Positions 1-64,000 of a stretch of 64,000 bases of DNA are shown piece after piece (position 1 is the first letter of the stretch; each line of letters begins with the position of its first letter). The notes under the pieces are model-generated. The model had not been told where the DNA came from. It did no database searches and worked only from the letters and a program-made list of their open reading frames with translations. The stretch spans positions 496,001 to 560,000 of the forward strand of contig NZ_WHUT02000001.1 in the NCBI RefSeq assembly GCF_009380135.2. Reading direction: 5' to 3'. The position numbers and the translations under genes are program-made. The DNA is from Fertoeibacter niger. GTDB lineage: Bacteria > Pseudomonadota > Alphaproteobacteria > Rhodobacterales > Rhodobacteraceae.

Positions 1-128
1 TAGTCGATGCCAAGCTGGTCAAGCGCGATGGCGATCTGCCGCTTTTCCGCGGTGGAGAATTGCACGCCCTGCGTCTGCTGCCCGTCGCGCAGGGTGGTGT
101 CATAGAGGTGGAGGCGTTCGGGGGTCAT
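1..128 (-). CDS. cimA: Citramalate synthase-like protein, N-terminal fragment
   Basis: Only the first 42 codons lie in the window; the gene runs off the left edge. The start opens with [17 protein letters not shown], the metal- and acyl-CoA-binding N-terminus of the HMGL-like TIM-barrel family (DTTLRDG-Q), in the form usual for CimA-type citramalate synthases that condense pyruvate and acetyl-CoA toward isoleucine. 2-Isopropylmalate synthase or homocitrate synthase are alternatives that cannot be excluded from this fragment. Its ATG shares four bases (ATGA) with the cysS stop codon, so the two are probably co-transcribed and translationally coupled. Confidence 0.75.
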
Positions 129-1648
129 TCGAGTATACTTTTTATTGTTGCTACAGTGGCACGACCGTTCAAATGCCCTTGCCCCCCGTTCGTGCCGTTT
201 GCAGTGCGATAGGCACGCAAAGACAAGCCAGCAACCTCAGCTTTCTTTTTCAGATTATCCGCGCGCTCAAAGTCCTTTTCACGCCGAAGGTCTAGCCACT
301 TTCGAACTACGTCCATAGCCGAGCTTGCTAGATTTTCGGGGAATGGACCCCAACCAATTACGCCAACGGTAGGCATATAGTCGAAGCCTTCTCGCTTCAC
401 TGTGCCATCAGGCAATTCAAACACATATGCATTGGCCCAGTCCTCATTTGCAATCTGGGCTAGATCAAACCCCAAGAACTCGGCTGTCGCCAATAACACG
501 CTTGGGTCGCCATTCTCCGCTATTCTTCCAAGTTCCGTCAGCGCCTCAGAAGTGTTCAAGTCATCTTCTAGTTCAAACACAACATCTTCACTTACTTCGC
601 CAGCCTTAACCCCTGCAACTAAATGCGCCCATGTTCGTAGTTTTTCCGTTGCCTGTTTCGCCTTCTCCGCCGTCCAGTCCATCGGTTTCGAGTAATGCGT
701 CCCCAGCATCACCAGCCGGATCACTTCCCCTGGATAACCCTGATCCAGCAAATTGCGCACGGTAAAGAAATTGCCCAAGGATTTGGACATCTTCTTCCCC
801 TCCACCTGCAACATCTCGTTGTGCAGCCAATAGCGCGCGAATTTCTTGGCCCCAGTCGGATCACCCTCATCCGCCAGCGCGCAGCAGGATTGCGCGATCT
901 CATTCTCGTGGTGCGGAAATTGCAGGTCCATCCCGCCCGCATGAATGTCGAACGTATCGCCCAGCAGGTCCAGCGCCATGGCCGAGCATTCGATATGCCA
1001 GCCGGGGCGGCCCCGGCCCCATGGCGAATCCCAGCCCGGTTCCTCGCCTGACGAAGGTTTCCACAGCACGAAATCCATCGGGTCGCGCTTGTAGGGGGCC
1101 ACCTCCACCCGTGCCCCCGCGATCATGTCATCCACTGACCGGCCCGACAGCTTGCCATAGGCGGGGTAGGACCGCACGTCAAACAGCACATGGCCCTCGG
1201 CGGCATAGGCATGGCCGCGCGCGATCAGCCCTTCGATCATCGTCACCATCTGGGGGATGTATTCCGTGGCCCTTGGCGCGTGATCGGGGCGCAGGGCCCC
1301 CAGCGCATCCATGTCGGCGTGATACCAGCCGATGGTTTGCTCGGTCCGTTCGCGGATCAGCGCCTCCAGCGGGCGGGGGTCGCCCGCCTGCTGGCGGGCC
1401 AGTGCCGCCGCGTTGATCTTGTCATCCACATCGGTGAAGTTGCGCACATATGTGACGGCACCCTCGCCGTAGACATGCCGCAGCAGACGGTAGAGCACGT
1501 CAAACACCACCACCGGCCGGGCATTGCCCAGATGCGCGCGGTCATAGACGGTGGGGCCACAGACATACATCCGCACATTGCCGGGATCCAGCGGGACAAA
1601 ATCTTCCTTGCGCCGCGTGCGCGTGTTGTAAAGCCGGATGCCGGTCAT
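125..1648 (-). CDS. cysS: Cysteinyl-tRNA synthetase
   Basis: Charges tRNA-Cys with cysteine in the cytoplasm. The class I signatures are present: HLGN at residues 39-42 (the HIGH motif), KMSKS at 286-290, and the zinc ligands C30, C221 and the HHENE segment at 246-250. The start chosen gives MTGIRLYNT; a start 12 codons upstream would add residues not typical of the family. Length is 507 residues. The part after about residue 330 (DNA left of about position 661) is unusual. Sampled 60-base stretches there are 43-48% GC against 57-75% in the rest of the gene. The protein sequence also departs from the normal CysS tail, although a helix like the usual one ([16 protein letters not shown]) remains. 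This looks like a recombinant 3' third. Confidence 0.95.
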
Positions 1649-1823
1649 GGTCGTTCCCCGCCAGAGGCAGGCCCCGCTTGCCATCCCTGCCCCCGTCCCG
1701 GCCCGGGCCCCTTCGTCATAGAGTGGAAACGAAAACAGCCGCCCGCCGGAACGATGTCAGCAGGTAATGCAGCAGATCGGGGCGATGCGTGTTTTCATGG
1801 CCCCGGGCATAGCGCAAAACCGG

Positions 1824-1851
1824 CCCCGCGGGCAAGGAAAAACCCGCGGGG
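1824..1851 (-). terminator. Hairpin downstream of the 1861-2334 membrane gene
   Basis: Perfect 9-bp inverted repeat CCCCGCGGG / CCCGCGGGG with a 10-base loop, 10 bases beyond the stop codon on the minus strand. On that strand the loop, not the tail, holds the T run, so it is a weak candidate terminator. The rest of the 1649-1860 gap shows no gene. Confidence 0.4.
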
Positions 1852-1860
1852 CGCGGCGTG

Positions 1861-2334
1861 TCAGGCTATCATCCGCGCCTCGTGCCAGCGCACCACCATG
1901 GCCGCGACCACGGCAAACAGCACATGGCCGACAAGCGCCACCCAGGTGATGCCGGTAAAGCCCAGGAATGCCGGCTGCCCCGCGATCAGCGTGGCCATGA
2001 AATACATCGCAAACACCCACAGGCCCACACCATACAGCAGCGCCACCGGGAACCACGGCAGGCCGGGGGCAAAGCGCCGCGCCAAAGGTTCGGCGATGAA
2101 CATCCAGCCAAAGGGATAGGCCAGCAGCCCCGCCATATAATGCAGGAAATGCGCGCCGGGCCCATAGGCTGCGCCGGTCAGCACCTTGATCACGTTGTTG
2201 GCCAGTGGCACAGGGGCAAGGCTGGCAAAGCCCAGCATCGGCGACAGGCTTTGCCCGAAGGCGTCAAAGGCCACGGTGGCGACCGAACCGGCCAGAATCA
2301 TGGTCCAGAGGGTTGAAAGGTTTGCGCTGCGCAT
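1861..2334 (-). CDS. Small integral membrane protein, unknown function
   Basis: A 157-residue protein with about four hydrophobic segments, at roughly residues 10-30, 55-80, 90-115 and 125-148. There is no cleavable signal and no catalytic motif I recognise. Charged residues are concentrated at the loops and at the C-terminal end (VVRWHEARMIA), which fits a polytopic inner-membrane protein. It stands alone, divergent from the MmcQ/YjbR gene across a 148-base intergenic region. I do not recognise the family well enough to name it. Confidence 0.7.
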   Translation of the reverse strand: MRSANLSTLWTMILAGSVATVAFDAFGQSLSPMLGFASLAPVPLANNVIKVLTGAAYGPGAHFLHYMAGLLAYPFGWMFIAEPLARRFAPGLPWFPVALLYGVGLWVFAMYFMATLIAGQPAFLGFTGITWVALVGHVLFAVVAAMVVRWHEARMIA

Positions 2335-2482
2335 CGTTGTCTCCGTTTCTGCCCCGGGGGCGTTTCATGGCGCCGTGATAGGCGCTGAGCCGGGGCCAGG
2401 CCTAGGCCGTGTCAGGTTTTTCACCGCGATGTTTTTGTTTGAAATGCTGTAACATCCTGGCCGGGAGTGCTATTCTTGGCCC

Positions 2483-2824
2483 ATGACACGCGCCCTTGTG
2501 AACCGCCATTGCGCCACCCTGCCCGGGGCCGAGATTTCGGATCCCTGGGGCGGCGGGCATGATGCCTGGAAGGTGGGCGGCAAGATGTTTGCCGTGGTGG
2601 GTGTGATGGATGATGGCGTGTCGGTGAAATGCCCCGATACCGAAACCGCCGCCCTGCTGATCGAAATGGGCCGGGCGGTGCGCGCGCCCTATTTCCATGC
2701 CAGTTGGGTGCGCCTGCCGTGGAGCGTGGAGTCCGACGAGATTGCCGAACGGCTGACGACATCCTACCGCATCATCCGCGCGGGCCTGCCGAAAAAGGTG
2801 CAGGCGGCGCTGGGGCCGTTCTGA
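2483..2824 (+). CDS. MmcQ/YjbR family protein
   Basis: A 113-residue single-domain protein of the MmcQ/YjbR (CyaY-like fold) family. Supporting features are an early PGAE-SDPWGGGHDAWKVGGKMFAV block, the central VSVKCPD strand and a C-terminal SYRIIRAGLPKK helix. Members are often annotated as DNA-binding, but a cellular role is not established. The gene starts on the far side of the intergenic region shared with the divergent membrane protein. Length is normal for the family. Confidence 0.85.
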   Translation: MTRALVNRHCATLPGAEISDPWGGGHDAWKVGGKMFAVVGVMDDGVSVKCPDTETAALLIEMGRAVRAPYFHASWVRLPWSVESDEIAERLTTSYRIIRAGLPKKVQAALGPF

Positions 2825-2846
2825 CGCCGCGCGGCGCGGCATGACG

Positions 2847-2879
2847 GCAACTGTCACTTGTCTTTTGTGCCCGGGCGAC
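2847..2879 (+). promoter_or_regulatory. Upstream element, copy A (TGTCACTTG box)
   Basis: Contains CTGTCACTTGTC followed by a GGGC-AC segment. It matches copy B (3467-3500) at most positions, and both TGTCAC cores lie the same distance (about 64 bases) from their start codons. A shorter version (copy C) sits at 14025. I cannot find a convincing -10 box, so whether it is a promoter or a protein-binding site is open. Confidence 0.4.
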
Positions 2880-2914
2880 GGCCTGCTGCCGGTGCATCAC
2901 ACAAAGGATACCCC

Positions 2915-3409
2915 ATGCGCGCCCTGCTCGTTTTCGCCCTGCTGATCGCTGCGGGGGCTGCCGAGGCCCGCAATGTGCGGGAGACCCATTTTGAAAACCC
3001 GTCGCAGCCCAGCGACCGCTGTTTCGACCGGGTCTACAGCCGCGACCATATGCGCAAGCACCCGCAGCAGACGGTCACGCGGCTGACGGTGATCCTGTCG
3101 GAAACGCCCGGGCCGAGGGGTGGTGCGGTGCTTGATCTGTTTGCCGAGCTGAAGAACGGCATGGGCGGGCAAAGCAACTTTGCCAAGGTGATCTGCGCGC
3201 CGCTTGGCAGTGTGCTGGATTGCACACCCGCAGACGGTTCCGCCGGGGGCGTGACGGTGCAGGCGGCCAAGGGCGGCGCACTGCTGGTATCACTGAAATG
3301 GCAGGGGCTGATTTTCGACAACCCCGAGGGCGGCATGTGGGTGCAGGGCGACGCGGGCGATGACCGGCAGTTTCTGGTACCCAACGTGGCGCCCGAAGCC
3401 TGCTATTGA
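2915..3409 (+). CDS. Exported protein, unknown function (tandem paralogue 1)
   Basis: A 164-residue protein with a short signal peptide (MRALLVFALLIAAGAAEA, cleavage likely after AEA), so it should be periplasmic. The mature part has cysteines in a widely spaced pattern and ends with QGDAGDDRQFLVPNV and a terminal cysteine two residues from the end. The next gene is a clear paralogue: both share RNV-(E/D)THF, a SDRCF/SDGCF cysteine, HP-QTV, a GG-T-(Q/S)AAK-GALL segment and the QGDAGDDR-FL-PNV tail. The start was chosen for the signal peptide; the upstream in-frame ATG has none. Function is not recognised. Confidence 0.8.
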   Translation: MRALLVFALLIAAGAAEARNVRETHFENPSQPSDRCFDRVYSRDHMRKHPQQTVTRLTVILSETPGPRGGAVLDLFAELKNGMGGQSNFAKVICAPLGSVLDCTPADGSAGGVTVQAAKGGALLVSLKWQGLIFDNPEGGMWVQGDAGDDRQFLVPNVAPEACY

Positions 3410-3466
3410 CCCCTGCTGCGGCGCGGCTTGCAGCCAGCCGGTGGCACCGCGCGCACCTGCCGCCCG

Positions 3467-3500
3467 GCAAACTGTCACTTGCCTTTCGCGTGCGGGCAAC
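3467..3500 (+). promoter_or_regulatory. Upstream element, copy B (TGTCACTTG box)
   Basis: Begins GCAAACTGTCACTTGCC and continues with a GCGGGCAAC segment. It is nearly the same as copy A and at the same spacing to the downstream start codon, so the duplication of the exported-protein gene included its control region. Confidence 0.4.
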
Positions 3501-3535
3501 CTCCTGATAAATCATTCTCATCCAAAGGAAAACTG

Positions 3536-4027
3536 ATGCGCAATCTTCTTGTTCTGGCCCTGGTGCTGACCGGCGGGGCGGCCGAGGCCCGCAATGTGCT
3601 GGACACGCATTTCAACAGCCGGGGGGCGGCCAGCGATGGCTGTTTCGTCCGCAGCTATACCCGCGCCCATCTGGCGCAGCATCCGCGCCAGACCGTGCGG
3701 CAGATGATGGTGATCCGGTCGGCCGAGCGTGCCCCGCAGGGCGGCGTGGTGGTGGATGTTCTGGTGGCAGTCAACGCCCCCGACCCGACCCATGCGATTC
3801 AGGCAAGCTGCACCGCGCGCGGCGACAGGCAGGTCTGTGTGAACACGGATGGCTCGCAGGGCGGCTTTACCCTCAGCGCCGCCAAGAATGGCGCGCTGCT
3901 GATGCAGTTGATGCCGCAGGGGCTGGTCTTTGGCGCGGCCGACAACGAGGGCGTCTGGTTGCAGGGCGATGCGGGCGACGACAGGGAATTCCTGATCCCG
4001 AATGTCGATCAGCAAAACTGCATGTGA
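3536..4027 (+). CDS. Exported protein, unknown function (tandem paralogue 2)
   Basis: A 163-residue periplasmic protein with signal peptide MRNLLVLALVLTGGAAEA and the same layout as its upstream neighbour. It has an SDGCF cysteine, two cysteines about 10 residues apart in the middle (ASCTAR-GDRQVC), a GGFTLSAAKNGALL segment, the QGDAGDDREFLIPNV motif and a cysteine as the penultimate residue. The conserved cysteines suggest disulfides in an oxidising compartment. The pair is a tandem duplication that has diverged considerably. No catalytic motif is visible. It is convergent with uup. Confidence 0.8.
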   Translation: MRNLLVLALVLTGGAAEARNVLDTHFNSRGAASDGCFVRSYTRAHLAQHPRQTVRQMMVIRSAERAPQGGVVVDVLVAVNAPDPTHAIQASCTARGDRQVCVNTDGSQGGFTLSAAKNGALLMQLMPQGLVFGAADNEGVWLQGDAGDDREFLIPNVDQQNCM

Positions 4028-4040
4028 CAGTCACACGGCA

Positions 4041-4058
4041 GGGCGGCCTCAGCCGCCC
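4041..4058. terminator. Hairpin between convergent genes
   Basis: GGGCGGC / GCCGCCC with a CTCA loop, between the exported-protein gene and the convergent uup gene and overlapping the last codons of uup. No T run follows, so it is a stem-only candidate that could act in both directions. Confidence 0.4.
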
Positions 4059-5860
4059 GCCTTTTCCTCCAGCGCCAGCCATTCGGCCTCGGCTGCCGCC
4101 AGCACCTTCTGCCGTTCGGCCAGCATCTCGCCCGCCTTGCGGAACTTCACCGGCTCTTTCTGGAACAGATCGTCGGATGACAGAAGGTCGGTCAGCTTGT
4201 TGATCTCGGCTTCCAGCTTTTCGATCACGTCGGGCAGTTGTTCCAGCCGCTTGCGTTCAGTGAAACTCAGCCCCTCGCTGCGCCGCGATTCAGGCTTTGT
4301 GCTGGCCGGGGCCGTGGTGCGGCGGGCGTCGAACACCTCCTCCACCTGCGCCACACCGCGCTGCGCCTGATAATCGGACCAGCCGCCGGGATAGACCGTG
4401 GCCGAGCCCTGCCCTTCCAGCGCCACGGTGGCGGTGGCCACGCGGTCGATGAAATCGCGGTCATGGCTGACCAGCAGCACCGTGCCGTCATATTCGCCCA
4501 GAATGTCCTGCAACAGATCCAGCGTTTCCACATCCAGATCGTTGGTCGGTTCGTCCAGGATCAGCAGGTTCGATTCCTTGGCCATGATGCGGGCCAGCAA
4601 AAGCCGGGCCTTTTCACCGCCTGAAAGGCTGCGCACCGGGGCGCGGGCCTGCCGTTCGTCGAACAGGAAATCCTTCAGATAGCCCACCACATGTTTCGGA
4701 ACACCCCGCACCATCACCTGATCGGAGGCACCCGAAACCGCCATCGTCGGATCATTGGTCAGGTTGTCCCACAAGGATTCGTCCGGGGCCAGTTGCGCGC
4801 GGGTCTGGTCGAACACAGCAATTTGCAGGTTGGTGCCCAGCACCACATTGCCACTGTCAGGCGCAATTTCACCGGTCAGCATTTTCAGGATCGTGGTCTT
4901 GCCGACGCCATTGGGGCCGACAAAGGCCACGCGGTCGCCACGCAGGATGCGCAGATCGAAATCGCGGGTGATCACCCGGTCGCCGAAGGCTTTGGAAATG
5001 CCCCTGGCCTCGATCACGCGCTTGCCCGATTGCGGGCCGGCCTCCAGCTCCAGCTGGGCCGTGCCCTGCCGGCGGATCTGGCTGCCGCGTTCCTCGCGCA
5101 GCGCGGCCAGCGCCCGCACCCGGCCCTGATTGCGCTTGCGCCGGGCGCTGATGCCTTCAACCGCCCATTTCGCCTCGGCCTTGATCTTGCGGTCAAGCTT
5201 GTGGCGGGCGTCATCCTCTTCGGCCCAGATGGTTTCGCGCCAGTCCTCGAAACCGTCAAAACCGGATTCGCGGCGGCGCACCTGCCCCCGGTCGATCCAC
5301 AGGGTCGCCTTGGTCAGCGCCCGCAGGAACGCCCGGTCGTGGCTGATCAGCACGAAGGCGGTGCGCGTGCCTTTCAGCTCTTCCTCAAGCCACTGGATCG
5401 CCTGAATGTCCAGATGGTTGGTCGGCTCGTCCAGCAGCATCAGTTCGGGCGCATGGGCCAGCAGTTTCGCCAGCGCCGCGCGGCGTTTCTCGCCACCCGA
5501 GGCGGATGTGACCGGCGTTTCCGGCGTGAACTTCAATCCCTCGGCCACCATGGCCACGCGGTATTCCTCGCCCTCGGGCAGTTGTGCCGCGGCGAAATCG
5601 CCCAAGGTCGCAAAGCCCGACAGATCGGGATCCTGCTCCATATAGCCCACCACCACGCCGGGCGGCACCACACGCGCGCCACGGTCGGGTTCAACCAGAC
5701 CGGCCATCACCTTCATCAGGGTGGATTTGCCCGAGCCATTGCGCCCCACCAGCGCCACCCGGTCACCCGGATGCACCACAAGGTCAAGGTCGTCGAATAC
5801 CGGATTGCCGCCGAAAGTCAGCGAGATGCCGGAGAGTTGCAAAAGGGGTGCGCGTGCCAT
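4049..5860 (-). CDS. uup: ABC-F family ATPase Uup
   Basis: A soluble protein with two ATP-binding cassettes and no membrane domain. The first Walker A (GRNGSGKS) is at residues 39-46, followed by a SGGEKRRAALAKLL signature and LLLDEPTNHLD. The second cassette has GPNGVGKTT, LSGGEKARLLLARI and LILDEPTNDLD. A charged linker with many Arg and Lys residues joins them, and a C-terminal coiled coil (about the last 75 residues) ends the protein, as in Uup. ABC-F proteins act on ribosomes or nucleic acids; Uup is linked to DNA-structure tolerance and ribosome function. The start MARAPLLQLSGI was chosen; an upstream ATG would add 19 atypical residues. Length is 603 residues. Confidence 0.92.
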   Translation of the reverse strand: MARAPLLQLSGISLTFGGNPVFDDLDLVVHPGDRVALVGRNGSGKSTLMKVMAGLVEPDRGARVVPPGVVVGYMEQDPDLSGFATLGDFAAAQLPEGEEYRVAMVAEGLKFTPETPVTSASGGEKRRAALAKLLAHAPELMLLDEPTNHLDIQAIQWLEEELKGTRTAFVLISHDRAFLRALTKATLWIDRGQVRRRESGFDGFEDWRETIWAEEDDARHKLDRKIKAEAKWAVEGISARRKRNQGRVRALAALREERGSQIRRQGTAQLELEAGPQSGKRVIEARGISKAFGDRVITRDFDLRILRGDRVAFVGPNGVGKTTILKMLTGEIAPDSGNVVLGTNLQIAVFDQTRAQLAPDESLWDNLTNDPTMAVSGASDQVMVRGVPKHVVGYLKDFLFDERQARAPVRSLSGGEKARLLLARIMAKESNLLILDEPTNDLDVETLDLLQDILGEYDGTVLLVSHDRDFIDRVATATVALEGQGSATVYPGGWSDYQAQRGVAQVEEVFDARRTTAPASTKPESRRSEGLSFTERKRLEQLPDVIEKLEAEINKLTDLLSSDDLFQKEPVKFRKAGEMLAERQKVLAAAEAEWLALEEKAGG

Positions 5861-5914
5861 GCGGGCGGGGTATCCGGGGCGGAAGGCGGCGTCAACGGGG
5901 GGCGGGGCCTTGTT

Positions 5915-5961
5915 CAAAATCCTTGGAAGGATTTTGGCAAATTTCTTGCAAAAGAAATTTG
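5915..5961. repeat. Double AT-rich hairpin, intergenic repeat copy 1
   Basis: Two adjacent perfect inverted repeats. 5915-5936 has arms CAAAATCCTT / AAGGATTTTG around GG; 5938-5961 has arms CAAATTTCTT / AAGAAATTTG with a GCAA loop. Read on the minus strand, the second begins GCGCCAAATTT, like the elements at 21031 and 35677. It lies between uup and olsB, so it may end olsB transcription. Confidence 0.75.
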
Positions 5962-5964
5962 GCG

Positions 5965-6735
5965 CTACCCCGCCACGCCGCGCAGCAGCCGCGCCCGGGC
6001 GGGGGGGATCGCGCGGATTTCCAGCCCGGTGAACACATGCAGCGTGTTCAGATCCCGGTCCACCACGGCGTGATCGCTGACCCAGCCGCCCATCAGCAGA
6101 TAGGTGCGCAGCAGGGGCGGCATGCCCAGCATGGCGCGTTTGGCATCCGGCGTGCGGCGGCGCAGTTTCTGGGCAAAGCGGAACACATTGGGCGCCTTCA
6201 CCCGTGGCAGCCAGCGTTTCGGGGCCAGATGCCGGTCTTTCAGCATGGCGAAGGCGTCGTGATACGCCTCGGCCTCGGTCCCGTGAAAGCTGGAGCAGCC
6301 GAACAGCATCTCGACCCCCTGCTCGTCCACATAGGCGGTCATCGCGCCCCAGGCCACGCGCAGGATGTCGGGGTCGCGCCAGTCGGGGTGGATGCAGAAG
6401 CGGCCCATTTCCACCATCGGCCCTTCGAACTTCTTCAGCGCCGACAATTCATAGAACTGCGCCGAATAGCTGCGGCCAATCTCGGTGCCGCCGGTCAGCG
6501 GCAGCAGCCGGAAACAGCACACCAGCGTGCCGGTCTTCACCTCTTCCACCAGGACATGCGTGCAGACCGCGTCGAAGGCATCGGCATCGCGGCCTTCGGC
6601 GCGCGGGCCGTTCTGCGGCGGAACCACGGCATCAGCGCCGATGAATGTCAGGAACCGCAGCCGCTGGGCGCGGGCCAGATCATCCTCGGTGGCCGCGATA
6701 CGCGCCGCATAGCGGCCTTTGCGCAATGCCAGCAC
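5965..6735 (-). CDS. olsB: Ornithine-acyl carrier protein N-acyltransferase (OlsB-like)
   Basis: A GNAT-fold acyltransferase of the OlsB family, which puts a 3-hydroxyacyl chain from acyl-ACP on the alpha-amino group of ornithine, the first step of ornithine-lipid synthesis. Family features are LRFLTFI near the start, the central [11 protein letters not shown] strand, and [10 protein letters not shown] before the C-terminal helical part. The start is taken as GTG ([16 protein letters not shown]) because GGAGG lies six bases upstream and this matches the usual N-terminus; an ATG further up has no such support. Length is 256 residues. No olsA follows; the nearest O-acyltransferase is the distant gene at 24619. 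Divergent from msrB. Confidence 0.85.
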
Positions 6736-6859
6736 GGGTTGCCTCCTTCTTGGCTTGGCGAACCGGGAACGGCCCCCTAGATATGACTGCGAAGCACCCT
6801 GCATGCAAGCTGTGACGGCATTGCGACAGGGCATGACAACGCGGCAAGGAGTGGCCAAA

Positions 6860-7255
6860 ATGACGATTTCGGTGCAGAAGACGGACGAGGAATGGCGCGC
6901 GCAACTGTCGGATCTGGCCTACAAGGTGACGCGCAAGCATGGCACGGAACGCGCCTTTACCCATGACAATTTCCCCAAGGAACCCGGCACCTACCGCTGT
7001 ATCTGCTGCGACGCGCCACTTTTCGACCAGGCGCAGAAGTTCGACAGCGGCACCGGCTGGCCCAGCTTCTGGGCGCCGCTGGATGAAACCGCCGTGGAAA
7101 CGCAAGAGGACCGCGGGTTCTTCATGCGCCGCACCGAGGTGCATTGCGCGGCCTGTGCTGCACATCTGGGCCATGTGTTTCCCGACGGGCCTGCGCCCAC
7201 CGGCCTGCGCTATTGCATGAACGGCGTGGCGCTGAAGTTCGAGCCGGGCGAGTAA
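6860..7255 (+). CDS. msrB: Peptide-methionine (R)-S-oxide reductase MsrB
   Basis: Reduces methionine-R-sulfoxide in proteins. All family hallmarks are visible: the zinc cysteine pairs C47/C50 (CICC) and C96/C99 (CAAC), the GTGWPSF block at about 64-70, and the catalytic cysteine C119 in RYCMNG near the C-terminus. The 131-residue length is that of a stand-alone MsrB. The start [12 protein letters not shown] follows a GGAG-like Shine-Dalgarno sequence. It is expressed divergently from olsB and faces bamE. Confidence 0.95.
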
Positions 7256-7261
7256 GGCAAA

Positions 7262-7284
7262 GGGCGGCCCCAGGCGGGCCGCCC
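7262..7284. terminator. GC-rich hairpin between msrB and bamE
   Basis: Perfect 9-bp inverted repeat GGGCGGCCC / GGGCCGCCC with a CAGGC loop in the short gap between the two convergent stop codons. There is no T tract on either side, so termination efficiency cannot be judged. Confidence 0.5.
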
Positions 7285-7291
7285 GGACGGG

Positions 7292-7777
7292 TCACTCCAG
7301 CACGTCCTCGGCGCGGATGCGGCCCAGACCACCCAGCAATTGCGAGATCAGCGACACGCCGCGCACGTTGGTTTCGGTCACGCGGCGCGACAAGGGCACG
7401 ACGCGGCCCTGTTCCAGGCCAAAGCGTTCGACATTCTGCACCACGCCCTCGGGGGTAAAGCTGATGGCGACAACCTGGCGGTCCACCTCTTGCGGTGCGC
7501 GGGCACCATAGTGGCGGTAGCGGCTTTGCACGTAATACCAGCCTTCGTCGTTCAGAAGGCCGGCAGCCGAGGGGCGGCCCACAACCTCGGCCACCGTCTC
7601 GCGCGTGTCGCGGCCCACCTCGATCTGGGCCAGATCAGTGTCTTCGGGGGCATAGCCATGGTTGCGGAACACCGGCGAACAGGCCACCGCCAGCATCACC
7701 GCAAGGCCCAGCGTCAGGTTGCGCGCCCTGCGGGCCAAGCGCCCTGCCCCCGTCCCGTTTCCCCCTGCCAGACCCAT
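7292..7777 (-). CDS. bamE: Outer membrane protein assembly factor BamE
   Basis: A small lipoprotein of the SmpA/OmlA (BamE) family, part of the BAM complex that inserts beta-barrel proteins. An N-terminal hydrophobic stretch ends in the lipobox LAVAC, so the mature protein begins at that cysteine. The BamE core follows: an IEVGRDTRETVAEVVGRPS helix (the G-T-EV-ELLG-P pattern), then WYYVQSRY and the VVAISFTPEGVVQNVERF strands. The start MGLAGGNGTG gives 161 residues; a later ATG nearer the lipobox is also possible. Divergent from the DUF177 gene. Confidence 0.88.
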   Translation of the reverse strand: MGLAGGNGTGAGRLARRARNLTLGLAVMLAVACSPVFRNHGYAPEDTDLAQIEVGRDTRETVAEVVGRPSAAGLLNDEGWYYVQSRYRHYGARAPQEVDRQVVAISFTPEGVVQNVERFGLEQGRVVPLSRRVTETNVRGVSLISQLLGGLGRIRAEDVLE

Positions 7778-7858
7778 CTCGACCTCTTGCCTTGCGGGTC
7801 CAACACCCGTATCCCGAACCGATCCGGCGCAACCCTGCCGGCGGCTTTGTCTTGGCTT

Positions 7859-7878
7859 ACAGAAGGTCGCGCTTCTGT
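7859..7878. promoter_or_regulatory. Inverted repeat between bamE and the DUF177 gene
   Basis: Perfect 7-bp arms ACAGAAG / CTTCTGT separated by GTCGCG, in the 220-base divergent intergenic region. The geometry suits a dimeric DNA-binding protein. The rest of this gap shows nothing else I can support. Confidence 0.3.
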
Positions 7879-7997
7879 TCAAGAAAGGAACGCGGCGGCA
7901 ACGCTTTGCTGCCGTTGTCACGGCACAGCGCCGCCCGGGCGCCCCCGCCTGGACATCGCGCGCCGCCCACATGCGAACCCACAAAGGGACATGACCC

Positions 7998-8567
7998 ATG
8001 AGTGATGCAAAACCCGTCAGCCCCGACCTGCCGCTGAGCCTGCCGTTCCGCTCGGCCGCGCTGCCCACACGAAAGCCCACCCGGTTTGATCTGGCTCCCG
8101 ATGGTGCCACACAGGCGATGGTGGCCACGCTTCTGGGGATCAGCAACGTCAGGGGCCTGACCTTCAAGGGTGAGATCCGCCCGGCGGGCAAACATGATTT
8201 CGTGCTGGAGGGGCAGTTGTCGGCCACCGTGGTGCAGCCTTGCGGCATCACGCTGGCCCCGGTGACGACGCGGATCAACGAGGCGGTGCTGCGCCGCTAT
8301 CTGGCCGATTACACCCCGCCCGGTGCCGAGGAGGTGGAAATGCCCGAGGATGACAGCGAGGAACCGCTGCCCGAGGTGATCGACGCGGGTGCCGTGGCGG
8401 TCGAGGCGCTGGCGCTGGCGTTGCCGCTTTACCCCCGCGCGCCGGGGGCCGAACTGGGCGAGGCGGTGTTCGCCGCACCGGGGGCCGCCCCGCTGCGCGA
8501 GGCCGATCTGAAACCCTTCGCCGGCCTCGCAGCGTTGAAAGACCGCCTGACCCCGCCCGAGGACTAG
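7998..8567 (+). CDS. DUF177 (YceD-like) protein
   Basis: A 189-residue protein of the DUF177/YceD family, which sits almost universally just upstream of rpmF in bacteria, as here. The family is tied to large-subunit rRNA or ribosome metabolism, but its biochemical role is unclear. Family features are the early hydrophobic strands, FEGQLSA-like (VLEGQLSATVVQPCGITLAPV) with its single cysteine, an acidic middle (PEDDSEEPLPEV), and the short helix near the end. The last residues LKDRLTPPED are typical. Confidence 0.9.
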   Translation: MSDAKPVSPDLPLSLPFRSAALPTRKPTRFDLAPDGATQAMVATLLGISNVRGLTFKGEIRPAGKHDFVLEGQLSATVVQPCGITLAPVTTRINEAVLRRYLADYTPPGAEEVEMPEDDSEEPLPEVIDAGAVAVEALALALPLYPRAPGAELGEAVFAAPGAAPLREADLKPFAGLAALKDRLTPPED

Positions 8568-8671
8568 CGCCGCATGGCCAGCGCCCTGCCCCGCCTTCGC
8601 CACATGCCCTGACCCGTTCACCCCGTGCCGCAAGCCCTTGACCCGCCCGCAGAACATGGCACAGAAAGGGC

Positions 8672-8699
8672 TTGCACCCGCGCGGAATCGCAGTATGTT
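8672..8699 (+). promoter_or_regulatory. Candidate sigma-70 promoter of rpmF
   Basis: TTGCAC and TATGTT separated by 16 bases, about 105 bases upstream of the rpmF start in a 237-base gap. Its -35 box overlaps the right arm of an AAGCCCTT / AAGGGCTT inverted repeat (8632-8673). The leader before rpmF also holds a small AGGGG-CTTG-CCCCT hairpin. Confidence 0.45.
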
Positions 8700-8804
8700 C
8701 CGCGCCTTGTTTGCAGTATGGATCAGCGGTGCCCATCCGGGGTGTCGATGCGTGATCCCCCAGAAAAATCAGGGGCTTGCCCCTCCAAAGCCCAAGGTTG
8801 AGAC

Positions 8805-9011
8805 ATGGCTGTCCCGCAGAACCGAGTCACCAAATCCAAGCGCAACATGCGCCGTGCCCATGACGCGCTGGTCGCGTCGAACCCTGCCGAATGCTCCAAC
8901 TGTGGCGAGCTGAAGCGCCCGCACCACGTCTGCGGCGCCTGCGGCCATTACGATGCGCGCGAAGTCGTGGCGACGACCCGCGAAGTCGATCTGGACGAGG
9001 ACGCGGCGTAA
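8805..9011 (+). CDS. rpmF: Ribosomal protein bL32
   Basis: A 68-residue basic protein of the large ribosomal subunit. The N-terminal [20 protein letters not shown] is diagnostic. Two CxxC-type pairs (CSNCGELK and CGACGHYD) form the zinc knuckle of the C+ form of L32, so this copy is zinc-dependent. It sits between DUF177 and plsX, the standard order that links ribosome and fatty-acid or phospholipid synthesis. Confidence 0.98.
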
Positions 9012-9038
9012 GCCGCGCCCCACGGCAGCGCAGCCCCG

Positions 9039-10205
9039 ATGTCGCACGGCACCGATCTTCCGGCACGCGACCATGCGGCGCAGGATGTTCATGCCCCCGG
9101 GGCCGCGCGTATCGTCATTTCAGTCGATGCAATGGGCGGTGATCGCGGACCGGCAGCGGTGGTTGCCGGTCTTGTCGCATCGGCGGCCAAGAACCATGAC
9201 ATCGCGTTCATCCTGCATGGTGACGAGGCGCTGCTGGCCCCGCTGGTGGCCCGGCGCAAGCAACTGGCCGGGCGCTGCGAGATCCGCCATGCCCCGCGCG
9301 TGGTGACGATGAGCGACAAGCCCAGCCAGGTGATGCGCCATGGCGAGGGCACATCCATGTGGTCGTGCATCGACGCGGTGAAAAAGGGCGAGGCAACGGT
9401 GGCCGTGTCCTGCGGCAACACGGGCGCGCTTATGGCGCTCAGCATGATCCGCCTGCGCAAGTTGCCCGGCGTCAACCGGCCGGCCATTGCCTGCCTCTGG
9501 CCGTCTCGCAACCCCGGCGGGTTCAACGTGATGCTGGACGTGGGGGCCGACATCAAGGCCGATGCCGAGGACTTCCTGCAATATGCCACCATGGGCGCGT
9601 CCTATGCGCGCAACGGCCTGCATCTTGACCGGCCCCGCGTCGGCCTGCTGAATGTCGGCACCGAAGAGCACAAGGGCCGCGCCGAACTGAAACTGGCCCA
9701 TGACATGATCGCGGCATCCGCCCTGACCGGGGATTTCGAGTTTGTGGGCTTTGTCGAGGGCGGCGACATTCCCGGCAACCGTTGCGATGTGATCGTGACC
9801 GACGGATTTACCGGCAACATCGCCCTGAAAACCGGCGAAGGCACGGCCAAGCTGATTTCGGATTTCCTGAAAGAGGCGTTCAACGCCACCTTCCTGTCGA
9901 AAATCGCGGCCCTGCTGGCGCTGACCAGCCTGAAGCGCCTGCAAAAGCGCATCGACCCGCGCCGGGTGAACGGCGGGGTGTTCCTGGGGCTGAACGGCAC
10001 AGTGGTGAAATCGCACGGGTCCGCCGATGCGACCGGCGTGTCGGCGGCGATCAAGCTGGCGTTTCAACTGGCGAAGTCGGGCTTCAATGACCGGCTGGCC
10101 GCACGGGTTGCAACGGCGGGGCGCGCGGGGCAGGATGCACCGCGGGACGAGGCGACCCGCACAGAGGCGACCCGCATCGAGGCAAGGAACGGGACCACCG
10201 AATGA
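9039..10205 (+). CDS. plsX: Phosphate acyltransferase PlsX
   Basis: Converts acyl-ACP to acyl-phosphate for phospholipid synthesis; a peripheral membrane protein. Family motifs are ISVDAMGGDRGP near the start, VSCGNTGALMALSMIRL, FNVMLDVGADIKADAEDFLQ-like spacing, GLLNVGTEEHKG, and the VTDGFTGNIALKTGEGT block. The annotated ATG adds about 27 residues before the first conserved strand, so an internal start is possible. The last 40 residues are charged and repetitive (DEATRTEATRIEARN), a low-complexity tail beyond the conserved domain. Its end overlaps the fabH start by four bases. Confidence 0.95.
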   Translation: MSHGTDLPARDHAAQDVHAPGAARIVISVDAMGGDRGPAAVVAGLVASAAKNHDIAFILHGDEALLAPLVARRKQLAGRCEIRHAPRVVTMSDKPSQVMRHGEGTSMWSCIDAVKKGEATVAVSCGNTGALMALSMIRLRKLPGVNRPAIACLWPSRNPGGFNVMLDVGADIKADAEDFLQYATMGASYARNGLHLDRPRVGLLNVGTEEHKGRAELKLAHDMIAASALTGDFEFVGFVEGGDIPGNRCDVIVTDGFTGNIALKTGEGTAKLISDFLKEAFNATFLSKIAALLALTSLKRLQKRIDPRRVNGGVFLGLNGTVVKSHGSADATGVSAAIKLAFQLAKSGFNDRLAARVATAGRAGQDAPRDEATRTEATRIEARNGTTE

Positions 10206-11173
10206 CAATACGCGCCGTGGTCAGGGGCGTCGGGCATTACCTGCCCGACCGCATCGTCACCAATGCCGAGCTTGAGGCCCGGATAGACACATCGGATGAA
10301 TGGATCCGCACGCGATCCGGCATCGAGCGGCGGCATGTCGCGGCAGACGGGCAGATGACCTCGGATCTGGCGACACGGGCCGCGCAGGCGGCGCTGGCAG
10401 ACGCCGGAATGGTGCCTGCCGATGTCGATGCGATCATCGTCGCCACATCGACCCCGGATCTTACCTTTCCGTCGGTGGCCAGCATGGTGCAGGGCGCGCT
10501 GGGGATGACGCAGGGATTTGCCTTTGACGTGCAGGCGGTCTGCGCCGGCTATGTCTTTGCGCTGACCAATGCCGATGCGATGATCCGCACGGGCCAGGCG
10601 CGGCGCGTGCTGGTGATCGGGGCCGAAACCTTCAGCCGTCTGATGGACTGGACCGACCGCACCACCTGCGTGCTGTTCGGCGATGGTGCGGGTGCCCTGC
10701 TGCTGGAGGCGCAGGAGGCTGAGGGCCTGCCGACCGACCGGGGCATATTGTCATCCGACCTGCATTCCGACGGGCGCTACCGTGATCTTTTGTATGTCGA
10801 TGGCGGCACATCCACCGGAATGACCGGGCACCTGCGCATGCAGGGCAAGGAAGTGTTCCGCCATGCCGTTGAAAAGCTGGCAGAAACTGCGCATACCGCG
10901 CTGGCCAAGGCGGGGCTGACGCCTGATGATGTGGCCTGGATAGTGCCGCATCAGGCCAATCTGCGCATCATTGTCGCCACGGCGCAGCGCATGGGTGTGG
11001 GGATGGACCGCGTGGTGGTCACGGTGCAGGATCATGGCAACACATCGGCGGCGTCGATTCCCCTGGCCCTGTCAGTTGGCAAAGCGCGCGGGCAGATCAA
11101 ACAGGGCGATCTTCTGGTGACAGAGGCCATAGGTGGCGGGCTGGCCTGGGGTTCGGTCGTTCTGCGCTGGTGA
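10202..11173 (+). CDS. fabH: 3-Oxoacyl-ACP synthase III
   Basis: Starts fatty-acid chains by condensing acetyl-CoA with malonyl-ACP. The thiolase-fold catalytic triad is complete: C114 in [13 protein letters not shown]250 in [10 protein letters not shown] and N280 in HGNTSAAS. The length of 323 residues is standard. Translation start overlaps the plsX stop (ATGA), so the two are coupled, and ihfA follows 89 bases downstream, as in other Rhodobacterales. Confidence 0.97.
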
Positions 11174-11262
11174 TTTCCTGTCTGAATGACGTGCCCCAAG
11201 TGGTTGATATTGACTCGGAAATTCAAACGCCGCATCCTGCTGAAAAATCCCAGGGGGGCGAC

Positions 11263-11565
11263 ATGAGTGAGAAGACTCTGACACGTATGGATCTGAGCGA
11301 AGCCGTGTTCCGCGAAGTGGGCCTGTCGCGCAACGAATCTGCGCAGCTGGTGGAATCGGTGCTGCAACATCTGTCCGATGCGCTGGCGGGCGGCGAGACG
11401 GTGAAAATATCGTCCTTCGGCACGTTTTCGGTGCGTGACAAATCGGCCCGTGTCGGCCGCAACCCCAAGACTGGCGACGAGGTGCCCATCAGCCCCCGCC
11501 GCGTGCTGACCTTCCGCCCCTCGCATCTGATGAAGGATCGCGTGGCGGCTGGCGGCAAGGGCTGA
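11263..11565 (+). CDS. ihfA: Integration host factor subunit alpha
   Basis: A 100-residue member of the HU/IHF family; with IHF-beta it bends DNA at specific sites. The alpha-type N-terminus ([22 protein letters not shown]) and the DNA-arm consensus [22 protein letters not shown] are present. The start MSEKTLTRM was chosen because a strong GGGGGG Shine-Dalgarno sequence precedes it and because the upstream extension is not part of the family. The MerR-type gene follows at once. Confidence 0.96.
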
Positions 11566-11577
11566 TCGGGGACGCTG

Positions 11578-12720
11578 ATGGAAAAATCGGCCGAAGCCTT
11601 TCGCACCATCAGCGAAGTGGCCGAATTTCTGGAAACCCCGGCCCATGTGCTGCGGTTCTGGGAAAGCCGTTTTCCGCAGATCAGGCCGGTGAAACGCGCG
11701 GGCGGACGGCGCTATTACCGCCCTGCCGATGTGGCCCTGCTGTCGGGCATACGGCGGCTCTTGCATGATGAGGGCATGACCATTCGCGGGGTGCAGAAAA
11801 TCCTGCGCGAACAGGGGGTTCGCCATGTGGCCGGGCTGCATGATGCCCCGCAGGACGATGCCTATGACGCGATGACCGCCGCGGCTGAGGCACCGGAACA
11901 GACAGGCTTCGCCTTTGACGCGCCCGGCCCGCTGGGCGAGGTGATCCGCCCACAGTTTGGCGCGGTTGCCGCCCGCATTGATCCGGCCACGGATACCGGC
12001 GAATTTGCTGACGCCGAAGACGCGCGCGATTTGGACGGCGACTGGCCCGCCGCAGAACCGCCGTTGCTGGACCAGCCCTTTGCCGAAACCGGCACCGATG
12101 ACCTGCCGCATTGGGGTGAGGCCGCGCCGGATGAAAGCACCGGTGATCCGGCTGATGGCTTTGCGCCCGCCGCTGCGGATATGCCGCAAACAGACGACAC
12201 CTGGCAGACGGACGAGGGCCTGTGGGAAGCCACCGCCAGCCCGGTTGATCTGGCCGGCGACAGCGGCGACGAATCTGCGGCATTGCCGGACAATCCCGCG
12301 CCCGAGGCCGACCAACGCGACCAGACCGGCGACGACGCGCCAGAGGATGATGCCGCCAATCTTTGGGCCGATGTCGCAGCGGAACCGCATGGCGGGGCAG
12401 AGCCGGATTCGCAACCCGCATCTGAACCCGGCACCGGATTTGCCCCCGATGAGGATGACGAAGCCCATTTCGCAGCGGCAGAGGATTCCGCGGCGTTGCC
12501 CCAAGACAACGCCACCGCCCCCGAATCTGACCCCGAATCTGCCCCCGATTCTGCGCCTGATCCGGCCGAAGCCGCGCCGCCGGTCTGGCTTCCCTCGCTG
12601 CTGCGTGCCCTGCCGCCCGCTGCCCTGGCAGGGCGGCAAACCGCGCTTTTGCCGCTGGTGGCACGCCTTGCCGCGCTGCGCGACCGCATGGCCGAGGCTG
12701 CCCGGGCCAGCCGAAAGTAA
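11578..12720 (+). CDS. MerR-family regulator with long acidic C-terminal region
   Basis: The first ~85 residues form a MerR winged helix-turn-helix: [20 protein letters not shown], then [21 protein letters not shown], then [12 protein letters not shown]. This is followed by about 250 residues of low-complexity acidic sequence rich in Asp, Glu, Ala and Pro, with no cysteine cluster for metals. A short C-terminal hydrophobic and basic segment ([18 protein letters not shown] onward) looks folded. MerR genes at this place beside ihfA are common in the group; their regulon is unknown. 380 residues in total, longer than classic MerR (about 130-150). Confidence 0.85.
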
Positions 12721-12745
12721 GCGCCGCCACCATGCGCTTTCCCGC

Positions 12746-12773
12746 TTGCCCCCGCGCCGAATATTGGTATGTA
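12746..12773 (+). promoter_or_regulatory. Candidate promoter of tRNA-Pro
   Basis: TTGCCC and TATGTA with a 16-base spacer. The expected start of transcription falls only a few bases before the tRNA, which is the usual layout for a monocistronic tRNA gene. Confidence 0.55.
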
Positions 12774-12784
12774 ACGCCCAGTGT

Positions 12785-12862
12785 CGGGCCGTGGCGCAGC
12801 CTGGTTAGCGCGTCCGTCTGGGGGGCGGAAGGCCGCGAGTTCGAATCTCGCCGGCCCGACCA
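12785..12862 (+). tRNA. tRNA-Pro (anticodon GGG)
   Basis: A full cloverleaf can be drawn. The acceptor stem CGGGCCG pairs with CGGCCCG, and the D arm is GCGC/GCGC with a GG-containing loop. The anticodon stem TCCGT/GCGGA carries the loop CTGGGGG (anticodon GGG, reading CCC and CCU). The variable loop has 5 bases, the T arm is GCGAG-TTCGAAT-CTCGC, and the discriminator A is followed by an encoded CCA. Length is 78 nt including CCA. Confidence 0.96.
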
Positions 12863-12871
12863 ACAAGAAAC

Positions 12872-12910
12872 CGCCCGCCTTGCCCCGTGCAAGCGCGGGC
12901 GTTTTCTTTT
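12872..12910 (+). terminator. Rho-independent terminator after tRNA-Pro
   Basis: Stem CGCCCGC / GCGGGCG extended inward by TTGC / GCAA around a CCCGT loop, followed by TTTTCTTTT. It lies 10 bases after the tRNA CCA end and before the dCTP deaminase gene. Confidence 0.9.
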
Positions 12911-12939
12911 CTGATGCCGCATCAAAAGGATAGGCCCAG

Positions 12940-14019
12940 ATGACCACCGGCGTTCTGCCCTCGCAGACCCTGCGCGACCTGATCGCCCGGGGCGTCATCA
13001 CCGCCGATCCCGCCATCCTGCCCGCGCAGGTGCAGCCCGCCAGCCTTGATCTGCGGCTGGGCCATGTGGCCTACCGGGTGCGGGCGTCGTTTCTTGCGGG
13101 CAAGGGGCGGCGCGTGGCCGACCGCATCGCCGAATTCGGCATGCATCAGGTTGATCTGACGCCCGGCGCGGTGCTGGAAAAGGGCTGCGTCTATGTCATT
13201 CCGCTGATGGAGGGGCTGGCCCTGCCCCAAGGCATCACGGCGGTGGCCAATGCCAAATCATCGACCGGGCGGCTGGATCTGCTGACGCGCACGATCACCG
13301 ATGGCGGGGTGGAGTTTGACCGGATCGGCGCAGGCTATCACGGCCCGCTTTATGCCGAGGTGTGCCCGCGCAGCTTTTCGGTGCTGGTGCGCCCCGGCAT
13401 GCGGCTGAACCAGATCCGGTTCCGGCAGGGGCAGGCGGTGCTGGACGATGCCGCGCTGACGGCGCTGCATGCCGACGAGCCGCTGGTGTCGGGCGATGCG
13501 GTGATTTCCGAAGGGCTGGGGTTTTCGGTCGATCTGCACCCCGGGGGCAGCGATCTGGTGGGCTACCGCGCGAAACCGCATACCGGGGTTATCGACCTTG
13601 ACCGTATCGGCCACTACCGCGCGCGAGAATTCTGGGAGGAGGTCCGCACGACCGAGGGCCGCATCATCCTTGACCCCGGCGCGTTCTATATTCTGGTCAG
13701 CCGCGAGGCGGTGACGATACCGCCCGATTATGCCGCCGAAATGGCCCCCTATCTGGCGATGGTGGGTGAGTTCCGGGTGCATTACGCGGGCTTCTTCGAC
13801 CCCGGTTTCGGCCATTCGGCGGCAGGCGGCGCGGGCAGCCGCGGCGTGCTGGAGGTGCGCTGCCACGAGGCGCCCTTTGTGCTGGAACATGGGCAGGTGG
13901 TGGGGCGGCTGGTCTATGAATGGATGAGCGCGCGGCCCGACATGCTTTACGGCAGCGGCATCGCATCAAACTATCAGGGTCAGGGGCTGAAACTGTCGAA
14001 GCATTTCCGCATGGGGTGA
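12940..14019 (+). CDS. dcd: dCTP deaminase, bipartite long form
   Basis: Deaminates dCTP to dUTP. At 359 residues it is almost twice the classic Dcd (about 190) and appears to hold two copies of the dUTPase-like fold. The first half has VQPASLDLRLG and the AKSSTGRLDLLTRTITDGG motif with the conserved Ser-Ser/Arg. The second half restarts near GVIDLDRIGHY and has ILDPGAFYILVSRE and a matching C-terminal strand pattern (HEAPFVLEHGQVVGRLVYE). Such long forms are usual in Rhodobacterales. It starts just after the tRNA terminator and so has its own promoter. Which half is catalytic cannot be decided by eye. Confidence 0.88.
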   Translation: MTTGVLPSQTLRDLIARGVITADPAILPAQVQPASLDLRLGHVAYRVRASFLAGKGRRVADRIAEFGMHQVDLTPGAVLEKGCVYVIPLMEGLALPQGITAVANAKSSTGRLDLLTRTITDGGVEFDRIGAGYHGPLYAEVCPRSFSVLVRPGMRLNQIRFRQGQAVLDDAALTALHADEPLVSGDAVISEGLGFSVDLHPGGSDLVGYRAKPHTGVIDLDRIGHYRAREFWEEVRTTEGRIILDPGAFYILVSREAVTIPPDYAAEMAPYLAMVGEFRVHYAGFFDPGFGHSAAGGAGSRGVLEVRCHEAPFVLEHGQVVGRLVYEWMSARPDMLYGSGIASNYQGQGLKLSKHFRMG

Positions 14020-14024
14020 CAGCG

Positions 14025-14056
14025 GTTGTCACTTGCCACCGGGGCCCGCGATGCGC
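14025..14056 (+). promoter_or_regulatory. Upstream element, copy C (TGTCACTTG box)
   Basis: GTTGTCACTTGCC followed by a GGGCC-CG segment. It shares TGTCACTTGYC with the elements before the exported proteins at 2915 and 3536, and here too it precedes a gene for a small exported protein, about 40 bases upstream of its ATG. Confidence 0.35.
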
Positions 14057-14067
14057 TTGATGGGCGC

Positions 14068-14526
14068 ATGAAACACACCCGCGCCCTTTGCCCCGCCATC
14101 GCCGCTTTCGCCTTTCTGGCCATGCCTGCCTTTGCGCAGGCAGCCCCCGCCGAGGATGTCTATCTCAGCGTCACGATGACGGCCTATGTCAGCGCCGACG
14201 CCGACCCGACCGCATTTCAGGCGGTGTCGATGCCAAGCCCCGGGCAGATCAGCATTTCCACGGCGGCCAGCCAAAGCGATGCCGTCATCACGCCGGAACA
14301 ATCGGCCCTGCTGGGCAACGCCGTGCAGGCGATGGTTGACCGCATCACCCTGACCCCGGGCCCGGGGGTGGAGGGCCAGTTGCCGCTGCCCTATCTGGTG
14401 GTGGAATGGGGCGTGTCGAACGACACCAGCAGCAACGGTGGCGGGTTCAGTTTCCTGCCTGCCGATGTGCCGCCCGAAATCACCGCCCTGCAACAGGCGA
14501 TGTTTGCCGATGACCTTCTGCCATGA
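14068..14526 (+). CDS. Exported protein, unknown function (trio member 1)
   Basis: A 152-residue protein with signal peptide ending MPAFAQA, hence periplasmic. The mature part shows beta strands, an alpha helix around SALLGNAVQAMVDRI, the strand PYLVVEWGVSND, and a final LPADVPPEITALQQAMF helix. The next two genes share this plan: a helix, a V-W-(V/I) strand, and a short LP(-)-(A/S) helix. There are no cysteines or catalytic motifs. Transcribed with its two paralogues (gaps of 9 bases and an overlap of 4). I do not recognise the family. Confidence 0.75.
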   Translation: MKHTRALCPAIAAFAFLAMPAFAQAAPAEDVYLSVTMTAYVSADADPTAFQAVSMPSPGQISISTAASQSDAVITPEQSALLGNAVQAMVDRITLTPGPGVEGQLPLPYLVVEWGVSNDTSSNGGGFSFLPADVPPEITALQQAMFADDLLP

Positions 14527-14535
14527 GGTAAGACG

Positions 14536-14985
14536 ATGCGCGCCCTGATCCTTGCCGCTGCCCTGCTGACCCAGCCTGTTCTATTTCCTGCCGTGCAGGC
14601 GCAAGACATGCCTGCCGAGGGGCCGGGGCTGAATTTCTATGTCAGCTACTGGCCCAGCGAGGGCCTGGACAACCCCGTCAGTTCACAGGCGCTGGAACTG
14701 GGCGAAGACGGCGTGATGGGCCTTTATGGCGATGGGATGGAGGACCGCGAACAGGCCGCCACCCCCGCCGACATGGCGGTGTTGCAGGCGGCGGTGGCGG
14801 CGGCGGTGGCGGCTGTCACGCCCGCTGCGGTGCCCGATGTGGCGGCCCCGCTGGTGCAGGTGGAATGGTCGGTGTCGAACGCCACCACATTCGCGCGCGG
14901 CAGCACCAGCTTTGCGCTGGATGCCTTGCCCCCCGCCGTCGCGGCAGCACAGGCGCATTTCTTTGGCGCAGGCTTTGGCGGATGA
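14536..14985 (+). CDS. Exported protein, unknown function (trio member 2)
   Basis: A 149-residue protein with signal peptide MRALILAAALLTQPVLFPAVQA. The mature part contains a very alanine- and valine-rich helix (VLQAAVAAAVAAVTPAA), the strand PLVQVEWSVSNA, which closely matches member 1, and the tail LDALPPAVAAAQAHFF. It is co-transcribed with the genes on both sides; its stop codon overlaps the start of member 3. No function can be given. Confidence 0.75.
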   Translation: MRALILAAALLTQPVLFPAVQAQDMPAEGPGLNFYVSYWPSEGLDNPVSSQALELGEDGVMGLYGDGMEDREQAATPADMAVLQAAVAAAVAAVTPAAVPDVAAPLVQVEWSVSNATTFARGSTSFALDALPPAVAAAQAHFFGAGFGG

Positions 14986-15407
14986 GAGGGCTGGCACTGG
15001 CCCTGCTGACGGCAGTTGCGATGCAGCCTGCTGCTGCGGGCCTGCTGGGTGGCCCGTTGCCGCCCACCGTCACGCTGACACTGGAACAGCTGGGCGATGC
15101 GGGCGCTGTGTTGGCCCGCCAGTCGCTGCTGCTGGACGGTGTGATGCTGCGCCTGACCGAAGATGAGGCCACGGCAGCCCCACGCCGCATAAGCCATGAA
15201 GAACAGGCGCTGATCGCCGGGGCGCTGGCCGCGTTGGGCGGGATGACATCGGCCAAGGCCCTGAACCCGGCGCGCGCGCCTTTTACGCTGGTCAGCTGGC
15301 ATATCGCCTATTCCCGTCGCGAAATCAGCGGCCATGCGCTTTATGGCACGGCTGACCTGCCCGACAGCCTGACTACGCTAGCAAAGGCACTGTTCGGGCC
15401 GGATTGA
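14982..15407 (+). CDS. Exported protein, unknown function (trio member 3)
   Basis: A 141-residue protein with signal peptide MRGLALALLTAVAMQPAAA. It keeps the plan of members 1 and 2: helix EQALIAGALAALGG, strand PFTLVSWHIAYSRREI, and tail LPDSLTTLAKALF. It is the most diverged copy. The ATG lies inside the end of member 2 (ATGA), so translation is coupled. The start was chosen for the signal peptide and the overlap. Function unknown. Confidence 0.72.
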   Translation: MRGLALALLTAVAMQPAAAGLLGGPLPPTVTLTLEQLGDAGAVLARQSLLLDGVMLRLTEDEATAAPRRISHEEQALIAGALAALGGMTSAKALNPARAPFTLVSWHIAYSRREISGHALYGTADLPDSLTTLAKALFGPD

Positions 15408-15467
15408 CAGGCGACGCCAGCCTGAAGGGCTGCACGATCCTGAGGGGCGGCACCAGCGCCCGCCGCT

Positions 15468-15668
15468 TTACCGGCCCAGACGGCGGGTGATGCTGGCGGC
15501 CTTGCGGGCGCGTTTGGTCATCTCGCGCGCCTTTTGCGCCTGCGTGCGTTCCATCGGCGTCATCTCGGCCATGGGTTTGCCCTTGCGCGCCACATGGTCG
15601 ATGCCCTTGTTGACCGCGCGGCGCATGAACATGTTCACCACCTTGTTGATCAGACCGTTGATATTCAT
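15468..15668 (-). CDS. Small basic protein, unknown function
   Basis: A 66-residue protein with an N-terminal amphipathic helix (MNINGLINKVVNMFMRRAV) and a strongly basic C-terminal half (KRARKAASITRRLGR). A GGAAAG Shine-Dalgarno sequence supports the ATG, and it follows scpB by 29 bases on the same strand, so it probably ends the argS-SPOR-nagZ-scpAB transcript. Conserved-hypothetical in feel; basic character might mean nucleic acid or membrane binding, but that is inference. Confidence 0.65.
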   Translation of the reverse strand: MNINGLINKVVNMFMRRAVNKGIDHVARKGKPMAEMTPMERTQAQKAREMTKRARKAASITRRLGR

Positions 15669-15697
15669 TGTCTTTCCTTCCCCCCGGTCTGCGCCGG

Positions 15698-16345
15698 TCA
15701 ATCCTCGAACAATTCGCTCTGGCCCGTTACAGGCTCGTCCTCGTCCATGTCCAGCCCGGTCAGCGCGCCGGGCAAGGGCCGGTTGTCCAGCAGGCCCGCC
15801 GCGCGCAATTCCTGCAGGCCGGGCAGGTCGCGCGCCGATTCCAGACCGAAATGGTCCAGGAACGTCTCGGTCACCACAAAGGTCACGGGCCGCCCCGGGG
15901 TCATCCGCCGCCGCCCGAACCTGATCCATTCCAGTTCCAACAACTGGTCCACCGTGCCGCGCGACACGGCCACACCGCGGATTTCCTCGATCTCGGCCCG
16001 CGTCACCGGCTGATGATAGGCCACAATCGCCAGCGTCTCAATCGCCGCGCGGCTGAGTTTGCGGGTTTCGACGGTTTCCTTGCGCATCAGATGGCCAAGG
16101 TCGGGCGCGGTGCGGAAGGCATAGGCATCGCCCACCCGCAGCAGCGTGACACCGCGCCCGTCATATCGGCGGCGCAGATGGGCCAGCGCCTCGGCCGGGT
16201 CGCAGCCATGCGGCAGGCGCGATTGCAGTTCGGCCAAGGTCACAGGCTCGGCCGATGCAAACAGGATCGCCTCGACCATGCGTTCCTGTTCGGCCATCAC
16301 CGGCGCGTCGAACAAGGATTTTTCGGCGGTATCGCGCAGGGTCAT
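15698..16345 (-). CDS. scpB: Segregation and condensation protein B
   Basis: Subunit of the SMC-ScpAB condensin, which organises and separates chromosomes. A 215-residue protein with two winged-helix domains. Visible family parts are [17 protein letters not shown] near the start, the [25 protein letters not shown]-like segment in the middle, and the [17 protein letters not shown] strand-helix near the end. Its start codon overlaps the scpA stop by one base (TGATG). Confidence 0.93.
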   Translation of the reverse strand: [215 protein letters not shown]

Positions 16346-17133
16346 CAGGCGTCTTTCCGGCGGATCTGGATCGGGGCAAAGGTATCGGGCTGCCGCAGCG
16401 CCACCTGGCCCCGCTTGGCCATTTCCAGCACGGCGGCGAAATGCGCGGCGGTGGCAGACCGGCGGCGCATCGGATGGCTGTCCCAGCCCTCGGGCAGGAA
16501 AGACGCCAGATCAGACCAGCCGCCCATATAGCCCACCAGCCCGCGCAACCGTTCCAGCGCCTGTTCCATTGTGAACACATGGTCACGGTCCAGCACGAAG
16601 GGGCGGAATTCATCCTTGGTGCGGATGCGGGCATAGGCGCGCATCAGATCGACCAGCGTGGCCGCATAGGTGACATGGCGCTTGCGGGTCACATCTTCGG
16701 GCAGGCCACGGGCAAAGAAATCGCGCCCCTTCTGGTCGCGCGCCATCAGCCGGGCGGCGGCATCGCGCATCGCGGCCAGCCGCTCCAGTTGAAACGCCAG
16801 ATGTGCCGCCAGATCCTCGGCCGAGGGCCCGTCATCGGTGGGATCGGGTGGCAGCAGAAGGCGGGACTTCAGATAGGCAAGCCAGGCCGCCATCACCAGA
16901 TAATCGGCGGCAAGCTCGATACGCAGGTCTTTGGCGGTGTTGACGAAACCCAGATACTGCTCTGCCAGTTGCAGAACCGAGATGCGGCGCAGGTCAACCT
17001 TTTGCGTGCGCGAAAGTGTCAGCAGCAGGTCAAGCGGGCCTTCAAACCCCGCCACATCGACGATCAGCGCCTCGGCCGCCATGCGGTCGGCGACGCTGAT
17101 GCGTTCTGCGCCCTCGGCCCAATCGTCAGACAT
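16345..17133 (-). CDS. scpA: Segregation and condensation protein A
   Basis: Kleisin subunit that bridges the SMC heads. The N-terminal FEGPLDLLLTLSRTQKVDL is the ScpA signature (FEGPLDLLL-L), followed by the ADYLVMAAWLAYLKSRLLLP helix. The C-terminal winged helix ends near the stop. 262 residues, normal length. The ATG is directly next to the nagZ stop codon; scpB follows. Confidence 0.94.
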   Translation of the reverse strand: MSDDWAEGAERISVADRMAAEALIVDVAGFEGPLDLLLTLSRTQKVDLRRISVLQLAEQYLGFVNTAKDLRIELAADYLVMAAWLAYLKSRLLLPPDPTDDGPSAEDLAAHLAFQLERLAAMRDAAARLMARDQKGRDFFARGLPEDVTRKRHVTYAATLVDLMRAYARIRTKDEFRPFVLDRDHVFTMEQALERLRGLVGYMGGWSDLASFLPEGWDSHPMRRRSATAAHFAAVLEMAKRGQVALRQPDTFAPIQIRRKDA

Positions 17134-18138
17134 TCAAGCTCCCGCGCCCAGAAGGCCCGAGTGTTCGGCCTCCAGTGCCGCGATGTCAACCGTATCAGGC
17201 GTGCGCCGCTGCGCCAGTGCCGCCTGCGCGCGGGCCATCGTTTCAGGCCCCATGCGGCCTGCCGCCTCTGCCACCGCCTGCATTTCCGCCAGATCGCCCT
17301 TGCAATGCAGGGCAATGTCGCAGCCCGCCGCCATCGCACGCGCGGCCCGTTCGCCCAATGTGCCCGACAGCGCCTGCATGTTCAGATCGTCAGTCATCAG
17401 CAGCCCCTGAAAGCCGATGTCCTGCCGGATCAGGTCGATCATTCGGGCCGAACAGGTGGCGGGCTGGTCATCAAAGGCGGAAAACACGATATGCGCCGTC
17501 ATCGCCATGGGCAGATCGGCCAAGGCGCGAAACGGGGCAAAATCGGTGGCGTGCAGGGTGGCGGCGTCTTCGGCGACGGTGGGCAGGTCGTGATGCGTAT
17601 CGGCGGTGGCGCGGCCATGGCCGGGCATGTGTTTGACCACCGGCAGCACGCCGCCCGCCAGATGGCCCTCGGCCACAGCGCGGCCCAGCCGGGCCACGGT
17701 ATCGGCATCACCCGCATAGCAGCGGTTGCGCAGAAAGGCATGGGTGGCGGCATGCGGCACATCGGCCACCGGGGCGCAATTGGCATCAATCCCCACGGCG
17801 CGCAACTCGGCCGCGATCAGGCGGCTGCGCAGATACATCATGCGTTCGGCCTGCGGCCCGGCAAGCGCCACGGCATCCAGCGGCGGCAGATATTCGCGCC
17901 AGTGCGGGCTGCGCAGGCGCTGCACCCGGCCGCCCTCCTGATCGACCAGAACCGGGGCATCGCGGCCAACCGCGTCACGCAGGTCGGCGGTCAGCCGGGC
18001 GAGCTGTGCAGGCGTTTCCACATTGCGGGCAAAGATGATGAAACCGAACGGGTCGGCGTCGCGGAAGAACGCGCGTTCATCGGCAGACACGACCGGGCCG
18101 AGGCATCCGAAGATGCAAGCCCCCGACCCTACCGCCAT
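17134..18138 (-). CDS. nagZ: Beta-N-acetylhexosaminidase NagZ (GH3)
   Basis: Removes N-acetylglucosamine from anhydromuropeptides in cell-wall recycling. GH3 signatures are VLVDQEGGRVQRL at about 64-76 and KHMPGHGRATADTHHDLP at about 169-186, with the Asp180/His182 acid-base pair. The nucleophile Asp lies in LLMTDDLNM. 334 residues, no signal peptide, so cytoplasmic. The ATG overlaps the stop of the SPOR gene. Co-occurrence with murI further on is coincidental, not an operon. Confidence 0.94.
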   Translation of the reverse strand: MAVGSGACIFGCLGPVVSADERAFFRDADPFGFIIFARNVETPAQLARLTADLRDAVGRDAPVLVDQEGGRVQRLRSPHWREYLPPLDAVALAGPQAERMMYLRSRLIAAELRAVGIDANCAPVADVPHAATHAFLRNRCYAGDADTVARLGRAVAEGHLAGGVLPVVKHMPGHGRATADTHHDLPTVAEDAATLHATDFAPFRALADLPMAMTAHIVFSAFDDQPATCSARMIDLIRQDIGFQGLLMTDDLNMQALSGTLGERAARAMAAGCDIALHCKGDLAEMQAVAEAAGRMGPETMARAQAALAQRRTPDTVDIAALEAEHSGLLGAGA

Positions 18139-19139
18139 CAGCGCACCGCGACCGGGATGCAGGCGGCGTTTTCGGCCAGCAGGGCGGAACAGAACCGGCG
18201 CGCGTCAGCCTCATCCTCGAACCCATGGGCGCGCAGGCGGTAGAAAGTGCGCCCGCCGCTTTGTGCGGCCTGCACCACGCGGGCCTTGCCTTCCAGCAAA
18301 CCGGTGAAGCGGCCGTTCAGCTTGGCCCATTCGGCGCGCGCGCCTTCGGCATCGTCAAAGGCACCCAGCTGCACCAGCCGCGTGCCGGCCGTCAGTGTGG
18401 CAGGGTCAATCTCGGTCACTGGTGCCGCGGTGGCGGCAGAAAGCTCGGCCAGTTGGGTGGGCCGCTCACCTTCCGCCTGCGGGGCGGCGGCGGCAACGGT
18501 GGCCGGGCGCGGCTGCGGGCGCAGCGAGCGGGTCAGCGCGCCGGGCGGCGGGGCGGCGGGTTCCAGCACGGCAAGTTCAGTGGCATCTGCCAGCGGGGTC
18601 AAGGGTTCCGCCCCATCGGCCAGCGCCTCGGCCAAGGCAAGTTCGGTGGCCGTCGGGTCAAGCGCACCGGGCGCGGGCGCATCGTTGGCGGTATCGGCCA
18701 CGGCGGTGCCTTCGCCTTCGGTCGCTTCGGTCGCCGTTACCAGCGGTTCAGCCTCGGGCGCGGGGGCGGCCACCACGGGGGCGGCCAGACCCGGCGCATC
18801 CTCCAGCGTCAGTTCCACCGGGCGCGGGGCCAGCACCAGCCGTTCGGGCGGCGGCAAAGCGGTGCCCACGGCGGCCACCGCATTCACCGACAACCCCTGA
18901 TGCGCGGCGATGCTGCCACCCGGATCATCGGGCGCAATGCGCATCGGCCCTTCCAGCGCCTGCACCACCGGGATGCCGGTCACATCGCGCACCGCCACCT
19001 TGTAACCCCAGAAGGCCAGCCCCGCCACCAGCACGACCGAGGTCAGACCCCCGGCCATGTTCACAACGCGCTGCACCTTGGCCACTTTGGAAGACGAGTC
19101 GTAACCGCCTTCGAATTGATCGAATTCCACGTCCGCCAT
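18138..19139 (-). CDS. SPOR-domain membrane protein
   Basis: A bitopic cell-envelope protein. A short cytoplasmic N-terminus (MADVEFDQFEGGYD) is followed by one membrane segment (about residues 34-52), a long Ala/Pro/Glu-rich linker of about 170 residues, and a C-terminal SPOR domain (from TRLVQLGAFDDAEGARAEW to the end). SPOR domains bind denuded peptidoglycan at the division site. The start M of MADVEF was chosen; an ATG 18 codons earlier adds unlikely residues. 333 residues. It lies between argS and nagZ, the usual alphaproteobacterial order. Confidence 0.9.
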   Translation of the reverse strand: MADVEFDQFEGGYDSSSKVAKVQRVVNMAGGLTSVVLVAGLAFWGYKVAVRDVTGIPVVQALEGPMRIAPDDPGGSIAAHQGLSVNAVAAVGTALPPPERLVLAPRPVELTLEDAPGLAAPVVAAPAPEAEPLVTATEATEGEGTAVADTANDAPAPGALDPTATELALAEALADGAEPLTPLADATELAVLEPAAPPPGALTRSLRPQPRPATVAAAAPQAEGERPTQLAELSAATAAPVTEIDPATLTAGTRLVQLGAFDDAEGARAEWAKLNGRFTGLLEGKARVVQAAQSGGRTFYRLRAHGFEDEADARRFCSALLAENAACIPVAVR

Positions 19140-19210
19140 GCTCTGCCTCACTGCCCGGGGAGGGGTTGCCCCCGCCCGTCTTGCCTGTGTCACGCCGACG
19201 GACGCTTTAT

Positions 19211-20956
19211 TCAGCGCATTTCCTCGACCGGCGTGACACCCAAGATACCCAAACCGGCAGAAATCACAACGCCTACGGCACGGGCGAGGGCGATTTTCGC
19301 CTGAGTGGTGCCAATATCCGCCTGCACAAAGCGCAAGGACGGCTCGTCATTGCCCCGGTTCCACAGGCTGTGCAGGTCGGAGGCGAGTTCGTAAAGGTAA
19401 AACGCCACCCGGTGCGGCTCATTGCCCTTGGCGGCAATTTCCACCAGACGCGGCCATTCGGCGATCTTGCGGATCAGTTCCAGTTCCGCCGGATGATCCA
19501 GCAGCGCCACGTCGGCGATCGCCAGCGTGGCATCATCCACCGCCACCTCGGCCTCCGCCGCCTTGCGCAGCACCGAATTGATCCGGGCATTGGCATATTG
19601 CACATAGAACACCGGGTTGTCTTTCGACTGTTCCAGCACCTTGTCGAAATCGAAATCCAGCGCCGCGTCATTCTTGCGGGTCAGCATGACGAAGCGGGTC
19701 ACGTCCGCCCCCACCTGTTCCACCACATCGCGCAGGGTCACGAAAGTGCCCGCGCGTTTCGACATCTTGAAGGGTTCGCCGTTCTTCCACAGCTTCACCA
19801 GCTGGATCAGCTTGATATCCAGCGGCACGCGGCCACCTGACAGGGCCGCAACGGCGGCCTTCATCCGTTTTACATAGCCACCGTGATCAGCGCCAAAAAT
19901 GTCGATCAGCTGATCGAACCCGCGCTGCACCTTGTCATAGTGATAGGCGATGTCGGGGGCAAAATACGTCCATCCGCCATCGGATTTCTGCACCGGGCGG
20001 TCCACGTCATCGCCATGCGCGGTTGACCGGAACAGCGTTTGCTGGCGCGGCTCCCAGTCTTCCAGCGTCTTGCCTTTCGGCGGTTCCAGCACGCCTTCAT
20101 AGATCAGGCCCATGCCGCGCAGGGTTTCAATCGCCTCTTCGATCTTGCCCGTGCCATACAGCGCCTTTTCGGATGAATAGACATCCATCGTCACGCCCAG
20201 GGACGCCAGATCCTCGCGGATCATCTGCATCATGCGGTGGCTGGCAAAATTGCGGAAGGTGATCAGCCATTCGGATTCCGGCTTGTCGAGGAAAGCCGCG
20301 CCATAGGTTTCCTTCAGCGCCTCGCCCACCGGAATCAGGTAATCGCCGGGATAAAGGCCTTCGCGGATCTCCGGCTCCAGCCCATGCGCCTCGCGGTAGC
20401 GTTCATAGGCCGACCGCGCCAGCACATCCACCTGCGCGCCGCCGTCGTTGATGTAATATTCGCGCGTCACGTCCCAGCCTGCAAAGGCCAGCAGACGCGC
20501 CAGCGCATCACCCACCACGGCGCCGCGCACATGGCCCACGTGCATCGGGCCGGTGGGGTTGGCCGAAACAAACTCCACGTTCACCTTCGACCCCGCCCCG
20601 ATGGCAGAGCGGCCATAGTCGGCCCCCTGCCCCAGCACGGCAGGCACCAGCGCCTGCCAGACACCGGGTTGCAGGCGGATGTTCAGAAATCCCGGCCCCG
20701 CAGCCTCTACCCCCGCGATGCGCGGATCGGCGGCCAGACGCGCCGCCAGCAGATCGGCAATCGCACGCGGCGGCATGCCTGCGGGTTTCGCCAGCACCAT
20801 GGCGGCATTGGTCGCCATGTCGCCATGTGCGGCATCGCGCGGCGGTTCCACCGTGATGGCGGCGGTATCAAGGCCTGCGGGCAATTCGCCCGCGTCGGTC
20901 ATGGCGGCCACGGCCCCGGTCACAAGGCTGCGGATCTCGGAAAAGAGGTTCATCAT
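19211..20956 (-). CDS. argS: Arginyl-tRNA synthetase
   Basis: Charges tRNA-Arg. Family motifs are [19 protein letters not shown], with HVGH as the HIGH motif, the [16 protein letters not shown] block, and [16 protein letters not shown] as the KMSKS-like loop. The C-terminal DALR anticodon-binding domain ends near [18 protein letters not shown]. 581 residues, normal. Two adjacent ATGs open the gene; the second may be the real start. It leads the six-gene minus-strand block down to the small protein at 15468. Confidence 0.97.
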
Positions 20957-21030
20957 TCACGTCCTGTCGTTCGCCCCCGGGATGCCAGAGGCGACGCGGC
21001 AGGTCAATGGCGGCAGGATGCGCCGGGCCC

Positions 21031-21056
21031 GCGCCGAAAATTTTCGCAGAAAATTT
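21031..21056. repeat. AT-rich hairpin, intergenic repeat copy 2
   Basis: GCGCCGAAAATTTTCGCAGA and the following AATTT contain the inverted repeat AAATTTTC / GAAAATTT (21038-21056, loop GCA). It has the same GCGCC-rAAATTT frame as the elements at 5938-5961 (minus strand) and 35677-35703. It lies between the GTA holin gene and argS. Confidence 0.65.
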
Positions 21057-21064
21057 GTTGCCGG

Positions 21065-21553
21065 TCAGCCCTGGCTCTGCCGCCAGTCGGCCAATGCCGG
21101 GTTGTCGGCTTCGGCGGCATCGGCGGGCGCCGGGGCGGGGGCGGGTGCCGCCACCGCGCGCAGCCGGAAATGATGCGCCTCGCGCGCGCCAAAGTAAAAG
21201 CCCACCACCGCGCCCAACAGCCACCACAAAGGCTCCGGCACCAGGTTGAGGCCCAGCATCCGCTCGCCAAACCCCGCCGGATCCAGCATCGCATAGCCAA
21301 ACAGCGCCAGCGTGCCAAAGGCCAGCAAGGGGCGCGGCAGCCGGTTCAGCCCGTTCACCGCCCGGTCAAACCAGCCCTGCCCTGCATGGGCAAATTCTGC
21401 CCCCATCTGCGCCAGTGCCGCCGTCTGCGCCGCCGCCCCCAGCTCCATCTGCCGGGTGGCCGACGGGGTGAACACCTCGGCCACGCCCTGCGCCGCCTGC
21501 CCCAGCGCCGTCACCGCCCCGCCATTGCCCAGTATCCGCCCGATCACGCCCAT
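21065..21553 (-). CDS. GTA-type holin (three-helix)
   Basis: A 162-residue protein matching the holin family known from gene transfer agent release (Pfam family 'Holin of 3TMs, for gene-transfer release'). Hydrophobic segments are at about 78-95 (LLAFGTLALFGYAM) and 107-125 (EPLWWLLGAVVGFYFG), with a weaker one before them. A tail rich in Ala/Pro follows. Its start overlaps the endolysin stop by about ten bases, so the two act as a lysis cassette. In Rhodobacter capsulatus this pair lies away from the main GTA cluster, as seems true here. Confidence 0.8.
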   Translation of the reverse strand: MGVIGRILGNGGAVTALGQAAQGVAEVFTPSATRQMELGAAAQTAALAQMGAEFAHAGQGWFDRAVNGLNRLPRPLLAFGTLALFGYAMLDPAGFGERMLGLNLVPEPLWWLLGAVVGFYFGAREAHHFRLRAVAAPAPAPAPADAAEADNPALADWRQSQG

Positions 21554-22155
21554 TTCGCCACCCGTGCCCTGTGCTGCGCCTCGGTCAGCCGATAGCGCGC
21601 CGCCATGAATTCTTCCGCCCGGGTGATCCAGCCGCCTTTGCCGCCATCGCGCCTGCGGGCGTATTTGCGGCTGGCGGGGCGGGCATCGGCCAAAGCGTAG
21701 TAATAATTGCGCCGCGCGATGGCATAGGCATCGGCCAGATGCCCCGGTGCCGCATCAAACGCCTGTTGCACCGCCCGCATGGTCAGCGGCCCGATCACCC
21801 CATCCGCCGTGCAGGCAAAGCCCATGTCGCTGACCAGCCGCTGCAAGATTTTCACCGCCGACGACCCGGCATTCACATACATGTCAAACACGCCGGGTTG
21901 CAGCGGTTCGGGCAGCCGCCCGATGCCGGGGCGGGTGTGGTAATGCTCGATGAAGATCGCCTCGGCCTGCGCGCGGCTCAGCCGCTGCACATCGGCCACC
22001 GTCACCCGCCCGTCGCCGGTCAGATCCAGCCCCAGCCTGCGCATGGTGTGGATGGTGACGCCATATTTTGTGGCCCCGCCCGGATCATCCGGGTCATTCA
22101 CGAAACCACCCTCGCGGGCGACGATTTCACGGGCAAGGTCGGGCACGGATTTCAT
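21544..22155 (-). CDS. GTA-type endolysin, GH108 N-acetylmuramidase
   Basis: A 203-residue peptidoglycan hydrolase. The N-terminal GH108 domain shows IVAREGGFVNDPDDPGGATK, with the catalytic Glu in REGG, and YGVTIHTMRRLG. A peptidoglycan-binding segment follows (FACTADGVIGPLTMRAVQQ, residues about 120-138), and the C-terminal part has NYYYALA and GGWITRAEEF typical of the family. No signal peptide is present, so export to the wall needs the adjacent holin. Role: release of gene transfer agent particles by lysis of a subset of cells (by homology). Confidence 0.88.
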   Translation of the reverse strand: MKSVPDLAREIVAREGGFVNDPDDPGGATKYGVTIHTMRRLGLDLTGDGRVTVADVQRLSRAQAEAIFIEHYHTRPGIGRLPEPLQPGVFDMYVNAGSSAVKILQRLVSDMGFACTADGVIGPLTMRAVQQAFDAAPGHLADAYAIARRNYYYALADARPASRKYARRRDGGKGGWITRAEEFMAARYRLTEAQHRARVAKWA

Positions 22156-22214
22156 GGGGGCCTCCGATACATATCGGGGCCAAACCTGCGGTCAGGCGGT
22201 CAATATCCGGTAAA

Positions 22215-22658
22215 TCAGCCGTTCGGATCCTGATACACGCCCTGTTCCTTCAGCGCGTCCACCACTTCCTTGGGCATGTAGCTTTCATCATGCTTGGCCA
22301 GAATGTCGGATGCCACAAACACCCCGTCCACCAGCCGCCCCGTGCCCACCATGCCCGCGTTTTCGGCGAACAGATCCGGCAGCACGCCGGTAAAGTTCAC
22401 CTGCACCGTGGCATTGGTGTCGGTCACGCGGAATGTCACCGTCTCGCCCTGGCCACGGATGATGCTGCCCTCCTCCACCAGCCCGCCGATGCGGAAGGTT
22501 TCCGTGGGTGCGGGCGGTTCGGCGATCACCTGGCTGGGCGAGCGGAAAAAGTTGATCCCGTCGCGCATGGCGTAGCCGATCAGCGCGGTGGATAGCGTCA
22601 GCGCCACCGCCGCCAAGGCGATGATCTGGATACGACGTTGCTTTTTCAGCCCTTTCAT
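22215..22658 (-). CDS. ccmE: Cytochrome c maturation haem chaperone CcmE
   Basis: Carries haem covalently in the periplasm and passes it to the cytochrome c synthetase. A short basic N-terminus and one membrane anchor (residues 10-30) precede an OB-fold domain. The haem-binding His123 and Tyr127 are in LAKHDESYMP. 147 residues, typical. It follows argC by nine bases. No other ccm gene is in the window; the lysis pair comes next instead. Confidence 0.95.
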   Translation of the reverse strand: MKGLKKQRRIQIIALAAVALTLSTALIGYAMRDGINFFRSPSQVIAEPPAPTETFRIGGLVEEGSIIRGQGETVTFRVTDTNATVQVNFTGVLPDLFAENAGMVGTGRLVDGVFVASDILAKHDESYMPKEVVDALKEQGVYQDPNG

Positions 22659-22667
22659 CGGCCCTCC

Positions 22668-23696
22668 TCAGGGAAAAACAGGCGCCATCAGCAGCCCGGC
22701 CGTTTCCTCCAGCCCCAGCATCAGGTTGGCGTTCTGCATGGCCTGGCCGGACGACCCTTTGCACAGGTTGTCCAGCGCCGCCACCACCAGCACGCGCCCC
22801 GGAATGCGGTCGCCCGTCACCCCGACATGCACGTAATTGGACCCTCTGATGTCATGTGTCGAGGGGAGTGCGCCAAAGGGTAGCACATGAAGGAAAGGCT
22901 CCGCCGCATAGCGCGCGGCCAGCGTCGCATGCACCTGCGCCGCATCGCCGCGCACATAGACCGAGGCGAGGATGCCCCGGTTCATCGGCAACAGATGCGG
23001 GGTGAACTGCACAAGCACCGGGCGGCCGGCGGCCTTGGTGAACTCCTGATCGAATTCGCCCAGATGCCGGTGTTTGCCACCGGCGGAATAGGCCTGCGTG
23101 CCCTCGGACAATTCGGCATGCAGCAGGTTTTCCTTCAGGCTGCGCCCGGCCCCGCTGACGCCCGCCTTCAGGTCGATCAGGATCTCGTCCAGATCAATCA
23201 CCCCCGCCTCGATCAGCGGGCGCAGCGCATATTGCCCGGTTGCGGCGTTGCAGCCCGTGCCCGCCACCAGCCGCGCGGCGCGAATCTCGTCACGGTAGAA
23301 TTCGGTCAGGCCATAGACCGCTTCCTTTTGCAGTTCCGGCTGGCTGTGCGGCTGGCCATACCATTTCGCATATTCCGCAGGGTCACGCAGCCGGAAATCG
23401 GCCGACAGATCCACCACCTTCAGATCGCGCGGCAATTCCCCGATCACGGCCTGCGACGTGGCATGCGGCAAGGCGCAGAACGCCAGATCGACTTGCGAAA
23501 AATCAATCTCCTCAATCCGTTGCAGGGTTGGCAGGGCCATATGCCGCAAAAACGGAAACACCTCGGCCATGCCCTGCCCCGCCTTGCGGTCGGCAGAAAG
23601 CGCCACAATCTCCATCCCCGGATGGGTGGCGATCAGCCTGACAAGCTCTGCCCCGGTATAACCCGAAGCCCCGAGGATGGCGATGCGATGCGTCAT
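22668..23696 (-). CDS. argC: N-acetyl-gamma-glutamyl-phosphate reductase
   Basis: Third step of arginine synthesis, NADPH-dependent. The Rossmann motif [12 protein letters not shown] is at 7-18, and the catalytic cysteine is C149 in [13 protein letters not shown]. Other family segments are LSADFRLRD and [13 protein letters not shown]. 342 residues is standard. The start [12 protein letters not shown] is the only sensible one. Probably co-transcribed with ccmE. Confidence 0.96.
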
Positions 23697-23759
23697 GGGT
23701 GCCCCCTGAATATGGATGGCGGTGTTGTGCGGCGGATGGGGGAAGGATGCAAGCCCGCC

Positions 23760-24572
23760 TCACGCCGCCTCGAACACCACCTTCTTGCGCATGAACTGCG
23801 TCGCGCGGTCCGACACTGCCCGCGCATCGCCCGTGGTCAAAAACCGCGAGACAGTGCCCGCGCCCAGCATCTCGGGCCGCCGCGCCAGATAGTCGGCCAG
23901 GGATTCCGCCACCAGATTGGCCTGGCTGAACACCCGCACACCCGGCCCCAGCGCCTCGGCGAACACGCCCTCCATCAGCGGGTAATGCGTGCAGCCCAGC
24001 ACGGCGGCCTGCGGGTGGGGCATGCGGCGCAGCAGCGCCTGCACATGTGACCGCACCAACGCCTCGGCCAATATCTCGTCGCCTTGCTCGATGGCATCCA
24101 CAACGCCGCCGCAGGGCTGCGCTTCCACATCCACGCCAATGGCGCGGAAGGCCAATTCGCGCTGAAACGCGCGGGATGCCACCGTGGCGGGGGTGGCGAA
24201 AAGCGCCACATGTTTCACATCAACCTCGCGCGGGGGGGAATTGTCGCCCCATTGCCGTTCGGTCAGCGCCTCGATCAGCGGCACGAACACGCCCAGCACG
24301 CGCTTTTCCGGCGGCAGCCAGGTTTCCTGCATGCGTTTCAACGCGGCCGCCGAGGCGGTGTTGCAGGCCAGGATCACCAGATCGCAGCCCTCGGCCCACA
24401 GCCGTTCCACCGCCGCGCAGGTCAGCGCGAAAATGTCATCCGCCGTGCGCACGCCGTAGGGCGCATGGGCATTGTCGCCCAGATAGACAAAAGGCACATC
24501 CGGCAGGCGCCTGCGCACCGCATCCAGCACCGTAAGGCCGCCCAGCCCCGAATCGAACACACCCACCGCCAT
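23760..24572 (-). CDS. murI: Glutamate racemase
   Basis: Makes D-glutamate for peptidoglycan. [16 protein letters not shown] carries the Asp7-Ser8 pair; [12 protein letters not shown] holds the first catalytic cysteine (C70), and VLGCTHYPL the second. The start MAVGVFDSG was chosen because the upstream in-frame residues are Arg-rich and unlike the family. 270 residues, no signal peptide. Confidence 0.95.
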
Positions 24573-24618
24573 GCCTGCCCCCCGCCTGTGCGCGACTGCC
24601 CTGCGAGGCCGTCCCTGA

Positions 24619-25509
24619 TCAGGACTTGTATTTCGCCTCGAACTCGTAACCATGATCATAGGATTTCAGCGGCACGGGCGAAAGCGCATAGGTGGCCTTG
24701 CGCAGGAATTCCATCATAGCCTTGGGGTCGGTCTTCAAGGGCTGCAACTGGGTGGAGGCGATGGGCTCTCCCACCACCATGCGCACAGGCTCATCGACGC
24801 GGGCCTTGAATTCCTTGATCAACAGGCCCAGCCGCAGGGTGGAATGCATGTGGGATGCCAGCTGGAACATGCGGCTGTTGTGCCCCTCAAAGAAGATCGG
24901 CACCACAGTGGCATCAGATTTGGCGATCATCTTGGCGGTGAAATTGCGCCAACCCGGGTCCATGGGCCGCGAAAACGGCTTGGCGCTGGTCGAAACCGTG
25001 CCGCCCGGAAACACGCCGATCGCCCCGCCATTGCCCAGATAACGCAGGCATTCGGCGCGGGTCTGCAGGTTCAGCTTTACCGCTTCCTTGGTTTCATCGA
25101 ATGAAATCGGCAGGATGACGCGGTTCAGTTCCTCCGCGCGGCGGAACACCGAATTGGCCAGAATGCGGAAGTCGCCGCGCACCTTGTCCAGCAGATGCCC
25201 CATCATCAGCCCGTCAAGAATGCCGTAAGGATGGTTGGCGATCAGCACCAGCGGGCCGTTGGCCGGGATGTTCGTCAGACTGCCGCCCACCACCTCAAGG
25301 CTGAGGCCATAACGTTCGGCGATGACTTCCCAGAAGCTGCGGCCACCGGCCACGTCATTCTCATATCCCGCGGCGCGGCGGATCAAGGACAGGCGGCCTG
25401 TCACATTCTCCAGCACGCGGATCAGTGCCCGCCCTCCGCGCGTCTGCGCCGAAGAGGCATAGCTGATGTCGCGGGACACGTCACTTTTGGTCATCGGTGC
25501 AGCCTTCAT
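24619..25509 (-). CDS. Lysophospholipid acyltransferase-family protein
   Basis: A PlsC-like acyltransferase of the LPLAT superfamily. The core motif is [10 protein letters not shown] at 91-100, with H93 and D99 five residues apart instead of the usual four. The second motif reads [11 protein letters not shown] instead of FPEGT. Both deviations also occur in a subgroup of alphaproteobacterial LPLATs, from memory. No signal peptide. The acyl acceptor is unknown; a role as O-acyltransferase partner of the distant olsB is possible but only inferred. Start ambiguous: [10 protein letters not shown] or MTKSDVSRD five codons later. Confidence 0.8.
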
Positions 25510-25581
25510 GGAACCCCGTCGTCGGTTTACATTTAAACGGGTATTCTGGCCAGCAAAGATCACAAATCTGCGACACACTGG

Positions 25582-28500
25582 TTACTCTGCCGCATGCAAC
25601 TGTGGCGCACCGCCCGCGCGGAAGGCTGTCAGCAGCGCCTTTCGCGTGGCGGCGGCCTTGGCGGCATTGGCGGCCTTCACCGGGCCAAAGCCGCGGATGG
25701 TCAGCGGCAGTTCGGCCAGTTCGCGGGCGATACCGGCGGTTGCGGGGGTGACGCGGGGCAGAACCTCGGCCATGTCCGCCTCATATTCGGCGATCAGCGC
25801 ACGTTCGTGACGGCGCTCGGCGGTATGGCCAAACGGGTCCAGCGCGGTGCCGCGCAGCGGTTTCAGCCGTGCCAGCAGGCGAAAGGCGGGCATCATCCAT
25901 GGCCCGAAGGCACGTTTGCGGGGCCGCCCGTCGCTGCCCATGCGGCTGATCAGCGGCGGGGCCAGGTGAAATGTGGGGCGCAGGTCGCCCTCAAACTCCG
26001 CAGCCGCCTTGGCCATGGTTGTCAGATGCAGCCGGGCCACCTCGTATTCATCCTTGTAGGCCAAGAGCTTGTGATAGCCCTTTGCCACGCTTTCGCGCAG
26101 GTCTTTCGGTGCCTGTTCCACCAGAGCACGGAAACGCGCGGCATAGGTGGCGTTCTGATATGCGGCCAGATGGTCGGCGCGAAACGCCACCGGATCGGGC
26201 GGCAGCACCGCCTGCGGCAGAATCGCCCGCGCCGCCTGTTCCGGGTGCAGCACCGCCCAACGGCCATAGGTGAAGGCCTGCCGGTTCCGCTCCACCGCAG
26301 CACCGTTCAGGGCAATGGCGCGGCTGATCGCATCCTCGGACAGCGGAATCAGCCCCATCTGCCAGGCCGCGCCGAACACCATCATGTTGGAATAGATGCT
26401 GTCGCCCATCAGCACGCGGGCCAGATCGGTCGCGTCGAAAAACGCCAGCCGCCCCTGCAACCGCGCCTGAAGCGAAAGCTGCAAGCGGTCGGCAGGCAAG
26501 CGAAATTCGGTATTGCGGGTAAACTCACCCGTCACGATGTCATGGCTGTTCACCACCGCGCCCGTGCGGCCCGTGGTCATCAGGCCCAGCGTTTTCGCCC
26601 CCGCCGTCACCACCAGATCGCCGCCGATCACGGCATCCGCCTCGCCCACCGCCACGCGGATGGCGGAAATATCCTCGGGCCGGTTGGCGATGCGGCAATG
26701 GATATGCACCGCGCCCCCCTTTTGCGCGAGGCCCGCCATTTCCATCATGCCGGCACCCTTGCCGTCCAGATGCGCGGCCATGGCCAGAATCGCGCCCACG
26801 GTCACAACGCCGGTGCCGCCGACACCTGTGATCACAATGTTATGCGTGCCTGTGATCACGGGCAGCACGGGGATGGGCAGATCAGGGATCTGCACCGCCG
26901 CCGTCGCGGATTTGCGCGGCTTCGCCCCCTCAATCGTGACAAAAGACGGGCAGAAGCCATTGATGCAGCTGAAATCCTTGTTGCAGGACGACTGGTCGAT
27001 GGCGCGTTTGCGGCCCAGTTCGGTGTCCACCGGCACCAGCGACACGCAGTTCGACTGCACGCCGCAATCGCCGCAGCCCTCGCAGACATCGGTGTTGATG
27101 AACACGCGGCGGTCGGGGTCGGGGAAAGCGCCCTTCTTGCGGCGGCGGCGTTTCTCAGCGGCGCAGGTCTGCACATAGACTATGGCCGATACGCCCTTGA
27201 TCGTGCTGAATTTCTGCTGCACGGCCATCAGATCGGCCCGTTCATGGCGCGGCACATCGGTAGGAAACAGCGACCAGTCGATTTCCTCTTTCTTGTCATA
27301 GACAAGCGCGAGGTTTTTCACACCCATCGCCTGCAACTCCCGCAGGATACGGTCGGCGGTCAGCCCGCCCTCATTGCCCTGCCCGCCGGTCATGGCCACG
27401 GCGTCGTTGAACAGGATCTTGTAGGTGATGTTGGTGCCCGCAGCCAAGGCCGCCCGGATCGCCAGCGACCCGGAGTGGTTGTAAGTTCCATCGCCAAGGT
27501 TCTGGAATACATGGGAAGTCCTGGAAAACGGCGCTTCGCCCACCCAGTTCGCGCCCTCGCCGCCCATCTGGGTGAATCCGGTCGTCGCGCGGTCCATCCA
27601 CTGCACCATGTAGTGACAGCCGATCCCGGCATAGGCGCGCGAGCCTTCGGGCACCTTGGTGCTGGAATTGTGCGGGCAGCCGGAACAGAAATAAGGCAGC
27701 CGCGCCGCAAGATCGGTGGCATTGTCGGCCCGGCGCGCCTCGGCCAGCCGTGCCAGCGCCGCCTTTACATGGTCAGTCGCGCGCCCCTCCTCCAGCAGAA
27801 TCGCGCCCAGTTTTTCGGCAATGCCAATCGGATCAAGTGCATAGCGGGTGGGAAACAGCTCCTCCCCCCGGTCATTCTGCCAGCCATAGATGCGGCGGCC
27901 CCGGCGGTCGTTGAAAATCGCCTCCTTCGCCTGCACCTCGATCAGCTTGCGTTTTTCCTCGACCACAACGATCAGGTCCAACCCCTCGGCCCAGTCACGG
28001 AAGCCCTTGAAATCCATCGGCCAGACCTGCCCCACCTTGTAGGTGGTCAGCCCCAGACGCGCAGCCTCGGCCGCATCAATGCCCAGAAGCGCCAGCGCAT
28101 GCACCAGATCCAGCCAGTTCTTGCCCGCCGCGACAAAGCCGATTTTCGCCCCAGGGCGGCCCCAAACCCGGCGGTCCATCCTATTGGCATGTGAGAACGC
28201 CTCGGCGGCAAAGCGTTTGTGGTCGATCATCCGCGCCTCTTGTGCGACGGGGGTGTCGCCAAGACGGATGTTCAGCCCGCCGGGGGGCAACGCAAATTCC
28301 GGTGCCACAAAGGCCAGCCGGTGCGGGTTGCCATCCACCACGGCGGTCGCCTCGACCGTGTCCTTCATGGTTTTCAGCCCGACCCAGACGCCCGCAAACC
28401 GCGACAGCGCCCAGCCATACAGGCCGTAATCCATCACCTCCTGCACCCCGGCAGGCGACACGACGGGCATATAGGCATCGACCATCGCCCAGTCGGACTG

Positions 28501-28971
28501 GTGCAGCGTGGTGGAGGATTCGCCGGTATGGTCATCGCCCATCGCCATCAGCACACCGCCAAGGCGCGACGATCCGGCCATATTGGCGTGCCGCATCACG
28601 TCGCCCGAACGGTCCACCCCCGGGCCCTTGCCATACCACAGCGCGAAAACGCCATCGAAACGCCCCTCGCCGCGCAGTTCGGCCTGCTGGCTGCCCCAGA
28701 CGGCGGTGGCGGCAAGATCCTCGTTCAGCCCCGGCTGGAACAGCACATCTGCGGCGGAAAGTTCGGCCTTGGCGCGCGCCATCATCATGTCCACCGCGCC
28801 CAGGGGCGAGCCGCGATAGCCGGTCACATAGCCTGCGGTGTTCAGCCCCGCCGCCCGGTCACGCGCCTTCTGCATCAGCATCAGCCGCACCAGCGCCTGC
28901 GTTCCGTTCAGCAAAACCGGCGACTTCGCCAGATCATACCGATCCGTCAAGGCTACATCCTGCCTGCTCAT
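25582..28971 (-). CDS. Indolepyruvate ferredoxin oxidoreductase family protein, fused subunits
   Basis: Oxidatively decarboxylates aryl pyruvates such as indolepyruvate. At 1129 residues it fuses what are alpha and beta subunits elsewhere. The N-terminal pyruvate-binding domain starts with VLLNGTQALVRLML, then GYRGSPLG; the TPP-binding part has GIGCHYMVQWMD and GDGTYNHSG. A cysteine-rich ferredoxin-like region holds CEGCGDC, SNCVSLVP and CNKDFSCINGFCPSF. The C-terminal gamma-type domain starts at about ITGVGGTGVVTVG (Rossmann). Divergent from a LysR-type regulator. Confidence 0.9.
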   Translation of the reverse strand: MSRQDVALTDRYDLAKSPVLLNGTQALVRLMLMQKARDRAAGLNTAGYVTGYRGSPLGAVDMMMARAKAELSAADVLFQPGLNEDLAATAVWGSQQAELRGEGRFDGVFALWYGKGPGVDRSGDVMRHANMAGSSRLGGVLMAMGDDHTGESSTTLHQSDWAMVDAYMPVVSPAGVQEVMDYGLYGWALSRFAGVWVGLKTMKDTVEATAVVDGNPHRLAFVAPEFALPPGGLNIRLGDTPVAQEARMIDHKRFAAEAFSHANRMDRRVWGRPGAKIGFVAAGKNWLDLVHALALLGIDAAEAARLGLTTYKVGQVWPMDFKGFRDWAEGLDLIVVVEEKRKLIEVQAKEAIFNDRRGRRIYGWQNDRGEELFPTRYALDPIGIAEKLGAILLEEGRATDHVKAALARLAEARRADNATDLAARLPYFCSGCPHNSSTKVPEGSRAYAGIGCHYMVQWMDRATTGFTQMGGEGANWVGEAPFSRTSHVFQNLGDGTYNHSGSLAIRAALAAGTNITYKILFNDAVAMTGGQGNEGGLTADRILRELQAMGVKNLALVYDKKEEIDWSLFPTDVPRHERADLMAVQQKFSTIKGVSAIVYVQTCAAEKRRRRKKGAFPDPDRRVFINTDVCEGCGDCGVQSNCVSLVPVDTELGRKRAIDQSSCNKDFSCINGFCPSFVTIEGAKPRKSATAAVQIPDLPIPVLPVITGTHNIVITGVGGTGVVTVGAILAMAAHLDGKGAGMMEMAGLAQKGGAVHIHCRIANRPEDISAIRVAVGEADAVIGGDLVVTAGAKTLGLMTTGRTGAVVNSHDIVTGEFTRNTEFRLPADRLQLSLQARLQGRLAFFDATDLARVLMGDSIYSNMMVFGAAWQMGLIPLSEDAISRAIALNGAAVERNRQAFTYGRWAVLHPEQAARAILPQAVLPPDPVAFRADHLAAYQNATYAARFRALVEQAPKDLRESVAKGYHKLLAYKDEYEVARLHLTTMAKAAAEFEGDLRPTFHLAPPLISRMGSDGRPRKRAFGPWMMPAFRLLARLKPLRGTALDPFGHTAERRHERALIAEYEADMAEVLPRVTPATAGIARELAELPLTIRGFGPVKAANAAKAAATRKALLTAFRAGGAPQLHAAE

Positions 28972-29010
28972 TGGGCACCTCCCGTTGCTTGCCGAGCCGT
29001 AATCGGATGA

Positions 29011-29031
29011 TAGGTCAAAATTGCTGACCTA
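29011..29031. promoter_or_regulatory. LysR-type operator between the oxidoreductase and its regulator
   Basis: Perfect inverted repeat TAGGTCA / TGACCTA with a 7-base spacer (AAATTGC), containing the T-N11-A core expected for LysR-type regulators. It sits 40 bases upstream of the oxidoreductase start and 100 bases upstream of the regulator start. Confidence 0.55.
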
Positions 29032-29130
29032 CAAAGCGAAATTTCCACCCATGTTTTTCTTGCAACTCTGCTATGCACTACCTAGGTGAACGTTGCGGAA
29101 GCAGCCGCCAAAAACACAAAGAGTTGCGCG

Positions 29131-30024
29131 ATGGATTGGGACAAGCTCAGAATATTTCATGCTGTGGCCGATGCGGGCAGCCTGACGCATGCGGGCGATG
29201 TGCTGCACCTGTCGCAATCGGCGGTCAGCCGCCAGATCCGCGCGCTGGAGGAAAGCCTGAGTGTCACCCTGTTTCACCGCCATGCGCGCGGGCTGATTCT
29301 GACTGAACAGGGGGAACTCCTGTTCGATGCCACCACCGCCATGGTAAAACGGCTGGACGCCACCGCCGCCCGGATCCGCGATTCAGAGGATGAGGTATTC
29401 GGCGAGCTGCGCGTGACCACGACCACCGGCTTTGGCACGCTGTGGCTGGCCCCGCGCCTGACCGCGCTTTACAAGAAATACCCGGCGCTGAAGATCGACC
29501 TGATGCTGGAAGAGCGGGTGCTGGATCTGCCGATGCGCGAGGCCGATGTGGCGATCCGCATGAAAGAGCCGTCGCAGGCCGATCTGATCCGCAAGCGGCT
29601 GATGAACATCCGCATGCGGCTTTATGCGACGCCCGACTATCTGGCCGAACATGGCACGCCCGAAACCATGGCCGACTTTTCGGCGCACCGGCTGATCTGC
29701 CAGCATGTGGGTGCGGCGCAAGTGGCGGCGGGGGCCACGCTGGTGCAGCAGCTGATCGCCAACGACATCCCGTCGATGCTGACGGTGAACAATTATTTTG
29801 GTGTCTTGCAGGGCGTGCTGAACCATATCGGCATCGGCGTGCTGCCCGATTACCTGACCGAAGATTTCCCCAATCTGGTGCGCGTGCTGGACGATGTCGA
29901 ATCGTCGGAAGTGCCGGTGTTTCTGGCCTATCCCGAGGAACTGCGGCATTCAAAGCGGGTGGCGGCGTTCCGCGAATTCGTGACCGAAGAGATTTTCAAT
30001 TATCGCAAGCGCCAGCAGAGCTGA
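29131..30024 (+). CDS. LysR-family transcriptional regulator
   Basis: The N-terminal helix-turn-helix is MDWDKLRIFHAVADAGSLTH followed by LSQSAVSRQIRALEESL, and a substrate-binding domain of the periplasmic-binding-protein type follows from about residue 92. 297 residues. The start MDWDKL was chosen over an ATG 15 codons upstream because the family begins there. The gene is divergent from the oxidoreductase gene and the T-N11-A operator lies between them, so it is the likely regulator of that gene. Inducer unknown (perhaps an aromatic acid, inference). Confidence 0.88.
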   Translation: MDWDKLRIFHAVADAGSLTHAGDVLHLSQSAVSRQIRALEESLSVTLFHRHARGLILTEQGELLFDATTAMVKRLDATAARIRDSEDEVFGELRVTTTTGFGTLWLAPRLTALYKKYPALKIDLMLEERVLDLPMREADVAIRMKEPSQADLIRKRLMNIRMRLYATPDYLAEHGTPETMADFSAHRLICQHVGAAQVAAGATLVQQLIANDIPSMLTVNNYFGVLQGVLNHIGIGVLPDYLTEDFPNLVRVLDDVESSEVPVFLAYPEELRHSKRVAAFREFVTEEIFNYRKRQQS

Positions 30025-30237
30025 GACGGCTGGGCCAAAGGCTTGGATTTACTCAACTTTCCGGGCGCTTGACGGTCAGAATTTTACGCGCGCCAACGAT
30101 ATGCGCCAGACGCATGCCTGCCATGCTGCGCATGCAGCCTGTTTCCCCTTGTAGGACAGCAGCGCGCAACCTAAATCACACCTCGAAGGCGGTGATTGAG
30201 TTTCTCTTGCAGCCTTCATACCTCCCTGTTGGACTTG
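30025..30237 (+). other. Intergenic region, possible 3' UTR RNA
   Basis: 213 bases between the LysR stop and a strong plus-strand terminator, with markedly lower GC than its surroundings. A small GCTGC-GCAT-GCAGC hairpin and a pyrimidine-rich CTTCATACCTCCCTG stretch that could pair with Shine-Dalgarno sequences are present. No open reading frame is convincing. It may be only a long 3' UTR or an sRNA made from it. Confidence 0.25.
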
Positions 30238-30268
30238 GGCCGAGCTTATGCTCGGCCTTTTTTTTGCT
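30238..30268 (+). terminator. Rho-independent terminator
   Basis: GGCCGAGC / GCTCGGCC with a TTAT loop followed by eight T residues. It serves the plus-strand transcript (LysR gene or an RNA upstream of it), immediately before the convergent sigma-factor stop codon. Confidence 0.92.
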
Positions 30269-31528
30269 TTACGGGGTGGTTTTGTCATTTGCACGCAAAG
30301 TAGCCGCTGCATCGCGGCGTATGCCCAGAAAGCTGGCGTCAGCGGCAGAGCCCGCAAGCGCGATGGCCTGGTCATAGGCGGTCAGGGCGGCGGCGATTCG
30401 ACCCGCGCGGGCCAGCAGATCGGCCCGGGCCGCGTGGAAGGGCTGGTAATCGTCGAGTTCGCGGGCCAGAGGCTCCAGCAGCAGCAGCGCGGGCTCCAGC
30501 GCCCCGGCCTCGGCCAAAGCCACTGCGCGGTGCAGGCGGATCACCGGCGTCGGCTCCATCCGCAGCAGGCTGTCATAAAGCAGTGCGATCTGCGGCCAGT
30601 CCGTCACCCCCGGCGCGGCATGCAGCGCGCCGATCGCCGCCTTGATCTGGAACGGCCCCGGGGCGCGGCGCTCCATCGCGCGGTCCAGCAGGGCCAGCCC
30701 CTCGGCGATCATCGGCGCATCCCACAGGGCGCGGTCCTGCTGGGCCAACGGCACGCTGACACCGGCCATGTGGCGCGCGGCATGGCGCGAATGGGTCAGC
30801 AGCAGCAGCGCCAGCAGGCCCTCGGTTTCGGCCTCGCCGGGCCGCAGGGCATCCAGCATGCGGGCCAGAAAGATCGCCTCTTCGCACAGGTCGCGGCGCA
30901 GCGGTTGCGGGCCGGGATTGGCCGAATAGCCCTGGTTGAAGATCAGGTAAACCACCACCAGCACCGATTGCAGCCGTTCGGCCCAATCCTCGGGTGCGGG
31001 GATGGCAAAGGGAATGCCCGCCGCCGCGATCTTGGCCTTGGCACGGCTCAGGCGCTGGCCCATGGCCGTAGGGTCATCCAGAAAGGCGCCGGCAATCTCG
31101 ACCGTCGTCAGCCCGCCCAGCGTGCGCAGCGTCAGCGCGACCCGGGTTTTCGGCTCCAGCGCCGGATGGCAGCAGGTGAAGATCAGGCGCAGGCGGTCAT
31201 CGGCGATCATGTGGGGTTCGGTGTCATCAGCCTCGTCCGCCGCCAGCACGGCCAGATCCGCCGCGCGGCGCGCATCGCGCTGGCCGCTGCGCAGCCGGTC
31301 GATGGCGCGGCGCAGCGCCACGCGCAAAAGCCAGCCCTGCGGCGAGGATGGCAGCCCGCTGCGGCCCCAATGCGTCAGGGCCGAAACGGCGGCCTCTTGC
31401 AGCACCTCTTCGGCCAACTGGAAATCACGCAGCCGCGCGATCAGAGCGGCGGTCAGCCGCCCCCGGTCATTGCGCATCACCGCCTCTAGGGTCCGGGTGA
31501 CGGCGATGGCCTGCGAGGCGGCTGTCAT
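30269..31528 (-). CDS. ECF sigma factor with C-terminal extension (ECF42/SigJ-like)
   Basis: Sigma-70 regions 2 (AEEVLQEAAVSALTHWGR) and 4 (TTVEIAGAFLDDPTAMGQRL) are followed by a long helical, TPR-like C-terminal half (419 residues in all). This is the layout of ECF42-type sigma factors, which lack an anti-sigma factor and are paired with a DGPF/YCII protein, as here: that gene lies four bases upstream on the same strand. The C-terminal part is thought to control the sigma activity. Stimulus unknown. Confidence 0.88.
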   Translation of the reverse strand: MTAASQAIAVTRTLEAVMRNDRGRLTAALIARLRDFQLAEEVLQEAAVSALTHWGRSGLPSSPQGWLLRVALRRAIDRLRSGQRDARRAADLAVLAADEADDTEPHMIADDRLRLIFTCCHPALEPKTRVALTLRTLGGLTTVEIAGAFLDDPTAMGQRLSRAKAKIAAAGIPFAIPAPEDWAERLQSVLVVVYLIFNQGYSANPGPQPLRRDLCEEAIFLARMLDALRPGEAETEGLLALLLLTHSRHAARHMAGVSVPLAQQDRALWDAPMIAEGLALLDRAMERRAPGPFQIKAAIGALHAAPGVTDWPQIALLYDSLLRMEPTPVIRLHRAVALAEAGALEPALLLLEPLARELDDYQPFHAARADLLARAGRIAAALTAYDQAIALAGSAADASFLGIRRDAAATLRANDKTTP

Positions 31529-31532
31529 GGCT

Positions 31533-31895
31533 TCAGTTCCCTGCGGGGTTATAGTTCATCAGCGGCCGCACCTCGATGGTGCCGAATTCCGCCGCGGGCA
31601 GCAGGGCCGCATATTTCAGCGCGGCGTCAAGATCGGCAACATCCACCACATAATAACCGCCCAGATGCTCCTTTGTGGTGGCAAAGGGGCCATCCATGGT
31701 TTCGGCCTTGCCGCCCCGGATGCGCAGCGATGTGGCGGTTTCCACCCCTTGCAGGCCCTCACCCGACACCAGCACGCCATCGGCGGCCATGGTCTGATTG
31801 GCGGCAAAGAACCCGGCCATCATCGCGTCGAACGCGGGCGTGCCATAAGCCGGTTCCAGTGCGGGATCATTGTAGATCAGGATCATGTATTTCAT
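31533..31895 (-). CDS. DGPF/YCII domain protein
   Basis: A 120-residue alpha-beta-barrel-like protein with the YCII fold. The diagnostic motif DGPFATTKEHLGGYYVVD lies in the middle. DGPF proteins are the standard partners, and often targets, of ECF42-type sigma factors. The stop lies four bases before the sigma gene start, so they form one operon. The ATG (MKYMILIYND) is supported by family length. Enzymatic activity is not known. Confidence 0.9.
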   Translation of the reverse strand: MKYMILIYNDPALEPAYGTPAFDAMMAGFFAANQTMAADGVLVSGEGLQGVETATSLRIRGGKAETMDGPFATTKEHLGGYYVVDVADLDAALKYAALLPAAEFGTIEVRPLMNYNPAGN

Positions 31896-31939
31896 TTTCG
31901 CAGTCCTTTGTGCTTGGGTTTCCGAGGGATGCAGCAGGT

Positions 31940-32332
31940 TCACAGGCCGATGATGTTGACGGCCAGACAGACAATCAGGTTCAGCGTGGCCAGAATGTTG
32001 GTGCCGTTGCCGACATAGCGCAGCGGATGCGCCGCCGTGTCGGTCTTCAGGCCAAAGGGATGGGCAATCCGCCCGATCAGCAGCAACGCGCCCGAAATGT
32101 GCAGATACAGCGCAGGCGCACCCATGCCTTCGGCAAGGATCATCAGGATCAGCACAAAGCAGGTCCATTCCACGAAATTGCCATGCTGGCGGATGCGTTG
32201 CAGCAGCAGCACATTGCCGCCGTCACCGAACGACAAGTTCATGGCACCGCGCACAGAGGTCACGCGGAACCACAAAATCAGGAAAATCACCGCCAGCGGC
32301 AGGGCATACAGCGGGGTCACGGCAAATGTCAT
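31940..32332 (-). CDS. MAPEG-family membrane protein
   Basis: About 130 residues with four membrane segments. The first helix is rich in Leu and Val, and RIRQHGNFVEWTCFVLILM is the conserved MAPEG segment between helices one and two. IGRIAHPFG and RYVGNGTNI follow. Eukaryotic MAPEG proteins use glutathione; the bacterial substrate is unknown. Of three consecutive ATGs, the third is best placed behind AAAGGA. It lies 44 bases upstream of the DGPF gene on the same strand, so it may belong to the same transcript. Confidence 0.85.
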   Translation of the reverse strand: MTFAVTPLYALPLAVIFLILWFRVTSVRGAMNLSFGDGGNVLLLQRIRQHGNFVEWTCFVLILMILAEGMGAPALYLHISGALLLIGRIAHPFGLKTDTAAHPLRYVGNGTNILATLNLIVCLAVNIIGL

Positions 32333-32594
32333 CATCATTCCTTTGTCAGTGTCAGGGTTTCGATAACCCAAGGACGCCGGACCATTGCCGATTTCGACAT
32401 GGCTGCAAAAATAATTTTGTGCGCGCCGTCGGAAAAATTTGGCCGGACCAGATTTTGTCATTGCAAAGGCACAGTTACCCGTTTCTTGCCCTGCAATCCT
32501 TCTTTTCAGGCCGGCCCGGCCCTGCGGCCTGTCCGCTTCCCCTCGCGCGGTCCTTGCCGTAAGACGCAGACGTTCGCATTGACAGGGAAACCCC

Positions 32595-34754
32595 ATGACC
32601 GAACCCGCCATCACCCCTGACCTGATCGCAGCCCATGGCCTGAAGCCCGACGAATACCAGCGCCTGCTGGGCATCATCGGGCGCGAACCCACGTTCACCG
32701 AACTGGGCATATTCTCGGCGATGTGGAACGAGCATTGCTCCTACAAATCATCGAAGAAATGGCTGCGCACCCTGCCCACCACCGGGCCGCAGGTGATCTG
32801 CGGGCCGGGTGAAAACGCGGGCGTGGTCGATATCGGCGACGGGCAGGCGGTTATCTTCAAGATGGAAAGCCACAACCACCCCTCCTATATCGAGCCCCAT
32901 CAGGGCGCTGCCACCGGCGTGGGCGGCATCCTGCGCGACGTGTTCACCATGGGCGCGCGCCCCATCGCGGCGATGAACGCGCTCAGCTTCGGCCTGCCCT
33001 CGCATCCGAAAACCGCGCATCTGGTCAAGGGTGTGGTCGAGGGTGTGGGCAGCTATGGCAACGCGTTCGGCGTGCCGACCGTGGGCGGCGAGGTGCGCTT
33101 TCACCGCAGCTACAACGGCAATTGTCTGGTCAACGCCTTTGCGGCCGGTCTGGCCGATGCCGACAAGATCTTCTACTCGGTCGCCTCGGGCGTCGGCATG
33201 CCGGTGGTTTACCTCGGTGCCAAGACCGGCCGTGACGGCGTCGGCGGCGCCACCATGGCCTCGGCCGAATTCGACGACACGATCGAGGATAAACGCCCCA
33301 CGGTGCAGGTCGGCGATCCCTTCACCGAAAAGCGCCTGCTGGAGGCCTGTCTGGAACTGATGGCCTCCGGTGCCGTGATCTCCATTCAGGACATGGGGGC
33401 GGCGGGCCTGACCTGTTCCGCCGTGGAAATGGGCGACAAGGGGGGCTTGGGCATCAAGCTGCAACTCGATGACGTGCCGCAGCGCGAAACCAACATGACC
33501 GCCTATGAAATGATGCTGTCCGAAAGCCAGGAACGCATGCTGATGGTGCTGAAGCCCGCGATGGAGGCCGAGGCGCGGGCGATCTTCGTGAAATGGGATC
33601 TGGATTTCGCGATTGTGGGCGAAACCATCCCCGAAGACCGCTTCCTGATCCTGCATGGCAACGAGGTGAAAGCCGACCTGCCGCTGTCGAAACTGTCATC
33701 CTCCGCCCCGGAATATGACCGGCCGTGGGTGGAAACCCCGCCTGCCGCCCCCTTGGGCGACATTCCCGCCATTGGCCTGATCGACGGCCTGCGCGCACTG
33801 ATCGGCAGCCCGTCCTATGCCCACAAGGCCTGGGTGTGGGAGCAGTATGACAGCATGGTGATGGGCGACACGGTGCGCAGCCCCGGCCTTGGCGCGGGTG
33901 TGGTGCGGGTGCACGGCACGCCCAAGGCGCTGGCCTTTACGTCGGACGTGACGCCGCGCTATGTCATGGCCAACCCGTTCGAGGGCGGCAAACAGGCGGT
34001 GGCCGAGGCTTACCGCAACCTCACCGCCGTCGGCGCGCGGCCCCTTGCCACCACCGACAACCTGAACTTCGGAAACCCCGAAAAGCCTGAAATCATGGGG
34101 CAATTCGTAGGTGCGATCAAAGGCATCGGTGCCGCCTGTCTCGCGCTCGACATGCCCATCGTCTCGGGCAACGTATCGCTTTACAACGAAACCGACGGCG
34201 CAGGCATCCTGCCCACCCCCACCATCGGCGCGGTGGGCCTGCTGGCCAGCCTTGACGAGCTGATCGCAGGCCAGCCGGCCAGTGGCGATCTGGCCTTCGT
34301 CATCGGCGACACGGCGGGCCATCTGGGCCAGTCGGCGCTGCTGGCCGAGGCTTTCGGCATGGAAAGCGGCGATGCGCCCCCGGTCGATCTGGCAGCCGAG
34401 CGCCGGCACGGCGAATTCCTGCGGGCCAACCGGCATCTGGTGCAGGCGGCCACCGATCTTGGCGATGGCGGGCTGGCACTGGCAGCGTTTGAAATGGCCG
34501 AAGGCGCGGGGCTTGGGGTCACGCTGACGGCGGCCACCCTGCCCGCGCTGTTCGGCGAGGACCAGGCCCGTTATCTGCTGGCCGTCACCCCGAAGCAGGG
34601 CCCGGCCCTGCAAGCCGCAGCCTCGGCGGCGGGTGTTCCGCTGCATGTGGCAGGCCGTTTCGGTGGCGATGCCGTGACCCTTGGCAGCGACAGCGCCCCG
34701 CTGGCCGCCCTGTCCACCCTCTACCGCAGCGCCTTTGCCGCGGCCGTGGCCTGA
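32595..34754 (+). CDS. purL: Phosphoribosylformylglycinamidine synthase subunit PurL
   Basis: The small-type PurL of the purine pathway, which makes FGAM using ammonia from PurQ. Family blocks are the N-terminal [15 protein letters not shown], the ATP and metal-binding [33 protein letters not shown], and the later GNVSLYNE and [15 protein letters not shown] segments. 719 residues is normal for the form that works with separate PurQ and PurS. These two are not in the window. The BolA gene follows 70 bases downstream. The 256-base gap upstream shows no clear control element. Confidence 0.97.
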
Positions 34755-34824
34755 CCGCCACCTTGCACAGCACCTGCCCCGGCGTTACATCTGGGGCAGG
34801 CCGCAGCTAAGGACGCAACCCACC

Positions 34825-35067
34825 ATGCCCATGGAAGCCCGCGACATCGAAAATCTGATCCGGGAAAGCTTCCCGCAGGCGCGCATCACCATCACCGACC
34901 TTGCGGGCGATGGCAACCACTGGGCCGCCGAGGTGATCGACCCCAGCTTCAAGGGCATGAACCGGGTGCAACAACAGCGCGCGGTCTATGCCAGCCTGAA
35001 AGGCAAGATGGACGGCGCGCATGGCGAACTCCACGCGCTGGCGCTGACCACCAAAGCCCCCGATTGA
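34825..35067 (+). CDS. BolA-family protein
   Basis: An 80-residue BolA-like protein. The N-terminal helix is MEARDIENLIRESFPQA, followed by the HW region (GDGNHWAAEVID) and FKGMNRVQQQRAVYASL, with the invariant Arg-Val-helix and His pattern. BolA proteins bind a [2Fe-2S] cluster together with monothiol glutaredoxins. The gene for such a glutaredoxin lies 51 bases downstream. The pair is a classic iron-sulfur sensor or carrier unit. Confidence 0.93.
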   Translation: MPMEARDIENLIRESFPQARITITDLAGDGNHWAAEVIDPSFKGMNRVQQQRAVYASLKGKMDGAHGELHALALTTKAPD

Positions 35068-35118
35068 CCCGTCTCGCGCCGCCAGCCCCCCGCGCGGCCG
35101 CTACCCGAGGATGACACG

Positions 35119-35478
35119 ATGACCGCTTCCGACACGATCCGCGACACGATCACCAAGAACGATGTCGTTCTGTTCATGAAGGGCACCAAGATGATGCCGC
35201 AATGCGGCTTTTCCAGCCGCGTGGCCGGGGTGTTGAATTTCATGGGCGTGGAATTCGCCGATGTGAACGTGCTGGCCGATGCCGAGATCCGCCAGGGCAT
35301 CAAGGATTTCTCCGACTGGCCCACCATCCCCCAGCTATATGTGAAGGGCGAATTCGTGGGCGGCTGCGACATCATCACCGAAATGACACTGTCGGGCGAG
35401 TTGGATGCGCTGTTCGAGGCCAAAGGCGTGACCTATGACAAGGACGCCGCCGAAAAGATCCGCGCCGCCAACGCCTGA
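35119..35478 (+). CDS. grxD: Monothiol glutaredoxin, Grx4 type
   Basis: A 119-residue protein with the CGFS active site (MMPQCGFSSRVAGVL) of Grx4/GrxD, KGTKMMPQ before it, and WPTIPQLYVKGEFVGGCDI for glutathione binding. Ligates a [2Fe-2S] cluster between two monomers or with BolA. Co-transcription with bolA and purL is probable. Length matches the family. Confidence 0.96.
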   Translation: MTASDTIRDTITKNDVVLFMKGTKMMPQCGFSSRVAGVLNFMGVEFADVNVLADAEIRQGIKDFSDWPTIPQLYVKGEFVGGCDIITEMTLSGELDALFEAKGVTYDKDAAEKIRAANA

Positions 35479-35676
35479 TGGCGACAGGCGATGAAGGCCG
35501 CGACCAGTCTTCGCCACGCAGGTCATCACCACCCGCGTCATCGCCACGACAGCCGCAGGCATTGCGACGCCCCATTCTCATTGGCGCAAATATCCTCGGG
35601 GGCGGCCCCCGCTGGGGGACGTGGGGGCAGACAGCCCCCATTCCTCGCCAGCATCCAGAGCCGCGCTCCGGGAGAG

Positions 35677-35703
35677 GCGCCAAAATTTTTAAGCAAAAAT
35701 TTT
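35677..35703. repeat. AT-rich hairpin, intergenic repeat copy 3
   Basis: GCGCC followed by a perfect 9-bp inverted repeat AAAATTTTT / AAAAATTTT with an AAGC loop. It stands out in a GC-rich gap of 256 bases between grxD and zapA that otherwise holds no gene. Same GCGCC-AAATTT frame as the copies at 5938 and 21031. It could end transcription from both sides. Confidence 0.7.
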
Positions 35704-35734
35704 AGCCCGCCCGACAAGACAACCGTCGCAACCC

Positions 35735-36115
35735 TCAGCCTGCCGCGCGCTCTTCCACCGCTGCGGCCAGCGCCTCGGCCCGGGCCGCAATCTCGGCCAG
35801 GCTTTCGGTCACGCGCGCGGGGATCACCGGCACTTCCACCCTTGCGGGTTCCGGCACCGGGCGGGCGGTCAGCTCGTCCACCTGCGCCTTGAGGCTGCGC
35901 AACTGGTCCTCCAGCGCCGCCGTCTTGTCGGCCAGCATCAGCCCGGCCATCAACAGCATGCGCACTTCGGGCAGGCGGCCCATCTGGCTCAGCAGCGGCT
36001 GCGCCTCGTTGTCCAGCATCAGGGCGGCGGCGCGCAGGAAATGCTCCTCGCCCGGCTGGCAGGCCACGCGAAAGCTGCGCCCGCCGATCATCACATCCAG
36101 ATCAGGCATCGGCAC
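35735..36115 (-). CDS. zapA: Cell division protein ZapA
   Basis: A 126-residue FtsZ-binding protein that stabilises the Z-ring. The N-terminal VMIGGRSFRVACQPGEE, and the following helix with MGRLPEVRMLLMAGLMLADKT, match the ZapA globular domain and the long coiled-coil helix. The last 45 residues are a second charged helix with Pro. The ATG overlaps the preceding gene (36102 start of overlap), so translation is coupled. Confidence 0.88.
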   Translation of the reverse strand: MPMPDLDVMIGGRSFRVACQPGEEHFLRAAALMLDNEAQPLLSQMGRLPEVRMLLMAGLMLADKTAALEDQLRSLKAQVDELTARPVPEPARVEVPVIPARVTESLAEIAARAEALAAAVEERAAG

Positions 36116-36590
36116 GCTCCTCCTGCGGCGATGTGGCGGCTGACAGCAATGGCGTCAGTTCGGCCAGTATCGCATCCATTTCGGCCAGTTCGCTGCTGCG
36201 CGCGGCGCGCAGCGCCTCCAGCTCGGCCTGCATGGCCTTGTTCAACTGCCCCGGTTCGGCCAGGCCCGATTCCTGCGCCTCGCGCAGCGCGCGCAGGTGT
36301 TCGCGCAGCTGGATCGTGCTTTGCCGCAGGCGCTGCATTTCCAGCCCCTGCACATCCAGTTGCCCGGTCAGCCGCGCCACCTCGGCCTCCAGCCCGGCGA
36401 TCCGCGCGCCGTCGCGTTCCTTCACCGCGCGCAGCCGTTCGGCCAGCTGCGCATTGGCGGTGCGCTCCTCGTCCAGTGCTGCGGCCAGCGGACCGGCCTC
36501 GGCGGGGGCCTCGGACAGCGCCTCCACCCCTTTGCCGATCCGGTCAAGGGCGGCGGTGATCCGCCCTTCCAGTTCCGCTATGTCCTGCAT
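36102..36590 (-). CDS. Coiled-coil protein upstream of zapA (ZauP-like position)
   Basis: A 162-residue, nearly all-helical protein rich in Ala, Glu, Leu and Arg (e.g. LEAEVARLTGQLDVQGLEMQ), thus a coiled coil with no other domain. Known: in Caulobacter an uncharacterised coiled-coil protein, ZauP, is encoded just upstream of zapA and binds ZapA. The same order is seen here, so a ZapA-partner role at the division site is the likely inference. The start MQDIAELEGRIT was chosen; an upstream ATG adds a non-helical, Gly-rich stretch. Confidence 0.7.
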   Translation of the reverse strand: MQDIAELEGRITAALDRIGKGVEALSEAPAEAGPLAAALDEERTANAQLAERLRAVKERDGARIAGLEAEVARLTGQLDVQGLEMQRLRQSTIQLREHLRALREAQESGLAEPGQLNKAMQAELEALRAARSSELAEMDAILAELTPLLSAATSPQEERADA

Positions 36591-36847
36591 GCTGCCAGCC
36601 TTTCGGTCATTCTGCCCCTGCGGGTCGTTCTGCCCCCGGTTTCCGTCCCCCCTTGCCGCAAGCGGCGGGCGAATCGGGAACAATCCGGTGTTGAACGATC
36701 TTATCGCAAAGCAAAAGCCAATTGTGCCCCCCTTTCGCCCGCCAGGTCTGCGGCCTTGGCTTGATCTTGCCACAGGCGATGTTAAGCACGGGGCCGTAAC
36801 AGGTGCGGCCCCCGGGCCTGCGCTGCCCGGAGGGAGAGGACCGAACC

Positions 36848-38863
36848 TTGGATATTGCCAGCCTGCGCAACGCGCACCCGGACCATTGGAACAAAGCCTG
36901 CGCGATCCGCACGCTGACGCTGGATGCGGTGGCCGCCGCCAATTCCGGGCATTCCGGCATGCCGATGGGTATGGCCGATGTCGCCACCGTTCTTTATGAA
37001 AAGCACCTCAGCTTTGATGCCGCCAACCCCGAATGGCCCAACCGTGACCGGTTCATCCTGTCGGCGGGCCATGGCTCGATGCTGATCTATGCGCTGCTTT
37101 ACCTCACAGGCGATGCCGAAATCACGCTGGACGAGGTGAAGAACTTCCGCCAATGGGGTGCCCGCACCGCAGGCCACCCCGAGAATTTCCTGGCCAAGGC
37201 CATTGAAACCACCACCGGCCCGCTGGGCCAGGGCATCGCGAATGCCGTGGGTTTCGCCATGGCCGAAGAAACCCTGCGCGCCCGCTGGGGGGCCAAGGTG
37301 ATCGACCACTACACCTATGTCATCGCCGGTGACGGCTGCCTGATGGAAGGTGTCAGCCACGAGGCCATCGGCATCGCCGGGCGGCACGCGCTGTCGCGGC
37401 TGATCGTGCTGTGGGACAACAACGGCATCACCATCGACGGCAAGGTTGCGCTGTCCGACCGCACCGACCAGGTGGCGCGGTTCAAGGCTGCGGGCTGGGA
37501 TGTTTTCGAATGTGACGGCCATGACCCGGTGGCGATTGACGCCGCCATCACCGCAGCCAAGGCCAGCCCCGCCCCGGCGATGATCGCCTGCAAGACGCAT
37601 ATCGCGCTGGGGTCTTCGGCGCAGGACACGTCGAAAGGCCATGGCGCGCTGACCGATGCCAAAGTGGTGGCCGATACCAAGGCCGCCTATGGCTGGGATC
37701 ATCCGGCCTTCACCATCCCCGCCGATGTGAAAGCGGCGTGGGAGGCGATCGGTGCGCGCGGGGCCTCTGCCCGTGCCGCGTGGGAGGGCCGTCTGGCCGC
37801 TCTTTCGTCGCAGAAACAGGCCGAATTCGCCCGCCAGTTCGCCGGTGACGTTCCGGCCAAACTGGCCAACACGATCCGCGCGCTGAAAAAAACCGCGTCA
37901 GAGGGCCTGCCCAAACTCGCCACCCGCGCGGCGTCGGAAAAGGTGCTGGCGGCGGTGAACCCGGTGCTGCCGGAAACCTTTGGCGGCTCGGCGGATCTCA
38001 CCGGCTCGAACAACACGAAAACCGCCGATCTGGGTGTGTTCGACACCGAAAACCGCGCGGGCCGCTACATGTATTGGGGCATCCGCGAACATGGCATGGC
38101 GGCTGCGATGAACGGCATGGCGCTGCACGGCGGCCTGCGCCCCTATGGCGGCACGTTCATGTGTTTCACCGATTACGCCCGCCCGTCGATGCGCCTGTCG
38201 GCGCTGATGCAGGTGCCGGTGGTCTATGTCATGACGCATGACAGCATCGGTCTGGGCGAGGATGGCCCGACGCACCAGCCGGTCGAGCATCTGGCGATCA
38301 GCCGCGCCACGCCGAACACATGGGTGTTCCGCCCCGCCGATCTGGTGGAAACCGCCGAGGCCTGGGAACTGGCGCTGACCAGCAAGGGCACGCCTTCGGT
38401 GCTGGCGCTGTCGCGCCAGAACCTGCCCACCGTGCGCAAAAGCCATACCGCCAAGAACCTGACCGCACAGGGCGCCTATGTGCTGGCCGAAGCCACCGGC
38501 AAGCGTCAGGCCATCCTGATGGCCACCGGGTCGGAAGTGGAGATTGCGCTGAAAGCCCGCGATCTGCTGGAGTCCGACGGCATCGGCACGCGCGTTGTCT
38601 CCATGCCCTGTATGGAGCTGTTTGCGGCGCAGGACGCCGCCTACCGCCGCAAGGTGCTGCCCGCAGGGTCGGTGCGCGTGGCCATCGAGGCGGGCGTGCG
38701 GCAGGGCTGGGACCGCTGGTTGCTGGGCGAGCGCGGGCGTGAGGGCAAAGAGGCCTTCGTGGGCATGAACGGCTTTGGCGCTTCGGCCCCGGCGGAACGG
38801 CTTTACGCTGAATTCGGCATCACCGCCGAGGCGACGGCAGCCAAGGTGAAGGAACTGCTGTAA
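36848..38863 (+). CDS. tkt: Transketolase
   Basis: TPP-dependent transfer of two-carbon units in the pentose phosphate and Calvin cycles. Family motifs are [29 protein letters not shown] (TPP and metal binding) and, later, the pyrimidine-binding region with [13 protein letters not shown]. The start is taken as TTG ([14 protein letters not shown]) because GGGAGAGG lies upstream at the right distance and the family normally begins with a D-I-A-L segment; the next upstream ATG adds 15 residues. 671 residues. A strong terminator follows. The 256-base gap upstream carries no clear operator. Confidence 0.94.
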
Positions 38864-38884
38864 GCAGTTCTGGTGCAATGAAAA

Positions 38885-38913
38885 AACCGCCGCAGGAAAC
38901 TGCGGCGGTTTTT
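38885..38913. terminator. Bidirectional terminator between tkt and the ABC operon
   Basis: AACCGCCGCAG / CTGCGGCGGTT with a GAAA loop, flanked by six A residues before and five T residues after. It can therefore stop the tkt transcript and the convergent seven-gene operon. Confidence 0.92.
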
Positions 38914-38982
38914 GTTTGGCGCGGGCGCGCTCATCTGCGCGGGCAAAAGCGAAGTCGCCCGTCAGGGCCGATGGGCGGCGGG

Positions 38983-40050
38983 TCAGAACCCCGCCAGCCG
39001 CACACCATCTGCGCCAAAGGCATGCACCATGGCCGGATCGACATCAAAGCCCACCACATCGCCGCGCGCCAGCGCCGGTTGGCCCGGCAGCACGGCCAGC
39101 AGCTTGGCCCCCTCGTTCAGCGTGGCATGCACCACGGTTTCAGACCCCAGCGCCTCGATCAGATCGACTTTCGCCGTCAGATCCGCCTCCACCCCTTCGG
39201 ACAGCAGCAGATGCTGCGGGCGGATGCCCAGCGTCACTGCGCCGGATGGGGGCAGCGGCAGGCCGCCAAGGTCAATCTCGGGCCCGCCTTCCAGCCGCGC
39301 GACGCCCCGCGCCATGGTAGCCCCGAACATGTTCATCCCCGGCGCGCCGATAAAGCCCGCAACAAACAGGTTCGCGGGGCGGTTATACAGGTTCAAGGGC
39401 GTGTCCACCTGTTCGATCCGCCCGGCGCGCAGCACGACAATGCGGTCGGCCATGGTCATCGCCTCGACCTGGTCATGGGTCACATGCACCATCGTGGCCC
39501 CCAGCCGCGCATGCAGCGCCGACAGTTCGGCGCGCATCGATACGCGCAGCTCGGCATCCAGGTTCGACAGCGGCTCGTCCAGCAGAAACGCCGTGGGCCG
39601 GCGCACGATGGCGCGGCCGATGGCCACCCGCTGCCGTTGCCCGCCCGAGAGTTGCCCGGGGCGGCGTTCCAGCAGCGGCTCGATCTCCAGCAGCCGTGCC
39701 GCATCGGCGATGCGGGCGTCAATCTCGGCCCGGGCCATGCGGGTGTTCTGCAAGCCGAAGGCCATGTTCTGCCGCACCGACATATGCGGATACAAGGCAT
39801 AGCTCTGGAACACCATCGCCAGCCCCCGGTCAGCGGCAGAGCGCGGCGTCACATCGGTGCCGTTGATGGCGATGGTGCCTGCGGTCGGCTGGTCCAGCCC
39901 CGCGATCATCCGCAGCAGGGTGGATTTGCCGCAACCCGAAGGCCCGACGAACACCACCAACTCGCCATCGCCCACCTCCAGGTCGATGCCCTTCAGCACA
40001 TCCACCGCGCCAAAGGATTTCTTGATGCCTTTCAGACTGATCTGGCCCAT
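38983..40050 (-). CDS. Sugar ABC transporter ATP-binding protein (MalK/UgpC-type)
   Basis: A 355-residue ATPase of the carbohydrate importer class 1. Walker A is GPSGCGKST at about 36-44, the signature LSGGQRQRVAIGRA, Walker B FLLDEPLSNLDAELR, and the C-terminal regulatory TOBE domain from about residue 235 (VTLGIRPQHL). It follows two permease genes and a solute-binding protein, the last gene of the uronate operon. The partner proteins are all present. Confidence 0.92.
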   Translation of the reverse strand: MGQISLKGIKKSFGAVDVLKGIDLEVGDGELVVFVGPSGCGKSTLLRMIAGLDQPTAGTIAINGTDVTPRSAADRGLAMVFQSYALYPHMSVRQNMAFGLQNTRMARAEIDARIADAARLLEIEPLLERRPGQLSGGQRQRVAIGRAIVRRPTAFLLDEPLSNLDAELRVSMRAELSALHARLGATMVHVTHDQVEAMTMADRIVVLRAGRIEQVDTPLNLYNRPANLFVAGFIGAPGMNMFGATMARGVARLEGGPEIDLGGLPLPPSGAVTLGIRPQHLLLSEGVEADLTAKVDLIEALGSETVVHATLNEGAKLLAVLPGQPALARGDVVGFDVDPAMVHAFGADGVRLAGF

Positions 40051-40060
40051 GTCGGCCCCC

Positions 40061-41110
40061 CTATTTCAAACCGGAGCCGGCAATGCCGGTGGTGATGAAG
40101 CGTTGCAGGAACAGGAAAACGATCACCACGGGGATCATCGTCACCACCGTCATCGCCAGGATAAAGTGCCATTGCACGTTCAGCTCACCCGCATAGGTGT
40201 TCAGCCCGACTTGCAGGGTATAAACCTCTTTGCGGCTGAGAACGATCAGCGGCCACAGGAAATCGTTCCAGCGCCACACGACCGAAAAGATGCCCAGCAC
40301 CGCCAGCGCCGGTGCCGTCAAGGGCAGCACGATGCGCCAGTAGATCTGCCATTCGGATGCATGGTCCATCCGTGCCGCCTCCAGCAACTCATCCGGGATG
40401 GTCAGCATGTATTGCCGCAGCAGGAAGATGCCGGTGGGCGTGGCGACCGTGGGCAGGATCACCCCCCACAGGCTGTTGAACAGGCCGACCGCCGAGATGA
40501 TCGAATACAGCGGCACAAGGATGACCGACAGCGGGATCATCAGCGTGGCCAGCACCGTCAGCATCACCGCATTGCGTCCGCGGAACTCGTATTTCGACAG
40601 GGCAAAGGCGGCCATCGAGTTGGTCAGAAGCGTGATCAGCGTGGCCACCACCGTGACGAACACCGAGTTTTTCAGATACAGCATGAAGTCGAAGGCCAGG
40701 AACGGCTGCACGTAATTGTCCCAGGCAAAGCCCACCTGCCGGTCAGGCACGCGGTTGGCGATGTTCACGCGCTGAATCTCGCCGGAGTTTGCCGGATCCA
40801 CCATCTGCGCGGTTGTGCCCACCCGGCGCACTTCGGCCAGGGTGCGGGTGCCCGCCTCGTCGGTCACGATGAACAGCGGCAAGGGCTTGTCATAGCCTTC
40901 GACCACCACCGTGCGGGATTCGTAAGGCAGCGCGGTGGGCGGAAATTCCGCCAGCTGCGCGGGCGATTTGAAGGATGACATGATCAGCCACAGGGCCGGG
41001 CCGAACATCACGATCACGCCGAAGAACAGCCAGCCGAACGTGACCACATCGGTCCAGTGCCAGCCCTTTCCGCCACGGCGGCGGAACAGGAATGCGGAAA
41101 CCCGGCTCAT
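40061..41110 (-). CDS. ABC transporter permease, MalG type
   Basis: Inner-membrane component of the importer. Six helices are plausible, with the conserved EAA loop near ELLEAARMDHASEWQIYWRIVLP. A large loop of about 110 residues between the first and second helix (residues 40-140) is longer than usual for MalG and should lie in the periplasm. 349 residues. The ATG overlaps the MalF-type gene by four bases (ATGA-type). Confidence 0.9.
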   Translation of the reverse strand: MSRVSAFLFRRRGGKGWHWTDVVTFGWLFFGVIVMFGPALWLIMSSFKSPAQLAEFPPTALPYESRTVVVEGYDKPLPLFIVTDEAGTRTLAEVRRVGTTAQMVDPANSGEIQRVNIANRVPDRQVGFAWDNYVQPFLAFDFMLYLKNSVFVTVVATLITLLTNSMAAFALSKYEFRGRNAVMLTVLATLMIPLSVILVPLYSIISAVGLFNSLWGVILPTVATPTGIFLLRQYMLTIPDELLEAARMDHASEWQIYWRIVLPLTAPALAVLGIFSVVWRWNDFLWPLIVLSRKEVYTLQVGLNTYAGELNVQWHFILAMTVVTMIPVVIVFLFLQRFITTGIAGSGLK

Positions 41111-42120
41111 TTCAGCTTTCCCTTCTTCTCGTTCCGGCGGCTGATCGCCAATTGGATCAGCGTCAGCACCACCAGCACCGCCCCCATCAGGATCGAGGCC
41201 GCAGCCGCCAGCCCGGGGTTTTTCAACAGCGAGGCAAAGCCCACCTCGTAGATATATTGCGTCAGGAACAGCGTGGCCGTGCCCGGCCCGCCGCCGGTCA
41301 GCACGAACGCCTCGTCAAACACCTGCACCGCGCGGATAAGCGCCAGCACGATGACAACCAGCAGGTTGGGCATCAGCAAAGGCAGGGTGATGCGCCAGAA
41401 CACGCGGCCCGGCTTGGTGCCGTCCATCTCGGCGGCCTCATACAGATCTTTCGGTATCGCCTGCAATCCGGCCAGCAGGATCAGCGCGTAAAAGCCCAGA
41501 TGCGCCCAGATCGTCACGCCGATGGCGGCTGCAAAGGCCCAGTTGCGCTCGATCAGCCAGTTCACCGGGTCAAGGCCCATGGGGATGATCATGGCGTTCA
41601 GCAGGCCGTCACGCTGCAGGATCCAGCGCCAGATCAGGCCCACCACCACCGGCGACAACAGCACGGGGAAAAAGAACACCGCCCGCCAGAAACTGCGCGC
41701 CCGCAACTCGCGGTTCAGGATCAGCGCGGTAATGGTGGCGGTGACGATCAGCAGCGACACCTGCAACACCACGAACAGCGCGGTGTTGGCCAGCGCGGTC
41801 CAGAACTGGTCCTGCGCGCAGGTCGAAGGGTCGGTGTAATCGTCGCAATCCAGAAGCTGCGCATATTGCGCGGCACCCACATATTCACGGTCCGACAGGA
41901 ACAGCGCCCCGCCGGTCGTCATCGAATAGGCAAAGTTGATCACCAGCGGCAGCAGCACGAAGACGCCGAAGATCGCCATGTTCGGCAGCAGGAAAAAGGC
42001 CGCCATGCCCCCTGTGCCTGTCAGCCGCTGCCAAAGGCGCAGCGGCGGGTCAATCGCCCGGGCAGCCCAGCCCAGGGGGGCCGTGACCACGGCCCCCGCC
42101 ATCTGTTTCAACTGTGCCAC
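41107..42120 (-). CDS. ABC transporter permease, MalF type
   Basis: Membrane permease of the same importer, with the EAA loop YEAAEMDGTKPGRVFWRITLPLL. A periplasmic stretch near CDDYTDPSTCAQDQFW carries two cysteines. The start is taken as GTG (VAQLKQMAG), eight bases after the binding-protein stop and behind GAGGG; longer ATG starts would run into the binding-protein gene. 337 residues with this start. Confidence 0.85.
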   Translation of the reverse strand: MAQLKQMAGAVVTAPLGWAARAIDPPLRLWQRLTGTGGMAAFFLLPNMAIFGVFVLLPLVINFAYSMTTGGALFLSDREYVGAAQYAQLLDCDDYTDPSTCAQDQFWTALANTALFVVLQVSLLIVTATITALILNRELRARSFWRAVFFFPVLLSPVVVGLIWRWILQRDGLLNAMIIPMGLDPVNWLIERNWAFAAAIGVTIWAHLGFYALILLAGLQAIPKDLYEAAEMDGTKPGRVFWRITLPLLMPNLLVVIVLALIRAVQVFDEAFVLTGGGPGTATLFLTQYIYEVGFASLLKNPGLAAAASILMGAVLVVLTLIQLAISRRNEKKGKLK

Positions 42121-42127
42121 GATGCCC

Positions 42128-43399
42128 TCAGTTTCCGCCGGCGGCAGCCACGGCCTCGGCCACATCGGCATCGATGCGGGCATAGGCGTCATCCAGCGTC
42201 AGTTCGCCCGCCATCACCTGGCTGATGCGGTTGGCCAGCGCGCCGTAATAGGCCGAACCCCATTTCCATGCGGGCAAGGCGGCGGCAGCCGGAACGATAT
42301 CACCCGAGGCTTCGACGAACTTGTCCAGCGCCGGGCCCACGTTCGGGTCTTCCGACGCCCAGGCCAGCCCACCGGCCGAGGCCACGCCCTTGTGCGCGGG
42401 CAGGAACAGGGTGCGTTCGCTGAACTCCTTCACCACGGCGGCAGAGCCCAGATATTCCATCACCTTGGCCACGTCTTCGGGGTTCTGGGTATATTTGATC
42501 GCCACCAGACCCGCGCCGCCACCCAGACCAGAACAGCCCGCCGTGCCACAGGGCGAGCCCGTGGCCACCCAGTCGAACCCGTCACCGATCTTGGTGGACA
42601 GGTTCGCCACCTGCCACGAGCCGGAATAGTAGAACGGGATGGCTGCGTTGATGAAATCATCCGCCGCCGCGCGGTAGGTGGAACCCGAGGCCGAAACCCA
42701 GGTATCCTTCAGCATCTTGCCATCATTGGTCCAGGCCACCAGCTTTTCCGCAAAGGCCTTGGTGCCCGCATCCACCGGCAGGGGGGCGCGGTCGGGGCCG
42801 ATGTAGTTGGCGCCGTAGGAAGCATTCGGCCCCGAGATGCGGTGGCCCGAACGGTCGATGGCAAAGGCGGCTGCGGTCTGCTGGCTGGCCTGCACCTCGG
42901 AGGCGGCGGCGATCCAGTCATCCCAGGTGGCATCGTCGCCCGGAATGGCCACGCCCGCCTGTTCGAACAGCGTCTTGTTGGCGAAGCCGCCGGTCAGCGT
43001 CAGCTGGGTCAGGAAACCGTTGATGGCGGTGCTGCCGTCTTCGCGCATCCAGTCGGCGTAATCGCCGAAATTCGCCTCCCAATAGGCCGGGTCTTGCAGG
43101 TGGGGGGTCAGGTCAAGCCAGTGGCTCGCCAGCGCCTTGAGGTTGGTGACGCGGGCGATGTCCGGCCCGGTGCCGGCCTCAAGCTGAATCTGCAGTTGTT
43201 CCTGCACCACCTTGTAGGCCACGTTGTCGAGGATCACGTTGATGTCGGGGTTCTGTTCCATGAAGCGGTTCAGGAGATCGGCGATCACCTCGCCCTCCAC
43301 ACCGTCGGAATACCACATCACGCGCACATCCCCGGCCCAGGCGGCCGAGGTCATCATGCCAAAGCCAAGCGCGGCCAGGGCGGTCATGGTCCGTTTCAT
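42128..43399 (-). CDS. Sugar ABC transporter substrate-binding protein
   Basis: A 423-residue class-I extracellular solute-binding protein with signal peptide MKRTMTALAALGFGMMTSAAWA, exported to the periplasm. The mature part has VRVMWYSDGVEGEVIADLLN and the typical middle segment FINAAIPFYYSGSWQVANL. The neighbouring permeases and ATPase complete the importer, and the genes upstream suggest that its ligand is an unsaturated uronic-acid oligosaccharide. This ligand is inference. An ATG four codons further upstream is also possible. Confidence 0.9.
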   Translation of the reverse strand: MKRTMTALAALGFGMMTSAAWAGDVRVMWYSDGVEGEVIADLLNRFMEQNPDINVILDNVAYKVVQEQLQIQLEAGTGPDIARVTNLKALASHWLDLTPHLQDPAYWEANFGDYADWMREDGSTAINGFLTQLTLTGGFANKTLFEQAGVAIPGDDATWDDWIAAASEVQASQQTAAAFAIDRSGHRISGPNASYGANYIGPDRAPLPVDAGTKAFAEKLVAWTNDGKMLKDTWVSASGSTYRAAADDFINAAIPFYYSGSWQVANLSTKIGDGFDWVATGSPCGTAGCSGLGGGAGLVAIKYTQNPEDVAKVMEYLGSAAVVKEFSERTLFLPAHKGVASAGGLAWASEDPNVGPALDKFVEASGDIVPAAAALPAWKWGSAYYGALANRISQVMAGELTLDDAYARIDADVAEAVAAAGGN

Positions 43400-43496
43400 T
43401 GTCGGTATCACAGGTCGTCTCCTCCTCTGTGCCGCGCCGGTCTGGTCCGGTCGCGGCGGTTGTCTGTCGTGTTGTGCCTTCGGCTCTGACGGCCGG

Positions 43497-45959
43497 TTAC
43501 AGCACCTGGCGGTGTCCCTCCACCGACCATTGCGCGGGGTCGATCACCCGGCCCTCGGCCTCGATCCGGCCATCGGGATGGAACAGCACCGTGCCATAAT
43601 CCGCATCCTCCACCCGCAGCACATCCTGCGGGCCACCGGCCAATGTCAGGCCCTGATGCCGGGCCGCAAAGCCCGTCAGATCAACTGTGGCCCCAAGCCG
43701 CAGTATCCACCAGTTTTTCTGCCCGGCAAGCCGCAATTCGCAACCTGCCGTCGGGCCCTCGGCCACAAGTTCCAGCGGGCCGGAGGTGCGCAGCATCATG
43801 CCGCCACCCCCGGACCGGGCCGCCGCCAGCGCACCATTCACAAGGCACTCGTCAAACACCGGCTGCGGAAACCAGGCATGGGTAAAGGCGGGCTGTTCCG
43901 GCACGCCGTCAAACAGCACAACCGCCAGCCCGCGATACTGCTGCACCCGCGGCACCGAGGCGCAGCCGCCCCAATAGGACGGGCGGCCATAGCCGGAATG
44001 GATCACCTCACCCGGGTGGTTGATCCAGGTCTGGGCATCGGGGTTGGTGCCGATGCGGGCGTGGATCACGGTTTCCTGATAGCCCCAATCATACCAGCGG
44101 TAATGCGCCGCCGTGCCCATGGCCCAGTCTTTCGTCTTGGCATGTTGCAGGGTGGCAAAGCAGTTTTCACCCTGGGCAAAGCCCCATTCCTGTTCGCCAT
44201 CCGTCAAGTTCGCCCGTTCCGGCAGGCCTTCGGTCAGCACCAGCCCGTGATCGCGCAGGCACAGCGCCAGCCCCGGCAGCGCATGGAAACGCGCACCATA
44301 ATTGCCCGCCCCCCAGATCAGCCGCCCGATGGCCGACAGTTCCAGCGACCGACCGGCCCGCAGCGTGTGTTCATACGACCGGCCCTGCGCCGCCGTCAGC
44401 ACGCCGTGGTGCGCGGAATTCGCCACCAGTTGCAGCAGGCGGATGATGCCCTTGCCCGCCCGCTCGGAAATATCGGCATCGGGGGCCAGCGCATGCAAGG
44501 CGGTCAGGCCCTTGAGATCAATCGGGAAATAGGGGGCCGAATTGAACTCGGCCATCTCCCAGGCCTCGAAATGATCCAGCCAGTCACGCACTCGCTGCGC
44601 GCCCACCGCCGATTGTTCGGCCCCCGTGCGGCCTGACCGTTTGAAGGTAGCGTCGGGCAGGAAAGCCCCAGCCAGATAGGCCGATGTGTGGAACAGCAGC
44701 GCGTGGTTCTCAGAGAAATACCACTGCACGTCATTGCCCGGCTCGTCCATCCAGTAGCGGTAGCCCAGCATGGCGGCGTCGATGCGGTTGCGCGTCGCCT
44801 CGGGCAGCAGATGGCCAAAACGGGTGCGGCCCCAGATCAGCGGCACCAGCGCGAAATCTGCGCAATCCCAGCAATCCTCGATGGTGGGCAGCGTCGCCTC
44901 GATCATCGCCGCCGTGCGCTCGTCGCCAAGGCCAAGGCCCAGCCGGGCCAGTGCGGCCACGGTATCGGGTTCGGAATGTTCGGCCACCTCGGTCAACGCC
45001 TCGGTGATGCGGGTCGCAAGGTCGGGCGCGGCGGTGCCCTGCCGCCCGGCGTGGCAGATCTCCACCCCGAACACCCGGGTTGCGGTAAATCCGCCCGCCG
45101 TCAGCGCGATGGTGAAATGGCGGAAATCGCCCGGCAGATCCTCGGCCCGGTCGATCAGCAGGCGCGTGGCCCCGGCGGGCAAGGCCCGTTCCATGCCCAT
45201 GCTTTGATGCGACATGAAATCGCCCTCGACGGTGATCTTTGCCACCGTATCGGCAGGGATCGGGCGCGGCAGGGTCAGCGCCACCTCGCCCGTGGTATAG
45301 GCGGGAAGCTCGAAATGCATCGTCGCCAGCGCGGTTTCCACAGCCCGGGCGGTCTCGGCAGATCCTGCCAGCGGAATGCCCGCCACGCCCGCAGGCCCGC
45401 TGAGGTAATCAAGCTGGATGTAATAGCGCGCGTCCCGCTCGGCCAGATCGTCGAACCAGACGGCGATGGTGTTGTCGCCCGCGTTCAGCACCACGTCAAA
45501 TTCGGCGGCGCTTTCGCTGTTGCGCTTGTAGGGCGCCAAGAAGCCCGCCTCGGCCCCGTTCACCAGCAGCACCGCGCCGCCGCAGGTGCGCAGGCGCAGC
45601 CGGGCCGCGCCAGCAGTATCGGCGCGCAGCACGGTCTGCGCCCAGGTGGCGATATGGGTGGGGCGAAACCAGAAACCCGACAGGTCAAGCCGGGGCGAAT
45701 CGAACGGCAGCCACAGGCGCGCGAGTTCATCCATTGCCGCAGCTTCGGGGCGCAGGCCCCTGCGCTGCTTGGCAAATTCGGTGCGGCAAGGGTATTCGTG
45801 CGGGATGAAGTTCTTGTCCTTGGTCAGGAAAAAGAACGGGTCCATCTCGCCCGCCATCGGCATGTCGGGCAGGTCATAGCGGGCCTCAACGGTGGCCCCC
45901 ATCTGCCAATAGGTCAGCGGTGCGCCATGGGTCAGCGGGTGGGACAGCAGGTTTTGCAC
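43497..45959 (-). CDS. 820-residue protein of unknown family in the uronate operon
   Basis: I do not recognise this protein. It has no signal peptide, so it should be cytoplasmic. Residues ~90-190 look like a jelly-roll (LSGFWFRPTHIATWAQTVL, then GDNTIAVWFDDLA). Residues ~310-600 are mainly helical and contain QWYFSENHALLFHTSAYL (412-429), and the last ~200 residues are strand-rich with RWYDWGYQETVIHARIG and TWINHPGEV. This order (beta, then alpha-helical toroid, then beta) recalls some polysaccharide lyases and glycosidases, but no known catalytic motif matches. The context, between a binding protein and KduI with GH105 beyond, suggests a carbohydrate-active enzyme for uronate-containing oligosaccharides. 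Confidence 0.75.
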   Translation of the reverse strand: MQNLLSHPLTHGAPLTYWQMGATVEARYDLPDMPMAGEMDPFFFLTKDKNFIPHEYPCRTEFAKQRRGLRPEAAAMDELARLWLPFDSPRLDLSGFWFRPTHIATWAQTVLRADTAGAARLRLRTCGGAVLLVNGAEAGFLAPYKRNSESAAEFDVVLNAGDNTIAVWFDDLAERDARYYIQLDYLSGPAGVAGIPLAGSAETARAVETALATMHFELPAYTTGEVALTLPRPIPADTVAKITVEGDFMSHQSMGMERALPAGATRLLIDRAEDLPGDFRHFTIALTAGGFTATRVFGVEICHAGRQGTAAPDLATRITEALTEVAEHSEPDTVAALARLGLGLGDERTAAMIEATLPTIEDCWDCADFALVPLIWGRTRFGHLLPEATRNRIDAAMLGYRYWMDEPGNDVQWYFSENHALLFHTSAYLAGAFLPDATFKRSGRTGAEQSAVGAQRVRDWLDHFEAWEMAEFNSAPYFPIDLKGLTALHALAPDADISERAGKGIIRLLQLVANSAHHGVLTAAQGRSYEHTLRAGRSLELSAIGRLIWGAGNYGARFHALPGLALCLRDHGLVLTEGLPERANLTDGEQEWGFAQGENCFATLQHAKTKDWAMGTAAHYRWYDWGYQETVIHARIGTNPDAQTWINHPGEVIHSGYGRPSYWGGCASVPRVQQYRGLAVVLFDGVPEQPAFTHAWFPQPVFDECLVNGALAAARSGGGGMMLRTSGPLELVAEGPTAGCELRLAGQKNWWILRLGATVDLTGFAARHQGLTLAGGPQDVLRVEDADYGTVLFHPDGRIEAEGRVIDPAQWSVEGHRQVL

Positions 45960-45968
45960 GGGAATTCC

Positions 45969-46802
45969 TTAGCGCAGGTCGGCAATGTTAACGGGGCTCA
46001 CGTCGGTATAGGCCTGGTTCTCGCCGGTCATGCCCCAGACAAAGGCATAAGGCCCGGTGCCCGCGCCCATATGGATGGACCAGGCGGGTGACAGAACGAT
46101 GTCACCCGAGGCGACGATCAGGTGCCGCGTCTGGTCGGGGCGGCCCATCAGATGCACCACGCGGTCCTGTGCCGCCATGTCGAAATAGCAATAGGCCTCC
46201 ATCCGGCGTTCGTGCAGATGCGGGGGCATCGTGTTCCAGATGCTGCCGGGGGCCGGATCGGTGATGCCCATCAACAGCAGGCAGGAAGGTGCCACCTCGG
46301 GGTGGATGTACATCGCCAAGGACCGCACGTTGGCGCGGGCGGCGTCGCCCATGGTGATGACCTTGGCCTGGGCCTTTGTGATGAGCCGCGTCGGATGGTC
46401 GGCCCCGGCGGGAACCGAATTCATGTAGAACCATGCAGGCGCGGCGGGATCATCCGATTCCAGCGTGACGCTGCCTGTGCCGCGCCCGACATACAGGATG
46501 TCGCGGTTGGCCATGGCAAAACGCTGGCCGTCCACCGTCACCACGCCCGGCCCGCCCAGATTGGCGATGCCCATTTCCCGCGCGTCAAAGAACAACGGTG
46601 TGCCTACATCGGCCCCGTCGCCGAAGGTCAGCGGCGCTGTGGGGCAGGCCCCGCCCACAATCATCCGGTCAACATGGGTATAGGTGAAACGCTGAGCGCC
46701 CGGCGCAAAATGCCCCTCGACCAGATATTCGGCGCGCAGGCGCTCGGTATCATAGCCGGGAATATCGGCGGGGTTGCCGCCATAGCGGATGTCCATCGTC
46801 AT
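45969..46802 (-). CDS. kduI: 5-Dehydro-4-deoxy-D-glucuronate isomerase KduI
   Basis: Converts 5-keto-4-deoxyuronate (from unsaturated uronides) to 2,5-diketo-3-deoxygluconate. The cupin zinc motif HLHERRMEAYCYF and LMGRPDQTRHLIV are visible, as is the SPAWSIHMGAGTGPYAFVWGM tail. 277 residues. The ATG overlaps the stop of the GH105 gene (ATGA), so the two are coupled. KduD is not in the window. The isomerase defines the substrate class: unsaturated uronates from pectin, or similar polysaccharides. Confidence 0.92.
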   Translation of the reverse strand: MTMDIRYGGNPADIPGYDTERLRAEYLVEGHFAPGAQRFTYTHVDRMIVGGACPTAPLTFGDGADVGTPLFFDAREMGIANLGGPGVVTVDGQRFAMANRDILYVGRGTGSVTLESDDPAAPAWFYMNSVPAGADHPTRLITKAQAKVITMGDAARANVRSLAMYIHPEVAPSCLLLMGITDPAPGSIWNTMPPHLHERRMEAYCYFDMAAQDRVVHLMGRPDQTRHLIVASGDIVLSPAWSIHMGAGTGPYAFVWGMTGENQAYTDVSPVNIADLR

Positions 46803-47908
46803 GCGGTTTTCCTTTGCGCATCCGCCTGCCCCACCTGCCCCGCTGCCTCGACCAGACACAGCATCGCCAGCGCCTGACCATAGCCGGTGGGCTGGATCGG
46901 GATGTCACGGTAAAATTGCAGGTCATGGCCCATGCGGGTGCCGTAAGACACGTTCAGCACGGTGCCGCTATCGTCAATATTGGCCAGCACCGCCGCCACC
47001 CCGCGCCAGCCGGCATCGGCCCAAGCCGCGTCGCCCAGCCCCAGCCGCACGGCTTTCAATATGCCATAGGCAAACCCGGCGGTGGCCGAGATTTCCTCGT
47101 AGGCGTAGGGATCATCCAGCAGCGTGCGCCATGCGCCTGACGGGGCCTGCAAGGGGAGCAACGCCTGCACCTGCGCCGTCAACACGCCAGTCAGATAGGC
47201 GCGGATGGCGGGCGGCACATCGCAAAGCTCATACAGATCAAGGATGCAGGCCGTGACCCAGGCATTGCCGCGCGCCCAGCGGGCCCGGGCAAAGTTGTGG
47301 CGGCCCTCGAATGTCCAGCCATGAAACCACAGGCCCGTCGCCGGATCGGACAGATAGCGCGTATGCACCAGAAATTGCCGCAAAGCCTCGTCCACCAGTT
47401 CGGTGCGGCCCGATGCCTGCCCATAGCTGGCCAGAAACAGCGCCGCCATGAACAGCGTGTCATCCCAGAGTTCGCCGGGGTTCACCTTGTCGGAGACGTC
47501 ATGCTGCAAGCCGCCCTCTGCGGTGCGCGGCGCTTCCGCCATCAGGCGGTTCGCCCAGTCGTCCAGCACCGCCTGCCAGCGCGGATCGCGGGTTTCGCGC
47601 CATAGCACCGACAAAGCCAGCATCGGCCCGGTTGTGTTGATATTCAGCCCCGGCAGCCCTTCGGCGATGCGCTCGGCATACCAGCCCTCCAGCAGGGCGC
47701 GCAGGGCGGGGTCGCGGTGCCGCAGCCACAGTTGCACAAGGCCATAAAGCCCCACGCCCTGTGGCCATTCCCACGAAGTAAAGCTGATGTAATCGCCCGC
47801 CGTGCCATCCAGATTAGGCTCGTCAAAGGTGCCGTCATGGCGCAGGGCCGTCAGGCCGTTGACCAGCAAATCCAGCCGTGCATGCAGCATCGTGGCATCC
47901 GGCAGCAT
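46799..47908 (-). CDS. GH105 unsaturated glycuronyl hydrolase
   Basis: Cleaves the unsaturated uronic residue from lyase-made oligosaccharides (YteR/YesR type). Family features are WEWPQGVGLYGL, ELWDDTLFMAALFLASYG (148-163, with the catalytic Asp at 149 or 150), LWFHGWTFEGRHNFARARWARGNAW (HGW 196-198, WARGNAW 211-217) and SATAGFAYG. 369 residues with an all-helical toroid. No signal peptide, so it acts on imported sugars in the cytoplasm. It is the first gene of the operon, divergent from the LacI gene. GH88 is an alternative. Confidence 0.88.
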   Translation of the reverse strand: MLPDATMLHARLDLLVNGLTALRHDGTFDEPNLDGTAGDYISFTSWEWPQGVGLYGLVQLWLRHRDPALRALLEGWYAERIAEGLPGLNINTTGPMLALSVLWRETRDPRWQAVLDDWANRLMAEAPRTAEGGLQHDVSDKVNPGELWDDTLFMAALFLASYGQASGRTELVDEALRQFLVHTRYLSDPATGLWFHGWTFEGRHNFARARWARGNAWVTACILDLYELCDVPPAIRAYLTGVLTAQVQALLPLQAPSGAWRTLLDDPYAYEEISATAGFAYGILKAVRLGLGDAAWADAGWRGVAAVLANIDDSGTVLNVSYGTRMGHDLQFYRDIPIQPTGYGQALAMLCLVEAAGQVGQADAQRKTA

Positions 47909-47963
47909 CGCGTCTCCCCCCGCTTTGTTCGTTGATGAAAATGCCGTGAGAAAATGATTTGCA

Positions 47964-47988
47964 CAATCTGAAAATTTTTTGCAGATTG
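47964..47988. promoter_or_regulatory. Candidate LacI-type operator
   Basis: Inverted repeat CAATCTG / CAGATTG with an AT-rich 11-base centre, in the 99-base divergent region between the GH105 gene and the LacI gene. The region is markedly AT-rich compared with the genes. It lies 20 bases upstream of the LacI start and 56 upstream of the operon start, where a repressor could control both. Confidence 0.5.
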
Positions 47989-48007
47989 ATCCATAAAGGA
48001 GCCAATC

Positions 48008-49042
48008 GTGGACATCACCGGAAAGAAGGGCAAGATCAGCCGCCGCGTGCGTTTGCAGGATATTGCAACGATCTGCGGGGTGTCGGTTTCCACCGTGTCG
48101 CGCGCGCTTGCCGACGGGTCGGGCGTGCGGCCCGATCTGGTGGCCAGGATACAAAAGGCGGCGCAGGATTTCAGCTATGCCATGCCCTCGTCGCTGGCGG
48201 GGCAGAAGGTGATGGTGCTGGCCTCGGCGGCGGCCATGGTAGATTACACGCGCAGCCAGTTCACGCTTCAGGTGATGCAGGGTCTGGGCGACCGGGCGGC
48301 CCTGCTGCGCTTGCAGGTCATCACCCGCGCCGTGGCCGACAGCGAGGATGAGCGGCGGATTTTGCAAGAGGTCGAGGCGGATGATAGCATCGCGGGCCTG
48401 CTGTTCCTGACGTTGGATGACGAGGCGATGCTGGCCCCCACGCGCGGCTTTTCCAAGCCCATCGTGCTGGTCAACGGCGATGACCCCACGATGCGGCTGT
48501 CATCCATCGCGCCCAGCAACCGGGCTGCGGCGGCGCTGGCCACCGGGCATCTGCTGACGCTGGGGCACCGGCGGATATTGTTCCTGATGCGGCGCGGGCG
48601 GCGCACGATCGAACGGCGGTTCGAGGGCTGGCGCGACCGGATGGTGGCGGCAGGCGTGCATGACCCGGCGCTGGTGGTCGAGGTGGCCGACTGGCTGCCC
48701 GAGCTGGCCGCCGATGCGGTGCGGGCACGGCTGCGGCAGGGGCGCGACTTCACGGCGATTCTGGCGGCGGGGGATTCGCTGGCCATCGGGGCCTTGCAGG
48801 CGTTGGCGGCCGAGGGCGTGGCGGTGCCCGGCGAAGTATCGGTCATGGGGATGGACAGCCTGCCGCAAGGCGCGTTCCAGACGCCGCCCCTCAGCGCGAT
48901 CCAGATGCCGATGCGCGAGATCGGGGCGGCAGCGGTGGATCTATTGCGCGAGATCCTCACCGGCCTGCCCCTGCCCGCGCGGCGGATCGAACTGGCCTGC
49001 GGCTTGCAGGAGCGCGGATCGACGGGGCCCGCGCCGCGCTGA
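48008..49042 (+). CDS. LacI-family transcriptional regulator
   Basis: The N-terminal helix-turn-helix is RLQDIATICGVSVSTVSRAL followed by the hinge GVRPDLVARIQKAAQDFSY. A periplasmic-binding-protein-like sugar domain follows, including the ILAAGDSLAIGALQALAAEG strand and the VSVMGMDSLPQ end. 344 residues. It is divergent from the uronate operon with the palindrome between, so it probably represses that operon until a uronate or oligosaccharide ligand binds. Ligand unknown. Confidence 0.9.
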   Translation: MDITGKKGKISRRVRLQDIATICGVSVSTVSRALADGSGVRPDLVARIQKAAQDFSYAMPSSLAGQKVMVLASAAAMVDYTRSQFTLQVMQGLGDRAALLRLQVITRAVADSEDERRILQEVEADDSIAGLLFLTLDDEAMLAPTRGFSKPIVLVNGDDPTMRLSSIAPSNRAAAALATGHLLTLGHRRILFLMRRGRRTIERRFEGWRDRMVAAGVHDPALVVEVADWLPELAADAVRARLRQGRDFTAILAAGDSLAIGALQALAAEGVAVPGEVSVMGMDSLPQGAFQTPPLSAIQMPMREIGAAAVDLLREILTGLPLPARRIELACGLQERGSTGPAPR

Positions 49043-49133
49043 TCGGGGAAAGGTGGTCGGTGCGTCACAGGTTTACACCGCCGCGCCGCGCGATTATCTG
49101 GCCTGCCCTGCCCTTGCATCCCCGAGGCCCGCC

Positions 49134-50387
49134 ATGACAGCCCCCTTTTGCGGTATCGACTTTGGCACGTCGAATTCCACCGTGGCGCTTGCCGATGCCA
49201 CAGGCGCGCGGCTGATAGCGCTGGAGGGCGCGCACCGCACCCTGCCCTCGGCGGTGTTCTGGGATGCTGATGGTGCTCCGCCGCAGTTTGGCCGCGCCGC
49301 CATGGCGGCCTATACCGGCGGCGAGGACGGGCGGCTGATGCGCGGGCTGAAAAGCACGCTGGGGTCATCGCTGATCCACGAGAAAACCCGCGTGGGCAAC
49401 AAGGCGCTGGCCTTTACCCAGATCGTCGGCAGCTTTTTTGCCCATCTGCGCGCGCGTGTGGTGGCCGAGGCGGGTGAAGTCACGCGCGCCGTGCTGGGCC
49501 GGCCGGTGCATTTCGTTGATGATGACGCATCAGGTGACGCGGCGGCGCAGGATGTGCTGGAAGGCATCGCGCGGGCGCAGGGCTTCACCGAGGTGGCGTT
49601 TCAATATGAACCCATCGCGGCGGCGCTGCATTACGAACAGGGTGTGGCGGCCGAGGAACTGGTGCTGATCGTCGATATCGGCGGCGGCACGTCGGATTTT
49701 TCCATCGTGCGGGTGTCGCCCGAACGCGCGCGGGCGGCAGACCGGCAGGCCGACATTCTGGCCAATGACGGCATCCGCGTGGGGGGCACCGATTTTGACC
49801 GGCTGCTCAGCCTGGCACAGGTGATGCCGCATCTGGGCTTTGGTGCTGCCACAGCCGATGGCAAGGGGCTGATGCCACGGCATTATTTCATTGATCTGGC
49901 AACATGGCACCGGATCAACGCGCTTTATACCGCGCGCACCATGGCAGACCTCAAGGCGCTGCGCCATCTGATCGCCCGCCCCGTGCTGATGGACCGGATG
50001 ATGCGGGTGGTGGGGCAGCGCCACGGGCATGCGCTGGCCTTGGCGACGGAAGAGGCCAAGATCGCCCTGTCGGTGGCCAGCGATGCCCCGATCCGCATCG
50101 GGGCCTTTACCGGCGGGCCTGACGCCAGCGCCAGCCGCGCGGGGTTTGAGGCGGCGGTGGAGGCCCCGTTGCTGCGCATCCGCGCGGCGCTGGAAAACAT
50201 TCTGGCGCAGGCCGGGCTGGCACCGGGCGACATCGGCACGGTGTTCATGACCGGCGGCTCCAGCAGCCTGCCGGTGCTGCATGCCGCCGTCGCCGCCGTT
50301 CTGCCCGGCGTGCCGGTGGCGACGGGTGATCTGCTGGGCAGCGTGGGCACCGGGCTGGCGCTGGACGCACGGCGCAAGTTCGGCTGA
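49134..50387 (+). CDS. Hsp70-like chaperone, YegD type
   Basis: Has the actin/Hsp70 nucleotide-binding domain only: IDFGTSNSTVAL (phosphate loop 1) at 8-19, IVDIGGGTSDFS (phosphate loop 2), and a C-terminal MTGGSSSLPVL adenosine motif. The C-terminal peptide-binding domain of DnaK is absent. 417 residues, close to the size of YegD. The start MTAPFCGIDF was chosen; longer reading frames run into the LacI gene. Function of YegD-like proteins is unclear. Placed between two transport systems, with its own gap of 91 bases. Confidence 0.85.
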   Translation: MTAPFCGIDFGTSNSTVALADATGARLIALEGAHRTLPSAVFWDADGAPPQFGRAAMAAYTGGEDGRLMRGLKSTLGSSLIHEKTRVGNKALAFTQIVGSFFAHLRARVVAEAGEVTRAVLGRPVHFVDDDASGDAAAQDVLEGIARAQGFTEVAFQYEPIAAALHYEQGVAAEELVLIVDIGGGTSDFSIVRVSPERARAADRQADILANDGIRVGGTDFDRLLSLAQVMPHLGFGAATADGKGLMPRHYFIDLATWHRINALYTARTMADLKALRHLIARPVLMDRMMRVVGQRHGHALALATEEAKIALSVASDAPIRIGAFTGGPDASASRAGFEAAVEAPLLRIRAALENILAQAGLAPGDIGTVFMTGGSSSLPVLHAAVAAVLPGVPVATGDLLGSVGTGLALDARRKFG

Positions 50388-50395
50388 CGCCGGGC

Positions 50396-50414
50396 CGCAT
50401 TGTCCGGCAATGCG
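50396..50414. terminator. Hairpin between convergent genes
   Basis: CGCATTG / CAATGCG with a TCCGG loop, in the 39-base gap between the Hsp70-like gene and the sensor kinase. No T run is present on either strand. Confidence 0.35.
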
Positions 50415-50426
50415 CCGGGGCTGCGT

Positions 50427-51782
50427 TCAGGCCTGCTCGGCAAAGCGCACGGTGGCGCGCAGGCCACGGCCACCAGCGCCATCGGCCAGATCCAGCACCC
50501 CGCCGAACAGCGCCGCGATCTCGGCCACGATGGCCAGCCCCAGCCCCATGCCCTCTCCGCCGCTGGGGGTGAACCGCTGGCCGATCAGGGCGCGCCGGGC
50601 CGGGGGAATGCCGGGGCCATCATCCTCGACCGCAAGCACTGCCGCGCCGCCGGCACCCGCCACGCGCACCGTCACCTCGGCCCCGTGACCGGCATAAAGC
50701 AGCGCGTTCTGGATCAGGTTGCGCAAAAGCTCGCGCAGCAGCACGGGTTCGGCGCGCAGCCAGACAGTGCCCTGCCCGTCAAACCCCAGATCAAGCCCGG
50801 CCTCGGCGGCATCGGGCACCAGTTCCGCCGTCAGGTCGCGGGCCAGTGCTGTCAGGTTCACCGGCTCCATCCCCCTTCCCGCCGCATCCACCCGCGCCAG
50901 CAGCAAGAGTTGCGCCAGCACGCGTTCAGCCTCGGCCAGGGCGGCATCGGCGCGGGCATTGGCGCGGCGTGATTCGTCCAATGTGGCGGCCCTTGTGGCC
51001 AGCGCCAGTTCGGTGCGCACTACGGCCATGGGGGTGCGCAGCTGGTGGCTGGCATTGCCGGTGAAATTGCGCAGGCCCGCCAGCGCCGTGCCCAGCCGCG
51101 TCATGAAGCTGTTGACCGCCTCGACCAGCCCCTCGACCTCGGACGGGGTGGCGGCGCGGATCGGGCGCAGGTCGTCGGGCGAGCGTTCGGCAATCGCCTC
51201 GCCCAGCCGGTTCAGCGGCCGCAGCGCCAGCGTGACCGCCACCCAGACCGCGACGGATGCCCCAAGGATCATGCCCGCCAGCCGCAGCCCCGCCCGCCAC
51301 AGGATCGCGCGGGCCAGTTCGCGCCGCGCCAACGTGGTTTCGGCCACGGTGACGGTGAAGGCGATGCTGTCAAACCCCGTGGTGGCCTGCCGGTGCAGGG
51401 TGGCGACACGGATGGGCTCATCGCCGAACATTGCATCGGCAAACACCGTGCCGTCACCGTCGGCGGGCACGATGCCCAGATCCTCATAGCCGGTCAGAAA
51501 CGCGCCGGGCGGGCCATCGACGCGGTAAAACACCCGATCCTGTGCGGTGGAGGTCAGCATTTCAAGGGCGGAATAGGGGATGTCCACCTCCAGCCCGCCA
51601 TCCTCGTCCACCGAGACCCGTTCGGCGATGGCCAGCGCCGATCCGGCCAGCACCCGGTCAGAAACCGATGTGGCCGTGCGGATCGCCTCGCGCCAGGTGT
51701 CGGCCAGCGCCAGCATGCCCAGCACGGCGGTCGAGACCAGCAGCCAGCCCAGCAGGCGGCGGCGCAGCGAATAGCGCGTCAT
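50427..51782 (-). CDS. tctE: Sensor histidine kinase, TctE type
   Basis: A membrane-bound sensor. Two transmembrane helices (residues 10-25 and about 167-185) flank a periplasmic domain of about 140 residues. A HAMP-like linker, the H-box NASHQLRTPMAVV, and the N (LIQNALLYAG) and G1 (VEDDGPGIP) and G2 (GMGLGLAIV) boxes follow. 451 residues. The ATG overlaps the response-regulator stop. The gene order (response regulator, kinase) and the transporter beyond are those of the citrate-type TctDE systems. Confidence 0.9.
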   Translation of the reverse strand: MTRYSLRRRLLGWLLVSTAVLGMLALADTWREAIRTATSVSDRVLAGSALAIAERVSVDEDGGLEVDIPYSALEMLTSTAQDRVFYRVDGPPGAFLTGYEDLGIVPADGDGTVFADAMFGDEPIRVATLHRQATTGFDSIAFTVTVAETTLARRELARAILWRAGLRLAGMILGASVAVWVAVTLALRPLNRLGEAIAERSPDDLRPIRAATPSEVEGLVEAVNSFMTRLGTALAGLRNFTGNASHQLRTPMAVVRTELALATRAATLDESRRANARADAALAEAERVLAQLLLLARVDAAGRGMEPVNLTALARDLTAELVPDAAEAGLDLGFDGQGTVWLRAEPVLLRELLRNLIQNALLYAGHGAEVTVRVAGAGGAAVLAVEDDGPGIPPARRALIGQRFTPSGGEGMGLGLAIVAEIAALFGGVLDLADGAGGRGLRATVRFAEQA

Positions 51783-52453
51783 TCGGCGGCGGCCTGTTCA
51801 AGGTAGTATCCGATACCCCGCGCGGTGCGCAGGCTGAGCCCATGCGGGGCCAGACGCTTGCGCAACCGGCTGGCGTATTGTTCGATCGCATTGTCGCTGA
51901 GCGCGTCATCCAGTGCGGTCAGCGACTGGATGATGCGCTCTTTGGCCACCACCTTGCCCGCGCGCATGAACAAAAGTTCCAGCAAGGCGCGTTCACGGGC
52001 GGGCAGATCCAGCGGCTGGCCTGCCACGGCAAACTGGCGCGACACCAGATCCAGCGTGACCGGCCCAAGGCTGACGGTTGAGGCGCGCAGCCCCGCCTGA
52101 CGGCGCAGCAAGGATCGCACCCGCGCCTCGAATTCGCCGATGTCGAAGGGCTTGGTCATGTAGTCATCGGCCCCCAGATCAAGGCCCTTCACCCGTTCCT
52201 CGGGGGTGCCGCGCGCGGTCAGGATCAGCACCGCCGCCGGGTTGGCCCGCGCCCGCATGGCGCGCAGCACGGCCAGACCATCCATTTGCGGCAGATTCAG
52301 ATCAAGGATCACCAGATCAAAAGCTTCGGCTGCGGCAAAAGCCTCGGCCGATGCGCCATCGTGCACCGTATCCACGGCATAGCCCGCCCCGGCCAGCAGG
52401 GTGGCCAGCGCCTCGGCCAGCGGCAGGTTGTCTTCGACCAGCAGGATGCGCAT
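51779..52453 (-). CDS. tctD: Response regulator, TctD type (OmpR family)
   Basis: A two-domain regulator. The receiver has the acidic pair ED at 7-8, the phosphoacceptor Asp51 in VILDLNLPQMDG, and the MTKPF lysine. The C-terminal winged-helix DNA-binding domain of OmpR type ends with TARGIGYYLE. 224 residues. The start MRILLVEDNL was chosen; upstream residues are not part of the receiver. It is transcribed away from the binding-protein gene, 72 bases off. The likely target is the tctCBA promoter region. Confidence 0.93.
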   Translation of the reverse strand: MRILLVEDNLPLAEALATLLAGAGYAVDTVHDGASAEAFAAAEAFDLVILDLNLPQMDGLAVLRAMRARANPAAVLILTARGTPEERVKGLDLGADDYMTKPFDIGEFEARVRSLLRRQAGLRASTVSLGPVTLDLVSRQFAVAGQPLDLPARERALLELLFMRAGKVVAKERIIQSLTALDDALSDNAIEQYASRLRKRLAPHGLSLRTARGIGYYLEQAAAE

Positions 52454-52525
52454 CGGTCCTCCGCCCACCAGTATAGGGGCGCCGCGGGCGTTGTGAACCA
52501 TGCAAAACCGGGGCATGCTGGGGGG

Positions 52526-53581
52526 ATGCTGCGCCTGATCGCCCTTTTGCTGCTGCTGCCCGCCGTGTTGCGGGCCGAAGTCTATCTGTTCGATGCGCCA
52601 TCCGGTGCGGTGACGGATGAGCTTGTGATCTATTCCACGCTGGATCAGCGGCTGGCAGAGCCGCTGATTGCCGGCTTTCAGGCGGAAAACCCCGGCATTG
52701 CCGTGCGTTACGAGGATCTGCTGACAGGCGACATCAACGCGCGGGTCACGGCGGAAACCGATGCGGGCGGGGTGACGGCGGATTTCGTGTTTTCATCGGG
52801 CATGGATTTGCAGGTGAAACTGGCCAACGACGGCTATGCCCGCCCTGTGCGGGTGCCGCAAGCGGCGGGCTGGCCGCGCTGGGCCAACTGGCGTGACACG
52901 GCCTATGCCATGACGTTCGAGCCTGCGGTGCTGGTCTATCACAAGCCCAGTTTCCCCGATGGCCCGCCGCTGACCCGCATCGCCCTGCTGGATTACCTGA
53001 CAGCGGCGGGCGATGCGATGCGGGGCCGCATCGGCACCTATGACATCGAGCGCGCGGCGGTCGGCTATCTGTTTCTGGCGCGGGATCAGGAACATTTTGC
53101 CGATATCTGGTCACTGGTCAGGGCCATGGGTGCCGCCAATGTGCAGCAGTTCCCAACAAGCCAGCAGATACTGGAGCGTGTGTCGGACGGGCGGCTGACC
53201 CTGGGCTACAACATACTGGGCTCCTACGCCGCCGACTGGGCGCGCAGCCATCCCGATCTGGGGCTGGTGCTGCTGCGTGACTTTACGGTGGTGATCTCAC
53301 GCGTGGCGCTGGTGCCGCGGGCGGCGCGCAGGCCCGATCTGGGCGAGGCGTTCCTGTCGTTCTTCATGTCACGCGCGGGGCAGACCATTCTGGCCGAAAA
53401 GCTGCGCCTGCCCGCGGTCAGCCTGGAGGTGTCGGGCAGCAATTCGGCGCAGGCGATGCAGGCGGCGCTGGGGCCGCAACTGCGCCCCGTGGCGGTCAGC
53501 CCCGGGTTGCTGGTCTATCTGGATCAGGCCAAGCGGCAGCGGCTGATCACCCGCTGGCACCGCACGCTGGAGGGGCGCTGA
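52526..53581 (+). CDS. Orphan periplasmic solute-binding protein
   Basis: A 351-residue ABC-type solute-binding protein (AfuA/FbpA-like two-domain fold) with a signal peptide (MLRLIALLLLLPAVLRA). The mature part includes ELVIYSTLDQRLAEPLIAGF and a late RLTLGYNILGSYA region. No permease or ATPase for it lies nearby. It stands between the divergent tctDE genes and tctCBA. Known: sensor kinases such as PgtB or AioS use such proteins as ligand sensors. A role as the periplasmic sensor for TctE is therefore a reasonable inference. Confidence 0.8.
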   Translation: MLRLIALLLLLPAVLRAEVYLFDAPSGAVTDELVIYSTLDQRLAEPLIAGFQAENPGIAVRYEDLLTGDINARVTAETDAGGVTADFVFSSGMDLQVKLANDGYARPVRVPQAAGWPRWANWRDTAYAMTFEPAVLVYHKPSFPDGPPLTRIALLDYLTAAGDAMRGRIGTYDIERAAVGYLFLARDQEHFADIWSLVRAMGAANVQQFPTSQQILERVSDGRLTLGYNILGSYAADWARSHPDLGLVLLRDFTVVISRVALVPRAARRPDLGEAFLSFFMSRAGQTILAEKLRLPAVSLEVSGSNSAQAMQAALGPQLRPVAVSPGLLVYLDQAKRQRLITRWHRTLEGR

Positions 53582-53596
53582 GCGGCGAAAATCTGC

Positions 53597-53619
53597 GGGC
53601 CGGATGATTTTTCCGGCCC
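53597..53619 (+). terminator. Hairpin after the orphan binding-protein gene
   Basis: GGGCCGG / CCGGCCC with a T-rich loop, 16 bases after the stop codon. No T run follows. The rest of the 191-base gap before tctC shows no clear promoter. Confidence 0.35.
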
Positions 53620-53772
53620 CCGCGTCAGGTTGATGACAGCTTGCTGTGTTCTGGATCGGGCTGGCGACGCGGTGGAGGCCGCTGGCCGAACGGGCAAGGA
53701 CGGGCATGGCGAACGCCGCCCCCTGACCCCACGAAACCTTTCCCGCAACAGCGGGTGATCTGGGAGGATCAT

Positions 53773-54717
53773 ATGAAGATGACATTCCTCGCCTGCCTGA
53801 TGGCAGGCGTCATGGCTGTGCCCGCGCTGGCCGCCGATTACACCATCATGGCCCCGGCAGGCCCGGGCGGCGGCTGGGACCAGACCGCGCGCACCATGCA
53901 GGAAGTGATGCAGGCCGAGGGCATTTCGGGCAACGTGCAGGTGCAGAACGTGCCAGGTGCCGGTGGCACCGTGGGTCTGGCGCAGTTCGCGTCCTCGGCG
54001 GCGGGCGACCCGTCGCAGCTGATCGTCGGCGGCTATGTGATGGTGGGCGCGATCCTGACCAACGCCTCGCCGGTGTCGCTGGCCGATGTGACGCCGATCG
54101 CCCGCCTGACGGGTGAATATGAGGCGATCGTGGTGCCCGCCGCCTCGCCCATCATGTCGATCGCGGAACTGGTGGATGCGCTGAAGGCCGATCCGGGCGC
54201 GGTATCCTGGGCAGGCGGTTCGGCTGGCGGCGCTGACCATATCACCGTGGGCCTGCTGGCCAAGGCGGCGGGCGTGGACCCGACCAAGATCAACTACATC
54301 GCCTATTCCGGCGGTGGCGAGGCGCTGGCCGCCATCCTGGGCAACCAGGTGACGGCGGGCGTGTCATCGCTGGGCGAATTCCTGCCGCAGGTGCAGGCGG
54401 GAACGATGCGCCTGCTGGCCGTGACCTCGGACGCGCGGATCGACGGTGTGGATGCGCCGACGCTGGTGGAATCGGGTCTTGACGTGGTGTTGCAGAACTG
54501 GCGCATGGTGGCAGCCGCCCCGGGGCTGGACGACGCACAGAAGGCCGCCATTGCCGCCGACATCGAAAAGCTGAACGCCTCGGCCGGATGGAACGCGGCG
54601 CTGGCGACGAAGGGCTGGGCCAACACCTATCTGGCTGGCGCCGATTTTGACGCGCAGCTGGCCAGGGATATCGAGACGACCGGCGGTATCCTCAAGGACA
54701 TCGGCCTGGTGAAATGA
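53773..54717 (+). CDS. tctC: TTT transporter substrate-binding protein TctC
   Basis: A 314-residue periplasmic receptor of the tripartite tricarboxylate transporters. Signal peptide MKMTFLACLMAGVMAVPALA; the mature protein has MAPAGPGGGWDQTART and VQVQNVPGAGGTVGLAQF, then the conserved GGSAGGADHI loop, and GVSSLGEFLPQVQAGTM. It probably binds a carboxylate such as citrate or a similar acid; the exact ligand cannot be told. Start of the tctCBA operon, with a GGAGG upstream of its ATG. Confidence 0.93.
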   Translation: MKMTFLACLMAGVMAVPALAADYTIMAPAGPGGGWDQTARTMQEVMQAEGISGNVQVQNVPGAGGTVGLAQFASSAAGDPSQLIVGGYVMVGAILTNASPVSLADVTPIARLTGEYEAIVVPAASPIMSIAELVDALKADPGAVSWAGGSAGGADHITVGLLAKAAGVDPTKINYIAYSGGGEALAAILGNQVTAGVSSLGEFLPQVQAGTMRLLAVTSDARIDGVDAPTLVESGLDVVLQNWRMVAAAPGLDDAQKAAIAADIEKLNASAGWNAALATKGWANTYLAGADFDAQLARDIETTGGILKDIGLVK

Positions 54718-55205
54718 GCCAGACCGGCTTTTCTGGAAAGCGCCGCCCTGATCGGGCGGCGCTGATCATCGCGGCGGCGCTGGCCGTCCTGGGGATCATC
54801 GTGATCTGGGATGCGGCCCGCCTGCCCGCCGATACCGGCTATTCCGGCATCGGCCCTGCGGATGTGCCGGGCCTGATCGGTTATGGCCTGATCGCGCTTG
54901 GTGCCTGGACCGCCATCGCCGCCTTTCGCGAAGAACAGGACAGCCCGCCCGCGCAGGAACCCGCCCCGGTGCTGTGGATCATCGGTGGTCTGGGTGCGCA
55001 GCTGGTGCTGATCGGCTTTGCCGGGTTCAGCATCGCCACGGGCATATTGTTTGCCTGCACCGCCCGCGCCTTCGGCTATCGCCGTATGCTGGTGTCGCTG
55101 CCCGTGGGTATTCTGTTCGCTACCGTGGTCTATGGGCTGTTTGACCGGATGCTGCAGTTGAACCTTCCGGCAGGGCCGCTGGAACTGCTGATTTACGGGG
55201 GGTGA
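54714..55205 (+). CDS. tctB: TTT transporter small membrane subunit TctB
   Basis: A 163-residue membrane protein with four helices, of the TctB family: a first helix at about 17-35 ([16 protein letters not shown]), then [20 protein letters not shown]. Its ATG overlaps the tctC stop by four bases; tctA follows one base after its stop. Together with TctA it forms the sodium- or proton-coupled permease. Confidence 0.9.
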
Positions 55206-55206
55206 G

Positions 55207-56724
<1,518 letters not shown>

Positions 56725-56745
56725 GTGGGTAACACGGCGTTTCCG

Positions 56746-56776
56746 GGCCCGTCATGCACGCGCTGCATGGCGGGCC
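56746..56776 (+). terminator. Long hairpin after tctA
   Basis: A 13-bp stem with one wobble pair: GGCCCGTCATGCA with TGCATGGCGGGCC around a CGCGC loop. Only TTC follows, so it is a weak terminator or an RNA-processing or stability element of the tct transcript. Confidence 0.5.
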
Positions 56777-56854
56777 TTCGCATATGCAGCATACTCCTCT
56801 GCCGATTGATCCCCATCTTTCAGTCATCGCAACAGAAACCTGAAAGACAAGATC

Positions 56855-57004
56855 ATGACCTTCCTGAGCCGTATCGCCGAAGCTTTCGAAACCTTCGGAG
56901 CCGCCGCGCGCACTTCGGCCGCCCTGCGCGCCCACCAACGCCCGTCCGACACCGATCTGGCCCAGCTCGGCATCGACAAAAGCCATTTCACGGTGCGCGT
57001 CTGA
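56855..57004 (+). CDS. Small protein, DUF1127-like
   Basis: A 49-residue reading frame that is easily overlooked. It starts MTFLSRIAEAFETFGAAART and ends with DTDLAQLGIDKSHF. The C-terminal (S/D)D-(D/E)LA-(I/L)G(I/L)-(R/K) pattern is like that of DUF1127/YjiS small proteins, although fewer Arg are present. In Rhodobacter such proteins act in RNA turnover and stress responses. The gene stands alone, 78 bases after the tctA hairpin, with GAAAGA before its ATG. Confidence 0.6.
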   Translation: MTFLSRIAEAFETFGAAARTSAALRAHQRPSDTDLAQLGIDKSHFTVRV

Positions 57005-58406
<1,402 letters not shown>

Positions 58407-58428
58407 TCTGATCCGTCAGACCGCAGGA

Positions 58429-58465
58429 AAAGCCCCGGGCCCGGCATGGGTTCCGGGGCTTTTTC
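58429..58465 (+). terminator. Rho-independent terminator after takP
   Basis: AAGCCCCGG / CCGGGGCTT followed by TTTT. It lies 22 bases after the takP stop codon. Confidence 0.9.
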
Positions 58466-58508
58466 ATGGCCGGGTGCTGCGGTTGGCCCCGTCCCTGCCC
58501 CGCAATGC

Positions 58509-58540
58509 AAAACGGCGGCGCAGGGTTGCGCCGCCGTTTG
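58509..58540 (-). terminator. Terminator of the TRAP permease operon
   Basis: AAACGGCGGCGCA / TGCGCCGCCGTTT with a GGGT loop: a perfect 13-bp stem. On the minus strand a run of four T residues follows, 18 bases beyond the stop codon of the large permease gene. It stands back to back with the takP terminator. Confidence 0.88.
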
Positions 58541-58557
58541 TCCGTTTCAGAGCCTGA

Positions 58558-60336
58558 TCAGGGCGTGGCGGGTGCCGGTGTGACAGCGGGCGCGCCAAGC
58601 GTGGGTGCCCCCAGTGTCGGTGCACCCAGTGACGGTGCCCCCAGCGAAGGCGCGCCAAGGCCCGGGGTGCCCTCCGGCGCCGCGCTGCCACCCAGACCAC
58701 CACCCAGGCCACCGGCACCAAGGCTGGGCATCTGCGGCAGGGTGATGGTGACATTCGACGTATCCACCGCCGGACCCTTGTAGTGCATCACCATCTGCGG
58801 GAAGGCGATGACCGCGATGACCATGATGATCTGGATCGCGATAAAGGGCAGCGCACCGGTATAGATCTGGTCGGTGCGCACCGGATCCATGTATTTGCCC
58901 GTCACCTTGTCACGGTAACGCGACTTCGGCGCAACGGAGCGGAAGTAGAACAGCGCAAAGCCGAAAGGCGGCGTCAGGAATGACGTCTGCATGTTCATGC
59001 CCAGGATCACCCCCAGCCAGATCAGGTCAATACCAAGCGCATCGGCAGCAGGCACGATCAGCGGCACGATGATGAACACCAGCTCGAAGAAATCGAGGAA
59101 GAAGCCCAGCACGAACAGCACCAGGTTCACCACGAACAAAAAGCCGTATTCGCCGCCGGGAACCGATGTCAGCAGATGCTCTACCCAGATATGCCCGTTG
59201 ACCCCGTAGAAGGTCAGCGAGAACACCCGCGCCCCGATGAGGATGAACATGACGAAGGCCGACAGCCGGGTGGTGGAGGTCAGCGCCTGGCTGACCACCC
59301 CAAGGCTGAGCCGGCCCTTCATCAGCGCCAGCACCAGCGCGCCGACCGCACCCATGGCCCCGGCCTCGGTCGGGGTGGCGATGCCCAGAAAGATCGTGCC
59401 CAGCACCAGAAAGATCAGCGCCAGCGGCGGGATCAGCACCATGATCACCTGCTGCGCCAGCCGTGACATGGTGTTCAGGCCCAGCAACTTGTCGAGCAGC
59501 GTATAGGCATAGATCACCGACACACCGACCACGGCACCCAGAATGTCGGCATTGCTGCCCTGGGTCGGCGACAGCCAGACATGCGCGCCATAGCCAATGG
59601 CCATCAGCGCCGCCGCCGCCGCCAGCAGCGATTTGACACCGCGGCCCAGCGTGCGCGCCTCGGGCGGCAAGGCTGGCACCGCCGAGGGGCGGAAGATCGA
59701 CAACAGGAAGATATAGAGCATGTAAAGCCCGGTCAGGATCAACGCCGGGATGATCGCACCCGTATACATGTCACCTACCGAGCGGCCCAGCTGGTCTGCC
59801 AGCACGATCAGCACAAGGCTGGGCGGCACGATCTGCGCAAGCGTGCCGCTGGCCGCAATCGCCCCCGCCGCCACCCGCGTGTCATAGCCATAGCGCAGCA
59901 TGATCGGCAGCGAGATCAGGCCCATGGCAATGACCGACGCGGCCACCACGCCGGTCGTCGCCGCCAGCAATGCGCCCACGATGATGACGGCATAGGCCAG
60001 CCCGCCACGGATCGGGCCGAACAACTGGCCGATCGTATCCAGCAGATCCTCGGCCATGCCCGAGCGTTCCAGCAGGATGCCCATGAAGGTGAAGAAGGGG
60101 ATGGCCAGCAATGTCTCGTTCGACATGACACCCCAGAACCGGTCGGGCAAGGTGCCCAGCAGGTTCCAGCTCAGCGTGATGGTGCCTTCTGACAGCGGTG
60201 CAAGCTCTACCCCGATGAAAAAGAAGAACAACCCGTTGGCCGCCAGCGCAAAGGCCACCGGATAGCCCACCAGCAGAAAGATCACCAGCGAGGCGAACAT
60301 GATCGGCGCCATGTTGATGGCGATGAATTCCATCAT
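58558..60336 (-). CDS. TRAP transporter large permease subunit
   Basis: A 592-residue membrane protein of the DctM type with about 12-13 helices, for the sodium-coupled transport step. Typical segments are ETLLAIPFFTFMGILLERSG, GIATPTEAGAMGAVGALVLA and SFLTPPFGFALFYFRS. The last ~55 residues differ: a Gly-rich stretch is followed by LGAPS/LGAPT pentapeptide repeats and a Pro-rich end. The matching DNA is a 15-bp tandem repeat. The tail lies outside the conserved domain. Start overlaps the small-subunit stop. Confidence 0.9.
   Translation of the reverse strand: MMEFIAINMAPIMFASLVIFLLVGYPVAFALAANGLFFFFIGVELAPLSEGTITLSWNLLGTLPDRFWGVMSNETLLAIPFFTFMGILLERSGMAEDLLDTIGQLFGPIRGGLAYAVIIVGALLAATTGVVAASVIAMGLISLPIMLRYGYDTRVAAGAIAASGTLAQIVPPSLVLIVLADQLGRSVGDMYTGAIIPALILTGLYMLYIFLLSIFRPSAVPALPPEARTLGRGVKSLLAAAAALMAIGYGAHVWLSPTQGSNADILGAVVGVSVIYAYTLLDKLLGLNTMSRLAQQVIMVLIPPLALIFLVLGTIFLGIATPTEAGAMGAVGALVLALMKGRLSLGVVSQALTSTTRLSAFVMFILIGARVFSLTFYGVNGHIWVEHLLTSVPGGEYGFLFVVNLVLFVLGFFLDFFELVFIIVPLIVPAADALGIDLIWLGVILGMNMQTSFLTPPFGFALFYFRSVAPKSRYRDKVTGKYMDPVRTDQIYTGALPFIAIQIIMVIAVIAFPQMVMHYKGPAVDTSNVTITLPQMPSLGAGGLGGGLGGSAAPEGTPGLGAPSLGAPSLGAPTLGAPTLGAPAVTPAPATP
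58590..58670. repeat. 15-bp tandem repeat inside the TRAP permease gene
   Basis: About five imperfect copies of a GGTGC-CCCAG-type 15-mer that encode LGAPS or LGAPT on the minus strand (LGAPxLGAPx). It falls in the C-terminal tail of the permease, so it may vary in copy number between strains. Confidence 0.8.
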
Positions 60337-60917
60337 TTGCGGATCTCCTCGGCCAGCGCCGCCGCTTCCATTTCGGCGGCCTGCTGGGCGGTGATGAAGG
60401 GGGTGGGGTCTGGAATGTCACCGCGCATCACGGCGATCTTCTTGATGATCTCGGAAACGCCCTGAAACGCCAGCAGGGTGAACCCCGCCAGCAACAGCGC
60501 CTTGGCGGGCCAGATGATCAGCCCGCCGGAATTGGTCGAAACCTCGCCGCTGCGGAGGGACAGCGACACATAGGGCACAAGGTAGTAGATCATCAGCGCC
60601 ACGAACGGCATCAGGAACAGCAGGTGGCCCAGCAGGTCGATCCAGTGCTGGATGCGCCGGCTGAACATGCCGTAAACAATGTCGATGCGGACATGTTCAT
60701 TCTGTTTCAGTGTATAGGCCGCCGCCAGCAGAAATGCGGCACCGAACAGATACCATTGCAATTCCAGCCACGAATTCGATGACACGCTGAAAACCTTGCG
60801 CACGACCGCATTGGTCGCGCTGACCAGAACCGCGACAAGAATCAGCCAGGCCATGGCCTTGCCGATGATCTCGTTCACGCGGTCGATGACGTTCGACAGG
60901 CCCAACAGACCGCCCAT
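60333..60917 (-). CDS. TRAP transporter small permease subunit
   Basis: A 194-residue DctQ-type protein with four helices. Typical features are VLVSATNAVVRKVFS, followed by NSWLELQWYLFGAAFLLAAAYTLKQNEHVRIDIVY with the conserved WELQ-like segment and the NEHVRID motif. The last 20 residues are rich in Ala and Glu. The ATG is the best fit, and the stop overlaps the start of the large subunit. Together with takP they make a TRAP transporter. Confidence 0.92.
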   Translation of the reverse strand: MGGLLGLSNVIDRVNEIIGKAMAWLILVAVLVSATNAVVRKVFSVSSNSWLELQWYLFGAAFLLAAAYTLKQNEHVRIDIVYGMFSRRIQHWIDLLGHLLFLMPFVALMIYYLVPYVSLSLRSGEVSTNSGGLIIWPAKALLLAGFTLLAFQGVSEIIKKIAVMRGDIPDPTPFITAQQAAEMEAAALAEEIRK

Positions 60918-61131
60918 TGTCTTCCTCCCCTTGTTGCATGCCTTCTGGCCCCCGACGGGAACCGAGCATTTGCTAGTGGTATGTCGGACGCGCCCGCACC
61001 CGTCAACGCTGAAAGCCGTTTACGTGGCAGGTGGTTAGCTTTGCCCCGTTCACCCGATCATAACCGCATCGTGATTCATCGGTCAGGGTGGAATGCGGTA
61101 GCTTGCCGTAAGGGAACGGGGGGATAATGCG

Positions 61132-61608
61132 ATGGCGCGATACAGATGTGGCAGCCTGCTGGCAGGGGCGGTTCTGGCGGCGGTTCTGGCGGCGGGCGGG
61201 CCTGGCCTGGCCGCGACGGATGGCCAGCGGATCACCGTCACGGGTGAGTTCATTGATACCTGGTGCTACTTTTCCGGGGTGATGGGTGGCACGGATGCGG
61301 TGGTGGGCTCGGCCCATCACACCTGCGCCATGTGGTGTTCGGCGGGCGGCATTCCGGTGGGCCTGCTGGCCGAGGACGGGCAGATTTACATGGTGCTGAA
61401 GGTCGAGGGCGACGATGCGAATGCGGGCGGCGACACGCTGCTGACGCTGGCCAGCGACACGATCACCGCCGATGGCATCGCCTACAGCCGCGACGGGTTG
61501 AATTACATCGTGGTGGAAAAGGTCGTGTCGAACGCGGGCATCGTGAACCAGAATCATGCCGATTACGGCGTGGTCCCCGATTTCGCCATACCGGAGCCGA
61601 AGAAATGA
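61132..61608 (+). CDS. Cysteine-rich exported protein, unknown function
   Basis: A 158-residue protein with a signal peptide (up to about AGGPGLAA). The mature part has DTWCYFSGVMGG (C45) and SAHHTCAMWCSAGG (H62, H63, C65, C69). This group of three Cys and two His may bind a metal or haem-like cofactor. The rest is strand-rich (IYMVLKVEG and TITADGIAYSR). The next gene overlaps its stop codon. A candidate copper or iron protein of the periplasm; not recognised further. Confidence 0.78.
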   Translation: MARYRCGSLLAGAVLAAVLAAGGPGLAATDGQRITVTGEFIDTWCYFSGVMGGTDAVVGSAHHTCAMWCSAGGIPVGLLAEDGQIYMVLKVEGDDANAGGDTLLTLASDTITADGIAYSRDGLNYIVVEKVVSNAGIVNQNHADYGVVPDFAIPEPKK

Positions 61609-62177
61609 TGCGCGCCGCTTTTGCACTGGCCCTGTTTGCCCTGCCTGCACAGGCGCAGCAGGCTGATTTTTCGGTGGGTTCCGAGGCGGCACCCTGGAAC
61701 CTTTACGCCGAATCACCCGCGCTGTTCACCGCCAAGGTGGTCGATCTGACCTGCGAGATCACCGGCGATTGCCCGGCCGATTGCGGCGCGGGGCGGCGGC
61801 AGCTGGCCCTGCTGCGCACAGCCGATCAGGCGCTGGTCTATCCGATGAAGAACGCGCAGCCGGTGTTTTCGGGCGCGGCCAGCGAACTTGCCCCCTATTG
61901 CGGCCAGATGGTCGAGGTGGATGGCCTGATGATCACCGACCCCGACATCGGCGCGCAGAATGTCTATCTGGTGCAGCGCATCCGCGCCGAAGGCGCGGCG
62001 GATTGGGTGAAGGCAACGCAATGGACAAAGGACTGGGCGGCGAAAAACCCCGATGCTGCCGGTGATGGCCCATGGTTCCGCCGCGACCCGCGGGTGAACG
62101 CGCTGATCGCCGAAAACGGCTATTTCGGGCTGGGGGCGGAAACTGACGCGCAACTGGTGAAGGAATTGTTTGAATGA
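61605..62177 (+). CDS. Exported cysteine-containing protein, unknown function
   Basis: A 190-residue protein with signal peptide MMRAAFALALFALPAQA. The mature part has DLTCEITGDCPADCGAGRRQ (C50, C56, C60) and a later APYCGQMVEVDGLM. It overlaps the genes on both sides (ATGA at each junction), so it is translated with the cysteine-rich protein before and the SCO1-like protein after. The C-terminal half is helical and contains WVKATQWTKDWAAKNP. Function unknown; a partner in metal or thiol handling is the inference. Confidence 0.75.
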   Translation: MMRAAFALALFALPAQAQQADFSVGSEAAPWNLYAESPALFTAKVVDLTCEITGDCPADCGAGRRQLALLRTADQALVYPMKNAQPVFSGAASELAPYCGQMVEVDGLMITDPDIGAQNVYLVQRIRAEGAADWVKATQWTKDWAAKNPDAAGDGPWFRRDPRVNALIAENGYFGLGAETDAQLVKELFE

Positions 62178-62797
62178 GGCGGGCCGCACTGGTGTTGCTG
62201 CTTGCGGCGCTGGCCCCGGGGGCTTTGGCGCATGACGGCGTGGTGCATGCCACACCCGAGGAGGCCAGGGCCCATGCCGCTGCCACGGCGCAGGGCCTGC
62301 CGCTGCCGCTGAACCTGGGCGGGCCATTCCGTCTGACCGACCAGCACGGCATGGCGCGGACCGAGGCCGATCCGCAGGGGCATATGCAGATCCTGTTCTT
62401 TGGTTATGCCACCTGTCAGGAGATCTGCTCGGCCGCCCTGCCGCAGATGGCGGATGTGGCCGCAGGGCTGGCCACGCGCGGCGTGCCGGTGACACCGCTG
62501 ATGATCACCGTTGACCCGGCGCGCGACACATTGCCCGCGATGAAGGCCAGCCTAGCGAAATTCGGCCCCGGCTTTCTGGGCCTGACGGGTGATGCGGCGG
62601 CATTGGAGGCGGCCTATGACCTGTTCCAGATCGAGACGGTCAAGGTATTTGACGACCCCGAAAGCGGCCCGGTCTATGCCCATGGCAGTTTTCTGTATCT
62701 GCTGGACGGTCAGGGCAGATTTCTGACCGTCATTCCGCCGATCCTGCCCGATGACCGGGTGATTGACATGATTTCAGCCTATGCTCCCGCCGGTTGA
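62174..62797 (+). CDS. SCO1/SenC-type copper chaperone
   Basis: A 207-residue thioredoxin-fold protein of the SCO1/SenC family, which delivers copper to cytochrome oxidase or acts as a thiol reductase. It has a signal peptide or anchor (residues 1-20). The copper site is C81 and C85 in YATCQEICSAALP and the His of VYAHGSFLYLLD. The surrounding FFGYATC and TVDPARDTLPAMK match the family. It overlaps the preceding gene; the YHS gene follows. Confidence 0.9.
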   Translation: MRRAALVLLLAALAPGALAHDGVVHATPEEARAHAAATAQGLPLPLNLGGPFRLTDQHGMARTEADPQGHMQILFFGYATCQEICSAALPQMADVAAGLATRGVPVTPLMITVDPARDTLPAMKASLAKFGPGFLGLTGDAAALEAAYDLFQIETVKVFDDPESGPVYAHGSFLYLLDGQGRFLTVIPPILPDDRVIDMISAYAPAG

Positions 62798-62821
62798 CCC
62801 GGCTTTCCCCAAGGTGCCCCG

Positions 62822-63301
62822 ATGCTGACCCGCCGTTCCCTGATCATTCTGCCTCTGGCCCTGGCCGCTGTGGGCGCCGCCGGTTATGGCTGGCGTGCGC
62901 TGAACACCGCCCCGCAGCAGGCCGTCTATGCCGAGGAGGGGCTGGCGATCCGGGGCACCGATCCGGTGGCCTATTTCACCGATGCCGCCCCGGTGCCGGG
63001 CGATCCGGCCATCACCGCCGACTGGAACGGCGCGACCTGGCGTTTTGCCACCGCCGCCAACCGCGATGCCTTTGTGGCCGATCCTGACGCCTATGCGCCG
63101 CAGTATGGCGGCTGGTGCGCCTGGGCAGTGGCGGAAAAGGGCCAGCTTTTCACCACCCAGCCGGAAAACTGGAAGATCGTGGATGGCAAGCTTTACCTGA
63201 ATTTCTCGGATCAGGTGCAAGCCGACTGGAACAAGGACATTCCCGGCTTCATCGCCGAGGGTGACAGGCGCTGGCCCATGATATTGGCCGCAGCGCAATG
63301 A
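62822..63301 (+). CDS. Exported YHS-domain protein
   Basis: A 159-residue protein with an N-terminal RRS-containing signal or anchor (MLTRRSLIILPLALAAVGAA). The YHS domain runs from about 38 to 110: IRGTDPVAYFTDAAPVPG, then FATAANRDAFVADPDAYAPQYGG and the conserved Cys99 in GGWCAWAV. YHS domains are linked to metal, mostly copper, binding. The last part (WKIVDGKLYLNFSD) is the usual C-terminal extension of this family. The rhodanese gene overlaps the end. Confidence 0.88.
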   Translation: MLTRRSLIILPLALAAVGAAGYGWRALNTAPQQAVYAEEGLAIRGTDPVAYFTDAAPVPGDPAITADWNGATWRFATAANRDAFVADPDAYAPQYGGWCAWAVAEKGQLFTTQPENWKIVDGKLYLNFSDQVQADWNKDIPGFIAEGDRRWPMILAAAQ

Positions 63302-63750
63302 GTGTTGTGGGATTGACCCGCCGCCGTGCCCTGCTTCTGGGGCTTGCCGCCTTGCCCGTGGGCTATCTGGCATGGTCGCGCATTCTTGCCGGCGATTTTG
63401 GCGGCCCGGCGCTGAACCCCGCGCAAGCACATGCGATGGCACAAGCGGGCGGTCTGGCGCTGATCGACATCCGGCGGCCCGATGAATGGGCGCTGACCGG
63501 CATCGGCCAGGGGGCCACGCCGCTGGACATGCGCCGCAAGGATTTTGATGATGCGCTGGCGGCGCGGGTGGCGGGCGACCGAACCGCCCCGATTGCCTTG
63601 ATCTGCGCGCGTGGCGTGCGGTCGGCCCGGCTGGGCAACCGCCTGCTGGCTGCCGGATTTTCCAACATCCGCGACGTGCCCGAAGGCATGCTGGGCTCGG
63701 GCGCGGGTCCGGGCTGGATCGCGCGCGGCCTTCCCCTTGTCACAGGATGA
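63298..63750 (+). CDS. Rhodanese-like protein with membrane anchor
   Basis: A 150-residue protein with a twin-Arg-like N-terminus (LTRRRALLLGLAALP) and a hydrophobic segment, followed by a single rhodanese domain. The ALIDIRRPDEWALTGI strand and the active-site loop CARGVRS (C103) are clear. It should carry a persulfide in the periplasm or at the membrane. ATG overlaps the YHS stop codon, so the two are coupled; together with the SCO gene it suggests sulfur-copper chemistry. Confidence 0.88.
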   Translation: MSVVGLTRRRALLLGLAALPVGYLAWSRILAGDFGGPALNPAQAHAMAQAGGLALIDIRRPDEWALTGIGQGATPLDMRRKDFDDALAARVAGDRTAPIALICARGVRSARLGNRLLAAGFSNIRDVPEGMLGSGAGPGWIARGLPLVTG

Positions 63751-63754
63751 TCTG

Positions 63755-64000
63755 ATGCCCCTGCCCCGTTTTCTTGCCGCCGCCATGGCGCTGGCCGCTG
63801 CGACCGGCGCGGCCCATGCCGGTTGCGGCCCCGATCCCGACCCCTGCGAAACCGCGATGGGCAGCTATCAGATTTCCCTGCCCCAAGGGGCCACGGGCAT
63901 GCCCGCCGTGGTGTTCCTGCATGGCTATGGCGGGTCGGCCAAGGGCACGATGGCGAACAAGGCGATGGTGGAACTGATGATGACGCGCGGCTATGCCTTC
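63755..64000 (+). CDS. Secreted alpha/beta hydrolase (PHB depolymerase/esterase-like), N-terminal part
   Basis: The gene runs off the right edge; 82 codons are present. A signal peptide (MPLPRFLAAAMALAAATGAAHA) is followed by a small Cys-containing stretch (GCGPDPDPCETAMG) and VVFLHGYGGSAKG, the oxyanion HG motif of the esterase/PHB depolymerase branch. The nucleophile is beyond the window. Substrate unknown. It follows the rhodanese gene by four bases, so it is part of the same run. Confidence 0.75.
   Translation, partial: MPLPRFLAAAMALAAATGAAHAGCGPDPDPCETAMGSYQISLPQGATGMPAVVFLHGYGGSAKGTMANKAMVELMMTRGYAF

Follow-up and report, generated by a model that had tools for sequence, protein, structure and literature searches.

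The question raised by this locus is what function is carried out by X820, the 820-residue product of an open reading frame that lies between the genes of two uronide enzymes and those of a sugar importer. The analysed stretch of 64,000 nucleotides (the window) contains seven co-oriented frames in the order GH105, KduI, X820, sugar-binding protein (SBP), MalF, MalG and MalK, together with a divergent LacI gene; all eight lie where the preliminary description placed them and are free of stops (Table 1, with some starts corrected as below). Pfam and NCBIfam analyses (GH88/105, KduI, SBP_bac_1, two BPD_transp_1 permeases, a UgpC/MalK-type ATPase and LacI) agree with the preliminary description of this unit, X820 alone being without a match. 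Enzymes of the GH105 family require a Δ4,5-uronyl end. By itself, GH105 cannot attack a saturated end, and the predicted shape and conserved residues of X820 indicate that it is probably the enzyme supplying the GH105 substrate.

Table 1. Features of the X820 locus, with positions in the window.
Feature	Position	Strand	Evidence
LacI-family regulator, divergent	48008..49042	+	Pfam PF00356/PF13377
Operator-like box AAATTTTCAGATTGTGCAA, 19 bp	47959..47977	-	conserved in divergent gaps
GH105 unsaturated-uronyl hydrolase	46799..47908	-	PF07470 1.3e-82; start context
KduI, 5-dehydro-4-deoxy-D-glucuronate isomerase	45969..46802	-	NCBIfam equivalog NF002091 3e-106
X820, predicted toroid/beta-sandwich uronide lyase	43497..45959	-	AlphaFold2, PDB fold search, 112-sequence conservation
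Asn418-His419 codons, predicted carboxylate neutraliser/base	44703..44708	-	112/112 conserved
Tyr477 codon, predicted acid/base tyrosine	44529..44531	-	112/112 conserved
His648 codon, C-terminal beta-sandwich, predicted third catalytic residue	44016..44018	-	106/112 conserved
Periplasmic sugar-binding protein (SBP) of the importer	42128..43399	-	PF01547 4.6e-17
MalF-type permease	41107..42102 (ORF readable from 42192)	-	PF00528 8.5e-18
MalG-type permease	40061..41110	-	PF00528 1.3e-19
MalK/UgpC-type ATPase	38983..40050	-	NF008653 4.6e-135, above cut-off

The GH105 frame as listed (from 48052) overlaps lacI. Its translation likely starts at the ATG at 47908, which has a GGGGGAG ribosome-binding site, and this start leaves a divergent lacI/GH105 intergenic region of 99 bp. 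For KduI, the start is probably the ATG at 46802 rather than 46859, overlapping the GH105 stop codon as ATGA; the NF002091 model begins at residue 22 of the long KduI frame and scores 354.9 bits, well over its cut-off (250 bits). For the SBP, the probable start is the ATG at 43399, which is followed by a signal-peptide-like stretch, and not 43411. In GH105, the PF07470 match is accompanied, in the catalytic Asp region, by a W148-D149-D150-T151 motif that is invariant in eight members, and the PDB matches are 3qwt, 3pmm and 4xuv, as well as YteR and the ulvan-type 4ce7. The NCBIfam label for this GH105 clade is beta-galactosidase BglB, a point against the explanation proposed below; a literature search for a GH105 "BglB" found nothing.

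With each species represented by a single genome, a scan recovered 75 X820 relatives (54-73% identity) in Rhizobiales and Rhodobacterales, most of which keep the common gene order with LacI divergent. The LacI cluster is present in 69 of these loci and each other gene of the unit in at least 73, GH105 being adjacent to or near X820 in 73. The 75 loci are independent, and a gene set that recurs around X820 in nearly every one of them exceeds chance. (An all-against-all clustering of the flanking frames was dominated by shadow ORFs.) A KduD-type dehydrogenase is found near about 30 of the 75 loci, mostly directly after MalK, and a DLH-type esterase near 28. In some Rhodobacterales, a TRAP importer takes the place of the ABC importer, with X820, GH105, KduI and KduD kept. 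The gene set also recurs around X820 in further Rhodobacteraceae. GH105 accompanies X820 in 19 of 19 further family loci, and is adjacent to or near it in Catenovulum, Rhizobium pRL12, Thioclava and enterobacteria-like genomes. A second, divergent subfamily (group 2; ~27-35% identity) is present on plasmids of Rhizobium, accompanied by GH105 and GH28, and in Thioclava, Catenovulum, enterobacteria-like genomes and other Rhodobacteraceae, and a shorter relative is carried without GH105 by a Haladaptatus plasmid. At one Palleronia locus (L058), X820 and the importer are present but neither GH105 nor KduI adjoins them, which also counts against the proposed explanation. In a class-wide sample of 385 genomes, no X820 was found besides that of the host. 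The family is annotated as "hypothetical protein" wherever annotation was seen; the reading developed here would give a testable function to hundreds of records from plant-, soil- and alga-associated bacteria, including nodulating rhizobia.

X820 has no match in Pfam (E ≤ 10), in NCBIfam (E ≤ 1) or among PDB sequences, and its profile searches of PDB sequences gave chance-level matches only, with no lyase at E ≤ 10. Three divergent members were likewise without Pfam matches at E ≤ 1, heparinase II/III (PF07940) included. A comparison by hhalign of the X820 profile with five haloarchaeal heparinase II/III proteins gave no signal (probability 2%), another point against the proposed explanation, and neither did a profile-profile comparison with GH105 as helical-barrel control. 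Membership by sequence is thus not supported for heparinase II/III (PF07940 and related families), where there is no profile HMM or profile-profile match, or for those polysaccharide lyase (PL) families whose structures are solved (PL8, 12, 15, 17, 33, 35, 39 and others), to which the profile searches of PDB sequences showed no similarity. A literature search found no description of an X820-type lyase. The earlier observation that no pectate or alginate lyase family is recognisable in X820 therefore holds for all these databases. No signal peptide is obvious at the N-terminus.

The AlphaFold2 model of full-length X820, built with 50 homologues, reached a pLDDT of 86.8 and a pTM of 0.89, and that of residues 300-820 alone 86.3 and 0.89. 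The beta/helical/beta layout previously read from the sequence is recovered as beta domains at the N-terminus, then a helical toroid and, at the C-terminus, a beta-sandwich; in the model of residues 300-820, an (alpha/alpha)n toroid is followed by an antiparallel beta-sandwich. The least certain parts are the conserved active-site loops (35-55, 413-417, 470-477, 526-532 and 653-666). Searched at full length, the model matched GH2 enzymes first, with TM-scores of 0.10-0.14 over very long, poorly superposed alignments, and also GH78 rhamnosidases and a beta-1,2-glucanase. These matches could suggest that X820 is a glycoside hydrolase, for instance a rhamnosidase-type helical barrel, that removes the neutral sugar bared by GH105 on imported unsaturated oligosaccharides, and rhamnohydrolases are expected in rhi clusters (PMC3870299). 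After the GH2 result, the search was rerun on residues 300-820: with the N-terminal part removed, glycoside hydrolases fall to rank 27 and below, and the GH2 matches may reflect the N-terminal sandwiches alone. Together with a conserved Asn-His/Tyr/His pattern that is the pattern of lyases (see below), this makes a hydrolase improbable.

Ranks 1-22 of the search with residues 300-820 are all uronate-active enzymes of the toroid/beta-sandwich type, namely 21 lyase chains or entries from families PL12, PL35, PL33, PL15, PL17, PL39 and PL8, and the human dermatan sulfate epimerase 1. The top match is the PL12 heparinase III (6.5e-07), the best matches to PL12, PL33 and PL35 have E-values of 6.5e-07 to 7e-06, and PL35 GAGases, the PL15 Atu3025 and the PL17 Alg17c are further named matches. 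TM-scores to the top matches are 0.27-0.50, with large rmsd; these modest values (at most 0.50) support the fold class and no single PL family, and their low level, like the uncertainty of the modelled active-site loops, is again a point against the proposed explanation. The epimerase has the highest TM-score among the matches listed (0.50), and epimerases and lyases have the first proton-abstraction step in common, so that X820 might be a uronyl C5-epimerase converting imported uronides ahead of GH105. We consider this very unlikely: such an enzyme would not make the Δ4,5-unsaturated end that GH105 needs, the unit encodes no other lyase, and all other top fold matches are lyases. Of the new lyase or glycosidase family suggested in the preliminary description, it is thus the lyase option that gains support, at the level of the fold, and the glycosidase option is not the one favoured. 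The novelty lies in the sequence family, which is absent from Pfam-A and NCBIfam, and not in the fold class or the probable chemistry, which are already known; what is unusual about X820 is that it has N-terminal beta domains and is so tightly paired with GH105. The strong HMM or structural match to a known CAZy family that, by the preliminary description, would remove the novelty has thus come about only in part. The Bacillus yesOPQ/yteR/yetA rhamnogalacturonan unit has a cytosolic PL26-type YetA of ~850 amino acids beside a GH105 and an ABC importer. We take its likeness in layout to the X820 unit as a lead only, and rejected PL26 (PcRGLX/YetA) for X820, which is without any Pfam match and with no PL26 structure recognised among the fold matches listed.

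The segment QWYFSENHALLF, flagged earlier at about residues 412-424, holds the Asn418-His419 pair, and Glu417, Asn418, His419, His424, Glu471, Ser474 and Tyr477 are invariant in all 112 homologues of a set spanning 27-73% identity. The spacing in X820 is 59 residues from Asn to Tyr and 171 from Tyr to His, slightly outside the ~53-57 and 130-166 published for PL12, 15, 17, 21, 35 and 39 (Table 4 of PMC12088678). The triads in that table are Asn192/Tyr246/His401, Asn240/Tyr294/His424, His311/Tyr365/His531, Asn201/Tyr258/His413, His202/Tyr257/His406 and Asn186/Tyr239/His405, and the same triad is reported for PL33, as N238, Y291 and H444 (PMC11848413). Random placement of the invariant residues gives such spacing in 0.2% of trials, a mild estimate in that the spacing window was widened to take in the observed values. 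Judged by sequence and spacing, X820 has the Asn(or His)/Tyr/His triad of the class with family-like spacing. Gln replaces His648 in four sequences, possibly an alignment effect; this substitution and the low confidence of the modelled active-site loops would be compatible with a lyase relative that binds uronides in a non-catalytic or regulatory capacity, a role that we find highly improbable given Asn, His, Tyr and Glu residues invariant over 27-73% identity and a strict GH105 linkage that suggests catalysis.

We therefore return to a lyase. X820 would make the Δ-uronyl end in the cytosol, because GH105 needs this end, the unit contains no further lyase gene and the N-terminus of X820 does not resemble a signal peptide. 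In the mechanism that we propose, the importer would bring in short uronic-acid oligosaccharides, probably containing rhamnose (a rhamnogalacturonide or a rhamnose-capped glucuronide), and X820, as an enzyme of the polysaccharide-lyase type, would act on these in the cytosol. Asn418/His419 would neutralise the carboxylate group on the +1 uronic acid, with the base and acid steps falling to Tyr477/His648; beta-elimination at the O4 bond would free the preceding sugar (e.g., rhamnose) and leave a Δ4,5-uronyl residue at the new non-reducing end, to be hydrolysed off by GH105. X820 and GH105 could then alternate along the chain. The freed residue would rearrange to DKI and pass through KduI, KduD and KDG kinase to the Entner-Doudoroff pathway, and rhamnose would enter RhaEW. 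This whole scheme of import, cytosolic lyase, GH105 and KduI route is in our view the likely explanation of the locus. With less assurance, and as a tentative proposal, X820 may define a new PL family of cytosolic exo-lyases that strip a non-uronate cap (rhamnose) off imported oligosaccharides and, taking turns with GH105, dismantle alternating rhamnose/uronate chains inside the cell, with two alpha-/gamma-proteobacterial subfamilies and a shorter haloarchaeal relative. If true, X820 would add a sequence family to the toroid lyases and explain the handling of imported saturated uronides.

The closest known systems differ from this scheme in various ways. PL15 Atu3025, an exo-oligoalginate lyase of Agrobacterium, and PL17 Alg17c resemble X820 in their toroid and beta-sandwich (predicted in X820), in their Asn/His-Tyr-His triad with similar spacing, and in acting on short oligosaccharides, as expected of X820. 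They have no detectable sequence match to X820, whose N-terminal beta part is larger, and exo-oligoalginate lyases release the unsaturated monomer themselves, whereas X820 is paired with GH105. PL12 heparinase III, PL33 and PL35 are the best fold matches and have the same triad types, but they act on glycosaminoglycans, have no sequence match to X820, and no N-terminal beta extension of its size is described for them in the parts of the sources available. The reaction type proposed for X820 is that of PL27 and PL42, L-rhamnose-alpha-1,4-D-glucuronate lyases that remove rhamnose and leave a Δ-glucuronyl residue (PMC8377490). PL42 is a beta-propeller and PL27 is described as an N-terminal beta-sandwich with an (alpha/alpha)6 barrel; neither is among the sequence matches of X820 (for PL27, among PDB sequences) or the fold matches listed, and membership of the PL27 type thus has no match in its favour.

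Several observations suggest rhamnose in the substrate. Each subfamily has one genome (L146 in group 1, L100 in group 2) where a rhamnose operon directly adjoins the unit, and the host encodes RhaEW, which shares 80% identity with the Thioclava query. Genomes with X820 are enriched in RhaEW (11/22 against 91/375; p = 0.01 by Fisher's test, uncorrected for phylogeny); half of them are without it, so that rhamnose is not obligatory, counting the RhaEW route only. For Rhizobiales and Erwinia, PMC3870299 predicts a LacI-type RhiR together with an ABC importer of rhamnogalacturonides; this rhi cluster is like the present unit in its LacI, importer and predicted substrate, and no X820-type protein is described in the available part of that source. 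We consequently favour rhamnogalacturonides or rhamnose-capped glucuronides. X820 could also be a lyase of a rhamnose-free substrate, such as glucuronan, a bacterial exopolysaccharide, or a gellan-like or glycosaminoglycan-type oligosaccharide. Its best fold neighbours act on glycosaminoglycans and alginate, the ligands modelled for PL33 include gellan gum (PMC11848413), and this reading would accommodate the genomes without RhaEW, the loci with TRAP importers and the uxuA gene adjoining X820 in the group-2 locus L155, which suggests that some members handle glucuronate. The adjacent rhamnose operons, the GH28 pectin-type hydrolase of group-2 loci and the rhamnogalacturonide regulon prediction argue against it, and we regard a rhamnose-free substrate as possible, if rather unlikely.

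The preliminary description had correctly noted that KduD and KDG kinase are absent from the window. Both are encoded on the same contig, ~8 and 15 kb ahead of the start of the window, in a region (C11:480-489 kb, ~50 kb from X820) with kdgK, uxaC, a TRAP transporter, a second kduI, kduD and uxuB; the pathway that had been judged incomplete is thus complete in the genome. No PL11-type rhamnogalacturonan lyase was found in the host genome. A second GH88/105 gene, at C32:61123, has as neighbours an ABC importer of the peptide type and a gene resembling dihydrodipicolinate synthase; it is not linked to X820 and was rejected as its partner.

The whole unit may be under the control of the divergent LacI, which would repress it at a single conserved operator. 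The 19-bp box of Table 1, overlapped by a 25-bp imperfect palindrome at 47964-47988, is present in 66 of 70 divergent LacI/GH105 intergenic regions and in 0 of 1400 shuffles. Even when up to 2 mismatches are allowed, the host genome (4.3 Mb) has a single site for it, the pattern expected of a single-operon LacI operator, for which it is a candidate.

A gene for a DLH-type esterase adjoins the unit in 28 of the 75 loci that carry relatives of X820, the 820-residue predicted uronide lyase, lying on the same strand as the unit in Rhizobiales and mostly on the opposite strand in Rhodobacterales. A possible role for this esterase is to strip the imported sugar of acetyl or methyl esters.

In Palleronia, X820 and the importer are present, adjacent GH105 and KduI genes are absent, and upstream there is a UxuB-like gene instead. 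In the haloarchaeal relative on the Haladaptatus plasmid, most of the N-terminal beta part is missing and the Glu-Asn-His and Tyr motifs are kept; its neighbourhood contains no GH105 gene, and includes sugar isomerase/oxidoreductase genes as well as one for heparinase II/III.

Features within and outside the window
Feature	Position	Strand	Length (aa)	Remarks
DLH-type esterase (example)	L096 17876-18766
GH105	window 46799-47908
MalG-type permease	window 40061-41110	(-)	349
Palleronia X820	L058 8941-11517
Haloarchaeal X820 relative	L099 14782-16767		661
Host uronate cluster	L112, C11:476100-496000			shortly before window; kdgK, GntR, uxaC, TRAP importer, second kduI, kduD, uxuB
Second host GH88/105 gene	L123 9052-10194 (C32:61123-62196)

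The GH105 protein of the window matches NCBIfam NF051900 (530.8 bits versus a cut-off of 420), whose label for this clade, 'beta-galactosidase BglB', conflicts with the KduI neighbourhood; a literature search on the clade found no paper. Beside the second host GH88/105 gene lie a peptide-type ABC importer and a dihydrodipicolinate-synthase-like gene; X820 is absent there.

In the MalG-type permease, there is an apparent insert of ~70 residues past membrane helix 1, possibly a contact site for the binding protein; the family match begins only near residue 139-168.
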